Shown one piece after another: positions 1-64,000 of a stretch of 64,000 nt of DNA. Source of the DNA: Nymphaea colorata (lineage: Eukaryota > Streptophyta > Magnoliopsida > Nymphaeales > Nymphaeaceae); assembly GCF_008831285.2 (NCBI RefSeq), contig NC_045144.1:11447672-11511671 (forward strand). The letters run 5' to 3'. The translations under genes and the position numbers were made by a program. Position 1 is the stretch's first letter. Each line of letters opens with the position of its first letter. The notes under the pieces are model-generated. The model saw nothing but the letters and a program-made list of their open reading frames with translations. It made no database searches and had not been told where the DNA came from.

Positions 1-499
1 TAAGAAGGTGAGAACACGTCCCCAAACTACAATCCATCCAACAGCCACAAAAGAGTCGAAATCAGCAAAAATTGAGTTTAAGAGAGGGGTCTGTCATTAG
101 AAGAGGCCCACGGTAGTAGTATGGGAGGCTGAAAACGGGTGAGTGAGGGGGAAACAAGGGATCGGGTGAGGGAGACAGGTTTGGCATAAGAGAGCAAGAG
201 AGAGCATAGGGAGTGTTTGGTTGAGGGAGAGGGCTCGAGCAGGGAGGATTCAGATAGATGGGAGAGAGAGCATGAGAGTGGCGGAAAGGAGGAAACAGTA
301 CGGGAGAGAGAGGGATTGGTGCGGTGAAGGGTGAGCGAGAAAAAGAAGAAAGAAAGGACAGGGAAGGACCGGCGTTTCTCACCGGGGGAAACGCTGAGGA
401 AGGCGAGGGAGAAGGGGGCGTTGAGCTCCTCTACGCACGTGGAGCTCGGGTCTGGGTCTGGACCTTGACCCGACCCGACCTAAAATGACGAGCGTTATA
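1..499 (-). mobile_element. Diverged gypsy-type LTR fragment, running off the window edge
   Basis: Read on the minus strand, the segment starts near 499 with a block closely resembling the 5' end of the gypsy LTRs at 6696 and 14593: a TAACGCTCG-like start, GGGTCGGGTC-like repeats, then a 'gtccagaccc' block. Near 110-60 it carries the same 'tactaccgtggg' block found about 530 bases into those LTRs. The body is a pyrimidine-rich tract with many stops and no credible gene. I infer an older relative of the same LTR family in opposite orientation. The other end lies outside the window, so solo LTR and truncated element cannot be told apart. Confidence 0.6.
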
Positions 500-1222
500 G
501 CAATAGCAGTCGTACATACTGAACCTTGTTATAAACCTATCTTATCTAGGAAATCAAAGAAAGTATAAGCAAAACAATAGTCATAAAATTATGCATCCAC
601 ATATCAATAAAATACAAGGAAAACTGCAAAGTTTAAAGGCACAGATAAAGGAGTACTAGTATTTTAATAGAATTGAAAAGTTAAAACGAACAGAAAATGA
701 ACAATACAAACTGAAAAGCATGATATAAGTTTATTTTGCAGAAAACTACTTTTTTCTACAAGCAGGTTTCACACAAAACAAGAAAAGCATGCATTCACAG
801 TAAAAAAAAAAGAAACATATTGAAGCAGCCATCAATCAAGAAGAGGACGAGCAAATAGTAGTTGCCAGACAATAGGAAAACACCACTGGTGATGCAAGGG
901 TTTGCTGGAAAAAGAAAACATCCAAAGTGACCAAAAGAAAAGGCAAGACATTCTTTCGCTGGAGCAGATGCCGGTTGCCAGAAAATTTCGCCGTCTCTTT
1001 GGCAATCTTATCATTGGCGGCGTAGAGGAACCACACCAATCCATCCTGAACTTGGTGGCTAAACTTTACTGCAGTGACGATACTCTTAGTTTCTATAGAG
1101 AGGTTTAGGTTTTTATCGTACATACATGGAATTTTTTTTAAAAAAAAAACAATCTTAAGATGAAAATGGACTCCAGTAATTTTGATCGGTCTAGAAAAGG
1201 ACGAACATGGTCCTAGGGGCAT
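500..1222. other. Unassigned sequence between an LTR fragment and the Copia-B LTR
   Basis: AT-rich sequence with no recognisable gene. A minus-strand open frame across about 836-1130 contains a stretch that looks more protein-like than its surroundings (KFSHQVQDGLVWFLYAAN, then AKETAKFSGN). It has no family I recognise, no clear start, and no convincing splice sites. It could be a relic exon or chance. Confidence 0.3.
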
Positions 1223-1417
1223 TGATTGTTTAGAAACAATAAAAACAAGTAGAATGATGAACAAACACGGATGTAACGTGGAAAACCCTTCAACAAAGAG
1301 AAAAAAACCACGAGTGAGGAGGACTGGTGCCCACTAGCAACCAGACACTCTCTCTCTTAGATTTTCATTCACACTTAGAAATTAGGGTTTACACAGGTTA
1401 AATAGGGCCAACAGTAA
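1223..1417 (-). repeat. Copia-B 3' LTR, distal part (split by Copia-A)
   Basis: On the minus strand this has the look of the R-U5 part of a copia LTR: a 'gggttttccacgtta' block followed by a T-rich stretch, ending in CA at 1223. It directly follows the Copia-A insertion. The proximal part of the same LTR lies at 4865-4931. Bases 1413-1417 (agtaa) are one copy of the Copia-A target-site duplication. The assignment is inference from position and LTR style, since the 5' LTR of Copia-B is not present for comparison. Confidence 0.5.
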
Positions 1418-1633
1418 TGTTGCAAATTGAGAGAGACGAAAGAGATGTCGAGGAAAGGAGAGAACTAGAGAGAGAGAGAGCCAAAAGGATTAATTCATTT
1501 ACGTAACCCTAATCTTTTTTAAAAGAGATTAGGGATGGCTGTAAACACTTTACAAAAACAGTCCAAAAACTATAAGAAAATGTTTAAATACATCCTTTCT
1601 AAGTTTCTAATATTTCAAAAATACTCTTTAACA
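1418..1633 (-). repeat. Copia-A 3' LTR
   Basis: 216 bp, bounded by TG and CA on the minus strand (TGTTAAAGAG ... GCAACA). It contains the inverted block 'ccctaatct ... agattaggg' also found in the 5' LTR and in the Copia-C LTR. The adjacent polypurine tract (minus strand of 1634-1648) fixes the inner boundary. Confidence 0.85.
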
Positions 1634-1640
1634 CTCTCCC

Positions 1641-2960
1641 TCAAGCTGGGGCATATATATCAATCATGCTCAGCTTACTATAACATCTCAGGAAATCGCC
1701 TATGGGAAGAGCCTTGGTGAGGATATCAGTTGCCTGATCTTCTGAGGAGACATGAATAGTGCTAGCAATTCCTTCTTGAACTAAGTCTCGAATATAGTGG
1801 CAATCCACTTCATTGTGTTTAGTCCTCTCATCAAAGACATGATTGTTAGCAATATATGTAGCTGCCTTGTTGTCACAATACATCTTCATTGAGAGATTCA
1901 CTGAAATACCCAACTCCAAAAGTAGTGATCTAACCCACAACATTTCAGCTGCAGTTTGAGCCATAGCCCTATATTCTGACTCAACACTAGAATGAGCCAC
2001 CACATTTTGCTTCTTGCTCTTTCAGAAAATAAGATTACCTCCCACAAAGACACAAAAACCTGTAATAGACTTCTTTTCATCTACAGATCCAGCATAATCA
2101 GCATCACTATAAGCTTCGATGTCAACACATTCTCCCTTTTTGAACCATAACCCCTTTTTCGGAGCTGATTTCAAGTATCTGACAATCATTAGAGCAGCAT
2201 CCCAATGAACCTTCTGAGGTTTTTCCATGAGCTGGCTTACTTATTCATAGCGAAGATAATGTCAGGGCGAGTGACAGTCAAATATAATAGTTTCCCTATC
2301 AGGGATCTTTAAGATCTAGAGTCAAACGGCTCTGAGTCATCATCATGTATACGAATGCGGGGATTCATGGGAAGTGTGGCAGGTTTAGCCCTCAAAGTCC
2401 TGTTTTCTGTAGAAGATCAAGGACATATTTCTTTTGAGACACTACAACTCCTTTATTACTACAAGCCACCTCAATACCATGAAAATAGCGGAGTTGTCCA
2501 AGGTCTTTAGTAACAAAGTGTTGCTGTAAAAACTCCTTTGTTTGAGCTATTTTTTGATCATTTTCTCCGGTAAGAACAATATCATCCACATAGACAAACA
2601 ATATCACCATTCCTGATGAGCCTCGCTTGATAAACAATGAGTGATCAAGCTGGAATCGGTGAAATCCACACTTAGATAACACCTTAGTAAGCTTCTGGAA
2701 CCATGCACGAGGACTTTGTTTGAGTCCATAAATAGCCTTTTTTAATTTGCATACCTTGGAACACTCCCCATCGCTCAAAACCAGGTGGTTGCTGCATATA
2801 GATGGTTTCAGAAAGGTCTTCATATAGAAAGACATTTTTCACATCCAGCTGAAAGAGAGGTCACTCTCGTTGGACAACAAGAGATATAATCAATCGAATA
2901 GTGCCCAACCGAGCCACAGGCGAAAATGTCTCAAAGAAGTCAATACTATAAGTTTGAGTA
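1641..2960 (-). pseudogene. Copia-A reverse transcriptase / RNase H remnant
   Basis: Minus-strand pieces in order: the RT core from the FFETFSPVARL block (about 2945-2875), then KKAIYGLKQSPRAWF, the catalytic YVDD box at 2581-2592, KDLGQLRYFHGIEV, and the RNase H part with SDADYAGS, ESEYRAMA and MYCDNKAA down to the end near the polypurine tract. The frame is broken by a stop after the first RT block (about 2860), a shifted segment around 2229-2391, and another shift near 2010-2030. The protein is a Ty1/copia polymerase C-terminal half and cannot be expressed as one chain. Its 5' end is cut at 2961 by the 5S array, one or two codons upstream of the TYSIDFFETF block. Confidence 0.9.
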
Positions 2961-3104
2961 GCGTTGCGCGGGCCCTCGCCTGGACCTCCTCCGTCGGGGG
3001 GGGGCGGCCCACGTGGTGGCCAAGAAAAGGAGCGCAATGAGCACGCCGCGGCGGTTCGTGCGCGGGAGGCGGGCAAAAGACGGGAAGGGAAAGCGGTGCC
3101 GGGC

Positions 3105-3109
3105 AAAAA
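3105..3109 (-). terminator. Pol III T-run after 5S copy 1
   Basis: Five T residues on the minus strand immediately after the 3' end of the 5S gene, the usual RNA polymerase III stop signal. Confidence 0.7.
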
Positions 3110-3110
3110 G

Positions 3111-3229
3111 GGGATGCAACACGAGGACTTCCCAGGAGGTCACCCATCCCAATACTACTCTCGCCCAAGCACGCTTAACTTCGGAGTTCTGATGGGATCC
3201 GGTGCGTTAGTGCTGGTATGATCGCACCC
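3111..3229 (-). rRNA. 5S ribosomal RNA, copy 1
   Basis: 119 bp that I recognise as plant 5S rRNA on the minus strand, starting GGGTGCGATCATACCAGC and ending TGTTGCATCCC. The internal promoter region (A box, intermediate element, C box) matches the plant pattern without visible change. Upstream on the minus strand there is C at -1, GC around -12, and an AT-rich ATAAGTGAAT block around -22 to -30, which are the positions of known plant 5S upstream elements. A T5 terminator follows. This is the copy most likely to be transcribable. Confidence 0.95.
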
Positions 3230-3536
3230 GCTAGGAGGTGCGAAGACAATTCACTTATGCGCAACGCGGCCCGTCGAAACACCCTCCCGCTGGCCACGGA
3301 AGAATACAAAAAGAAGCGGGGGAAAAAGAAAAAAAAAACTATCTTCGGATTACCGATTTGCTCCCCGTCGAGCGTGGGCGACGGGAGCATGCTGCGTTGC
3401 GCGGGCCCTCGCCTGGACCTCCTCCATCGCGGGGGGCGGCCCACGTGGTGGCCTAGCAGAGGAGCGCGATGAGCACGCCGCGGCGGTTCGTGCGTGGGAG
3501 GCGGGCAAAAGACGGGAAGGGAAAGCGGTGCCGGGC

Positions 3537-3540
3537 AAAA
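3537..3540 (-). terminator. Pol III T-run after 5S copy 2
   Basis: Four T residues on the minus strand just past the 5S gene; one shorter than in copies 1 and 3. Confidence 0.6.
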
Positions 3541-3542
3541 GG

Positions 3543-3661
3543 GGGATGCAACACGAGGACTTCCCAAGAGGTCACCCATCCCAATACTACTCTCTCCCAA
3601 GCACGCTTAACTTCGGAGTTCTGATGGGATCCGGTGCGTTAGTGCTGGTATGATCGCACAT
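3543..3661 (-). rRNA. 5S ribosomal RNA, copy 2 (slightly mutated)
   Basis: Same 119-bp gene as copy 1. Visible differences, in plus-strand spelling: 'cccaagag' for 'cccaggag' in the C-box side, 'tctctccc' for 'tctcgccc', and 'cacat' for 'caccc' at the 5' end of the RNA. These alter the transcript start and an internal control region, so this may be a variant or pseudogene copy. Confidence 0.92.
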
Positions 3662-3970
3662 GCTAGGAGGTGCGAAGACAATTCACTTATGCGCAACGCG
3701 GCCCGTCGAAACACCCTCCCGCTCGCCGCGGAGGAATACGAAAAGAAGCGGGGGAAAAAGAAAAAAAAAAAACTATCTTCTGATTACCGATTTGCCCCCC
3801 GTCGAGCGTGGGCGACGGGAGCATGATGCGTTGCGCGGGCCCTCGCCTGGACCTCCTCCATCGCGGGGGGCGGCCCACGTGGTGGCCGAGCAGAGGAGCG
3901 CGATGAGCACGCCGCGGCGGTTCGTGCGCAGGAGGTGGGCAAAAGACGAGAAGGGAAAGCGGTGCCGGGC

Positions 3971-3975
3971 AAAAA
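3971..3975 (-). terminator. Pol III T-run after 5S copy 3
   Basis: Five T residues on the minus strand immediately after the gene. Confidence 0.7.
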
Positions 3976-3976
3976 G

Positions 3977-4095
3977 GGGATGCAACACGAGGACTTCCTA
4001 TGAGTTCACCCATCCCAATACTACTCTCGCCCAAGCACGCTTAACTTCGGAGTTCTGATGGGATCCTGTGCGTTAGTGCTGGTATGATCGCACCC
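3977..4095 (-). rRNA. 5S ribosomal RNA, copy 3 (slightly mutated)
   Basis: 119 bp on the minus strand. It differs from copy 1 at 'cctatgagttc' for 'cccaggaggtc' (C-box side) and 'gatcctgtgcg' for 'gatccggtgcg'. The rest is the plant 5S sequence. The upstream C(-1) and GC(-12) are conserved. The changes in the internal promoter region suggest reduced constraint. Confidence 0.92.
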
Positions 4096-4200
4096 GCTAG
4101 GAGGTGCGAAGACAATTCACTTATGCGCAACGCGGCCCGTCGAAACACCCTCCCGCTCGCCGCGGAAGAATACGAAAAGAAGCGGGGGAAAAAGAAAAAA

Positions 4201-4633
4201 GATATTGCTCCTCATGTCAAAACTGCATCTTCAAACAACAATGTGACTTCCCACACAGCAGCAAAAAGGGCAGATCTGATATATTATTTCGTAGATTTTC
4301 TTCACAGCAGTAGAAAATCAGATCTGATAAGCAGATCTGAGCGACATAGATATTCTTCCATGGCAACAGAAACTCAGATCTGAAACATCCTTATCAGATC
4401 CACAATCTTCTTCCATGGGAGCAACTTCATCAACATTTCTCCATGTCTTCCACGGCAACAACACAAGGGCGCTAATCACGTTTCTACATGTTAAACGTGA
4501 TTAGCCCCTTTTACCAAACAGATTACTTGCTTTTCTTGAAGTCAGCAAAAAATATACGCGTGAACCCTAACTTGGAGGAAGAGGCGAGAGATGAAGGAAC
4601 GTGAAACACTAGATAGCACAGTCCTAGATCTAG
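4201..4633 (-). other. Copia-A 5' leader with repeated CAGATCTGA boxes and a hairpin
   Basis: Non-coding sequence between the 5S array and the primer binding site. The palindromic box CAGATCTGA or a near form occurs four times between 4271 and 4383. A strong inverted repeat at 4471-4505 pairs GCTAATCACGTTT with AAACGTGATTAGC around a 9-nt loop. It may be the leader or packaging region of the element; that role is inference. Confidence 0.6.
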
Positions 4634-4646
4634 GGCTCTGATACCA
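4634..4646 (-). promoter_or_regulatory. Copia-A primer binding site (tRNA-iMet)
   Basis: The minus strand reads TGGTATCAGAGCC directly next to the 5' LTR, the standard copia primer binding site complementary to the 3' end of initiator tRNA-Met. Confidence 0.9.
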
Positions 4647-4864
4647 TGTTGCAGATTGAGAGAGACGAGAGAGATGTCGAGGAAAGGAGAGAACCAGAGA
4701 GAGAGAGAGAGCCAAAAGGATTAACTCATTTACGTAACCCTAATCTCTTTTAAAAGAGATTAGGGCTGGCTGTAAACACTTTACAAAAACAGTCCAAAAA
4801 ATATAAGAAAATGTTTAAAGACATCCTCTCTATCTTTCTAATATTTTAGAAATACCCTTTAATA
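4647..4864 (-). repeat. Copia-A 5' LTR
   Basis: 218 bp, collinear with the 3' LTR at 1418-1633 and about 93% identical by eye. The outer end reads TATTAAAG on the minus strand rather than TGTTAAAG, so one terminal base has mutated. Target-site copy agtaa follows at 4865-4869. Confidence 0.85.
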
Positions 4865-4931
4865 AGTAACACACTGGATCGGGTCCAGATCCAGACCCAA
4901 ATATATGACCCAAATATAATATATGTCAAGA
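4865..4931 (-). repeat. Copia-B 3' LTR, proximal part
   Basis: Begins on the minus strand directly after the polypurine tract TTGAGGGGGAG of Copia-B, as TCTTGACATATATT where TGTTGACA would be expected. Interrupted at the agtaa target site by Copia-A and continued at 1417-1223. The TGA stop of the Copia-B polyprotein lies in its first bases. Confidence 0.6.
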
Positions 4932-6695
4932 CTCCCCCTCAAGTTGGGCATACATATCAAATATGCCCAACTTGAATACATTTCTCTCAAACTGAGTCAA
5001 ATGTAAGAGTTTAGTCAGAACATCAACAGTTTGGTATTTAAACTTCATATATGGTAGAATCAACTCTTTGGCATCAATTCTCTCCCGGATGAAGTGACGG
5101 TCAATCTCAACATGTTTTGTTCGGTCATGTAACACAGGATTATTGGCCAGATTGATTGCGGACTTGTTATCACAGTACATCTTCATATGTCCTTCAGTCT
5201 CTATCCCAATATTAGTTAGCAATACTTTCAGCCACAATAATTCTGACACTCCAATAGCAATAGCCCTATATTCAGCCTCTGCACTTGAGCGGGAACAAAT
5301 ATCTTGTCTCTTACTCCTCCAAACAACAAGATTTCCCTCCAAGTGGACGCAGTACCCTGAAGTAGATCTTCTAGTATCAACACAGTCTGCCCAGTCTGCA
5401 TATGAATACCTTTCAATCTCAATTGGCCCTTGTTTCACATATAGAGACCCTTTGCCAGGATTCCTCTTCAAGTAGCACAAAATTCTATCAACAACCTTCA
5501 AGTGAATATCTGTAGGAGCATGCATGAACTGACTCATCACATTTACAGCAAAGGTGATATCAGGTCTAGCCAGAGTGAAGTAGATCAATCTTCCAACCAG
5601 ACGTTGATACCTCCCCTTAGCCTCTTCACAAAGAGGTTCTCCATCCTTAATATTGAGTTTGTGTCCGGCATCTAGAGGAGTAGAAGTCGGTCTACACCCT
5701 AGTTTTTCTGTCTCCTTCAGTAAATCCAAGGTATACTTCCTTTGATTTAGCACAAGGGTCGTACCTGATCTAGCAATTTCAATACCCAGAAAACACCTTA
5801 GTTTGCCAAGGTCCTTGAGATGAAATTCGACAGCCAGTAAACCCTTTAATCTTGTTATCTCATCTTCATCATCACATGTAACAATCATATCATCAACATA
5901 CACTAACAAAAGAGTAACCTTACCCTCCTTTCTTTTTACAAATAGAGTATGATCTGTGTTTCCTTGACTGTAGCCATGTTGTCTCATTACAAATCTAAGG
6001 CATTCAAACCATGCTCGGGAAGACTGCTTGAGCTCATACAATGCCTTCTTCAGTTTACAACATTTTTCCGGTTTCTCATATCCTGGGGTCATACACATAT
6101 ACACTTCTTCTTCAAGATCTCCATTGAGAAAAACATTCTTCACGTCAAGTTGGTATATCTTCCACTCCTTCAACACTGCTAGAGAAATAATAACTCTAAT
6201 AGTATTCATCTTCACAACAAGAGCAGAAGTCTCCAAGTAGTCAATCTCATATTTCTGACTAAACCCCTTGGCAAACAGGTGAGCTTTGTACCTCTCAACA
6301 CTCCCATCTGGTTTGTACATATTGGTATAGACCAACTTGGATCCAACCAGATGAGCCACTTCAGAGATCTCCACCACTTCCCACATCCGGTTTTTGCTCA
6401 AGGCTTCCATCTCTTCTTGCATTGCGTGAGTCCATTTGGGATCACTCTGAACCTCTGTAACAGTCCTGAGAATCACAACCAAAGAAAGAGACGATACAAA
6501 GCATTTGTAATCATTGCTCAGTCGAGAATATGATACAAAGTTACCAATAGGGTGTTGAGTACATGACCTGACATGCTTTCTCAGGGCAATGGGAAGCTCC
6601 TTATTTTCAGTTTCTGTCTGAATGTCTTTCTCTTTTGTGTTGAGCACGACTTGGGTCATCCAGGGAAGAAATAGCATTGGTATTAGGAGTAGTAT
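4926..6695 (-). pseudogene. Copia-B polyprotein: integrase C-terminal linker, RT and RNase H
   Basis: A long uninterrupted minus-strand frame encoding the C-terminal part of a Ty1/copia polyprotein. Visible blocks: the linker before RT (DPKWTHAMQEEMEAL), RT start (VGSKLVYTNMYKPDGSVERY), YQLDVKNVFLNGDLEEEVYM, KKALYELKQSSRAWF, the catalytic YVDD at 5889-5900, KDLGKLRCFLGIEI, and RNase H with YADWADCVDTRRSTSGYC, AEAEYRAIA, MYCDNKSA and the final MYAQLEGES. Several conserved positions have drifted, for example ETSALVV where ETFAPVA is usual. The frame is cut at 6695 by the gypsy insertion; the continuation is at 18721-19023. The open frame reads on into the antisense gypsy LTR (to 6977), so its first ~90 residues are not copia. 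Confidence 0.9.
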
Positions 6696-9600
6696 TGTAA
6701 TGCTCGTTGGTTCGGCGGGTCGGGTCGAGCTAGGGTCCAGACCCGGAACCGACCCCCACTCGCGTAAGGGCCCGACGCGAGGCCCTTCTCCCTCGCCTTT
6801 CCCTTCCTTCTTTGTTGTCTCCGGTGGTTTCCTGTGGCAGCGCAGAGGGAGGAGAGTGACGGTTGGGTGGTGGTGGCTGGAACGGCGACGGCGACGGCGA
6901 CGGAGGTGGCAGTGGCGGCGGCGGCGGCTGGGTAAACCCTCTCTCTCTCGTGCGATTTTTCTTGCTCTGCCACTCATGCCCTTTTGTTTGTTTTGCTCTC
7001 TGCCGCACGTCCCCTCTTCTTCTCTCTCGCCATTTTCTTTCCCCTCTTTCCGCTGGTTCTCTACCGCTCGACCCTCTTCTCACTCACCCGCACTCCCCCG
7101 CCTGCTCTTTCTCTCTCTTCTCACCCCACGGCCGTTTTCCCCCTTGACCGAACCCTTCCTCTCTCTGTCTCTCCTCTCTGTCAGCGTCCCTTTTCTTTGT
7201 TTATTTCAGTTTTTTTCCCCCACTACTACCGTGGGTCTTTCCTAGCAACAGAGTTTGTGTTAAACTTTTTGGGCGTTTGGGGTTGGTTTGCAGTTTAGGG
7301 GACGTTTTCCCCTCTTACCTGCTAGTAGGCTGTGTAGTGAGCAGCGACAGCAAGCAATCTCGAGCATTGGCACTTGATCGGACGTGTGAAGTGGTTGCTA
7401 GAAGGGTTGTAGCAGTTTGGACGCTTGTTTTGGGGTGAGCAATACCTAATCAAGCTCAAAATGATGAGTATTTATCTTTTAGAGCATGTATAATTATGGT
7501 TCGAGCATGCTAGAGCTTAGAATTGATGATTTTAGGACGCATGTTAGTAATTTTGTTTTTGGGGGAAACTTAGGATTTGCGTTGGAAAGTGATGATTCAT
7601 GTACTTAATGATCGTTTTAGCATGATGGATTAATTTTCGAAGCTTTAGGGAAGCATGGTAGAGATTGTGTGGTTGTGGGGAAGATTTAGAACCATCTTAG
7701 GGAGTGTAGCGCAGACTTCGGTAAACAGGTGTATCATGAAGTTCTTTAGGGATATATGCGTATTGGGATGTGACTTGAGGTTGATGCCTTACTTAAAGAA
7801 CGTTATTGAGAAAGGAATTAGTGATGGTTTGATTGATGGTTGAAGGCTTTGATAATTCAAGGCAACGTCAAGACGTAAAGGAGGAGGCCTTGTGGAGAGC
7901 CCGTTGGTCGACACTACCTGTCGATACCCTCTTGAGGCGCTGACACGTGCCTCAAGGATTTTATTTTTGTATCTGTTCGTTTCTATTTGATTGGTGTAGG
8001 TATCTAGTAGAAACCTTATTCTTGTTTATGTTTGCAGGTGCACCGGGCTCATCCCGTCGACCTTGAGTTCGAAGCTTGAGGCATTTTGAAGAATTTGGTG
8101 AGCGCGCCACAGGTATGGCAACTTTCCAGGCAAATTCCTGCCTGGGGCAATTGTGTGATTGGGTGCTCCTAGGATCAAGGGATCCTAGGATTGTGATGTT
8201 AATTGATTGACTGTTTTGTGATTGAGTATGTGTATGTTGCTTACATGATATGAATGGGTTAGAAAGATTATTAGTCATTCGATTTAAAAATGTTACGCAT
8301 TGGCATGTGCATGCTAGAATTGATATCTGTTTAGGACAGATGAGGTGGGGTATCGAGTCGAGTGTCTCCTCGACCCCAATTGTGCATTAGAAAGCATCAT
8401 AGAATGATAACTGCATAGGACAGCTACGAGCCAACCGCAGATCGAGACTACTCTCTGTGGATTGGCTAAGTTTTTCGAAGAGGTGATTGACATGATTGAT
8501 GTGAGGATTGATGTGATGATTGATATGAATGTGTATGTTGTTGCATATGCATTGCCATGGGCAATGATGCAAATGGATGTTTTGGAGGGTAGTTGTACCC
8601 GTATGGTATGACGGCTAGCAATGACTGTTACTGTATGTATAGACCTCATGTGGAGGTAATCGGAGGTGTGGGTGCACTCGGGAAGTGTACTGACCTCGTG
8701 TGCTAGCCAGTCATCTTATGAATGTGTAACTATAATGATAAGAATGAATAACTAAGAGATGAGAGACCAGTGGGATGTGGCTATGTGTTTGGGAGACGTC
8801 CCCCTTGATTGCCACTGGTCTCGCCTGTCAGAGCGCAGGCGGTGCAAGGCCCCAGGGTTCTGTTGTGTGTTGTGCTTGGAGCGTTGAGCTCCTGCCTTCC
8901 CAACCTGGGTGTCCTAGGGAAGGCTGAGTATCTCACCTTGGACGTCACACATCCAGGGATGAGTGCTCTACCGCTGCAGCGGGTGAAATGGATCCATACT
9001 GTTATGGGCCACCACGGGGGTTGTCTCTCGGCTGTAGGCCGCCCGCGGTGTGCACGTGCCTGTGTTGCACCCACAGGAACTGTTAATGCACTAAAGTTAA
9101 TGAAAATGCAAAGTGTTTGACAGAATGCATGTGACTGACGTATATGTGATTGATATGAATGCAAGTGTTATGTTTAAGCATGCTTCGCATGTGACTGATG
9201 TTGGGTTAGTGTGGCCATCAAGTGGCTTTTACGTGTCGCACTCAGACGCGACATGACGATAGATGGGTTGATATTTGTCCCTTTATTTGAGCCTTACTTG
9301 AGAGGGTTTGGCATTTTTCTGGCTTGTTGCCATACTGCGAAGGCTGAGCCTTCAGTTGTTTTCTTTTTCAGGTTTTGGCGGACCCGGGGCAACAGGTTGA
9401 GCGGATGGCTTCACTCACGTCCTACTGGGGTGGTTTTGGTATTGTCGTTTGTAGTGCCGGCGCGTCATGTTTTGGTTTTATTGATGTCTTCTTTTTGTTA
9501 GGCATCAATGTTATTGATTTTGGGGCATTTTGGTCATGCACATAGATGTGAATTTGTATGAAACAAAAGGGTTATATTAATGCTTTATGTTTGCCCCATT

Positions 9601-9713
9601 GTTTTGAATTGCTTGGCTCATCGTCAATTTGAATTGTTTGGTAGTCACACCTCGATGCTTTATGTTTTGAAAAAAAAAATATAGTTTGAGGGTAAAAAGG
9701 TCGGGGTGTGACA
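6696..9713 (+). repeat. Gypsy 5' LTR
   Basis: 3018 bp, TGTAATGCTCG ... GTGTGACA. It starts after target-site copy agtat and ends 4 bases before the primer binding site. GC-rich with pyrimidine tracts in its first 600 bp. Open frames inside it have no protein similarity I recognise and should not be treated as genes. Confidence 0.93.
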
Positions 9714-9717
9714 GTTT

Positions 9718-9730
9718 TGGTATCAGAGCC
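9718..9730 (+). promoter_or_regulatory. Gypsy primer binding site (tRNA-iMet)
   Basis: TGGTATCAGAGCC, four bases after the 5' LTR end; complementary to the 3' end of initiator tRNA-Met. Confidence 0.9.
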
Positions 9731-9940
9731 ATGGCAAACCCCATTATGGATGTGAGTTAAAGTCTATCTGTGAAGCCGTGTTGCCCAGGTACGCATTTGT
9801 TTGATTAGTTGGTTATTGTAGTTTTGATTTTTTTTCAAGTATAGGTATGTAATGTGATCTGTGTTTTGAACTTCGTGCTAATGCACGTTGTGATTTGACT
9901 TGTGAGTTTGGTATTGGTCGTGATTTGAGAATTTAAGATC

Positions 9941-11824
9941 TTGTTTGTACAGATGGAATATCATCGTAGGGGTAAGAAGCGAGCTGGGCCGTCTTCAGAG
10001 GCACATAGAGAGCCCAGCCCAACCCATTCTGATGCGCATACTCCGCGGGGTGACAGTGCGTCAGAGCCCCAGTATGCCCAGCTAGGTGGGGGTGCCCAAA
10101 CCCCACCGAGACAGACTCCGCCAGTGGATCAGCAGACTATATTGCTGACCACGTTAGTGCAGTCTATGGTCGGTAATCAGAGGAGTAACGCATCTCCTTC
10201 GGGGGACACCAGTGCTCCAATTCGGGAGAAGGCAACGATAGTGTCTTATCAACAGTTTATGGCGATGCAGGCGCCTATCTTTTCAGGAGGGGGCAGTCAT
10301 GACAAGGCAAAGGACTGGATTGAAGATGTTGAACGTATTTTTGGGCTTCTGAAGGTGCCAGAAGAAGATAGAGTGAACTATGGCTCCTATTTGTTGAAGG
10401 GTGATGCCAAGAATTGGTGGCAATCAACTAGTGAGATTCGGTTCGCTGGCCAAGGGTCAATCTCATGGAAGCAGTTCAGAGATTCCTTCTTCAGCACATA
10501 CTTTCCGGTGTATGCCAGAGACAAGAAAATGCAGGAGTTTCTGGATTTGCAGCAGAATCAGTCGAGCTTAGAAGAGTACATTACGAGATATCGGCACTTG
10601 GAGGTGTATTGCCCACACCTTTACAGTACCGATGAGGCCAGAGCGGGCAAGTTTGTGCGCGGGCTGCGAGATGGACTACGAAGCAAAGTGTTGACAAGTA
10701 GACCTCGTGACTTGGATGAGGCGGTTACAATGGCACGATGCATAGAAGAAGATTGGGTGAGGACACAGAAGGATCATCAGAAGAAAGCAGGCCAGCATTC
10801 ACAAGGTGGACGGACACAGGTAAAGCGCCAACACTTTGCGGGCAGGACAAGGCCTTATGAGAGGCGGGATGACCGAACTTTCAGACGGAACCAGTCTACC
10901 CGTAGTGAGGCCACCCAGGGGTCAGTGGCCACTCCGACTTCTCAGAAGTGCCCCACTTGTTCTCGTGTGCACCCCGGGAAGCCGTGCTATTGGGTGACTG
11001 GGGCTTGTTTACACTGCGGAAGTATGGGACACTTCATCAAGGATTGCCCGTTGAAGAAAGAACGAGAATTGAAGAAGCCTGAAGCCGGTTCTTCTAGCGC
11101 ACGACAAACGTCTGGACGTGTCTACGCTACTACTGTGGAGGAGCTCCAGGCACACGACCTCGTTGAAGGTACTTTACTTGTCAGTTCTCATTTTGCTAGA
11201 GTGTTATTTGATGCAGGAGCGACACATTCTTTTATATCTAGTCGATTTGCTACATCACTCGAAGTGTCGGCTAGAAGAATGCCGTATGTTTTAAAAGTTG
11301 TTAGTCCGATGCATGCTCAAGAGTCGTGTCATGAGTATCTTCCTGATGTGAACGTGGAAATCCATCAACTTCACCTACCTGCACAGTTGGTGATCCTCGG
11401 TCTCAATGAGTTTGATGTGATTTTGGGTATGGATTGGTTGTATGCTCATTATGCCATTATAGATTGTAGGAAGAAGCAGATACAGATGTTGACTAATGAG
11501 ATGCAGTCTGTGGAATTTCGTGCTCGTAGGGCCAGTCGAACTGATAAGATATTGGTGTATGCATTGAAGGCTAAGCGATGGATAGAAAGTGGAAGCGTTG
11601 CCTTCTTGGTCAATGTGTTGATCAATGAGGCTGAATGGATGATATTGCAGGATGTTGCCGTGGTGAGTGAGTATCCTGATGTGTTTCCTGAGGAATTGTC
11701 GAGTTTGACTCCAACTCGAGAAGTGGAGTTCAAGATAGAGTTGTTACCAGGGACAACTCCTATTTCTAAGGCACCCTACCGTATGGCACCAGCAGAGTTA
11801 GAAGAGTTGAAGAAGCAACTGTAG
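9941..11824 (+). CDS. Gypsy Gag, protease and start of RT, ended by an in-frame TAG
   Basis: 627 codons. A retrotransposon Gag domain lies at about residues 105-275 (from APIFSGGG through the RYRHLEVYCP region). A CCHC zinc knuckle, CLHCGSMGHFIKDC, starts at residue 356. An aspartic protease with DAGATHSFIS starts at residue 424, where this lineage usually has DSG or DAG. The start of the RT domain (ISKAPYRMAPAEL) lies near the end. The TAG at 11822-11824 interrupts RT where glutamine is expected; the downstream frame is the same, so it is a nonsense change and not a frameshift. The true start may be the ATG at 9953 rather than 9941. Confidence 0.88.
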   Translation: MFVQMEYHRRGKKRAGPSSEAHREPSPTHSDAHTPRGDSASEPQYAQLGGGAQTPPRQTPPVDQQTILLTTLVQSMVGNQRSNASPSGDTSAPIREKATIVSYQQFMAMQAPIFSGGGSHDKAKDWIEDVERIFGLLKVPEEDRVNYGSYLLKGDAKNWWQSTSEIRFAGQGSISWKQFRDSFFSTYFPVYARDKKMQEFLDLQQNQSSLEEYITRYRHLEVYCPHLYSTDEARAGKFVRGLRDGLRSKVLTSRPRDLDEAVTMARCIEEDWVRTQKDHQKKAGQHSQGGRTQVKRQHFAGRTRPYERRDDRTFRRNQSTRSEATQGSVATPTSQKCPTCSRVHPGKPCYWVTGACLHCGSMGHFIKDCPLKKERELKKPEAGSSSARQTSGRVYATTVEELQAHDLVEGTLLVSSHFARVLFDAGATHSFISSRFATSLEVSARRMPYVLKVVSPMHAQESCHEYLPDVNVEIHQLHLPAQLVILGLNEFDVILGMDWLYAHYAIIDCRKKQIQMLTNEMQSVEFRARRASRTDKILVYALKAKRWIESGSVAFLVNVLINEAEWMILQDVAVVSEYPDVFPEELSSLTPTREVEFKIELLPGTTPISKAPYRMAPAELEELKKQL

Positions 11825-14194
11825 GAGCTCTTAGATAAGGGCTTCATCCGACCTAGCGTGTCTCCTTGGGGAGCACCTGTACTGTTTGTGAAAAAGAAAG
11901 ATGGGACTATGCGCTTGTGTATAGATTATCGTATGTTGAATCAAGTCACCATCAAGAATAAGTATCCGCTTCCAAGAATTGAAGACTTGTTTGATCAGCT
12001 TAAGAATGCAAAGGTTTTCTCTAAGATCGATCTGAGGACAGGCTACCATCAACTATTGATACGGGAGGAAGATGTTTCTAAGACTGCCTTTCGAACTAGG
12101 TATGGACATTATGAATTCAGGGTCATGCCTTTTGGGTTGACTAATGCTCCCGCAGCGTTCATGGACCTCATGAATCGGGTTTTCCAAGAGTTCTTGGATC
12201 GTTTTGTTATTGTGTTTGTTGATGATATTTTGGTGTACTCAGAGAGTGAGGCAGAGCACAGAGACCACTTGAGAAGTGTGTTAGGTCTTTTGCGCAAGCA
12301 CAAGCTTTACGCCAAATACTCAAAATGTGAATTTTGGCTAGAGAAGGTAAACTTTCTGGGTCATGTGATCTCGAAGGATGGAGTATCCGTCGATCCGGCT
12401 AAGGTGTCAGCTGTTCAGGACTGGAGAACACCTTGCAGTGTAACTGAGGTTAGAAGCTTTTTGGGATTGGCAGGATACTATCGCAGGTTCATACAAGACT
12501 TTTCGAAAATAGCTACGCCCATGACTAAGCTATTGAGAAAAGGGATGAAGTTTGTGTGGAATGAAGATTGTGAGAAGAGTTTTCAAACTCTAAAGGACAA
12601 GCTTACTTCTGCCCCTATTCTGACGCTTCCATCAGGTCATTCCGGTTTTGTGGTGTACACTGATGCTTCGGGGATCGGTTATGGTTGTGTGTTGATGCAG
12701 CATGGCCGTGTAGTGGCTTATGCATCAAGACAGTTGAAGACCCATGAGCAGCACTATCCCACTCATGATTTGGAATTGGGAGCAGTCGTGTTCGCATTGA
12801 AGATGTGGAGACACTATCTTTATGGTTCAACATTCGAGGTGTTTACAGATCACAAGTCCCTGAAGTATATATCCTCACAAAGGGATCTCAACTTGAGGCA
12901 AAGAAGATGGATGGAATATTTAAAGGATTATGATTTCACCATATCGTATCATCCAGGCAAGGCGAATGTGGTGGCAGATGCGTTGAGCAGGCATGCCAAG
13001 GCGACAATGTGCAGTATGTTGACTCGTTCTTGGGCATTATTGCAAGATGTGATAGCTTGGCAGCCTTGCATTTGTGATGAGCACAAGGCAACGATGACGG
13101 CCTTGATTCGGCGTCCTTTGATGGAAGAACTTGTAATGAAACAAAAGGAAGATCCAGAGTTTGCTAAGAACATGGAAGCAAGCCAGAAAAACGATTCTCT
13201 TTGGCATCAAAATGAAGATGGTTCATTGCGTTTTCGGCAGAGATTATGGGTTCCTAGAGATGAAGGAGTGAAGCGTCTGTTGCTTGATGATGCTCACAAA
13301 TCTAAGTTTTCTATTCCCCCGGGCAGTACAAAGATGTTTCAAGATTTGAGAAGAAATTTTTGGTGGCCTGGAATGAAGCGTGAAATTGCAGAATATGTGG
13401 CAAAGTGCTTGATTTGCCAACAGGTAAAAGCAGAGCATCAGCGGCCAGGAGGCTTGTTGCAAAGAATCGATATTCCAGTGTGGAAATGGGAAGACATTAC
13501 GATGGATTTTGTGGTTGGGTTGCCTCGTACCAAAAGACAACAGAATGCCATATGGGTGATTGTTGATCGACTTACGAAGTCTGCTCACTTTCTGCCAATC
13601 AGAATCAGTCAATCATTGGAAAGTCTCGCAGAGTTGTATATTGGCGAGATAGTGAGATTGCATGGAGTGCCAAAGTCTATCATTTCGGATCGAGATCCGC
13701 GTTTTACCTCTAGGTTTTGGGGGCAATTACAGAGGGCTTTGGGTACCAAGCTTAAGATGAGCACAGCATTTCATCCCCAAACTGATGGGCAATCAGAGAG
13801 GACTATTCAGACCTTAGAAGACATGTTGCGTGCATGTGTCTTAGAGTGGAAAGGAGAATGGGACAAACATGTGAAACTGGTAGAATTTGCTTACAATAAC
13901 AGTTACCACTCTAGTATTGGGATGGCACCTTTTGAGGCTTTGTATGGAAGACCGTGCAGATCGCCAACTTGTTGGGCCGAATTGGGTGATGGTAAGATCG
14001 AAAGCCCTTTAGTTTTGCTACACTACACCGACCAAGTGGAATTGATAAGAAAGAAGTTGTTGACTGCTCAGAGTAGACAGAAAAGTTATGCTGACATTCG
14101 TCGTAGAGAATTGGCTTTTGAGGTGGGTGATCATGTGTTTTTAAAGATTTCTCCTACTAAGGGTGTTTTTCGCTTTGGTACGAAGGGAAATTGA
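11825..14194 (+). pseudogene. Gypsy Pol: RT, RNase H and integrase
   Basis: Same frame as the upstream Gag-protease. RT carries [26 protein letters not shown] and the catalytic FVDDILVYS (FVDD at 12215-12226). RNase H carries [30 protein letters not shown] and VVADALSR. The integrase zinc-binding part ends CLICQQVK, but the second histidine position reads IPPG where IHPG is usual. The integrase core D, D, E residues are visible in [15 protein letters not shown] and DGQSERTIQ. The frame is lost at about 14185-14194 by a single missing A in an A-run just before the sequence that resumes as SPRFVGPFEIL. Otherwise near intact. Confidence 0.9.
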
Positions 14195-14543
14195 GCCCGA
14201 GGTTTGTAGGACCTTTTGAGATATTAGAGAAGATTGGAGAGGTGGCATACAGATTGGCGTTACCACCAGATTTGAGTCATGTTCATGACGTTTTCCATGT
14301 TTCCAGGCTTCGAAAATACGTACCCGACCCGACACATGTGATTGATTTTCAAGGTATTCTAGTACAAGATGATTTGACAATGGAAGAACAACCATTAGAA
14401 TTGTGGATCATCGAGAGCAAGTGCTTCGCACTAAGAGGATTCCTTTAGTGAAAGTGGAATGGCAGTACCATGGGTTGAAGGAGAGTACATGGGAGCATGA
14501 GGAGGACATGCGGAAGAGATATCCGCACTTGTTCTTGCATTGA
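14191..14543 (+). pseudogene. Gypsy integrase C-terminus and chromodomain-like tail
   Basis: Continues Pol in another frame: SPRFVGPFEILEKIGEVAYR, DLSHVHDVFHVSRLRKYVP, then a further one-base shift near 14395. After it come IVDHREQVLRTKRIPLVKV and STWEHEEDMRKRYPHLF, ending TGA at 14541-14543. The final block is the degenerate chromodomain found at the C-terminus of Tekay-type chromovirus integrases. The polypurine tract (about 14577-14592) follows, before the next LTR. Confidence 0.85.
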
Positions 14544-14592
14544 GGTATGAGCTAAATTTCGAGGACGAAATTTTCTTTTTAGGAGGGTAGGA

Positions 14593-17500
14593 TGTAATGC
14601 TCGTTGGTTCGGCGGGTCGGGTTGAGCTAGGGTCCAGACCCGGAACCGACCCCCACTCGCGTAAGGGCCCGACGCGAGGCCTTTCTCCCTCGCCTTTCCC
14701 TTCCTTCTTCGTTGTCTCCGGTGGTCTCCTGTGGCAGCGCAGAGGGAGGAGAGTGACGGTCGGGTGGTGGTGGCTGGAACGGCGACGGCGACGGCGATGG
14801 AGGTGGCAGCGGCGGCGGCGGTGGCGGCTGGGTAAACCCTCTCTCTCTCGTGCGATTTTTCTTGCTCTGCCACTCATGCCCTTTTGTTTGTTTTGCTCTC
14901 TGCCGCACGTCCCCTCTTCTTCTCTCTCGCCATTTTCTTTCCCCTCTTTCCGCTGGTTCTCTACCGCTCGACCCTCTTCTCACTCACCCGCACTCCCCCG
15001 CCTGCTCTTTCTCTCTCTTCTCACCCCATGGCCGTTTTCCCCCTTGACCGAACCCTTCCTCTCTCTGTCTCTCCTCTCTGTCAGCGTCCCTTTTCTTTGT
15101 TTATTTCAGTTTTTTTCCCCCACTACTACCGTGGGTCTTTCCTAGCAACAGAGTTTGTGTTAAACTTTTTGGGCGTTTGGGGTTGGTTTGCAGTTTAGGG
15201 GACGTTTTCCCCTCTTACCTGCTAGTAGGGTGTGTAGTGAGCAGCGACAGCAAGCAATCTCGAGCATTGGCACTTGATCGGACGTGTGAAGTGGTTGCTA
15301 GAAGGGTTGTAGCAGTTTGGACGCTTGTTTTGGGGTGAGCAATACCTAATCAAGCTCAAAATGATGAGTATTTATCTTTTAGAGCATGTATAATTATGGT
15401 TCGAGCATGCTAGAGCTTAGAATTGATGATTTTGGGACGCATGTTAGTAATTTTGTTTTTGGGGGAAACTTAGGATTTGCGTTGGAAAGTGATGATTCAT
15501 GTACTTAATGATCGTTTTAGCATGATGGATTAATTTTCGAAGCTTTAGGGAAGCATGGTAGAGATTGTGTGGTTGTGGGGAAGATTTAGAACCGTCTTAG
15601 GGAGTGTAGCGCAGACTTCGGTAAACAGGTGTATCATGAAGTTATTTAGGGATATATGCGTATTGGGATGTGACTTGAGGTTGATGCCTTACTTAAAGAA
15701 CGTTATTGAGAAGGAATTAGTGATGGTTTAATTGATGGTTGAAGGCTTTGATAAGTCAAGGCAACGTCAAGACGTAAAGGAGGAGGCCTTGTGGAGAGCC
15801 CGTTGGTCGACACTACCTGTCGATACCCTCTTGAGGCGCTGACACGTGCCTCAAGGATTTTATTTTTGTATCTGTTCGTTTCTATTTGATTGGTGTAGGT
15901 ATCTAGTAGAAACCTTATTCTTGTTTATGTTTGCAGGTGCACCGGGCTCATCCCGTCGACCTTGAGTTCGAAGCTTGAGGCATTTTGAAGAATTTGGTGA
16001 GCGCGCCACATGTATGGCAACTTTCCAGGCAAATTCCTGCCTGGGGCAATTGTGTGATTGGGTGCTCCTAGGATCAAGGGATCCTAGGATTGTGATGTTA
16101 ATTGATTGACTGTTTTGTGATTGAGTATGTGTATGTTGCTTACATGATATGAATGGGTTAGAAGATTATTAGTCATTCGATTTAAAAATGTTACGCATTG
16201 GCATGTGCATGCTAGAATTGATATCTGTTTAGGACAGATGAGGTGGGGTATCGAGTCGAGTGTCTCCTCGACCCCAATTGTGCATTAGAAAGCATCATAG
16301 AATGATAACTGCATAGGACAGCTACGAGCCAACCGCAGATCGAGACTACTCTCTGTGGATTGGCTAAGTTTTTCGAAGAGGTGATTGACATGATTGATGT
16401 GAGGATTGATGTGATGATTGATATGAATGTGTATGTTGTTGCATATGCATTGCCATGGGCAATGATGCAAATGGATGTTTGGAGGGTAGTTGTACCGTAT
16501 GGTATGACGGCTAGCAATGACTGTTACTGTATGTATAGACCTCATGTGGAGGTAATCGGAGGTGTGGGTGCACTCGGGAAGTGTACTGACCTCGTGTGCT
16601 AGCCAGTCATCTTATGAATGTGTAACTATAATGATAAGAATGAATAACTAAGAGATGAGAGACCAGTGGGATGTGGCTATGTGTTTGGGAGACGTCCCCT
16701 TGATTGCCACTGGTCTCGCCTGTCAGAGCGCAGGCGGTGCAAGGCCCCAGGGTTCTGTTGTGTGTTGTGCTTGGAGCGTTGAGCTCCTGCCTTCCAACCT
16801 GGGTGTCCTAGGGAAGGCTGAGTATCTCACCTTGGACGTCACACATCCAGGGATGAGTGCTCTACCGCTGCAGCGGGTGAAATGGATCCATACTGTTATG
16901 GGCCACCACGGGGGTTGTCTCTCGGCTGTAGGCCGCCCGCGGTGTGCACGTGCCTGTGTTGCACCACAGGAACTGTTAATGCACTAAAGTTAATGAAAAT
17001 GCAAAGTGTTTGACAGAATGCATGTGATGACGTATATGTGATTGATATGAATGCAAGTGTTATGTTTAAGCATGCTTCGCATGTGACTGATGTTGGGTTA
17101 GTGTGGCCATCAAGTGGCTTTTACGTGTCGCACTCAGACGCGACATGACGATAGATGGGTTGATATTTGTCCCTTTATTTGAGCCTTACTTGAGAGGGTT
17201 TGGCATTTTTCTGGCTTGTTGCCATACTGCGAAGGCTGAGCCTTCAGTTGTTTTCTTTTTCAGGTTTTGGCGGACCCGGGGCAACAGGTTGAGCGGATGG
17301 CTTCACTCACGTCCTACTGGGGTGGTTTTGGGATTGTCGTTTGTAGTGCCGGCGCATCATGTTTTGGTTTTATTGATGTCTTCTTTTGTTAGGCATCAAT
17401 GTTATTGATTTTGGGGCATTTTGGTAATGCACATAGATGTGAATTTGTATGAAAAAAAGTGTTATATTAATGCTTTATGTTCGCCCCATTGTTTTGAATT

Positions 17501-17600
17501 GCTTGGCTCATCGTCAATTTGAATTGTTTGGTAGTCACACCTCGATGCTTTATGTTTGAAAAAAAAATATAGTTTGAGGGTAAAAGGTCGGGGTGTGACA
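14593..17600 (+). repeat. Gypsy central LTR (3' LTR of the first copy, 5' LTR of the second)
   Basis: 3008 bp, collinear with 6696-9713. It is preceded by a polypurine tract and followed by a primer binding site, so it serves two tandem internal regions. From about 15.7 kb on it lacks many single bases relative to the first LTR, mostly in homopolymers. Confidence 0.93.
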
Positions 17601-17604
17601 GTTT

Positions 17605-17617
17605 TGGTATCAGAGCC
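17605..17617 (+). promoter_or_regulatory. Second gypsy primer binding site
   Basis: TGGTATCAGAGCC, repeated after the central LTR exactly as at 9718. It shows that a second internal region begins here. Confidence 0.88.
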
Positions 17618-17837
17618 ATGGCAACCCCATTATGGATGTGAGTTAAAGTCTATCTGTGAAGCCGTGTTGCCAGGTACGCATTTGTTTGATTAGTTGGTTA
17701 TTGTAGTTTTGATTTTTTTTCAAGTATAGGTATGTAATGTGATCTGTGTTTTGAACTTCGTGCTAATGCACGTTGTGATTTGACTTGTGAGTTTGGTATT
17801 GGTCGTGATTTGAGAATTTAAGATCTTGTTTGTACAG

Positions 17838-18306
17838 ATGGAATATATCGTAGGGGTAAGAAGCGAGCTGGGCCGTCTTCAGAGGCACATAGAGAGCCCA
17901 GCCAACCCATTCTGATGCGCATACTCCGCGGGGTGACAGTGCGTCAGAGCCCCAGTATGCCCAGCTAGGTGGGGGTGCCCAACCCACCGAGACAGACTCC
18001 GCAGTGGATCAACAGACTATATTGCTGACCACGTTGCAGACGCTGACCACGTTAGTGCAGTCTATGGTCGGTATCAGAGGAGTAACGCATCTCCTTCGGG
18101 GGACACCAGTGCTCCAATTCGGGAGAAGGCAACGACAGTGTCTTATCAACAGTTTATGGCGATGCAGCGCCTATCTTTTCAGGAGGGGCAGTCATGACAG
18201 GCAAAGGACTGGATTGAAGAGGTTGAACGTATTTTTGGGCTTCTGAAGGTGCCAGAAGAAGATAGAGTGAACTATGGCTCCTATTTGTTGAAGGGTGATG
18301 CCAAGA
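17838..18306 (+). pseudogene. Second, truncated gypsy gag
   Basis: Collinear with the first gag from its ATG region through the GDAKNWW block, where it stops at the bases 'gatgccaaga' and jumps into LTR sequence. At least eight single-base deletions relative to the first copy break every frame. It also has an in-phase 18-bp extra segment near 18035 ('ttgcagacgctgaccacg') that the first copy lacks, so the two internal regions are not products of one perfect duplication. Confidence 0.88.
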
Positions 18307-18307
18307 T

Positions 18308-18715
18308 AGAGGGTTTGGCATTTTTCTGGCTTGTTGTCATACTGCGAAGGCTGAGCCTTCAGTTGTTTTCTTTTTCAGGTTTTGGCGGACCCGGGGCAAC
18401 AGGTTGAGCGGATGGTTCACTCACGTCCTACTGGGGTGGTTTTGGGATTGTCGTTTGTAGTGCCGGCGCGTCATGTTTTGGTTTTATTGATGTCTTCTTT
18501 TTGTTAGGCATCAATGTTATTGATTTTGGGGCATTTTGGTCATGCACATAGATGTGAATTTGTATGAAACAAAAGGGTTATATTAATGAAAGTTCGCCCC
18601 ATTGTTTTGAATTGCTTGGCTCATCGTCAATTTGAATTGTTTGGTAGTCACACCTCGATGCTTTATGTTTTGAAAAAAAAATATAGTTTGAGGGTAAAAA
18701 GGTCGGGGTGTGACA
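18308..18715 (+). repeat. Gypsy partial 3' LTR
   Basis: 408 bp matching the last ~413 bp of the LTR (from 9301 onward), ending GTGTGACA and followed by target-site copy agtat (18716-18720). Confidence 0.93.
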
Positions 18716-18720
18716 AGTAT

Positions 18721-19023
18721 TCTCACCATCAGTTACCTTATCTGTACAAACTCTTCACCTAGAGTACACCTGCCCAAACAAGCGGTTACGTTTGCTCGTC
18801 CGTCCCAGTGGAGCACCCTTCATTCCTCTCATGTTCAAGCACATCTGCAACCGGTGGACTCTCTTCCTGCTTGTACTTCAAAAAATCTATAAATTGAATC
18901 TCCTGACTTGGAGAATACTCTTCCCCAGACACTTATAGCCCCCCTTTTGAGTAGGAGGATGCCCAACAAATATTCCCTTAATCAACCTTGGATCCAGTTT
19001 TCTAACATTAGGGCTGTGATCGT
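18721..19023 (-). pseudogene. Copia-B integrase C-terminal part, upstream of the gypsy insertion
   Basis: Minus strand: SPNVRKLDPRLIKGIFVGH, then PPTQKG, the conserved block just after the copia integrase core, followed by a decayed linker leading to the target site at 18720. It joins in order to the 4926-6695 segment across the gypsy element. The upstream part is cut off at 19023 by the Copia-C LTR. Confidence 0.75.
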
Positions 19024-19255
19024 TGTTGCAGCCTTGAGACATGGAGAGAAAGTGAGAAAGAGTTGAAGTCGTGAGAGTTTGGGGAGAGAAAACGTACTCT
19101 ATTCACTAACCCTAATCTCTATTATAAAGAGATTAGGGTAGAATGGAAATTTACAGATGACATCAATCTAAAATAAAGAAAATATTAAAGAGATCTTATA
19201 ACTCTTTAATATTACAAAGAACCACCTAGAAACATAAACTCCTTTAATTTCAACA
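19024..19255 (-). repeat. Copia-C 3' LTR
   Basis: 232 bp, TGTTGAAATT ... CTGCAACA on the minus strand, with the 'ccctaatct ... agattaggg' inverted block shared in style with the Copia-A LTR. The inner edge abuts the polypurine tract (minus strand of 19256-19268). The matching 5' LTR was not found; it may lie in or beyond the assembly gap. Confidence 0.75.
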
Positions 19256-20578
19256 CTCCTCCTCAAGCTCGAGCATACATATTAAACATGTTCAGCTTGC
19301 CACAACATTTAGAGAAATCACCAATAGGGAGAGCTTTGGTGAAGACATCTGCAGCTTGATCTTCTGAAGGAACATGAATAGTGGCAATGGTTCCTCCTTG
19401 AACGAGATCCCGAATGTAATGGCAGTCACCTTCAATATGTTTAGTTCTCTCATGAAAAACTAGATTGTTTGCAATGTATGTGGTTGCTCGAATGTCACAA
19501 TACATCTATCTTCATGGGAAGTGGAATCGACACACTTAGGCTAGATAACATGGATATAGCCCAAGTCATTTCTGCCTGCAGTTTGAGCCATAGCTCTATA
19601 TTCGGATTCTACACTAGATCTTGACACCACGCCTTGTTTTTTGCTTCTCCATAATATGAGGTTGCCTCCCAAAAATATACATCTTGTGGTAGATTTCCTG
19701 TCTTCGACTGAGCCAGCATAGTCAGCATCACTATAGGCTTCCACTTCCAGGGTCTTGCCTTTTTTGAACAAAAGGCCTTTGCCAGGAGACGATTTCATAT
19801 ATTTAACCACCATCAAGCAGCATCCCAATGAACTTTCCTGGGTTTTTTCATAAATTGACTTAGTTTTCCCACTACAAAGCTAATGTCTGATCTTGTCACA
19901 GTAACATAGAGTAGTTTTCCAATAAGGACCTGTAAGATCGAGAATCCACTAATTTTGTTTGGTCATCATGAAGGTGTATACGTGGATTCATAAGTAAATT
20001 AGCCAGTTTAGTTCCTAGCATCCATGTGTCCTGCAATAAATCAAGAACATACTTCCGTTGAGAGAGAACAACACCATCCCTATTGCGAGCAACCTCTATT
20101 CTCAAGAAATATCGTAGTGGACCAAGATCTTTCATCACAAAGTGTTTTTGAAGAAACAGCTTTGCATCAGAAATTTCTTGATCGGAGTCACCTGTCAGGA
20201 TAATATCATCAACATAAACCACTATGATGGTTTACCCCTGGAAGCCTTCTTGATAGACTGAGAATGATCAAAAGGAGATCTCGCAAAGCTACACTTTGAG
20301 ACTACCTCGAAAAACTTGTGAAACCACGCATGAGGACTCTGCTTGAGTCCATAAATAGTTTTCTTCAGTTTGCACACTTTGCCACACTCCCCCTATCGTT
20401 CAAACCCTGGTGGTTGTTGCATATAGACAGTCTCATTGAGATCACCGTAAAAAAATTTTTTTTGACATCAAGCTGGTACATGTGCCAGTCATGGTGTACA
20501 ACCCCAAAAATGATAAGACGAATGTTCTCAAACCGAGCAACCGGAGAAAATGTCTCAAAGAAATCCACACCGTAGGTC
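19256..20578 (-). pseudogene. Copia-C reverse transcriptase / RNase H remnant
   Basis: Close relative of the Copia-A remnant, with the same blocks in order: TYGVDFFETFSPVAR next to the gap, the YQLDVKK block, the catalytic YVDD at 20205-20216, KDLGPLRYFL, then RNase H with YSDADYAGSVEDRKSTT, ESEYRAMAQTA, HERTKHIEGDCHYIRD and the C-terminal MFNMYARA. Several frameshifts are present (for example about 19510-19545, 19830-19900 and 20220-20365). The 5' side stops at the assembly gap, at nearly the same codon where Copia-A joins its 5S array. Confidence 0.88.
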
Positions 20579-20678
20579 NNNNNNNNNNNNNNNNNNNNNN
20601 NNNNNNNNNNNNNNNNNNNNNNNNNNNNNNNNNNNNNNNNNNNNNNNNNNNNNNNNNNNNNNNNNNNNNNNNNNNNNN
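20579..20678. other. Assembly gap, 100 N
   Basis: Exactly 100 N, so a placeholder of unknown true length. It begins one codon upstream of the TYGVDFF block of Copia-C. Confidence 1.
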
Positions 20679-21180
20679 ACACCCTTACATAGACATCATT
20701 AATGAGCTATTAGGATATCCAACGACTAGAATTATAGGCACTGGAGAGCCAAGCAGCTCTTTCAGCTGGAGAATTCAGCTGCAAAAAGAGCATAAAAAAC
20801 TGAAACAAAGCGAAGTCTACAAAAAAAAGGAAGAGACAAAATAAATAAAAATTACAAAAGAAACCTAAAAACTGAACAAAAAGCCTGTGCCCAAGAGATA
20901 TATATATATTTATATATACATATATATTTATAAAATTTAACACGCTCATGTATTCTCAAAAGAAAACATTCTGATCCCTTCACTGTTTGCATGTGACATC
21001 ATGAAAGAGTGCTACCTTGCAGTCTATTTTGCCACTATATGCATTTGCATACATGTGAATGCTCACACAAATACATACTATTTTCCTATATCCCCCTTGT
21101 GCCCTCCCAATTCTGTTATTTAAAGTCATTTTTCTGGATCAGCCCAGTAAACCCAATCCAGACCCGATTCTAGAACTGAA
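20679..21180. other. Unassigned AT-rich sequence after the gap
   Basis: No gene seen. It may be LTR or flank of the gypsy remnant that follows. It contains a TA-rich stretch around 20900-20940. Confidence 0.4.
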
Positions 21181-21184
21181 ACCT

Positions 21185-21860
21185 GGACACTAGCATTACT
21201 CCCCCTTTCGAAAAAACCTTGTCCTCAAGGTGTGATGAACCAAATCAAATGTTGACAAACAAAAGTCTTTCCATGTCTGCAGCCAACTAGGGCTATAGCT
21301 AATAGTAAAAACATGGCTTGACAATAGCCATGATAGTGTAAGGATACATTTGAAAGTCAGCTTCTCCTGCTCAAAAACTTCCTCCAAGTTGGCATGAGAC
21401 AGTATTCCTAACAATGGCAAACCAGCTATTGGGTAATTGGGATATGCGTTCTGTTGCGTGAGCCCTGTCATGAGAGATCCAAGGAGAAGGGACAAGGGAG
21501 AGAGAGAGAGAGAGAAAACTGCACTCTGTTTTTATTATTATGCCCTAATCTCATATTAAATGAGAATTAGGGTAACACTAACAAATTACATAGAAAGTCC
21601 AAGAATAAAACAACTATTAATAAGAGTCGTTCCTACAACTATTAAATATTCAAAAACTACCTAACATAAATGTCATTCAACATGTTCCTTAGCTTTCTTG
21701 TTCCATATTTGAAAAGTTGCAGTTGAGGTCTGCATTTGGATTTGATGCAAAAGTTGCCAGCTCTAGAAGATGAGGTAACAACTAGTGGGTAGTACTCTGA
21801 AGCAGTCGGCCTTGGAACTTCTCAATTATTTAGTCTAGTGAAATGATTTGAGCAACCCTG
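21185..21860 (-). mobile_element. Short gypsy-type remnant (minus strand)
   Basis: On the minus strand the end of a gypsy polyprotein and its polypurine tract are visible near 21235-21195 (the HLEDKVFSKGG block, then GGGGGAG). About 640 bp upstream a TGGTACCAGGGTTG block at about 21843-21862 resembles a primer binding site. So little internal sequence remains that this is a deleted or non-autonomous element. A copia-type solo LTR sits inside it. Confidence 0.45.
21452..21682 (-). repeat. Probable solo copia-type LTR
   Basis: 231 bp bounded by TG and CA, with the inverted 'ccctaatct ... attaggg' block and GA-rich tract also seen in the Copia-A and Copia-C LTRs. Flanks are cgttc and tgttc, a possible target-site duplication with one mismatch. 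No internal region adjoins it. Confidence 0.5.
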
Positions 21861-21905
21861 GTACCAATTTATGTCGGTTCCATCTAGTAGCTTCTTCCTC
21901 GAAGC

Positions 21906-22503
21906 TATGTCACACGGTACCTGCACGGTACGGGTACGGCCCTGGTGTGGTCAACGCAGCATCAGGTACGGTCAACGTAGCATCGAGTACGGTCAACGTA
22001 CCCAAGATCGTTTTTGTCCATTTTCGGACTCGGTCAACTTTGACCGAGTCCAAAGTTGTCCAGTTTTTGAGTTGAAAATTAAAAATCCCCCTCTTTTCCT
22101 GTTTCCCTTTTCACTCTAAACCTTTCTTGCACATAGTTCCTCACAGCTTTTCATTTAAAGTCTTCCATACAATGTTTTGAAAATCCATCCCTTCTCTATA
22201 ACTTGAATATTCGATAATAGTGTGAGCCATAACCATAGCGTTGTCAATATATCTTAAAAGTGTGACCTGTTGCTCCTTCTAATCTTGATGATGCGATGGA
22301 GAATTAAGAAAGCTTATATATTTGTATGTTAATTACTTTCATACTGTGTTTTAGATCATGATTTATAAATATGTTATTCATTTTGAAATTTTTTGACATA
22401 TATGTCTGTGTGTGTGTACGGCCGTACCCCCGCACTCAAATTTTTTGAAAATGCTCCGTACCCGTACCCGCACCGATACCCGTACCCATACCTATGTGAC
22501 ATA
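21906..22503. mobile_element. Short non-autonomous DNA element with GTACGG-rich inverted ends
   Basis: The left end begins TATGTCACACGGTACC and continues with GGTACGGGTACGG. The right end read inward begins TATGTCACATAGGTATGG and continues with GGGTACGGGTA repeats. About 600 bp, no transposase. Inside the left end, a ~20-bp phrase (GTCAACGTAGCATC and variants) is repeated in tandem three times around 21949-22010. I could not see a convincing target-site duplication, so class (hAT or Mutator-like MITE) is open. Confidence 0.5.
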
Positions 22504-22789
22504 CCCTGGAAGGTATCCTTCTGCTGCAAACTTTTTTCTTTTCTTGAGATATCTCAAATTTCCTCAGACAGTGCATAAAGTTTGTCGTCAAACATATTCA
22601 AAAAATACCTCTTTGGTCTCGATTTCTAAGGCAGCTCTCTTTGAGAGCTGACAGCTGCATCCTTCTAGTCCACCATGCTTAACTGTTGTCGTGCACACTG
22701 TGAACCCTCTCTCATTCCATCTCAGGAGTCCCAGTCTGGTTGAAGGCGATAGAACCTGAGCAAGTATGAGGAAGGGAAAATAGACATAC

Positions 22790-23118
22790 CTCAGATGGCC
22801 AACTTCATCTGCTGCTGGGCTCTTACTTTCACCAATTTTTGGATCATCGGTTGTTATTCTGCTGCCTATAGCTAAGTCTCCTAATTCTTGTTCTTTGTAT
22901 CGAGAATCCTTGTTTGCTCCTTTCATTGGAAGGATGGGCATCGTCAAAGAGTCAACAAGCACTTTCGTTTCTCCCCCATTGCGCATCTCCTTGATTGCTC
23001 CATCTGCTACTGCCAATCTCTCCACGACTATGGATTTGGGTGCAGAAAGTTTCTTCTTGTATAGTAGACAGCGAACCTTATCAAGGAGATTTTCATTTTC
23101 TTCTTGTAACATATCAAG
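22790..23118 (-). pseudogene. Isolated exon-like segment of an unidentified plant gene
   Basis: Minus-strand open segment bounded by an AG acceptor (23120-23119) and a GT donor (GTATGT from 22789). It encodes about 109 residues beginning LDMLQEENENLLDKVR, a coiled-coil-like start reminiscent of plant coiled-coil proteins such as SCD2, followed by a polar region (KKKLSAPKSIVVERLAV). No neighbouring exon was found on either side. Identity is uncertain; coding status rests on the open frame and splice sites. Confidence 0.4.
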
Positions 23119-23404
23119 CTGCCATTTAAAAAATGACCTTGTTACAACATGGAAAGATATTTTAACAGCAATTAGATTACTTCATGAAGTGGAAATGCAT
23201 GCACAAAGAGTAAACAAGAGAGAGGAGGGGTGTACCGGATGCGCACGTTGGCTCAGATACCGCTCGTCTTTGATCCTCCCAGTGCTCTTCCGGATCAATG
23301 CTATCGAAACGTTGAAGGAGGCATGACGATGCTAAGCTTTAGTTATATGAGATAAATATGAGAGAGAGCAAGAAGAGAGAGAGACTGATGTTTCCATGCT
23401 TAGC

Positions 23405-23975
23405 TGATGAACTCCGCCAATCTCGTCGCATTTTGTTCTTTCGTTCTTCTTCGATATCAACAAGACCTGACGCAAAACTTCCACTGCGAGTGGAGGAAAA
23501 GCAAAAACAAGAATGCCAAATTTTAGCGATTATGAGATGAAAAAAGATATCGGAGAGTCAGAGAGAGGACGCTCACCAATGGCGACGCTGAGAACGAAAA
23601 GGTCTGGTGAACTCCGTCGATCTCTTTCTTTTTGTTCCTTCGTTCTTCTCCGATATCAGCAAAACCTGATGCAGAACTTCCGAGGCCGAGTGGATGAAAA
23701 GTACAAACAAGAACGCTAAATTTTAGCGATTATGAGATGAAAAAAGATAATAGAGAGTCAGAGAGAGGACGCTCACTAATGATGATGCTGAGAAAGAAAG
23801 ATCTGGTGCTCCGTCGATCTCTTTCTGATTCGGAACCTTCTATCGGTCAAGAGAGGAGAGAGAGAGAGAGAGGGACGTTAACGAACTTCTGGTGCTCCAT
23901 CGATCTCTTTCTGATTTGGAACCTTCTATCGATAGAGAGAGAGAGAGAGAGAGAGAGCGGGACGTTAATGAACTT
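23405..23975. repeat. Tandem repeat cluster, 200-bp and 76-bp units
   Basis: A unit starting 'tgatgaactccgccaatctcg' at 23405 recurs in diverged form at 23605 (period 200) and, shortened, at 23814. From 23814 a 76-bp unit ('tggtgctcc.tcgatctctttctga') is duplicated at 23890, each ending in a GA-dinucleotide run. There is no protein I recognise. Confidence 0.75.
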
Positions 23976-24295
23976 CCACTTCCCTCCAATACCTCCAACG
24001 ATCTTGGTTTCCACTTAAGTCGGTGACGTTCGGTTAACAAAATTTTACATTTTCGGACCCACTTTTTCAACATAATCTCAAATGTGACATCGTGACTACA
24101 AGGTATACTGTAAAACAATGACAAAGACGAAAATTTTGAAAAAAAAATTATGTTCTCATGCTTAAATGTGCTTTGCATCATTTATTGATGCCTCTTCAAT
24201 CTAATTCATATTGGTAGAGGCATTGATGTTATAAAGTGTAGCATAAAATCATTCAGATTCCAAAATAACTTTCAACTCAAAAAATAAGATAAGTA

Positions 24296-24314
24296 TATAT
24301 ATATATATATATAT
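24296..24314. repeat. TA microsatellite
   Basis: Simple TA run in AT-rich sequence between the tandem repeat cluster and the TOC159-like pseudogene. Confidence 0.9.
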
Positions 24315-24619
24315 TCTTGCAAAATTTGTGCAAATGAAATTGTTTTAAATATGTTATGATGCACACTTATATACGTTTCAAACCATGGTGTACTGTTTTA
24401 TTTTGGTCAAAGAAACTCAATTTGTGAAACCCAAACTAGCTTTTCCATGCAGTCAATTGTAAATGAACAAAGAAAATCAGTTTGCGTTTTGGATTTGGAG
24501 TTCCAATAGGAACCTATGCCACATATAACTAGGGGTGTTTAAATGCATGGTATATAAGGTGGATTTTTTTTTTTGGGTACGATGGAAGTAAAATCCCACT
24601 AACAGACAACCAGATAACT

Positions 24620-24662
24620 ATATATATACATACATACATACATACATACACATATATATATA
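24620..24662. repeat. TATA / CATA microsatellite
   Basis: TA repeats followed by about five CATA units, then TA again. It lies just past the 3' truncation point of the TOC159-like pseudogene. Confidence 0.9.
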
Positions 24663-24710
24663 AACAATCAAATACATGCAAATATATAATTTTGTTAGCA
24701 TAAGTAGCTT

Positions 24711-26665
24711 ATCCCCATCAAATGTAGATGGCAATAGCATGTCGGGAAGTAGCATGTCGGGAAGTGGGACTTGAATAGAGGGGTGGTCCCCATTCTCGGG
24801 ATCAGATTCATCTGATCTACTTCTTGGGCACGAACCAGAGAGCTTCTCCGCTTCTCTCCTCTGGCTCAATTCCTCCTTCAATTGCTTCTTCTGGAACAGT
24901 TTCACTCGATAGTCATACTCCTGGAAATAGGCCTTCCTCTGTTCCTTGCTCAGCTTAGCTATCTGAGATTTTCCCAAAGGTTTGAATGGTGGAAGCTGAT
25001 CATATTCTTCTTCGTCAGTATCAGCTTCAGGCAACTCTTCCTCCATCTCAAAGTATGCTTCCTCATGATCTGCAGAGGCAAGACTAGGATGGGATCTTGA
25101 CTGGAACAATGAGGACAGCAGAAATGGAACCGGTACTGAACGATAACGATGACCACGGAACAAGAGTTTTGTGATGGCAGGATCTTGCGGTCTCAGTAGA
25201 GAATTTACTTCTGTTAATATCTTAGAAGAGTAGCATAACAGGAGCAACCGAGGCTGCCAACTCTGCCCATTGGGCAGCACCTGGTGGCCGCGTTGATTCC
25301 GTCTGCATGTGGGTGGTTCTCAACAAGCACCACCTGATTCATGAGACGCATATCTCCAGCTGCCTGCCGGATGGAATTCTGAACGGCTTGCGACCTATGT
25401 GAAACCAATGTTTCATAAGGAAGTGGAGAGCCGCTGGGACCTTCTGGTGGTGCAGAAGATGCATGAGTGAGAGCCACGTTGACATTGAACCATATGGATG
25501 TCCCAAGGTTAGAGGTGATCGACTCTAACAATGGAAGATTATTGGTGTCACGTGAACAGGTGTCCATCCGATCGACATAAAAGATAATATCTGGTGGGAA
25601 TTTCTTCATGAATTTCTTCACCGACGAAAGAAATTTCCTGTTGGTACGCTGTTCCATAACTGAAGGTCTTAATCCTGGAGTATCAATCACTCGAAGTTTC
25701 ACACCATCCACAATGCCAGTGGTCACTCGCACCATACTTGTAGCTGGCCGAAAGGCATCGGTTGGAACTTTGTCTTCACCAAATATAGAATTGATGGTTG
25801 TACTCTTGCCAACTCCAGTCCTTCCAATGACCAAAATAGTGCAGGAGAAGTCGATCTCCTCTTTGCCATCTTCTTCTAGCTTTTTTGCAGTTTGGAAAGC
25901 GGTGTCTAGGCTGAAGAGTCTAGTAGTTTTACTATTCCTCGTTCCTTCAGCAAGAGCTAACCTGTAAAGAACCTGAGCAACAGCCGACTCGTCGAGTGAC
26001 TGTCCTAATCTGTAGACAAGGCGCAAAAAATTCATCCTGATCATGTTTATCTTGTCATGAAGCTTCTTCTCTTCATCATCCATGTTCTCTGTTTCTGATT
26101 CTCTCGTGGCAGAAGAACCAAAATTACCTGCACTACTAATTCTGCGAGGTGCAGACAGACCTAATGCCTGAACTGATGAGTGATGATCCCAAACTGGCAG
26201 GGTTTTGAGAGGTGGATCTGGCATTAACATTGCTCGTGGCCTTCAACAGAGCAGTCAGGGTAGCTGAATCAAACAACACTTTATCATCATCACCATATTC
26301 TTCTTCTTCTTCACTATCTGCTGCCTCAATGATGTGAGATGCGGTAGACCCGTTCTCAGCAAATCTGACGTCAGAGTTTCTGGAGAACTTCACGAAATTC
26401 TCTAACTCCCTGACGAAATTCAAATCGTCACTGTTGTCACCTGTAGCAATTGATCCATCATCAGCATCCAGCTCTTGCTTGTTTCTAATTTCGGAATCAT
26501 TTGGCCCCTGTGAACTAGTTCGGGGTGACTTATTCACGACCAAGTTCTGCAATTACCCTGGTGCCACCAGCCACTTTGGTCTCTATTGATCCCAACTTCC
26601 CGCCATTATCCTCTACCTCCAGAGAGCTCGTGCCAAAAGAACCAACCCTGCCCACCGTAAAAAAC
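24711..26665 (-). pseudogene. TOC159-type chloroplast protein import receptor, truncated
   Basis: Known family members are GTPase receptors of the chloroplast outer envelope that bind transit peptides, with an acidic A domain, a GTPase G domain and a C-terminal membrane (M) domain. Here the minus strand shows an acidic A-domain part (EAADSEEEEEYGDDD, about 26310-26270), then the G domain with P-loop GRTGVGKSTTINSIFG, switch block DTPGL, and FYVDRMDTCSRDTNNLPLL. It then shows LPNGQSWQPRLLLLCYS, EYDQLPPFKPLGKSQIAKLS and KEQRKAYFQEYDYRVKL, ending at DPENGD..VPLPDMLLP. The M domain is absent: similarity stops near 24711 and runs into a microsatellite. Two frameshifts are visible, one at about 26130-26175 and one at about 25312. 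A 15-bp tandem duplication (24736-24765) repeats LPDML. It could be a pseudogene, or the frameshifts could partly be sequence errors, but the missing M domain is real in this assembly. Confidence 0.85.
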
Positions 26666-29604
26666 TTCATCCTTAATGTTTCTTAATGAGGCACTGCCGT
26701 TCATCATCTCTGTGATTTTGAACATTGGTTGTCACTGCCAAATTATAAGTGAAAAACTTGACTATTTTAAATTGTCCTGATCCCAACTCAAAAGAACTGC
26801 TTAGAGAATTTTAAAATTTAAAGCTCATAACTTGTCAGTCCAAGTTATTATTTGGACAATCTCATGAATAAGGATGTAATTGAGCCTGGATACGATTCTA
26901 GGATTTTGATTTTTTTTCCTGGTTTTCTGTTAGTACCAATTGATCCAGCTATGATTTTTTAAAGTACTTATTGAAACTAACCCGTTTAAATCCTTGGAAA
27001 TTTATGTTATAAAAAGTAAACTATCTTTCACCAGCGTTTGAATTTTAGAAATTGGGTTTTGAATTTTTTCAACTGTTTAAATGAATTTAACGATGCTGCA
27101 AATTTATGCTTAAAAATTTAAAATTTCTCTATGCCTCACCTCTTTTCCATGACCATTGTTCTTATTTCTCTGCAGATGGTCGAAGCTGACCTTCACTTAG
27201 AAAATACAGATTTCACACGCTCATAGCACGAGAAGTATATAGGAAAGCATGAGAGATGGTCTAATATACATATATATATATATCATGTTTAAACTTTTAA
27301 GGGTGAAGGGTGTTACAGGGCTTTCTGCAACAGATTTCGTGCATTAACATTTCGCACCAAAGGGTTCGAACAATATTCTTCCTACCAACATTTCATCTCC
27401 TAAACAATATGAATGTCCTTTTCATTTCCCCTTTTCTTCTATGACAATGAGGGACTCCTATCACATCAAACCAACTAACGTGCTTGATCTGTGAAGTAAA
27501 CACACGTCAAGCTTCCCCATATACCAACTCTCATACTCACAATTCAAAGCCAAGAGATCTGAGACTCCTTGACAAAGATCAGATGTGCCCTAGGTTCAAG
27601 CTTATGAATCATGTTCAGATGCTCATAACCTAACAACCATTTTAATTTTTCATCTAGTGCCATTACAGTAGTATATTTACAGCACCAAGAATCTGCCTCA
27701 CATGAACAATTTGATCAAATAAGGCAGCAATCAGCTCAGTGCGTCCTGGCTGCCATTTCTTCATGTAGATGAGAGGCAGCCAACCACCAGTAATCGAGCC
27801 TTTCAACCATTCATTGCAACTAGATTCAATATGTATCACTAGCTTTGAGACTACTGCGCAGATTCCATGTCATCTAAAGCAAGGCATCCATCCATGGCGG
27901 GTGACTTATCGACGTAGATGGATGAACTGCAGATGGAAGATCTTTGAAGGTTTACTGTTGTGGCCACCACCTCACAACTGAGAAGTCCTTTGACATATTG
28001 GAAGCCAACCATTTTGACATGCGACACAAATGTACATGCTGCATCAGTTACGACGGAGTAAATAGTGGAATAATTAAGACAAAAGTGAACGTCCACTTTA
28101 CTCTGCCTTGTTTTAAGTTTCAACTAGGGAACCATGTGATCCTGATGTACGAACCAGCGTTGAGCTTAACAGCATAGTTTTTTTTTACTGGCAAGAATAA
28201 GCATACCGCAAATTAGAGGAAAGAGAAACACAATGTAGCCTCTAGCAGGCCACATCTTATTGAGAAATAGATCGGAAAATCAGTTCTTAGATCCCCAAAA
28301 TCATGTTTCTCATATATACTAGTTCAAGGTTGATCTATGCTCATAATTTTTACTGGGCATCTGCTTCATCTGGATAGAGTAACCTTGAGCTTATGTCCAC
28401 TAAAAACTTGTACGGAGCAAAACTGATGAACGCTGAAACCGAAGCTTAATTTGCTTACAACTGATCTCAGTTCTACCCACTACCGACCAATCTCAAACCG
28501 TATTAATATGAATAAGACATCATAAAATTGATAGACTTGATGCACCTTCTACAGATTGATATCCAATACGAACAACGTGTTCTAAACTAGCAGAAAGTAA
28601 GGAGTTAAGAAAGGTAGTGAGGTAAAAAAAAATCCTAAAGTTCAAGTCCCAACGATACTTCGCGCCCCTGAAATCTTCTGCATTCTCATAAGCACAGTGG
28701 TCCAGACTCACCGAGGCTTACTCCCCACAGGCAGGTCCACTAAGTAGTTTGGTCCTTGTAGAGTTCCTTGTTATCCAAACCTTCCACGTGAAAAGCGTGA
28801 AAACAAACAACAAACCAAAGAAGAAAAGAAATTCCAAATTTAGAGGTGACCAGATAATATCTTGCAGCTGCAGGTAAGGGACAATTTCCCTTCCAGTCCA
28901 TAACTAGTATACTTTACCAGCTGCAGTACACAGAAGAACCTCCAGACGGAAATCCCAGTACCTATTCAGGCCCAAATCTTACAAGGTACAAAACAGATAA
29001 TGAGATAACAACCTGATGTACTAACTTCCAGATCATGTTGGCATGAAGGTTAGTGGGATTCCTGTGTCATAAAAACAATTCTGCATGTTTTGTGGCTTCA
29101 AAGAAACTGAATGATGGATCTTATTTTCTCAAAATTGATATCTTACAAATAAATATGATGTAAATCACCTCAAACCTACGGATTTTGAGGACCCTCATTA
29201 AGAATCTCAATTACAACCATGCTACATCGTTTTCTTTCCTGGACATACAAAAAAAGCCATGAACTATCTGAAAGAATTACATTCTGATATTCTAAATCTA
29301 TAAGGGATGAATAAGAGGTAAGAGTATTGAAACCTTGCACAAGTAGATGTTGACATAGCTATGAACAGCTACGATGGAAAAAAGCACTTGACGACATGAT
29401 TGTTCTTTTATATAGGCCCCATATAGATTGACCATGAAATGGATAAACGTATCACCATCTTTCTGCTTTTTTTCAGATTCTTCTTCTCTCCATGATTGTG
29501 CTTTGTCAATAACTAAAATTAAACCACCACAAGGAAACCCAAAGAAATATTAACCTGTTTGATTTCTTCTCCCCGTTGCCTTTTCTACATCTTGGAGAGT
29601 TGGT
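26666..29604. other. AT-rich intergenic sequence
   Basis: No gene that I can support. It contains a short TA run near 27270-27284. An open minus-strand stretch at 27851-28060 has no family I recognise and no clear splice sites. Confidence 0.5.
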
Positions 29605-29724
29605 CTAGAGGGAACGCAATTTTCTCTCAACTTCCTCTAGTGGTTGTCCAACATAAAGCTTGAGTTCTCCCTTCCTCACCACTTTGACATTCATGAAGCC
29701 TGACTTGACTTTTCCATGGAGCTC
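29605..29724 (-). pseudogene. Terminal-exon-like segment, unidentified
   Basis: Follows a good acceptor (TTTTTAG, ending at 29725) and encodes 39 residues in phase 0 to a TAG stop: ELHGKVKSGFMNVKVV, then RKGELKLYVGQPLEEVERKL. The composition is strongly protein-like and ends with a stop, so it looks like a last exon. No matching upstream exon was found; the next exons on this strand (30950-31846) belong to a P4-ATPase, which does not end this way. It may be a fragment of another gene. Confidence 0.45.
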
Positions 29725-30949
29725 CTAAAAACACAGGTCCCAAGTTAGTTAGTTTAATGTATCTTGGTTCTGGATTAGATAATGCACATATTAGCTCCCA
29801 TAAGACTTGAAAATGAAAGAGGAATGTTTCCAGACAGATGTGTGTGTGTGACTTTGTGCTTTTTTGTCCAAGCTTTTAGCCCAAGATTTTGTGTGGCTGT
29901 AAAACAATTTAAACTTCATCTAGTGTATGTTTGAAGTACGGATGAAATTGAAACCCAATAAATCCAACCATGTAATGGTTGGACAACCACATAAAAGGCA
30001 CTCAAATTAGAATGAAAGTGCATCTCTTAATTCAGGTTTTAGTAAAAACTCAGGAAGGGGAAGGTGTAAAGAAAGAACATAACCAATTAAGACATAAAAA
30101 AACTTTGATAAAAAATCCTAATAACATAGTATTGCACTTGGAAATCATGAAAATTTGAAAGAAGTATTGGTTGACAATGAAAACAGAAACTAAAGCCGTT
30201 GCCATGACGGCATTACCCAGCAAAAACCAGCTTCTGTCTTTCAGTCAAAAACTAGTAGATTATAGCAAAAATGGCCTCTTTGCCACAGACCCTGGACTAC
30301 CAGCAGACTTGCCTGTAATTTCAACCATCTCCTCATAGCTACACGACTAAAGAAATCATAGATATATATCCACCTTACTTAGACTATTACATGTTAGGAG
30401 CCTCTCTAATTTGCTGCTTGAGTTGGATGTAGGTCAATCATACAATCGCAACCTACTTGTGTTTTTACAAAGAAAGATCCTTGTTCTTAGCAAACTTCAG
30501 CACAAACTTGAAGGTCGTTTTTATATTTGAAAACGATTTTTAATTTGGTGAAAATTCTACCAGCAACACAGGACAACAACTACAATTCCTAGTCTACTTC
30601 AAAAACGATCCTACAAATAAAAGTTCAATGTTCTCCAGTAAAAACAAATGATATTACCACGTCAAAAAACAGAAATAAACACTCAATTGAACAATCACAC
30701 CCACACCGGGCACTCGTATCCATACCAATGTAACATAAGTATCCATGCAACATGGTATATACTACTCATTCCATTCGTACAAATAACCGTACTTTTGATT
30801 AACATAGATGTGCATCTTTTTGAAAGCACTCCTCAAAACCTGCAGCAAAAGAAATGCAGACATAAAACCGATATGAAGCACAATTGGCTGATATGGCCTA
30901 CATGCAGCTCAACTAAAGTTAAAAAAAAGCCGTGTGACAAAGTTTGCAC

Positions 30950-31846
30950 CATAGGCTCTGAGGTGCTTATTCGCATTGCAAGCAACACCCTTTCCAAACT
31001 CCTTGTAACTTCATCTTTTGTCATCCCATTTATTAACAGAAACTGTCCTTTTGACTCTGCATGATCTAACTGACATAAGTTCTACTACCATTTGATAGCT
31101 TATGCATGACTAAGTAGTTTGTAATAGAAAGTGCAAGAAATAAGCAGGATCAGGTCCAATAGAAACAACATCAGCAAGCTTATCAAAAGGAACCATATTG
31201 TTAGATCTGGATGGTAGCAGTCTTCCTATTAGCTTTCTCACGTATGCCTACACCATCTGTGCATGCCTGAGTCTCCACCAACAGCAGCACAAAATAAAAT
31301 CAAGGGCGTCTTCCCTTCATCCACATACTGAAGATCTTGCATGAAGGAAGAAAAGAGAACTAAGACCACATTCTGATCACATCCACATACAGCACACAGA
31401 AGAAAGTTTATGATCTTATATAGTAAAAGATTATTAATTTTCTTTATGAAAATTGTCAAATGCCAAAAAGAGAAAACATTTCAGCTCACTATTTGTGACA
31501 ATTTGCGCTGATGAGACAAAGTGACTTGGGCTCGTGAGAAAAGAAGAATGAAGCATGACTAACCAGGAGACATTAGGTTGCAAGAGAGCGCTATCTGAAT
31601 GGCTGTATTTTGTTTATCACCAATAAGCATCCAAAAGTTGATTCCAGCCTTCCGAAGCAGATCGATTGTTTCAGGAACACCTTCCTGCAATGACATCCAA
31701 AAGAAAATGAAGACAATCTATTTAAGTCAAACCAGAAGGAAAGCTCTCGCACGAAACAATACACCCCAGATAAGGAAAAAGAGAATCACCTGCAGACGGT
31801 CTTCTATTGCAGCAACTACAAGAACCTCAAGAATGTGTTCCAAACC
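30950..31846 (-). pseudogene. P4-type phospholipid flippase (ALA2-like), three exons only
   Basis: Three minus-strand exons with consensus splice sites and compatible phases: 31846-31790 (57 bp), 31684-31564 (121 bp) and 31056-30950 (107 bp). They encode LEHILEVLVVAAIEDRLQ, then [20 protein letters not shown] with [16 protein letters not shown], then KGQFLLINGMTKDEVTRSL and ERVLLAMRISTSEP. This is the end of the nucleotide-binding domain and start of the phosphorylation-domain hinge of P4-ATPases, which move phospholipids across membranes with a CDC50/ALIS subunit. The order and wording fit plant ALA2. Neither the N-terminal half nor the following DGGNDV and membrane-segment exons were found within several kb on either side, so this is a gene fragment or a gene with missing parts. 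The exons themselves show no stop. Confidence 0.8.
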
Positions 31847-32820
31847 TAGAATATATATAATTAATAAATAATACAGCACAACAGAAACTTAAATGCAACA
31901 ACACATGCCAACTAGAAAGAATGCATGCATAATACTCTAGGGAGACCAAAAGCATGGCCAATAGACAAGCCATTGCTAAGTAGGGTCATGTTGGTCCATT
32001 CATTGGAACATTCAAGCTTGACAACAACCTCATCTACAGAGCTGTAATTTGGCCCCCAGTGCCTACAAAGAGTTGGATGAACTTCACATACATCCAAAAT
32101 GTATCATGATTTATGATTAGGTAAAACAAGACATTTGACAATCATAACCTACAATAAAAACTTGATTTTGAAGTACAAGATCAAACTCTCGTACAACATG
32201 AATCGGCTTTTCCAAAACCACTGTACATCCACAAGAACACAGATGAGTTGGGCTTTAAACTTCGACATCAGCTGCTTGAATTAGAAAACACTGACAATGT
32301 AAAAAAAAAAAAAACTAATGATAGAAAAGTTAAAAGCTAATGACTCTTTCAAACCCTTTCCTAAGCAAACCTTAAAAGAGAAATCAACAAAAATACTGCC
32401 TATGGGAACATTTTATTATAAAGGAAACCTTTCAACGGTTTTCCACAGAGGAACCGACTAAGTAAACATTTTTAGTCCACAACCGATGAAAAAGAAAAAC
32501 GATGGAAAAGAAAAACCAAGAAACGGGTCGACCATGTCGAAGCACACGCCGAAGATTTTTTTTTTTCACATTTCCACATCCGATTCAATCTCGCTCGTCT
32601 CATCCGTTTTAATTACTTGTAATATTGAATGAGGACTCATCATTGTCATTTTTGAATATCAAGTGGTATTCCTTCTTGTTGCTTACAAATAGCAGCTGAC
32701 CCTTCGTTGTCGACAAGAAAGAGGAAGAGCGACCAACTTTCATCCTTGCAGAGAGGAGGAAAGTGGGGGAGAAGGATAGGAGAAAGGGGAGAGAAGGGAA
32801 CACGATCAGAGAAGTGAGTC

Positions 32821-33484
32821 ATGGTTTCCACCAGGCGCAGCTCTTCATCGGCGAAGCTTTCTACGCCATCGCCGGTGCCAAGCAGCAAGCATCTCAAGGT
32901 ATTCGGATGAAGCAAAGCTTTCCCAATTCTTGTTCGTTATTGTTTACCCATACTTGTGTTTGTTGTCTACTGAAACCCAACGTCTGGGTTCTGTGTTTTT
33001 CTTGGGGGGGTTGTTTTCCTTTGGGGTTTGAATTGGGGGAATCAGGCGGAGAACTTGCATCCGGAAGAGGTGCCCGTAGCACCCAGGGACGACGTGCTCA
33101 ACTCGAAAGAATTGGTGTCGTTGTCTTCACGATACCAGCTACCCTCTGATCCGGCGACCGGTACTGTGCAAGATCCGGCACCGGCTGAAACCCCAGCTTC
33201 CAATCTAGATGCCTTCCGTCGACAAACCGGTCGCGATGCCACCTCCTTCACCAGGTTTGTATCCCGAGTTCTGCGTGTGCCACTTGGGGAGAACGATGAT
33301 TGTGAAAACCTGCTTTCCTTAATCTTTTTCCGTTTTGCTTACCTTGGGCTTGTAGGTTCTTCACCGATGGAGGTGGAGAAATTGAAGACAGTGCCATCGA
33401 CATGGAATAATAGGTCGAAGAAAAGGACGCCTAATTTGGAATCGTTGACTGCATGGGGAAGACTTATATCACAGTATCCACAGG
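32821..33484 (+). pseudogene. FHA-domain AAA-ATPase, first three exons
   Basis: Exon 1, 32821-32898, starts MVSTRRSSSSAKLSTPSPVP and ends before GTATTC. Exon 2, 33046-33254, encodes AENLHPEEVPVAPRDDVLNS and on to RQTGRDATSFTR. Exon 3, about 33356-33484, encodes KKRTPNLESLTAWGRLISQYPQ before GTATGT. The basic serine-rich start and the WGRLISQYPQ block match the N-terminus of plant FHA/AAA-ATPases (Arabidopsis At4g02480, At1g02890 type), where the FHA domain follows directly. The exon 2 to exon 3 junction is off by one base as I read it, so either an indel or a different splice site is present. No FHA or AAA exon was found in the following 7 kb. It lies divergently from the P4-ATPase fragment. 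Confidence 0.6.
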
Positions 33485-35614
33485 TATGTTCCCCGATCCA
33501 CTTCCTCATTGCTGATCGAGTACATTGTTTTGTTGATTCTCCTGACTTCGGCTGTAGGTCATGTATAGGGAGGTTTTTACTGCCGCAATTTGGTCAGATT
33601 TCGGTTGTAGGCATCGGCTGTGTCGGTTGCATGTTGTGCTGATTCATTAACTAACATGGACTTGAGGTCCCTTCCAGGGATTTCTGTGTTTATAAAGTAT
33701 GGTGCCTTGATTTGAATTATGCTGTCATGCTTGTCAAGATCGTTAGTCTTGTATGCTGTTGCTCTGGACGGGAAATTTGGAAGTCTATGTCTGTTTCAGG
33801 CGAAGCAGTTTCCTCAGTTATCAGCTTAATAATTTTTTTCTCTGTACTGGATTCAAGAGTTTGGGATTTGCCTTGTCGCTTGGTCCTATTTCACAGTGTA
33901 GAAGGTAAACTCTAGGATTATCATTTGTCGTCAGTGTATGAAAATGAGTTCTCTAAGTGGTGTAGCTTGGTTCAGGCCTTTCACATACCTCTCAAATAGG
34001 ACGCAAGTCAACATATCCTGCAAATGAACGGCAGCATAAGGTCATGGTAAGGAGTAGGTAGATGACAGAAATGAAGTCAATTCCATTATGCCTCCATGTA
34101 CGACGACATTGTGTTTGGATGTGTTTTGCTAATGCTGTATTAGTTTGTGGTCAAGAATATATTTTAAGTTCATTTATGGCATCTTTCTATGGTCAGCCAA
34201 TTATATAAACGGATGAGGGCAAGTGAATGATTAGAAACCAGTGTCAGAGACAGTCCGTTATAGTTAATCTAAGAATGTTATGGCTTAGTAGTGTACATCT
34301 TCCCAAACAATTTTGTTATTTATATGAGGTTAAGGACCTAAGGTACTTGAGTAGAAAAGAGCATCCTCATTAGCCTATTGTGTTGAAACCTAGCATGTCA
34401 GTGGAAGCCTGGCAACTGGATGCGACTTATTGTTGTGGTTGGTTCCAAGTATGTTGGAGAACGCTTTCAATGTGCGAATTCTGACCAGTTAGTTATTTCA
34501 TACATGGAAGCTCTCAAGGTAATTTATTGTTGTAAATTGCACAAGCTGTTGGGAGTTGAGACTTGAGAGTCTTGAGACAGTTCAATCACCTACAAAATTA
34601 GTATTGAGATGCACTAGTGGATAATGCATACAGTGTTTCCACATTAGTGGGAAGGTTTTAGGATTTTTGATGTATAATGGTATAAACTCCATTCCCTTGC
34701 TTTTATTGCATTATTTCATATTTAAGAAATCTTCAAGTGGCCTAGTGGCTGGCACTTCAAGTCTTCTAATTAGTGTTGGGCTTCTTGGTCCGTCTGGTAG
34801 ATATTTTCTCCCATATATCCAAAATGAAATTGCCCTTTTTGCTTCGCTTAAATTACCTTGATGCTTGAGATGTGATGTTATCCAGCATATTGGCACATAA
34901 CATTTTCTATTGCTGTTTGTTTTTTGTTTAAGGAGCCAACATGGTGACTCTGGTAGTTAAACAGAAATCTGAAGAAATGTAGAGAAAAGATAATCTCCAC
35001 TGAGTTAGTACTAAAATACTGATTATACATATTGTGGAAAATTGAAAGAGAAAACAGAAAAGAGAATCCCCTCTGATGGTCTGACATTGATTGAAACTCG
35101 GTCTGAGTCATCAAGTTGACCCGTTAAGTCATGAGTCGTAAATGGACGAGTCGAGTCCCGAGTCACTGAGTTTTAAAACATTGCGCGATATGTGTTTGTA
35201 TATGTATATATGTACAATAACAGCATGTGTTTATACATAATGGTATTTTATCTTTATTACGTTTGGCATTTTAATGTTGTGTTTCCATTCTTTTTGTTTT
35301 CTTTTGTTTTAGTTGACCAACTTTGAGTGATTCAAACCAACTAGTACAACTAGATTTTAGGGACTTGGCTAACTTTTGTGTGATATCATATTATGAAGGT
35401 GAGATTTGGAGACATTTGTCTGCAGGATTAGATTAAAGTTATTGCTCCTTTAAAAGCTAGGAAATCAATTATGCCTCAGTCTGTTTATTCCCTCCTCTTT
35501 ATGATGCTTCTACAGTGCGCATTTATTTTTGGGCTGTAGAAGTTGATTTAGAAATTAGAATTCCAGATTTATTACACACGGTGGAAGTATTAGTCAATTG
35601 TGTGTTTTCAGTCG

Positions 35615-35784
35615 ACTTAATTTGCTATTTATTTTAAATGTGCATTTGTCAGTGTGAATTCAAATTTTATTTTAAAATTTTATACGAACCCTATTTTGAT
35701 TGTCAGGACCATGAAATTCATGGAAGTACAGAAAACTGAGATTAGGGCAAGAGCCTTTGGTGGAGTCATACGTGAGCTGGTGTA
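35615..35784 (+). repeat. Inverted repeat arm, partner at 44599-44769
   Basis: About 170 bp containing 'ggaccatgaaattcatggaa'. The reverse complement lies at 44599-44769 with high similarity. The pair flanks 8.8 kb that include the first aspartic protease. Confidence 0.75.
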
Positions 35785-35844
35785 GGCAGTACCCAAATTT
35801 TTTGACTGAACATCGCTTGAGTCACCGACCTGAGTTTGATAGTG

Positions 35845-35965
35845 CCCATGTGGGCACTATGATGTGACTGGAACTGAGTCAGCTTTATCACAATATAATT
35901 TTTCACTAACTGGTATGGGTAAATATGGTGCACACCGACGAACCCTTAGCTCCGCTACTGCCCTT
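35845..35965 (+). repeat. Dispersed direct repeat, partner at 39078-39200
   Basis: Both copies contain 'gtgggcactatgatgtgac' followed by collinear diverged sequence with 'atcacaatata' and 'ggtgcaca'. A transposon relic of unknown class. Confidence 0.65.
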
Positions 35966-36401
35966 ATTACAACATAGTCGCCTCACGAAATGTTACAATG
36001 TCAGCTGGTGTCTAGAAATTAGTGACATAGACAGTGGATTAGTTTATTTATTTAATTACCTATTTGACATTTCAATAAAGCGAGGGGCTCCCTCGGCAGT
36101 TTCCCAGCAAAAAATTACCTACTTGATATCACAAGCAGTGGCTGCCAGGTGGGCATGCAGACCAATTACATTATTATACTTGAACATATATGTTAGGTAC
36201 GGGAAAACTATATATGTTACACTTAGAACATGATAGCTCGATTGCAAGATAATCTAAGCAAGGTTATCATTCAAGTTTCAGTTTGAGTGAAAACTGAAAT
36301 CCGGCATCCGATAATGCCCATGCCCACGTGAGTAGAGCCAAATGTCCATCAACTGGCATAGTGCTTCCACCCTAGTTGCACTAGTATAGCACATCCGGAA
36401 T

Positions 36402-36450
36402 TGTGTGTGTGTGTGTGTGTATATATATATTATATATATATATATATGTA
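36402..36450. repeat. TG/TA microsatellite
   Basis: About nine TG units followed by about 15 TA units. Confidence 0.9.
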
Positions 36451-39077
36451 TATATAATTTTCAATGACATTGCTATCTCTTTTATAAGGACCGCGTTCTA
36501 GGTAACGTGAATAGCATTAAAATAGGAATGGGAAAGTTGGTCAATCAAACCAAGGCATCTTTCAGATGTGGTTTCATTAGCATATCAGTCTTCTATATGC
36601 TGATAGAACTGTAATATCAACGATGATAGAACTGTCATATCATGTAAAGTAATGGTTCCTATTCAACAGGGTGGTTCCTCTCTTTTTTGACATGTCTACC
36701 ACCGAAAGTGAAAATGTGGTGGAAGAAAGAAACAAAGAAACAGCACCATGGCATTTGAGTTCTCTTGCATGTATAGAGATAGAGAGAGAGACGGACAGAG
36801 AAAGAGATAGGTATTACATGTTTTATTCTTATTTTAAATAGTAGTCCACACTGGCGAGTGGGAGAGAGAGATGAGCTTATGGGCGCACCCAAGTAATTTT
36901 ATAGGAAATAAGTAATTTTATAGGAAATGAAACACGGATTAAACAATGTGCCAGCCTGTTAAGCCCAAAGAAAAAAGACACAAAAATACAATTGGCCTCA
37001 TAGATGGCTGATTTTTTGAAATTATTGGGTTGTACAAAAGGGTAGATTGATATGGTAGAAACTTTTGGTAAAATGGATTTAGGTTAAGGATTCATGACTT
37101 ACCCATTGAGTGACTTTGGCACTAGATATTTCCACAATGAGTACTACCACGTCCGGATTCAATAGATTTGTTGTTATTCTAGGCTTCCTTATCCTTTTAA
37201 GGGAAGGTTTATGGTAAAGAAAATCCAATGCCTTTTTGGTCCGTTTTTTGAAATTGTAAACAAAAGCAAGACCTAGAAACGAAATGTTTTCTCTTTCTTT
37301 GTCCATCCTTTCCTCACTTTTCTCCTTTCCCTTTCTGTTCTAGCCATCATCCAAGGCATTTGGATGATGAATTTTTGCCAACCAAACATTTTTCAAAAAT
37401 GTGGACTAGTGTGTGGGCCTCTTTAAAGTAGTTTTTTTGTGGGAAGGAGGCCACAAGGGTTCTACCCATCTGATGGAGGCGACTCATAAATATCAGTGCC
37501 ACCTTTAAAGGTGACCTCCCATAACACCTGTTGAGAGCAGCTAGCAGGAGTAGAGGCAGGTATAGGTTAAGTGTCGCTATACTGATGCATAATTTTTTTT
37601 GTACGTCAATATGGTTAATGATTAAAATAACTTTAATTCACATTAAAAAAAAATTGTAAAGACAAAATGGAAAGTAGAAAAAAGTAAAAAGACTAACGAG
37701 AATATTTTTAATAAATTACCAAAATATTCTTCTCTCCTTTGATGGACACAACACTTTCTATCGATAAGTATTGGTAATTACATAAATTTTAAAAACTTTT
37801 TATTTTTATGTTAATGTTTTTGAACAAATTTTCTCATTCTTTAAAAATTGAAAAATTTATACCTAGTGTCCTTTATCTAGAATTTTGTTCTTCTGTCTGG
37901 GCTCCTAACCTCCTATGCTGAAGATAATTGAATAAAGCAGTTAAGTGGGATTGCTGCTGGCTGCCCATAGATCTGATATGTAGACCAGCAAGCGTGAAAT
38001 ATTGCAGATAAAGCTTTCTCTTAGTGGCTTCACTCATTTACATGGAAGTCAAGGTTGGCGCCTGCTTGACTTTGTGCTTCATCACATCCTGCCAAGGTCG
38101 GCTTGTTCTTTCAACATCAACCACGAGTCAAAGCCGACCAACATGGGCCAGCTGCAATCATAAAGGCCGTGAAGGCTCAATTGTTGGTAAATGATTGCCA
38201 TGGGCCAGACCCGACTAGCATTCAGTTGACCATATTTTTTGTGTTAAGACTGAACCAATTAAAAAAATAACAGTCTATAGAGATCTTCCCTAGCATCAGG
38301 TGAGCAAGAGGGGTATTTCATACTACCGCTCAACAAGATGGCCGAAACCTTAGCCTTACCTCCATTTCCCTAGAGCCTATTCTGTATCAGGTGTCCCACG
38401 ATTGCTGGTTCATTCAAATTCAACAAAATCAGTTTCTATGATGGTAAATCCTAAAAAAAATGTACTTGTTTCAGCATCGGAAATAATTGTGCAAAGGTCT
38501 TCCCAGATAGAAAGCATACTAGAAGCATCAAACAAAGCAATGCTAGAGGGAATATATATATATGTGTGTGTGTGTGTTTGTGTATTGAAATCACAGCTGT
38601 TTCTATGCTCGGATGGTTATTTTGTGTTGTTAAAAACTGCCACAAAAGTTGTATTCCATCCTTGAAAACCATGGTCAAGCAATTGATCATTGCAAATGCA
38701 TCTTTTGCAATGGTTTTTATCAACACCAAGCAAAAAAATAACCATCCAGCCGTAGAGGTTTGTCTTAATTGGACACAAAGGCCAGTTCAAAGAGAAAAAA
38801 ATAGGCCAACTTTTATTTGAATCCCTTGAATATTCAGAAATGATCTCGCCAATCCATTGTTGATCACCCATTTTAATCGTTAAACATGTTTAAAGTATGA
38901 TGACATTCCTCTATTTTCCAGTCAACCTTCTAGAATAGATGGATCATATGAATATCCCATAAAAAAATTGATTTCTCATGACACAAATAAGCTCATGCTA
39001 CCCGCCAACTTGTGATCTCAACCCGTTTTTTAGTGGCGGAGCAAAGACTTTTTGGCTGGAGGGCACGTGAGTCACAT

Positions 39078-39200
39078 CAAACGTGGGCACTATGATGTGA
39101 CAGCAAGTGGGTCCAGCATCATCACAATATACTTTTGACTGACTGGTATAGGCAATGGTGCACAGCAACCCACACTTAGCTTCAATACTTTCCCTCTTAC
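39078..39200 (+). repeat. Dispersed direct repeat, partner at 35845-35965
   Basis: Diverged second copy in the same orientation. Confidence 0.65.
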
Positions 39201-39476
39201 AGCATGTTCAACGCTTACTGTAGGTAACGTAAGGGATACTGTTCTAGATCAATTTGTGATTGCCCAAATTATAAAGAACAGCACACAAACAATAATATAT
39301 CGAAGCAAAAAAGAGCAGGAGAATGATGTCAAAAGATGACTACATGCTATTATAGATAGCCTGGCCCGAGAGAATGGCACGAACAAACAAACGGTCAACT
39401 GCTCTTTTAGGGGGCGTTTGATGGTTTGGAATTTTGATTTAAGAATGAAATGCAAGTCCAACTTCAACTCAAACAT

Positions 39477-39580
39477 GAAACCTTTTACAGTCTTGAGAGT
39501 GGATAAACATCACTCAATGCAAGACTTTGATAACATAAAATATTGTTAGTAGCCATGTAACGCCAGCCAATTACTGATAA
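39477..39580 (+). repeat. Dispersed direct repeat, partner at 58006-58105
   Basis: Both copies share 'cagtctt.ag..tggataaa' and 'atattg.tagt.gccat' in collinear order, about 100 bp. Confidence 0.6.
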
Positions 39581-40569
39581 TATATATATATATTCTGGCC
39601 ATATTCACATTCACCCACTTAATGGTTGAGAGAAAGATGAAGAAAAAAAAGTATAAACTAATACTAGATGACAAAAATACCCATTACTTTTTTTTTCTTT
39701 AGTTTTCTCTCGTCAATTCATTATAATGAATCAAATAGTCCTTATGAACAAGTAGAGTAACATTGAATAATCAGAGTCCCCATTTGTTTTTTTGCTATAT
39801 ATATAAAAATATAAAAGAGGCATATGATATGGCCAAAATGGACATAGCATACCTGCAAACCCTCACTGCATGAGCCTCTGCCCCATGAACTATCACCAGA
39901 TGAGAGCCCATAATATCATGGGGTGGAAAGACATTTGTATATATATATGTATAGAGAGAGATCGTGTGGGAGAAAGATTTTCCAATCACTTCAAGGTTCA
40001 CGGTTTAAGGAGGTCAATGGACAGGTTTTGGAGCAGGGACTACCATGTGTTACAGGGACAGAGCCAAAAAAATTTCATGAGAAGGGCCGAATTAATGTTT
40101 CTAAATTTTGACTAAGGTCAAAATATGATTTTTCAAAAATTTTATATAGGACAAGTGAAATTTACTAAAATTTACATATAGATTTTTTTAAAAAAAAAAA
40201 TTGAGGTGGGCCAGGGCCATGCGAGCCTCCCTTGGCTCCAACCCTGATGCCTAAAAAAAATTTTCAAACACCACTAGGACAATCTCTTCTTCCAACGTAT
40301 TCAACAGTTATTGCGGTCACCTTAAGTAATACGTTAAAGTGTCTGCAGCCTTCCTTTTGTGTTTAAAAGTCTTCAAATATTTGTGATTGTTTTACCTAAG
40401 CTTAACAATTGAAAATGCTACCACTTTTCTCCATTGTGATGGTTACTGGTTACACAAAGGAATATGTAACTCATATCAGCCACATGTCTGTTGTTTTTTT
40501 CTTTTTTTGCATAATTTTCAAATCCAAATCCTTCCGTTCATCAGCGGCCACCATAACTATGACTTCTGT

Positions 40570-40577
40570 TATAAATA
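40570..40577 (+). promoter_or_regulatory. Probable TATA box of the aspartic protease
   Basis: TATAAATA, 44 bases upstream of the ATG at 40621, which implies a short 5' untranslated region. Confidence 0.5.
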
Positions 40578-40620
40578 CCAACACATTTATCCTTAGTACA
40601 GCAACCTTTTAGTCCTCACC

Positions 40621-41972
40621 ATGGCAGCGTTCTTCTCCCCCTTAGCATTCAGCCTCCTACTGCAGCTGCTCTTACTTGCAATACTTCCTAACCCTACCAC
40701 AATCTTCACTTCCAAACCTCTCGGCTTCTCTATAGACCTCATTCATCGAGACTCATCCCTGTCACCTCTCTATGACCCTTCATCCACTCTAGCTCAACGA
40801 GCTGAGCAGGCGAATCTGCGCTCCATGTTGTGCTCCCGCAGCATTGCTTCACGGTTTACCAATACCTCCAGCGTGATCTCCAGCCCCGTGATGGCTGGTC
40901 CCGGTGAGTTTCTCGTGAAGCTCTCGCTAGGTACCCTATCCAGCCTGTACTGGGCCATTATAGACACTGCTAGCAACCTCAAATGGGCAACATGCTGCCA
41001 TTGTGATAACTGCCCCGTCAAAACACTAATGTTTGATCCACTTCACTCGTCCACCTACAAGAACCAGAGATGCTCCACCCGCTTTTGCATGGAATTGCGG
41101 AACCATCGTTGCACTAGCGACCCACTTTGCTGGTTCTGATATTCCTTGGAGACAATTCCAAAGTAGAAGGGGTCCTAGCCTCCGAGACACTCTTGTTTGA
41201 CAATGGTGCCAACACCATCAAGCATGAAGGAATTGTCTTTGGTTGTGTTCATCATGAAGATAATCCTGAGTCTGCCCTGCGTAAAGTTCCTGGCCTTGTT
41301 GGCCTTGGCCGTGGTCCTCTCTCTCTTGTTAAACAGATTGGCTCTTCCATTGATGACAAATTTGCTTACTGTCTTCCTCCATATAGCAATGAAAACAATT
41401 CCACGGGACAGCTCAAATTCAGCGAAGACACAGAGTTTTCAGGCACACAAGAGGTTCAAGAGACGCCGATGGCATCAGATGGTGGTGAAGGCAGCTTTTA
41501 TGTGCTCATCCTGACAGACATAAGTGTTGGGAACAGCAGACTCAACATACAATTTGGTGGTGCACAGACGACTGCATTGTTGGGAGATGCTAGATCGATC
41601 ATCATAGACTCGGGTACCAGCCTGACTTTTCTTGCCAAAGATGTGTATGGTCAAGTGGCAAATGCAGTGGCTAATGTCATAAACCATGAACACTTCTATC
41701 CTCCTGAGCAAGATTTGCTGTGTTACCATGTAGAGGACAATGCTGATCCATATGAAGGGTTGCTGGAGATGACCTTTCATTTCACTAATGCAGACTGGAA
41801 GCTGCCACCTTCAAATATCCTTGGAATGTTTAGAAGTGGAATCACCTGCTTAGCCATTAAAGATGGAGAGATGCCCATCTTTGGGAATATTGCGCAGCAA
41901 AACATGCATGTCAAGTATGATCTGGGCAACAGAATGCTTTCTTTTGCACCAACTGAATGTACACAGGGTTAA
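40621..41972 (+). pseudogene. Nepenthesin-type aspartic protease (family A1B), broken
   Basis: A single-exon gene of about 450 codons, the usual length for CDR1/nepenthesin-like secreted proteases. The start MAAFFSPLAFSLLLQLLLLA is a clear signal peptide, followed by the propeptide block LGFSIDLIHRDSSLSPLYDP. The first catalytic motif reads IIDTASNLKW: DTA where DTG is required. The second, IIDSGTSLTF, is intact. Cysteine-rich blocks, FGCVHHED, GLVGLGRGPLSLVKQIG, KFAYCLPPY and the C-terminal GNIAQQNMHVKYDL are present. A frameshift at about 41130-41150 separates the N-terminal third (stop at 41137-41139) from the rest. The altered active site and the frameshift both argue for a pseudogene. 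A second copy lies at 46436-48290 on the other strand. Confidence 0.9.
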
Positions 41973-44143
41973 GGTCCAGCCATGAAAAAAGTCCAACATG
42001 TAGAAATGTATTGTTTATCGTACGAACAAAAGTTCTAGACTTTTGTCACATATAAGTAAGGGTTTTATTTGGTCATAATTATGTGTTTCTGGTTATTGCA
42101 CGTTCAACTCTCTCCCTCCCCCTCTTGTGGATCTAAAAGTTAGAATCTTAGAAATGACACATTTTGTATATCTTTCATTATCTTTTCCCCTAGTCTGACT
42201 ACATTTGATCATTTTGAAGTTTTTTTCTGTGTGAAACTGAAAAGTCTTATAATAATGCCATGTTAATTCTTTTCAAATACGAGGTTGATGTTTTATTTTA
42301 TTTGGCTTTAAAGGTGGTGTTGCAAGAAACAATAGAGGGCATCTTAGATTATCTTGAAAGGGAAGTGCGGATACCTATAAGCTAGTTTGGTGGTATTTGC
42401 TACACTTTTTTTACACACGAGTCCTGTAAGTGTGTCTTGTAAGTAATAGCTAAGTCAAAGAGAATATCGAGTGTTTTTAGTAGGTGCAGGCAGCTACAAA
42501 GCATTCTACATTTCAAGCATGCATTTTTACCATATCTTCTGCTCGTTTTGTTTTGGATATTCTTTTGTTGATTAAATTCTCTGGGTCTTTGAAAATGGGT
42601 GAAGTAGATTGTGGCTAACCTTTGTAATCTTATAACTCTCTCTAACGATCTATATTCAGCGATTCAATATGGTTTCAAATCTGATATTTGGTCTCTTCTC
42701 TCTCTCATCTTTTCCATGATGGCCAATTTTTTGTATGATAATTGTACTAATTTTTTTAGTATAAGTTTTGGATATGGTTTGCAAATTGCTTATATGAGAT
42801 GGCTGCACATCGTCCAGCATTCAAAGCTTTTGTAAGACCTACTTTCTTTGATCCATTCCACATACTTTGTATGCATGAATATATTTATTTGGAAATCAAT
42901 ACAATCTACTTATTTATTAAGAATTTTATGACTTTGTACTTTTTGATATGCCACCTTATACTGAACAACTTCAAGGCCTTCCTCCTGCAACACATGGGTA
43001 AGATGATTATTCAGTCTCATTACTATGGAGCACTGGTATAGATGTAAGAATTCCTCTTTGCTGATGTCCGTGCCCCAATTGCTGCTCATGGAGCGTCCAA
43101 GATCTTTTGGGCTTATAGCTTACCTTCTTGCTATTTTTAGTAACCTTACTTGGTCTACTTAATCCTTTCTCTCGATCTTATCTTGGTATATCTTCTATTA
43201 ATGCTGATTTTATTTCTAGAATGTGGTTACAGGTGGCCAATGCACTCAAAAAATAGAATGTATTGGTGAAATTATAAATATAATTCTTAAGACTGGTGGC
43301 ACACCTATCTGTTTGAGACATGGTGCATTTGCAAAGAGCTGCCACTCTTTAATGTAACAATATATATTCTCATGATTTGGTTTGTAAACTACTTTGCTTC
43401 TAATACCTTAGGACTGTAACAGTTTGAATTTCCGAATTTCCTCCTTTTCTTTGTAATTTCATCAGTATCAAGTCAATTTTAGTCGGAACTTGCATTTTGT
43501 CCCTTGGTGGCATGAAGCTGGTTTTGACTTAGTGGATCATGAGTTAATTTCTCTTCTAGAGAACATCTGAGTCATCCCATCAGATCTGAACTAGTTATGG
43601 TCCTATCAGGCACTGCAGATGTGGATGTGAGCAAGGAGCGGAGAGTTATTCAAGATCTAGACTCGATGGGCATGATTGATTGACAGAAGCTTGTCCTTTC
43701 TAATGTGCATGCTAGATTAGTTTCTTCCTCTTGTAGAAGCTTGTCCTATCGATTGAGGCTGGATAGTTTCTTTGTGCTGAAAACTGATCTATTCTTTGAT
43801 CTTGGATCTTGTAGGCAGAAGTTGATGTGGAAATCAAGAAGCTCCCGCCCAATATTGTTGAAGGAAACCCATGCTTGGATTACATCAAATACATCATTTT
43901 TCCATGGCTGGGAAGTTTGAAGTAGAATGGGAGGAATGGTGGAAACAAGTAAGTTTTAACGATTCTTTATTTTATAAATTTATTCTTCATTCAGACTTGA
44001 TAGGGATGTCTAATCTGAATCTGTCGTTATCCATGTTGATAATCTGTCTAATCAGACTTGGTGTGAAGGATTTTGATAATCCTTGTTTTGTTTACTGACA
44101 AATGCTTGGTGGGCCATTACAGATCCTTTGATGGCATTTTCAT

Positions 44144-44300
44144 ATGATCCGATCAGGTCGACTGAAAACTGGATTGGCCAGGTCATTCCTCAATATTCAA
44201 GGGATTCAAATAAAAGTCAAGAAGAATGAGGAGAGAAGGGTGGTGGAGGAGGAGAAACTGAACTTTAGCCACCAGCATTGTCATGGGATGTCGATGCTGC
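44144..44300 (+). repeat. Dispersed repeat shared with 56861-57170 and 62402-62452
   Basis: Contains 'ggtcgactgaaaactgg' and, 65 bases on, 'ggagaaactgaactttagcc' followed by 'accagcattgtcatggga'. The second block recurs at 56861-56910 (plus) and 62402-62452 (minus); the first recurs in reverse complement near 57140-57165. Confidence 0.65.
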
Positions 44301-44598
44301 TTGAGTTTTCGACACTGACGGTCAAAGGCGAAGCTACCAATTGGTAACATATTTATTACATGATTAAGAAAAAACTTAGTACAATCAATTATCAGAAACT
44401 TCATTATTTTATCATCTAGCTAGTTCCACCTCCAACCATGGTTAGTGGCAGCTAGAGTTAGGAATGTTGGACTTAGAGGCACTAATTTAAAGAATCTCAT
44501 ACCTATAGGGTCACTGGTGCATATAAAGAAGCAAGTAGTTGAAAGCTTACGTAAAAAGGAAAATAAAGAAATTTGATAGGACCATTTGGGCAACTAAC

Positions 44599-44769
44599 TA
44601 CACCAGGCCACGTATGACTCCACCAAAGGCTCTAGGCCCAATCTCAATTTTCTGTACTTCCATGAATTTCATGGTCCTGACAATCAAAATAGGGTGCGTA
44701 TAAAATTTTAAAATAAAATTTGAATTCACACTGACAAATGCACATTTAAAATAAATAGCAAATTAAGTA
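44599..44769 (-). repeat. Inverted repeat arm, partner at 35615-35784
   Basis: Reverse-complement copy of the 35615 arm, including 'ttccatgaatttcatggtcc'. Confidence 0.75.
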
Positions 44770-45673
44770 GATTACTTGTTTGATGATTGAATGCAGTGCG
44801 GAACCTTCAACAATATATATTTATTTGAATAATAGTGAAAATGAATCCATTATATAGACCATTCGTTTCTAATAAATGTTTATAACAACCGGAATCAGAA
44901 CCGAAACCCAAAGTGAAACAACCTGCAGGCTGTCGGTAAGATAAATCGGTATACTATATTTAAAAAAATAAGTGAAAAATAGAAAAGAAAACATCTTAAA
45001 AGTATTTAAAGATAAATAAATAACAACATGGGGCAACAGCCACTGGATAAAACAGGTTTGCCAAACAATTCAAATTGACATAAATTAATTCAGGGCAACT
45101 TTTATAAACACTGTTCTCAAATGCATGACATTTTAGTGGACCTCTTGCTTGTGGAGAAAACTCTTCTTTGTTACGGGTGAGTGGGAGTGAACCTGCCAGC
45201 TGCATGCATGAGGGGCAGAAGCTCTACTCATCCCCGTTACCCACCAGCATTTATGGTTCATTGAGAATAATGCTCATGGTATTGGAACTGACTACCTGAC
45301 TCTCAACAAACTCTTAACTCGACCAGTTATGCTACTCTTCTCGGAGTAACCTGATCTCTTTGTTTGACCCTATGAAAAAGAGTACATATAAGACTATTGA
45401 AGCTTACAACTTTCTGGAGGTAAAGCCTTTTGTTTAACCTGTGCTGACACTTTTAAATCCTCTTAGATGGAACTTGTTAAGAATAATATTCTGTTTTTTT
45501 TTTAAATATATATATAAAAGCACCATATTCTTATTTCAAGAAACGTAACTGCATTTCAATTAACAAAAAAATTAATCTTCTAATGAATTAAGCGCAGAGC
45601 AGGTACTATATGTTCCGAATTTTAGCTACACATGCACTCGTTTAATATTCTTCAGTGATCCCAAAATCTGTTC

Positions 45674-45826
45674 CAAACATGTGTCAGCAACTTGAAAATA
45701 TGTCGTTGTGTACTAAATCCATCCCATACATGTGTCAGGGACTCAAGAATATGTCGCTGTGTACTAAATCCGTTCCAAACATGTGTAAGGGACTCAAAAA
45801 TATGTTGCTAGCCAGTACACTGTGCA
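45674..45826. repeat. Short tandem repeat, 51-bp unit, three copies
   Basis: The unit runs from 'cca.acatgtgtcag' to 'gtgtactaaatcc'. The 51-bp length keeps one frame open across all three copies (a 17-residue repeat), but there is no gene context. Confidence 0.8.
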
Positions 45827-46371
45827 AGCTACAACAACCATCATTATTGATGGAGGGTTAGCATTGTTAGTTGCAAAGTTAAAAGACATTGTGAAGTTAA
45901 GCGACTTATATGACCGTCACAGAACACATTGTGTTATGGGATGGAAAATTCCATCGTCACAGTTACAATAAGGTGTAGGCACATTCCATGGTCATTATGC
46001 TAACTTAAAGCAACTAATGTCGCAACAAACACAACTAAGACATGGAGGCCATTTTCATCGGTAATCGTTTGTGCAACGGGACTTGTGTTGGTAGAGTTTT
46101 GACCGTCGTGATTACTTATTAGCGACAGAATTGCCAGTATTAGCGACAGTCTAGTTAAAGCCATAGTTAGTGTTTATACTCACTCAGACATATCTAAGTT
46201 AAGCTTTAAACTTAAACGGAGGGGAAAACATCTTTAAAACAAGATACATATATTTATTCAACATGAAAAAGTAACACCATCAACCACATGACAATCAGGA
46301 CATAAAACATAAGCAGCGTCCAATGCTGCCAATTATAGACTAGTATAGAGAACCACATAGATCATCACGAA

Positions 46372-46391
<20 letters not shown>

Positions 46392-46430
<39 letters not shown>
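46392..46430. repeat. TA microsatellite
   Basis: About 20 TA units after an A-run, directly downstream of the minus-strand aspartic protease. Confidence 0.95.
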
Positions 46431-46432
<2 letters not shown>

Positions 46433-46435
46433 ACT

Positions 46436-48290
46436 TTAGCCCTGAGTACATTCAATTGGTGCAAAAGAAAGCAGCCCCTTCCCCAAATCATATTTCACAT
46501 GCATGTTCTGCTGGAAAACATTCCCGAAAATGGCTAAGCTAGCCGTCGCACTTCTATACATCCAAAAGATATTTGAAGGTGGCAACTTCATGTCTGCATT
46601 GGTGGAATGAAAGGTCATCTCCAGCAATCCTTAATATGGATCACCAGTATTCTCTACATTATAACACAAATAATCTTGGTTAGGATGATAGAATCTTTTA
46701 TGGTTTGTGACTTTAGCCACCGTGTTTGCCACTTGGTCATACACATCTTTGGCAAGATAGTCAGTGTGGTACCCGAGTCTATCATGATTGATCCAGCATA
46801 TCCCAACCATGTTGCTGTCTGTGCACCTCCAAACTATATGTTGAGTCTGTTGTTCCCCACATTTATGTAATCTAGTGTGAGTGTATAGAAAGTGCCTTGA
46901 GCTGCATTTGCTTTCATTGGCGTCTGTTGAACCTCTTGGGTTCCGAAGAACTCTACCTCCTCACAGAATTTGATCTACTCAATGACATTATTTTTCTTGC
47001 TATGGAGAGGAAGACTGTAAGCAAATTTATGGTTAATAAAGAAGCCGATGTGACTAACAAGTGAAAGAGATCCTGGCCTTAGGCCAACAAGACTAGGATC
47101 GACAAGATTTTCGAAATCAACACTATTTTCTTTATGAATGCAACCAAAGGCGATTGTCGGAAGCTTGATGGTGCCATCAGTGCCATCCTCAAACCAAAAT
47201 CTTTTGAGAGCAAGGGACCCTTCTACAACAGATCCATCACCATATGAGGACTTGACGCTACGAAGTTGGTTGTCATCACAAGCGGACCAGAAGCTAGTGG
47301 TGCATCTCAGGTTATGGTATGTGGAAGACTGAATTGGCTTTAATGTGGAGTTCATTTGGCAGGTAAAGTTGTAGTAAGGAACACACAATGTCCATATGAG
47401 GTTGCTGCCAGTATCGATCATGACCCATAGGATTGGACTTCTAGTGAAGTTGCTGCTTCGATAACTTGAAACAACTGCCTACCAGCCTATTCTCTCATAG
47501 ATTTAAGTATATAGGTTGTATGGTGGGATTTGATAAGAAATAGTTGGACATACGGCCAACTTTCTTTTTAAAATTTTTGTCTTGTCATACAGGCGGAAGT
47601 TTTCCAAAACATTTCAACCAGGTTGATTGGAGGATGTCAACGCTTGTCGGCAGTTTCATCTGTTTAGCGGACCCCAACACATTTCACAAGTTGACCAGAT
47701 AGTCCTCCTCAACTCAATTAAACATGAAAACAAAGAGAATAATCGTAGCAATTGAATCTTGATTGGACCCTTAGATAGCTGGACACAAGTTTCAATCAAT
47801 TTTTGTTACTTTTCACAAGATAGAGTTGCCAGATCAACTCGTTTCTAAACTTTTTACGACACAAGTTTCCATTTCTTTCTTTCTTTTCATGCATCAAGTT
47901 CCACTGTGATAACCCAGATGAACGTTTCTAGGATCAATGGGCTTTAAGTTCTAAACTTCTAAGTTATCGGGGTATTTCCTTGAAATCTGGAATTTGCCAG
48001 ATATTTCCAGATTTTAACGGTCAGGCATTGGAATTAGTTCATCCGGTCAGTCTTCATGAGAATACACGTGGATGGTCGTTTTGTTGGTGTTGGCATAACC
48101 TGAAGCCAATCGGGAGCTCAACTTGAAGCGTAGAGCTGCGCTGCTCAGTGCGTTGAACTGGAGTGGATGAAGGATCATAGAGATGAGAGAGAGGCAAGTC
48201 TTGGTGAATGATGTCTATCGAGAAGCCTGGATTTTTGGTTAACATTGACAGTGTTAGTGAAGATGTTGGTAGGAAAGTTTGATAGTGCAA
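46436..48290 (-). pseudogene. Second nepenthesin-type aspartic protease, decayed
   Basis: Minus-strand relative of the 40621 gene, sharing the propeptide block PGFSIDIIHQDLPLSHLYDP (about 48240-48180), GDGSVVEGSLALKRF, FGCIHKEN, SLVGLRPGSLSLVSHIG, and the C-terminal NVFQQNMHVKYDL with SFAPIECTQG. The first catalytic motif is intact here (MIDTGSNLIW, about 47421), and the second reads MIDSGTTLT. The chain is destroyed by frameshifts and stops (for example a stop after NNRLNI near 46830, and frame loss after DSGTTLT), and about 600 bp of unrelated sequence separates the propeptide from the catalytic part (about 47450-48050). Confidence 0.85.
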
Positions 48291-48599
48291 CTGGGAGAAG
48301 TTACAGGAGGAGGATCATGAAGGAGGAGAGGAAGGTGGTATGGCAACTGTTAATCATAGATCTACAAAGAAAAACTCCTTGTATTTATAAAGGAGATCAT
48401 GAGGTAGGTTGTGACTAAGGGTTTGGATTTAAATACAAATGGTGGGGAAAAGAAGCACATGGTCAAAGTGAGTAGCATGTGGATTGTTCCACATGTAACA
48501 GTTCTTGGTCAAGGAGAAGATGTGGTTATCACGTGAAGGAGCAGAGAAAGGGAACAACATGACCCCTAGGTTAGAGTTAGGAAAATGTTCATGAACATC

Positions 48600-51500
48600 A
48601 CTTTATCATGGGTGGTGGAGGCTCTCGCCCATCCTTAGAGATGATGGATCATGAAAAGTCACCTATTGATCAAGGATTCCAGTCAGTTCTATCAGCGTGA
48701 TGATTTTGGGTGTCGGTGGTAAAGAGCACTGGTGTTGTGGACCAAAATGAGTGGGAGGAGGCATTTGGATTACCAGATCTTGCAGTGTGTGAAATTGAGG
48801 GGAAGCAAATGATCAGACCTTTGAGATGGACTGCTATTGCAATTCTATTAGGCTGTAGCTCAAGATTTCATCTGAATTGGGTGGAAGTTTTTCACAATTT
48901 GTATCAGGTGAAAACAATTTTCACTCCTTCCTGACTCTTTTTTATCAAGGCTTCCTCAAGGAATATTTAAAGGAAGTTATGCAACAAAAAAAATGGCGTG
49001 TTCGTGATAGGTTTTTGGTCTCTAGCAAGTGGAAGTCAGGAATGCCGCTCCGACTTCAAGCTGCCACGAGAACCCCTCTAGGGATTCCTCTACCGAAGTT
49101 GCCTCCTTATATGCAGAACTGCAAGGTGTTAGCTGGTGTCGTTAAGGTTCTGGGTAGTTTTTTTGTAGATGCTGATGGCTTCACTTATGGGTTCGATTTG
49201 TATACTTGATGGTGATAAAGTTCTTGAATAAATGGTGGAAGATGAAACAAAAATTTGTTTCTGTACCTTATGTGGGGTTTCATTACATTCCACAAGACAT
49301 CGTCTCACTCGTATGAGGGAGGGAAAAGTGAATACTAAACCCTCAAATGGATGTACTCAGGCCATTGTTGCTAATAGAAGGTGGAATCTAGGCTCTAAGC
49401 AATGCAAGCTATCTAATATTAAATGAAAACAATTTGTGCCTCTTGAAAACGATCCTATTGAAGACCTATGATCTATGGGCCACGAGTGTCAAGGGATTAT
49501 CTCATATCAAATGGTGATGGAATCTTCTTCATTGAAGGTTAACCATGGTAAAACTATTGCTGAGTCCTGCCATGAGACCAATAAGAAAGCCACAAAAGTT
49601 GAGGAGGAATTTTTTCCTGGATTTGGCTGTTTGAACTCCACTAAGACTGTACTAAGGGCCTGAAAACAAAAAGATAAAAGGTCTTCCTCTCCTATGAATA
49701 TTAATTTGAACAAAAAAGAGCTCTCCATTCCAAAGAAGTTAACAATTTTAAGAAGAAGGGTTGTGGGACAACATTTTTTAAGGCTATATAAAGTTCCGTC
49801 CTGAAAGAAAGGAAGTTGGTGCAACATGATCCATTCATGGATATCCAAGGAGCAGAGGATTTCCATAACAAAGAGAATGTTCTCCTGTAGGAAAAGGATC
49901 GTAGAGGAGTTGCCAATTGCCATCAAATGAAGTTAATAGTTGGAATGTTAGAGGCCTTGGTACTCTAACAACCTAGAAAGATTTTGGCAATTGGGTGATA
50001 TGTCATCAACTTGGGATCATTTTCATGTTTCGATATCATGTTGAATGCGGAGAACTTCAAATCCTTTTGCAATCACTATGAAGAGTTTTTTTTTTTAATC
50101 TAATATTGATACGAATCTTAATGAGGCCATAATTGTGTGTAGTTAGAGACAGGCTGATTTTAGATTGACTAGTTGCAAATTTAATAAATTTTGGATGGAT
50201 TGTTTGTATACTCATAAAGCTTTAAATCTCAACTTTGATACAATAGGGGTGTATCTTCACCCTCACTCTAGAATTCGCAAAGACCAATTGGTTATGTTAA
50301 ATATCATTATTGCCAATAAACAAATGTTAGTATTATAATGAAAGATTTTAATTCAACTTATAAGGAGTCGGAAAAATGGGCCTGCCCCTGCTTGACAAGC
50401 TTGTTTAGCATTCAATGGTTTCATTCAAGATGTTGGACTAAGAGAGATTGTGGACAGAAACAGAGCATTCACTTGAACCAATCTCTGCGCCCTGACAGCA
50501 CTGGTTCAAAGCAAATTAGATAGATTTTTGAGCAAGTTGAAAATTGTGGGCAACTTTTGGTAGAACCGAGAAGTTGTTTAGACCACTCAGCACTTCTCTT
50601 TTACATGTAAATTAAATATCTTTAAAACCGCATGCAAGAGAAGATGAAGATTTAAATAGTTCCTTTATTGAGAGTGTCAACCTAGTTGTAAGGTCATTAT
50701 TACAAGAGCATGGAGAGTGGAGTGTAGAGGATGTGCAGTGCTTAAACTTCTCGCAAAATAGAATAGAGTATGACCATGCCTAAGTAATTGGAGTATGTAT
50801 AGAACCAAGAAAGTTGATACCAGAATTAACGTACTTCAAAAGGATTTTATTGGAATTTATAAGAAGCAAGATATTGACTCTCATAACTGCTCCACTTCTG
50901 AAAATCATATTAGATGTTTTCTTGCGGATGCTCTTAGAGATAAAGCCATGTACTAGAAAAAGAGAGTAAGGGTATCATGGCGAAAAAATGGGGATAATAA
51001 CAGCAAATGTTTTCACGCTATTTTCAAGGAAGGTAAAAAAAAAAAAAGACTCTTGCACATGAAGACAGATGATGGGGAGTTTTATGAGGAGCATCCAATT
51101 CTTTCAGCATGTACTTCTCATTTTTAAAGATTTTTTACCCGTGACAACTCAACAAGAATGATTATGGATCAGCTTGCTGTAGGTCACAGCGTATTTATAA
51201 AAGAAAACTTAATGTTGTTAAGTCCCATTTCAGATGAGGAAGTGAAATAGCTGTTATGGGTGCCAACTCCAATAGCGCACCAGGTCTGAATGGGTTTCTG
51301 AAATTGTTCCTTCAAAAAAGTCAGGACACGTTAAGGACTAATATCACTGTTGCCACTAGAGATTTTTTTTTTTTTTAGAAAGGAAAGCTTATTAAGGAAC
51401 TAGGCAGAAGTCATATAATCATAATTCTTAAATTTGATTCAGCTGTGCACATTTCCAATTTCAGACACATTGTTCTTGAGAATAGTGTACTGAAATTTAT

Positions 51501-54070
51501 TTTCAGAATCATGGTTTCAAGAATGAAGAAGGCACTAAAGTGGGCCATTTCCAACATGCAAGGTGGTTTTTTGAAAGATAGAAACATCCATCAATGTCTT
51601 CTTCTTGTGCTTGAGATGGTATTCACAATGTCTAAAGCTAGATCAAGTAGCTTATGTTGAAGATAGACCTATCAAAAGCATATGACAGGGTCAATTGGAC
51701 TTTCTTACAAGCTGCCATCTTGCAATTAGGATTTCATCTTATTTGGACTTAAAAGTAATGACAGTAGTTAAAAATGATTTCTGTGCTCTTGGGATTAATG
51801 ACCATCAAGGTGAACACTTTGGATCTTCTCATGGTCTGCAATAAGGATACCTTTATCTTCATTTTTATTCCTCATTGTCATGAAAATCTTTTCACATACC
51901 TTGCAAGCTACAATTCAAAGAAGAATGATTGAAGTACTGCATATTCGAAGAGGCATAGAAGGAGTTTTTTCTACAATCTATGCTGATGACGTCTTGCTTT
52001 TCTTAGCTTTCAAGAATGGCTTTCTTTATCTACAATTTTTTTTTCTGTTTGAACTCCAAGCTGGAATGATGATTAACCTTCAAAAATCAGCATTCTACTT
52101 TTTCAATATGGGCAAAGCAAGATTGCAAGTATTTGTAATCAGTTCGGCGAGAGCCTAGGACAGTTTCCTACTCGATATTTGGGTCTTACTCCTAAGCCAA
52201 CGAATTTGAGAATGTTGGTATGTTTCTTATTCATTTAAAAATACAGAGTAAACTTAGTTTATGAAAAAGCATGCTACTTTCCCATGCAGTACGATCTACT
52301 TGATCAAATCAGTATTAGAAGCACTTCGTATTTACTGGATGTTGGTGTTCAAGTGCCCTCTTGGTGTCATTAAGAAAATGGAACAGATTATGTGCAGTTT
52401 TTTATAGGAAGAGTCAGATGGAGGGGATAAGCCTCATTTAATTGCCTGGAATGTCTTGGCTTTTCCTAAATAGGAAGGTGGGCTCGGCATTAGAAAACTT
52501 AAAGAGGTCAATGAAGCTATTCGGTTGTTTCTAGGATGTACATTAATTTTTCACCAGGGCATTTGGGACTCATTATGCATGAAAAAATATTTGAATAGGA
52601 AAAAGAACTTGGAATGTGGATATGGTTCCTATTATTTCTTCTCTTGGGCGGGATCTTAATCTGTTACTTGAAACGTGATGAATGGAGAGCTTGCTAAGTT
52701 CTACGGAGGATGTTTTTCTCAAGCAGATTCCATTGGATCTGCTTGAGAAGTAGAACCTTTCCTTCATAATACAACACCACATTGAGCTAAATCTATGGTG
52801 GCATGGGCAATGCATTGGAGATTGCCTTCAACTTAGGCTCATGCAAAGTGCAGATTTTATTTGTTCTAAAGAAAATCTTAAACCTGCAAAGCTCAGGAGC
52901 CAAGTTTGGAATCATTTAAAATTAAAGGAATGGTAGTTACATGGCACTGTAGATTGTGAAACGCAAAAGCATTACCTAGAGCTAACTGGCTTGTGTTTGT
53001 TTGTAGTTATTAACGTCTACCTGCTGATGCCAAACTTCAACATGTAGGGTCTTCCATTGTTTCTGTGTTTAAGTTGTGTGGAGGGCTTGTGAAGATTTAT
53101 CTCACTTTCTTTTCACATATACTAATGCTATGAACATTTAGCAATACATCTATTCATGGTTTGGAGTTGATAAATTCCATACATCAGACTTTTTCTCTGT
53201 CTGGAACTGGTGGTGGAAGAAGAGGTTCTCATGTAATGAATTCGGATGGTGTTGGCTTGCCTGCTTCAATATCACAATCTGGAAGCTATGGTGTTTCAAA
53301 AATCAGGTGGTGCATAAAAAGGTGGTTAAGCTAGCTGAGATTGCTAAAGGAAAGTTTGAACTCATGTTGTGAGGTATTCTATAAACAAGAATGAGGACAA
53401 TATGTAAAACAGGTGATAAATATCTAGCTGCAAACCATAATTTTCTATAATTTTTGGCACTGTCAGAGTAAAGATAAGTGGGGGCTGGAAGTGGTCACTA
53501 CATGTGTTGCAAATGTTTATAAAGTGGCTGGTTTACTATGGTTTAATGCCTCCCCAATCAGGAAAACCAGGTTGGTGGTACAAGGGTTTCTCTTCTCAAA
53601 CATGATCAGAATTATGGACTCTGTTCTTGTAGAGAGCATTCCTAAACACTGTCATGTTACTATAATCACAAACTGTCTTGCCTGTCAAGCTCTTAGTTCT
53701 CGTGTCAAGGAACTAAGAGAGTGACTCTGGTTCATTGGTAGGCTCAATAGTGAGAAGGTATTCCGTGGTTAAAGATCACTTCTCTTTGGAGGCTATGTCC
53801 TTTGGAAACTCCTTTGTAGTTGACAAAGTAAAAAAAAAAAGAAAAAACGAAAGAAAAGCCAACATTAATGATATTGATTTAGGTCAGACAAATTCTGAAA
53901 AGTGCTGACCCTGACCATTGACAGTTTGCTGAGTGAGCAAGAGAGTGTTGAAACTTAGTTAGAGGCCAGTTCTTAATTGTGGTTTTTCTGTTGATTTTTT
54001 TTCTTTATATTATTTTTCATCATTAATGGAAGGAGAAACCCAGCCCGATTGCATCAGAATGGTTCTTTGT
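48600..54070 (+). mobile_element. L1-type LINE, decayed
   Basis: Plus-strand remnants in the order of a plant L1 element. An ORF1 with a DUF4283-like region (about 48960-49200, with TPLGIPLPKLPPYMQN and LGSFFVDADGFTYGF) is followed by a decayed zinc-knuckle region with FCTLCGVSLHSTRH. Next come a WNVRGLG-like endonuclease start near 49940, and an RT with NMQGGFLKDRNIHQCLL, SKAYDRVNW and the catalytic YADD at 51979-51990. A zf-RVT-like region follows at about 52960-53120. Many stops and frameshifts break both ORFs. The end is not sharply defined; T-rich sequence near 53990-54030 precedes ordinary flank. Confidence 0.8.
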
Positions 54071-56275
54071 TCTTGAAAACGGTAATATTCAAAAAGATAT
54101 TGTTCTTAGGAAAATAAGGTTCCTAGTGATAAATATAATTATAAATACAGATAAATATATATTAAATAAACAAATATATATATATATATATATATATTCA
54201 TTTTAATCTTCTGGATGTTGGACGACTAATAGATTTAAAATATGTCACTGATAAACCCATAAACCATTAAAAAAAGTGCCATAAATAGGCATTATTTGAT
54301 ACTGTTGCTAATACAGCTGCATCCTTTAGTGACCGATCTTTATTTTTAGTAATAAGACAAGATCTAAGAAATGACAAATTTGAATGTGTGTGTGTGTGTG
54401 GATTCAAATTTGATGGATGCTAGATATTGTCATATAGCTCAAAATAAAACATTATTTGCTAAAATATAGACACTATAGGGGTATTAGCAACCTTTTATGG
54501 TTTGTGGTAGTGTGTTTTTATAATAGTTTATCGTGATGCATCACCCAAAAATATTAATTAGCTGACAAGTAAGTTCTCAATGATGGCAAACCTCTCAGAC
54601 ACAAGATCAGTGGGAACTTCGTAGCAAAAGTCCTCTATATATGCTGCCAAAACACTATGACTTGACTCTAAGGGTAGTCACTGGGCCAGGCACCAGATGG
54701 ACAATTGAGACCATTTGACCTACTCGCCAAATAAAAAAACTTGCTGGGATAGCTGGCCTGGGTTGGGTATTGGGGGCTTGACTTGGCCCAAATACATACC
54801 TTTATACTTTTTTTTTTCACATTCTTTGGCATGATGTCAGTAGTCGACTCCCATACAAACTCTTGACATATTTCTAGTGGTTTCCAAAAAATTAGAAAAT
54901 GAAAGTGAAGAGTTTCAAATAAGGATAGATATCAGGTTGAGTACAAGATAAACATAAAGTTGATGGTCAGGCCCTGGCCCAATAAGTAAACACAATAGGC
55001 CTGGACTGCCAATAAAGGCTTTGGGTCTGCCCAAGCACAGCTTTGTCAAGCCTTGGTCTAGCCTAATGTTATTCCAGATCCGGTTCACCCACATTCATTT
55101 AGGTGAGAGCCACTTTGCTCGGACCTAATCCAACTCTTTGACATCCCCAGGTTGGGTTAAACTGCAGATGCCCTCTTTGACCAACTCCAATGATGTCATT
55201 GATCGATTCCTCAACAATGCCGAACTGCAGATGCTGGACTGTAGATGGTCAGTGTGGGCCCGCAGTTTGAGAGTGAGATCAAGTTGGGAGCTACTTTGTC
55301 AATATTTTGGAAATTTCTCTGAATGAACTGTAAATTCAAGTAGAAACTGAAAGAAACCTGTAATGACATCTGCATCTTTTAAAATGGGTGATTGGCGATG
55401 AATTGGCTAAATCATGCTTCATTCTGAATCACTTGAATATAGATTGGCTGATTGCCTCAAGGCACATAGGGCAACTGGGCTGGAAGGCAGTTCATATCCA
55501 AGGAATTCAAGGATTGAATCATGTGGCCGCTGTCACATTCTAGTGTGTAATTTCTCTTGTCTGCAAACCATGGCAAGAACAATATTCGAGTTGAATGAAG
55601 TACAGTACGTCCACCTTGGTGGTTTTACGAAGAAGAGAGTTTCTTCTAAGTAAACATAAATAAATAAATAAATATTAGCCGATTCGTATAACACTTTGGA
55701 TCAACCCAAGCCAAGCCCCTACAATTCAAATCGGCTGCTTCCAACCAACTTTTACAAGAGAAAAACAGAATGTGAGAATATGAAGAATTAAAGTACCATT
55801 AAGGCGGATTGATAAGTATCACAATAGGCAACTCCTATTTATCAAGAATGATGCAGGAACATGTGGGCTTGTCTGGGAAATTGCCCACACAGGCACACAA
55901 AAATTACTAGTTTACTTGCTAAAGCTCCGTAGCTATTTTGCTGCTTAGCATATGGCATCCCTCAGCCACTGATTTTTCTGAAGGGCCTGCCTGTCAGCAC
56001 TGAATGTCCTGCTTCACCACCGATGAGTAACTGTGTTTTGGGGCAACCCATTCAAACTACAAATCGCTGAGGTTGGTTCTTTTCCTTTGGAAAAACTGTG
56101 GAGTCAATGGCCGCTAATCGTGTTTGACAAGTCCTGGATTTCTCAAAACGCAATCAGGGCAGGCCAGTCCAAGAAACTGGGCTTGATCCATCGACGTCCA
56201 GCCGTGCACTTCAGATGGCCGGACCCACCATGCAACTTCTTCTTGATTGATGTTTAATATTTATATGCTTCCTAC
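54071..56275. other. Intergenic sequence, no gene seen
   Basis: AT-rich with a TA run (54174-54198) and a short TG run near 54386. I see no supported gene or known element. Confidence 0.55.
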
Positions 56276-56605
56276 TGAGGCATTCTTCTAGGTCATGCAT
56301 ACAGACCTCACGTCGGCTAACAATGCCGGATGCAATGGTTTAGGCTACTTGTCAAAGAAAGGAAAATGTGACCCATGGATGCAATGGAAATCTGACACAA
56401 GAATATTCCATGCATGTATCTCTCTCTAACAGCCCACATCGTCTGTTAATCTTTCCACCATCCTTAAGAGCTGTTTTAGAATAAAGAAACAAATCAGGCT
56501 AAATCAGGAAGAGAGAGAGAGGGAGAGAGAGAGAGAGAGAGAGAAAGGGTGGTGACAGTTGCTCATGAAGACGCAGTGAGTGGAGAGCGTTCAGCTGAGT
56601 TTGGG
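56276..56605 (+). repeat. Left inverted arm
   Basis: Pairs with 62995-63292. Contains a GA microsatellite at 56512-56543. Confidence 0.75.
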
Positions 56606-56991
56606 TAGAGTGAGTTGAGTGCCCGGTTAAGGGTACCCAACTCAAAACTACCCCAACCCATGTTTTTTCTCTGTATATAAAAAAAGAAACATTTTAAAAG
56701 AGTAGAAAAAAGTTATGAAAAGGTCAAAAAAGTCTAAAATAAACATTTCTTTATTAAAAAAATTGAACATATCAAAACCCCAGCTTTTTTTCACTGCATA
56801 CTTGTGCGTTCGTATGTGCAACACAACTCAATCTCATATCGGGGCTTCGGGTCTGCAGGCGGTGGAGAGAAGAAACTGCACTTTGGCCACCATCATTGTC
56901 ATGGGATATCGCTTCTTGATTCCTCAATCGATGCGATGCTGTGGATGAGATATCACTTTAAAAAATCTGGAATTGGATCTCGAATTGATGG

Positions 56992-57091
56992 NNNNNNNNN
57001 NNNNNNNNNNNNNNNNNNNNNNNNNNNNNNNNNNNNNNNNNNNNNNNNNNNNNNNNNNNNNNNNNNNNNNNNNNNNNNNNNNNNNNNNNNN
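56992..57091. other. Assembly gap, 100 N
   Basis: Exactly 100 N, a placeholder. It lies inside the left arm region between two blocks of the dispersed repeat. Confidence 1.
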
Positions 57092-57599
57092 ACTTTTCTT
57101 GAATCCCAGGAAATGACTTTTCTTAAACGACGATGACATGCTTTCAGTTTCCAGTCGACCTGGTCAGATCGAGAGCAATGTGCTATACTAGTGCAAGGAT
57201 GGAACTTGGAAGCACTATGTATGCCAGTTGAAGGACATTTGACTCTACTCACATGGGCATGGGCATTATGGAAAGCCGGATCTAAAATTAGTGTCTTATA
57301 TGGTCTTATGCATGAAAATTATGCATATGGGTGCTTAATAACCAAAAACATGTCTAAGTAAAAAAAAAAGTCTTTTAGAAGGACAAAAAGGGTTTATGAA
57401 AAGTAAATTTCCAAAATATACACTTCTTTTAAAAAAAAATAAAAAATACTCCAACCTTGCACCACCTACACGATCCAATATCATTGGACATGCGTAGGGG
57501 TGTAAAAAGGGAGGCCCAGGCAATCGCCGAAAAGAACTCATGGGACTAGGAATAAGATTATTTAATAAAATATAGAACTCTGCATGCCAATTATAATTT

Positions 57600-57745
57600 G
57601 ATCAAATATCGGGCCGATAACAAACTGGTACAATTCAAATAGGTTGATCCGAATCAATTTTCACAGATAAAATGAAAAAAATTATAAAATAGATGACAAA
57701 AAGCACCAAATTACAAATTAAGAACAGCAAAGAAATGACAAATAG
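57600..57745 (+). repeat. Direct repeat, partner at 63763-63910
   Basis: Both contain 'ctggtacaattcaaatagg' then 'ttga' and, further on, 'aaaatagatgacaa' and 'acagcaaagaaa', collinear over about 145 bp. Confidence 0.75.
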
Positions 57746-58005
57746 AAGCAAAAAAGAGGAGTGAGAAAGACAAAGGATGTCTAGATGGCTATGAGCTAAC
57801 AACAACCAAAAGGTCACCCCTCTTCTGAGGACAAGAGTTTGACTTCAAACATATAGAGAGAACAAGACCGCCCTGATGTCAAGATTGTTTCCAGCTAAGT
57901 TTTGATTCTCTTAACCTAGCAGAGGGTTCGCCACCAAAAATTTGTCGGTTAATAATATTTGTGGGTCTTTCATGTGAAACCAAGTCCTTCTCAACGCAAT
58001 CTGGA

Positions 58006-58105
58006 ACCTTTCACAGTCTTAAGATTGGATAAAATTCACCCAGTGCGTGACTTTTGTTAATATAAGATATTGCTAGTGGCCATACAATGCCTGCTAATAA
58101 AAAAG
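58006..58105 (+). repeat. Dispersed direct repeat, partner at 39477-39580
   Basis: See partner; same orientation, diverged. Confidence 0.6.
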
Positions 58106-58154
58106 ACTTCATCCTTTTTTCTTGAGAAAGAACACCCAACTCATCCATGATTTG

Positions 58155-58337
58155 TCATCTTTTTAACAGGAGAAAGTATCTGAAAATAAAGTTGGAAACA
58201 GCAGGAGCTGGGCCCCATACATCGGCCTGAACCAAGTTGAAGCAATATTGGCTTTTTATTTCAGATTCAGGAAATGATTGTCCAGTCATCTTTGCGTAAT
58301 TGCATGTCTCACATACTGGAAAATTGTAGATGAGCAA
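58155..58337 (-). pseudogene. Copia integrase N-terminal fragment
   Basis: Minus strand: CETCNYAKMTGQSF, LVQADVWGPAPA and the start of the integrase core. CxxC and the DVWGPAP block, with the first catalytic D, are typical of Ty1/copia. It is on the strand opposite to the Copia-D remnant downstream, so it is a different element. Confidence 0.7.
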
Positions 58338-58787
58338 AGAAACACAGTTTTGAGAATTAGATCACACAAATGTCCCAACCTATAGTGCCATAGGAGTGAT
58401 TCTTCATTCTTCTAGTCAGCTGGAAGTGCCTTGTTTGTGTTCAAGTTAATGTAGTAGATAGAGCTCATCTCTCTCATAACCATCACCAAGCCTCTTCCGG
58501 GATTTCTGGTCCAGCAGAATGACCTTCTAGTTGGAGAAAATATTCAGAAATTTCTGTAACATAGAGCTGTGCTTGATTTGTTAACAATGGTAAGATCTAT
58601 GGAACAAATACGATCAGGATCAGTTACAAAGGACAGGGTACAGTTTCCAATACTCAAGAGCTATCCAAAACTGACCAATCTTTTCTAAATGAGAAAGAAA
58701 TCATTTTCCCTATCTTCTCCTATAATTCTGCCCAAATCTGTCATGTAAATCAAGATCCTAAAATCAAGAATCTAATTGTATAAAGTG

Positions 58788-58906
58788 ATTATAAATATCT
58801 ATACTCTCTCTGTGTGGTTATTGATAGAAGAGAGAGTGTTTGTGTGGATGTAGGCCGATTTTAGCCGAACCATGTTACACATGTGTGTTCATCTTTTCTT
58901 TTAACT
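58788..58906 (+). repeat. Copia-D 5' LTR, promoter and U5 end
   Basis: A TATA-like block (attataaatat, about 58788), a CT-rich start region and a T-rich U5 lead directly to the primer binding site at 58907. The outer LTR edge is unclear; a possible TG start lies near 58580. Confidence 0.45.
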
Positions 58907-58919
58907 TGGTATCAGAGCC
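58907..58919 (+). promoter_or_regulatory. Copia-D primer binding site (tRNA-iMet)
   Basis: TGGTATCAGAGCC, the standard copia primer binding site. Confidence 0.85.
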
Positions 58920-59099
58920 TGCAACTGCTTTCTCCATGGTCTTCCGTATCCTGCATCTTTCTAGAGCCACGCTTCACCTGTCTGGTACACGACCATTGTT
59001 TGATGCCGGGCACCATCGTTTTCCAGCCACTCTCTGCTGCATCCCCTGTTGCGTCTCCTGTTCCTCTTCCTACATCCATAGTTTTTTGCATAACAAGGG

Positions 59100-59530
59100 A
59101 AACCACAGAGGAGTGTGCGGTTCATGCTCTTTTTTTTTGTGGTGAGCAAGTGAAAGCTACCAAGGCCTTCACTGAGGAGTGTGCTGCTTCCTGTCTTCAT
59201 CGAGGAGCGTGCTGTTTCACTAAGGAGTGTGCTGCTCCTTTTAGTGTTTGAACAAGAGTGTGGCACCGAGTGTGTTGTTTTTTACCTTCATCGAGGCACG
59301 TGCCTTCCTTTTGGAGTGTATTATTCCCTGCCTTCAGCGAGGCACGTGCCTCCTTTTTTGTCTAAGGAAGGCCATGCTCTTTCCAGCCATCACCGAGGAG
59401 CATGCTGTTGACTTCCTTTTCTGTGTCTCAACAAGGGAAGGTCACGCTATTTCCAGCCCTCACCAAGGGGCGTGCTGTTTCCTTTTGTGTTCACATGTTC
59501 ATCGAGGAGCGTGCTAACAAGGGAGTGCCA
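59100..59530 (+). repeat. Copia-D leader made of a repeated GAGGAGCGTGCTG-like motif
   Basis: Between the primer site and gag, the phrase 'catcgaggagcgtgctg' and variants (gaggagtgtgctg, gaggcacgtgcc, aaggggcgtgctg, gaggagcatgctg) occur about ten times, spaced 25-60 bases apart, with 'aacaaggga' and 'tttccagcc' also recurring. The repetition is irregular and not a simple tandem array. Confidence 0.7.
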
Positions 59531-59659
59531 CCGAGGCCTATCTGCCCCTTCAGTCGCCCGATCCGCCTCCTCAGTCACCTTTTTTGTTTATCAGACTCAA
59601 ATCGTATTGACTGTGCTCGTCGGCTGTTGATTGAACGAGTGAGATTTTTCTAGTATAAT

Positions 59660-60829
59660 ATGGCTGCATTGTCCTCTTCTAATGCTCCTTGCACTCCTAC
59701 TCCACCAGGTACACAATGGAATGCTTTCTCAAGTTTGGTTTCAGTCAAGCTTGATCAATCAAATTATCTTCTCTGATGTTCTTAAATTGAAAGTGTTATG
59801 AAAAGTCAAAATTTGATCGAGTATGTTATTGGAAAATGTTCTGCTCCACCTGAATTTCTTGATGAAGCACACACACAATAAAATACTGCATATGATTTAT
59901 GGTATCGTGAAGACCAACTTGCACTAAGTTGGATCAAAGTCACTGTGACTCAACCAGTCATGTCACAAAAGAAAAGTGATACGCTTCCATGTTTTAAAAC
60001 CTTTTTAAGCATAGTAGGGCATCAACTTGAAATAAAAATGAAAATTTTCCATTCAGATGGAGGAGGAGAATTCATGAGCAAAGAATTTATCACATTTCTT
60101 GAAAATCAAGGTATTCGTTGATGGATAACATGCCCTTACACATCCCAGTAGAACGAGATAGTAGAAAGGAAGCATAGGCATCTAGTGGAAATGGGACTCA
60201 CCATGATTATTCATGCCAATATGCCACAAAAATTTTGGTTTGATGCTTTTAAAACTGCTGTTCATCTTATTAACAGGTTGCCTATTGCAGACTTGCAAAT
60301 GACGCCGTATGAGAAGCTCTTGCATGAAGTTCCCAAATATAGTCATCTAAGGACCTTTGGTTGTACCGTCTATCCAGTGAATGGGCCTAGACATGCTTCA
60401 AAACTAGAACCCAAAGCTCAAACCTGCGTCTTCATTGGGTATGGGAGCTGTCATAAAGGCTGTGTTTGTTACAATCCAATCTCTAATTGTGTCATCATAT
60501 CTAGACATGTTATTTTTTACGAAAGAAATTTTTTATACTCTCATTGTGGTCCCTCTTTTACTGCCTCAAACATTTCAAGTTATCTAAGGTCATCATCCAG
60601 ATCTGAATGTGTTAAGCCTAGACCTGTTGATGAGCTAAAAGAGAGTTTACCACTTATTCAGTTGCCTAGAATCATTCCAAGTTCCTCAAGGTCCTCAGCA
60701 GTTCAAACTGGTTCCAATCACTTTCATGTGCACATACCATCAATTTCAGCATACTTAGACCTTCATGGAACTAGAAACACATGTTACAGACAATTCCAGC
60801 ACAAGGGTGTCACAGTGTGCTTCATATAG
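59660..60829 (+). pseudogene. Copia-D Gag and integrase remnant
   Basis: Starts ATG (59660) MAALSSSNAPCTPTPPGTQW, then the copia Gag blocks SLVSVKLDQSNYLL and TAYDLWYREDQLALSWIK, with stops inside. At about 59965 it jumps, without protease, into the integrase core: FHSDGGGEFMSKEF, then IVERKHRHLVEMGLTM, AVHLINRLPIADLQMTPYE, LRTFGCTVYPVN and KAQTCVFIGYGSCHKG. The last ~100 residues are linker and novel tail, and there is no RT. It is a large internal deletion derivative. Confidence 0.85.
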
Positions 60830-61089
60830 CTATATTATGAAAATAGTACCACATTATATATTTATTCTTTCACAAACAGCTCATGTATTACCCTAAAAAT
60901 GCCCATTTATTTTTCCGCAAACAGGTAATTACACCTCATACATGCATATATATATTTATTTTTAGGCAATCAGAGATGTCTAAGACTAAGATTGTTGCGT
61001 ATCATTTCCAGAATATAACACTTCACACATCTATTCATATCTAGGCGCGTAAATACATAGATTTGCTACTATAACAAGCATACATACAT

Positions 61090-61094
<5 letters not shown>

Positions 61095-61133
<39 letters not shown>
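61095..61133. repeat. TA microsatellite
   Basis: About 20 TA units. Confidence 0.95.
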
Positions 61134-61136
<3 letters not shown>

Positions 61137-61321
61137 CAAACGACAAAGGTACAAGGGCTACATTTTGCACTCATAGCTGAGTATTGCCATACCTTATTGC
61201 TCTATGCTGCAATCAATTCAGTCCGCCAAGAGGGCTGCCATTCCAAGGCAGTGCAGCATGATTTCCTTACAAAACATGCATTTACATGTATAATTTCAGC
61301 CCCACCAAGTAGATTTCTCCT

Positions 61322-61323
<2 letters not shown>

Positions 61324-61388
<65 letters not shown>
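61324..61388. repeat. TA microsatellite
   Basis: About 32 TA units, the longest in the window. Confidence 0.95.
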
Positions 61389-61391
<3 letters not shown>

Positions 61392-62378
61392 ACCTATATA
61401 GATTATTTATAAAAGAAACTATATAACACTTACGAGGGTCTACCTAACTGTACAGCCCCTGATTTTTTACTTTCAGCACCCTAGCTCCTTGGCGTTCTTG
61501 ATCCTCCAAGCAGCGGTTAACAGTCACGTGGACCAGTGCCTCTTTGCCCTTTATCTTCACCCCAAGGTGCAGGAAAACAAGGGTTAGCTCTCACTTTTTC
61601 CTAACTTCTAACTGCTGGAACCCTTCCCCTATGGCTGCAGCAAATGGGAACCTGAGGTATGGGGTTAAATAAGGCCAATACATGGTGAGCAACACCCCCA
61701 AATGATTTTTCTCAGGAAGGCTTCTCGGCTGCACTCAATCATCTTTTAGTTTCATTTAATATTTTCAGTTACCACTTCTACCTAGGTATATATTTGGTAA
61801 CCCATTCATTTCTTTCCATGACTGCCCCCTTTATGATATAGTTGACAGTTTCAACTATTTTTAGCAGTTATTGAATCTACCAATTATAGCCTATACTCTT
61901 ATTAAAATTTTTGTGATAATAAAGAAAAAGAAAAAGAAAAACGTGGGCATTACAGCAACCATCTGGTTTGAGCCGAAAGTATTGGTTAGAAGGCGATCAG
62001 TTCTTAGAGATGATGTTAGCGACCATCAGTTTGTTTGATCAACTTTCAAAGGTTGCGAGTTATAATGAAAAATTCAGCTTTTGGTATTGTTTTGGCTGCA
62101 AGAATGATATGTATAAAGGGATAAAATTTTGATATAGAAAGCATATTTAGATGGGTGCTTTGTGATGTTAGAGGTGCTTTCCTTCCAGTTTTCACTTTTC
62201 ACCTGTACAAATCAGACCTTAGGCATGCAATATATTGGATCATATAGATATATATCCCTCCACGTACATCATTAAAAGGATCTCAAATGCCCACCTAAGC
62301 AAAAAATTAAGTCTAAGGTCACCTACGTTCTTTAGAGAGAGCTTTGCCGTTGACCATCTGTGTCGGAAATTCAAGCCG
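61389..62378. other. Unassigned sequence
   Basis: No gene or known repeat seen between the TA tract and the right-hand inverted region. Confidence 0.5.
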
Positions 62379-62775
62379 CATCAATTGAAGAAATTGACAA
62401 GGGACATCCCATGACAACGCTGGTGGCTAAAGTTCAGTTTCTCCTCCACCACCAACCCCCTCTCCTCTTTATTCTTCTTCGGCCACTTGAATCTGTGGAA
62501 CTGGTCAATGCCTGATATGAGATATGAGATCGAGTTGCTGCACACTTCTGTGGATCCACAAGTATACAGTATCAAGGAAAAAAGATGAAGATTGGGTTAT
62601 TTCTGAATTTTTTAGTGACGTACTATGTCTATTTTACACTTTTTAATTTTTTCATAACATTTTTTTACCCTTTTAAAATGTTCCTTTTCTACTATAAACA
62701 GGGATATTTTCGTCATTATGTACCCATATACACAATTTTTTTACATATAACCTGTTTTGACAACCCGTTTCTACA

Positions 62776-62778
<3 letters not shown>

Positions 62779-62867
<89 letters not shown>
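62779..62867. repeat. Compound TA/TG microsatellite
   Basis: About 24 TA units followed by about 20 TG units. Confidence 0.95.
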
Positions 62868-62871
<4 letters not shown>

Positions 62872-62994
62872 ATATAATCAATCTTCTTAGTCATCTTTTT
62901 CTTACAAGGTATATCTTCTCTATATAGAGTACCTTCTTGGACCGGACACTCTTTTTCGCTACGACTGTGTTATTAATGCAAATCTGTTCGTGTT

Positions 62995-63292
62995 GGCCCA
63001 TGTCCACCTGAACTCAGCTGAACACTCTCCACTCATTGCTCTCATCATGAGCAACTGTCATCACCCTGTTTCTCTCTCTCTCTCTCGCTCTCTTTGATTT
63101 GGCCTGATTTGTTTTTTTATTCTGAAACAGCTCTTAAGGTGGAAAGATTAACGGAAGATGTGGACAGCGAAAGAGTCATGCATGGAATCGTCTTCTGCCA
63201 GATTTTTCTTTCTTTGACAAGTAGCCTAAACCAGTGTTGTTAGAGGTGCACACCTGCATGAGGTCTCTGTGCATCACCTAGAAGAACGCCTC
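62995..63292 (-). repeat. Right inverted arm
   Basis: Reverse-complement partner of 56276-56605, including the CT microsatellite at about 63070-63095. Confidence 0.75.
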
Positions 63293-63360
63293 AAAGCATC
63301 TGAGTGATGCATCATTTACCTAATTAAGGTGTGTGGCATGACGACCTAATTAAGGTGTGT

Positions 63361-63460
63361 GGAATATATATATGTGTGTGTGTGTGTGTGCTTGTGTGTG
63401 TGTGTGTGTGTGTATCGAAATCGGGTCAAGCAACTGATTGTTGCAAATGCATCTTTTGAT
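63361..63460 (+). repeat. TG microsatellite with flanks shared with 38549-38700
   Basis: Both places have 'ggaatatatatatgtgtgtg', a TG run, then 'gtcaagcaa.tgat..ttgcaa' and 'atgcatctttt'. In 38549-38700 extra sequence separates the parts. Confidence 0.6.
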
Positions 63461-63762
63461 GGATTCGAGGTGACAATCACCTAGAAGACGCTGCTAGGTA
63501 GTTGCATTTGAGAACTCACAGAAAACCCAAGCTGGGGACATCCAGCTACAGCTTGATATGGAAGAAAAGCGACCTTTTGGGGTTGACAGATTTGGAGTTT
63601 AAGAAAGCTGTGGCATATAGAGAAAAGTCAACATCATTAATTGTTTTAGAGCTACAAAATAAATGGAGACATGCAAAACATGATGTAACTTCACAAGAAA
63701 CGGACTAAGTATTGAGGTCTTTTCATGTATGACTATCAAAGCTAGTGCTATCTGGATGATAA

Positions 63763-63910
63763 AATCATGAAATATTGGGCCGAGAACGAACTGGTACAAT
63801 TCAAATAGGTTGATTCAAACCAATTTTCGCATGTAAAATGAAAAAAAAATGTAAAATAGATGACAAGAAAACACCTAAGTACAAATTAAGGACAGCAAAG
63901 AAACGATACA
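63763..63910 (+). repeat. Direct repeat, partner at 57600-57745
   Basis: Second copy, outside the right inverted arm. Confidence 0.75.
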
Positions 63911-64000
63911 TTCTTTGTCTTTCTCCTGGCCTTGCTTGTCTTCAATTTAGTTGGCCCGAGAGAATTTGATTGTTGTTGGTGGTGGCCTTGTTTGTCTTCG

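Follow-up and report, generated by a model that had tools for sequence, protein, structure and literature searches.

The window, by which we mean the whole 64-kb stretch of DNA that was analysed (C7:11447672-11511671, from a genome of 407.8 Mb in 783 contigs), contains exactly three 5S rRNA genes at the Rfam gathering cut-off, all of them full-length and on the minus strand; no further Rfam match was found at that cut-off in the whole 64 kb. As had been predicted from the sequence, the three genes lie inside one copia-type element, with LTRs at 1418-1633 and 4647-4864 and a single AGTAA duplication, and their sense is that of the element, both being on the minus strand. The features of the locus, in window coordinates, are as follows:

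1413-1417, no strand: target-site duplication AGTAA, left copy, identical to 4865-4869
1418-1633, minus strand: 3' LTR of the copia-type element, with TG...CA ends; 15 substitutions in 216 sites and a 2-bp indel relative to the 5' LTR
1640-2960, minus strand: RT and RNase H remnant (named by eye), with at least 40 genome matches at 88-100% identity, itself included
2960/2961, no strand: junction 1, from element to 5S spacer, with 0 bp in common
2961-4200, minus strand: inserted 5S rDNA of 1240 bp, with three genes, two full spacers and two partial spacers
3111-3229, minus strand: 5S gene of unit c (Rfam RF00001, 110.8 bits, E 1.6e-23)
3543-3661, minus strand: 5S gene of unit b (Rfam, 98.2 bits, E 3.6e-20)
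3977-4095, minus strand: 5S gene of unit a (Rfam, 95.7 bits, E 1.6e-19)
4200/4201, no strand: junction 2, from 5S spacer to element leader, with at most 1 bp (A) in common
4201-4632, minus strand: element leader, from the primer site to the insert, seen in genome matches of 4201-4646
4633-4646, minus strand: primer-binding site TGGTATCAGAGCCC, abutting the LTR at 4647
4647-4864, minus strand: 5' LTR, from the LTR-pair comparison
4865-4869, no strand: target-site duplication AGTAA, right copy, identical to 1413-1417

The element has the structure of a copia-type LTR retrotransposon: its LTRs have TG...CA ends, with TA in place of CA at one of them, and there is a 5-bp target-site duplication and a primer-binding site adjoining the 5' LTR. 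We take this site, TGGTATCAGAGCCC, to be of the initiator Met-tRNA type; since it abuts the LTR at 4647, the element lies on the minus strand. The remnant beside the 3' LTR is presumably copia-type RT and RNase H, judged by eye from motifs in the frame translation, and its three frames contain 20, 25 and 30 stops. The insert holds the three genes that had been expected, but the 'full spacers' of the original prediction were only partly borne out, as two spacers are complete and the two outer ones are partial. In its surroundings, the host element is apparently nested in another copia-type element on the same strand (window 1200-1412 and 4870-6700; by eye), and the RT region has a second relative in the window, a diverged one at 19107-20565, with 69% identity over 1487 aligned positions.

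Other copies of the element at the two junctions

A genome search with the RT remnant gave at least 40 scored matches, the element itself included, out of 1449 first-look candidates, and we compared 30 of these loci, namely the window itself and 29 of the 39 other copies. Similarity ended at 2960 in 27 of the other copies, at 2958 in one and at 2950 in one, and 5S sequence was found at junction 1 in none of the 29 RT-bearing copies examined (of 39 scored). A search with the leader (4201-4646) gave at least 68 matching pieces, from 40 scored candidates of 142. Seven longer stretches (L039-L045) were compared, four of which (L040-L043) hold both element ends, with 3336-3604 bp from the point matching 2960 (2950 in L042) to 4200-4201; no 5S sequence was found within this interior. 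The leader was not found in the other three long stretches (L039, L044 and L045). Twenty short stretches beside the leaders of other copies gave no match to the 5S insert. The element's own sequence reaches the break in 17 of these and also in L040-L043, amounting to 21 copies in total, and the break point is not visible in the remaining three: L055 (C2:25763430-25763830) has its leader joined to the RNase H side, which by eye is an internal deletion without insert, L059 has leader-like repeats at this place, and L062 was not placed. Across both sets, 5S sequence at or near junction 2 was absent from all 24 other leader-bearing copies examined (of 39 scored).

Relative to its relatives, therefore, the element has undergone a replacement. 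The predicted breakpoints at 2961 and 4200 proved exact, with likeness to other copies ending at 2960 and restarting at 4200-4201, and the 5S DNA does stand in place of most of the coding region: the four copies with both ends have 3.3-3.6 kb of their own sequence where this element has 1240 bp of 5S DNA. By position and copia gene order, the parts missing here are presumably gag, protease, integrase and the start of RT.

The junctions are nearly blunt. At junction 1 the element ends in ...GAGTA and the 5S part starts with GCGTTGCG. Since a T precedes GCGTTGCG in units b and a, and the element continues with T in six of the seven relatives shown (L042 has a small deletion there), the two sides have no base in common. 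At junction 2 the element restarts with GATATTG. Most relatives have A just before it, and the last bases of the 5S part are a run of A, which leaves one base at most in common.

Two explanations had been put forward for this arrangement. According to the first, a 5S array was captured before transposition, and the element would thereby be able to move 5S units: RT would have left the element RNA for a long read-through transcript of the 5S array and then returned to it, and the hybrid would have integrated, making the AGTAA duplication. The insert is indeed enclosed by LTRs, primer site and duplication, and the 5S genes run in the element's sense. However, the comparison with other copies does not support capture, because no sister copy was present among those examined. 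Neither a multicopy family carrying a 5S piece, as for Cassandra, nor identical 5S junctions at different sites, as for a 5S-transducing retrotransposon, was found among the 29 copies at junction 1 and the 24 at junction 2. The absence of any common base at junction 1 also speaks against capture, as do the included spacers and the run of four or five T after each gene, which mean that a normally terminated 5S transcript cannot have been the template. We therefore treat capture as a rival explanation, and an unlikely one. If it were true, the locus would preserve one instance of a retrotransposon dispersing 5S units, delivered within one duplication to a site 1.85 Mb away from the array, and might represent a stage preceding a Cassandra-like element.

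The second explanation, in which the 5S DNA was inserted or recombined into an element already in place, agrees with the observations. The original prediction had also held that a lack of 5S units in other family members would leave a one-off local event, and such a lack is what we observed in the copies examined (29 of 39 at junction 1 and 24 of 39 at junction 2). Within a resident element the change could have taken two separate events, a 5S insertion and an internal gag-pol deletion before or after it. An internal deletion is present in L055, but here both ends of the insert are exactly both ends of the missing stretch, which a single event explains more simply, and we consider two events even less likely than capture.

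One further 5S-like stretch was seen during these comparisons, at 754-789 of L018. It matches the 5S sequence at window 3105-3142 over 38 positions at 89%, lies about 530 bp beyond the end of the LTR match with no junction there, and is perhaps a 5S-derived repeat.

Origin and relative age of the 5S units

The best 47 5S matches of the genome, out of 9052 first-look candidates, lie at C7 9.583-9.595 Mb and on C656. A search with the spacer of the window gave at least 53 matches (40 of 111 candidates scored), two of them in the insert and the others in C7:9577034-9598394 or on C656; among the 53 listed, none lay outside the insert, the C7 array and C656. The best of the listed matches outside the insert were two spacers of the array margin, at 94%. 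The array (C7:9.577-9.598 Mb) is on the same contig as the insert at a distance of 1.85 Mb, and two arms of 1.85 Mb make up about 1% of the genome (calculated by hand, after the fact).

The array consists of homogenised units of about 429 and about 435 bp, with degenerate units beside and between the blocks. At C7:9583278-9595200 the two homogenised unit types occupy separate blocks, the type of about 435 bp having an extra 8 bp, and the first 10 kb of C656 (1-10000) show the shorter unit spacing only. In the array margin (C7:9580808-9583277), spacer matches lie 11 bases apart in several places, for example 9581557-9581870 and 9581882-9582193; these are therefore successive spacer copies without a 5S gene in between.

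Window units a and b differ from modern array units by 4.9-5.8%, and part-unit c by 3.4-4.1%, compared with 6.3-16.4% between the window units and seven degenerate units. The nearest whole units to a, b and c are thus modern rather than degenerate ones, the degenerate units differing more because they decayed on their own. Ten differences from the array majority are common to the comparable window units. Nine of these recur among the seven degenerate units, each in at least one and up to all seven of them, and three of the nine occur in modern units too; the tenth, a T at gene position 78, is found in the insert only. The window units have 9, 12 and 4 private changes, leaving aside sites gapped in a compared row and anything beyond the point where unit c stops. 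A FastTree tree of 68 spacers, rooted at the midpoint, groups the two complete window spacers in a clade of their own (support 0.83), which is placed outside the homogenised units and beside old margin units. The insert is thus kin to an older state of the C7 array; given the tree placement and the differences common with degenerate units, its sequence most likely derives from that state and has long been independent.

The same data bear on a possible assembly chimera joining a copia element to 5S DNA. The difficulty of assembling 5S arrays is a point in favour of such an artefact. On the other side, the private changes and the separate spacer clade indicate that the units are not misplaced reads from the modern array, and the LTRs and the duplication match on both sides of the insert. 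On these private mutations and matching flanks we judged an assembly artefact very improbable, the least likely of the alternatives weighed here, and the locus is probably real and one-off.

We also compared the age of the 5S units with that of the element. The LTR pair differs by 9 transitions and 6 transversions in 216 sites (K2P 0.073), and LTR pairs in four other copies (L040-L043) have K2P values of 0.019-0.064. The 5S units are separated by K2P distances of 0.048 (a-b), 0.050 (a-c) and 0.046 (b-c). Units carried in by the element would be expected to show no less divergence than the LTRs, all the more so because the insert contains 127 CpG in 1240 bp versus 3 in each LTR. This argues against capture, since the 5S units are the less diverged: counted per lineage, they have 25 private changes in 1135 sites versus 15 in 432 for the LTRs (two LTRs of 216 sites), with a one-sided p = 0.11, or p = 0.09 when nine array-branch changes are added. 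These values hint that the 5S DNA may have arrived after the element, with an age gap that is not significant (p = 0.11). With the rate of PMC5688495, 1.3e-8 substitutions per site per year, rough dates would be about 2.8 million years for the LTRs and about 1.8-1.9 million at most for the 5S units.

Probable replacement at a repaired break

End joining with filler DNA is a deletion plus an ectopic insert, with little or no common sequence at the junctions. A deletion, an ectopic insert and near-zero junction overlap are all found at this locus, and this combination suggests that end joining with filler DNA was the pathway. In plants, some end-joining events bring in filler DNA, for which a range of sequences on the chromosome concerned or on others can serve (PMC11712536). 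The locus resembles such insertions in its deletion, in its joined ectopic DNA and in the near lack of common junction sequence; it differs in that the donor is tandem rDNA of nearly three units and the recipient a retrotransposon. We therefore consider it quite likely that the locus is a one-off replacement in a resident, dead element, brought about by a break, loss of gag-pol and end joining of a 5S piece. The copia element would already have been resident at the site when a double-strand break occurred in its interior. About 3.3-3.6 kb, the amount that four relatives have from leader to RT, would then have been lost, and non-homologous end joining would have joined the ends to a piece of nearly three 5S rDNA units that came from the array located today at C7:9.577-9.598 Mb, in an earlier form. 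A counter-point is that the 5S genes run in the element's sense, as RNA capture predicts; by chance this would happen one time in two. Another is the closer likeness of window units a, b and c to modern array units than to degenerate ones.

The donor may have been a linear piece of free DNA, a 5S circle of three units that had become linear, or a patch of sequence copied out of the array. By hand count, the 1240-bp insert measures about 60 bp less than three units. When tandem repeats give rise to circular DNA, it consists mostly of exact multiples of the unit, and 5S rDNA circular multimers are reported from human cells, after earlier reports from Drosophila and plants (PMC3225859). The insert resembles these extrachromosomal circles in being near three units, but a circle origin is no more than hinted at, as chance alone would bring about 14% of fragments within the same distance below a whole multiple (61 of 434 bp; calculated by hand). 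As proof of a circle, the near-whole multiple of units is accordingly weak.

We next considered known associations of 5S DNA with LTR elements. Cassandra and Ajax, which together with Helenus are listed as TRIMp3 retrotransposons, carry a 5S-derived piece in their LTRs, and a 5-bp target-site duplication is reported for Ajax (PMC10886601). The present element is similar in being an LTR element associated with 5S-derived sequence and in the length of its duplication. In contrast to their LTR-borne piece, however, whole genes and spacers lie here in the internal region, and a second 5S-carrying copy was not found among the copies examined. BLASTN of the insert (E 1e-5) gave no 5S match in the rest of the window, LTRs included. 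Membership in the Cassandra TRIMs was rejected, as a 5S-derived promoter in both LTRs was not found. According to Maiwald et al. (PMC10853983), a whole 5S gene is present in none of 81 Cassandras, and Cassandra is suggested to have originated when an LTR element gained 5S DNA through transposition, recombination or integration of eccDNA. The present locus provides a naturally occurring case of 5S DNA inside an LTR element, a step proposed for that origin; here the entry was probably a recombination-type event, and it seems to have led nowhere.

In wheat 5BS, 5S arrays are interrupted by LTR retrotransposons (PMC5688495). There, as here, 5S units and LTR elements adjoin, but the wheat elements sit in the array, whereas here the 5S DNA sits inside an element 1.85 Mb from the array. 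In the portions of the open-licence literature surveyed, we noticed no report of whole 5S units in the internal region of an LTR element. Among known systems, the locus is closest to rDNA insertion at a repaired break, with an unusual recipient.

Since the replacement, the 5S units would have decayed into a small cluster of 5S pseudogenes. Unit c has a nearly intact gene, with one difference from the array genes (99.2% identity), and this gene might still be transcribed. Out of reach of concerted evolution, the insert preserves an older form of this genome's 5S repeat and could be of use in dating array turnover.
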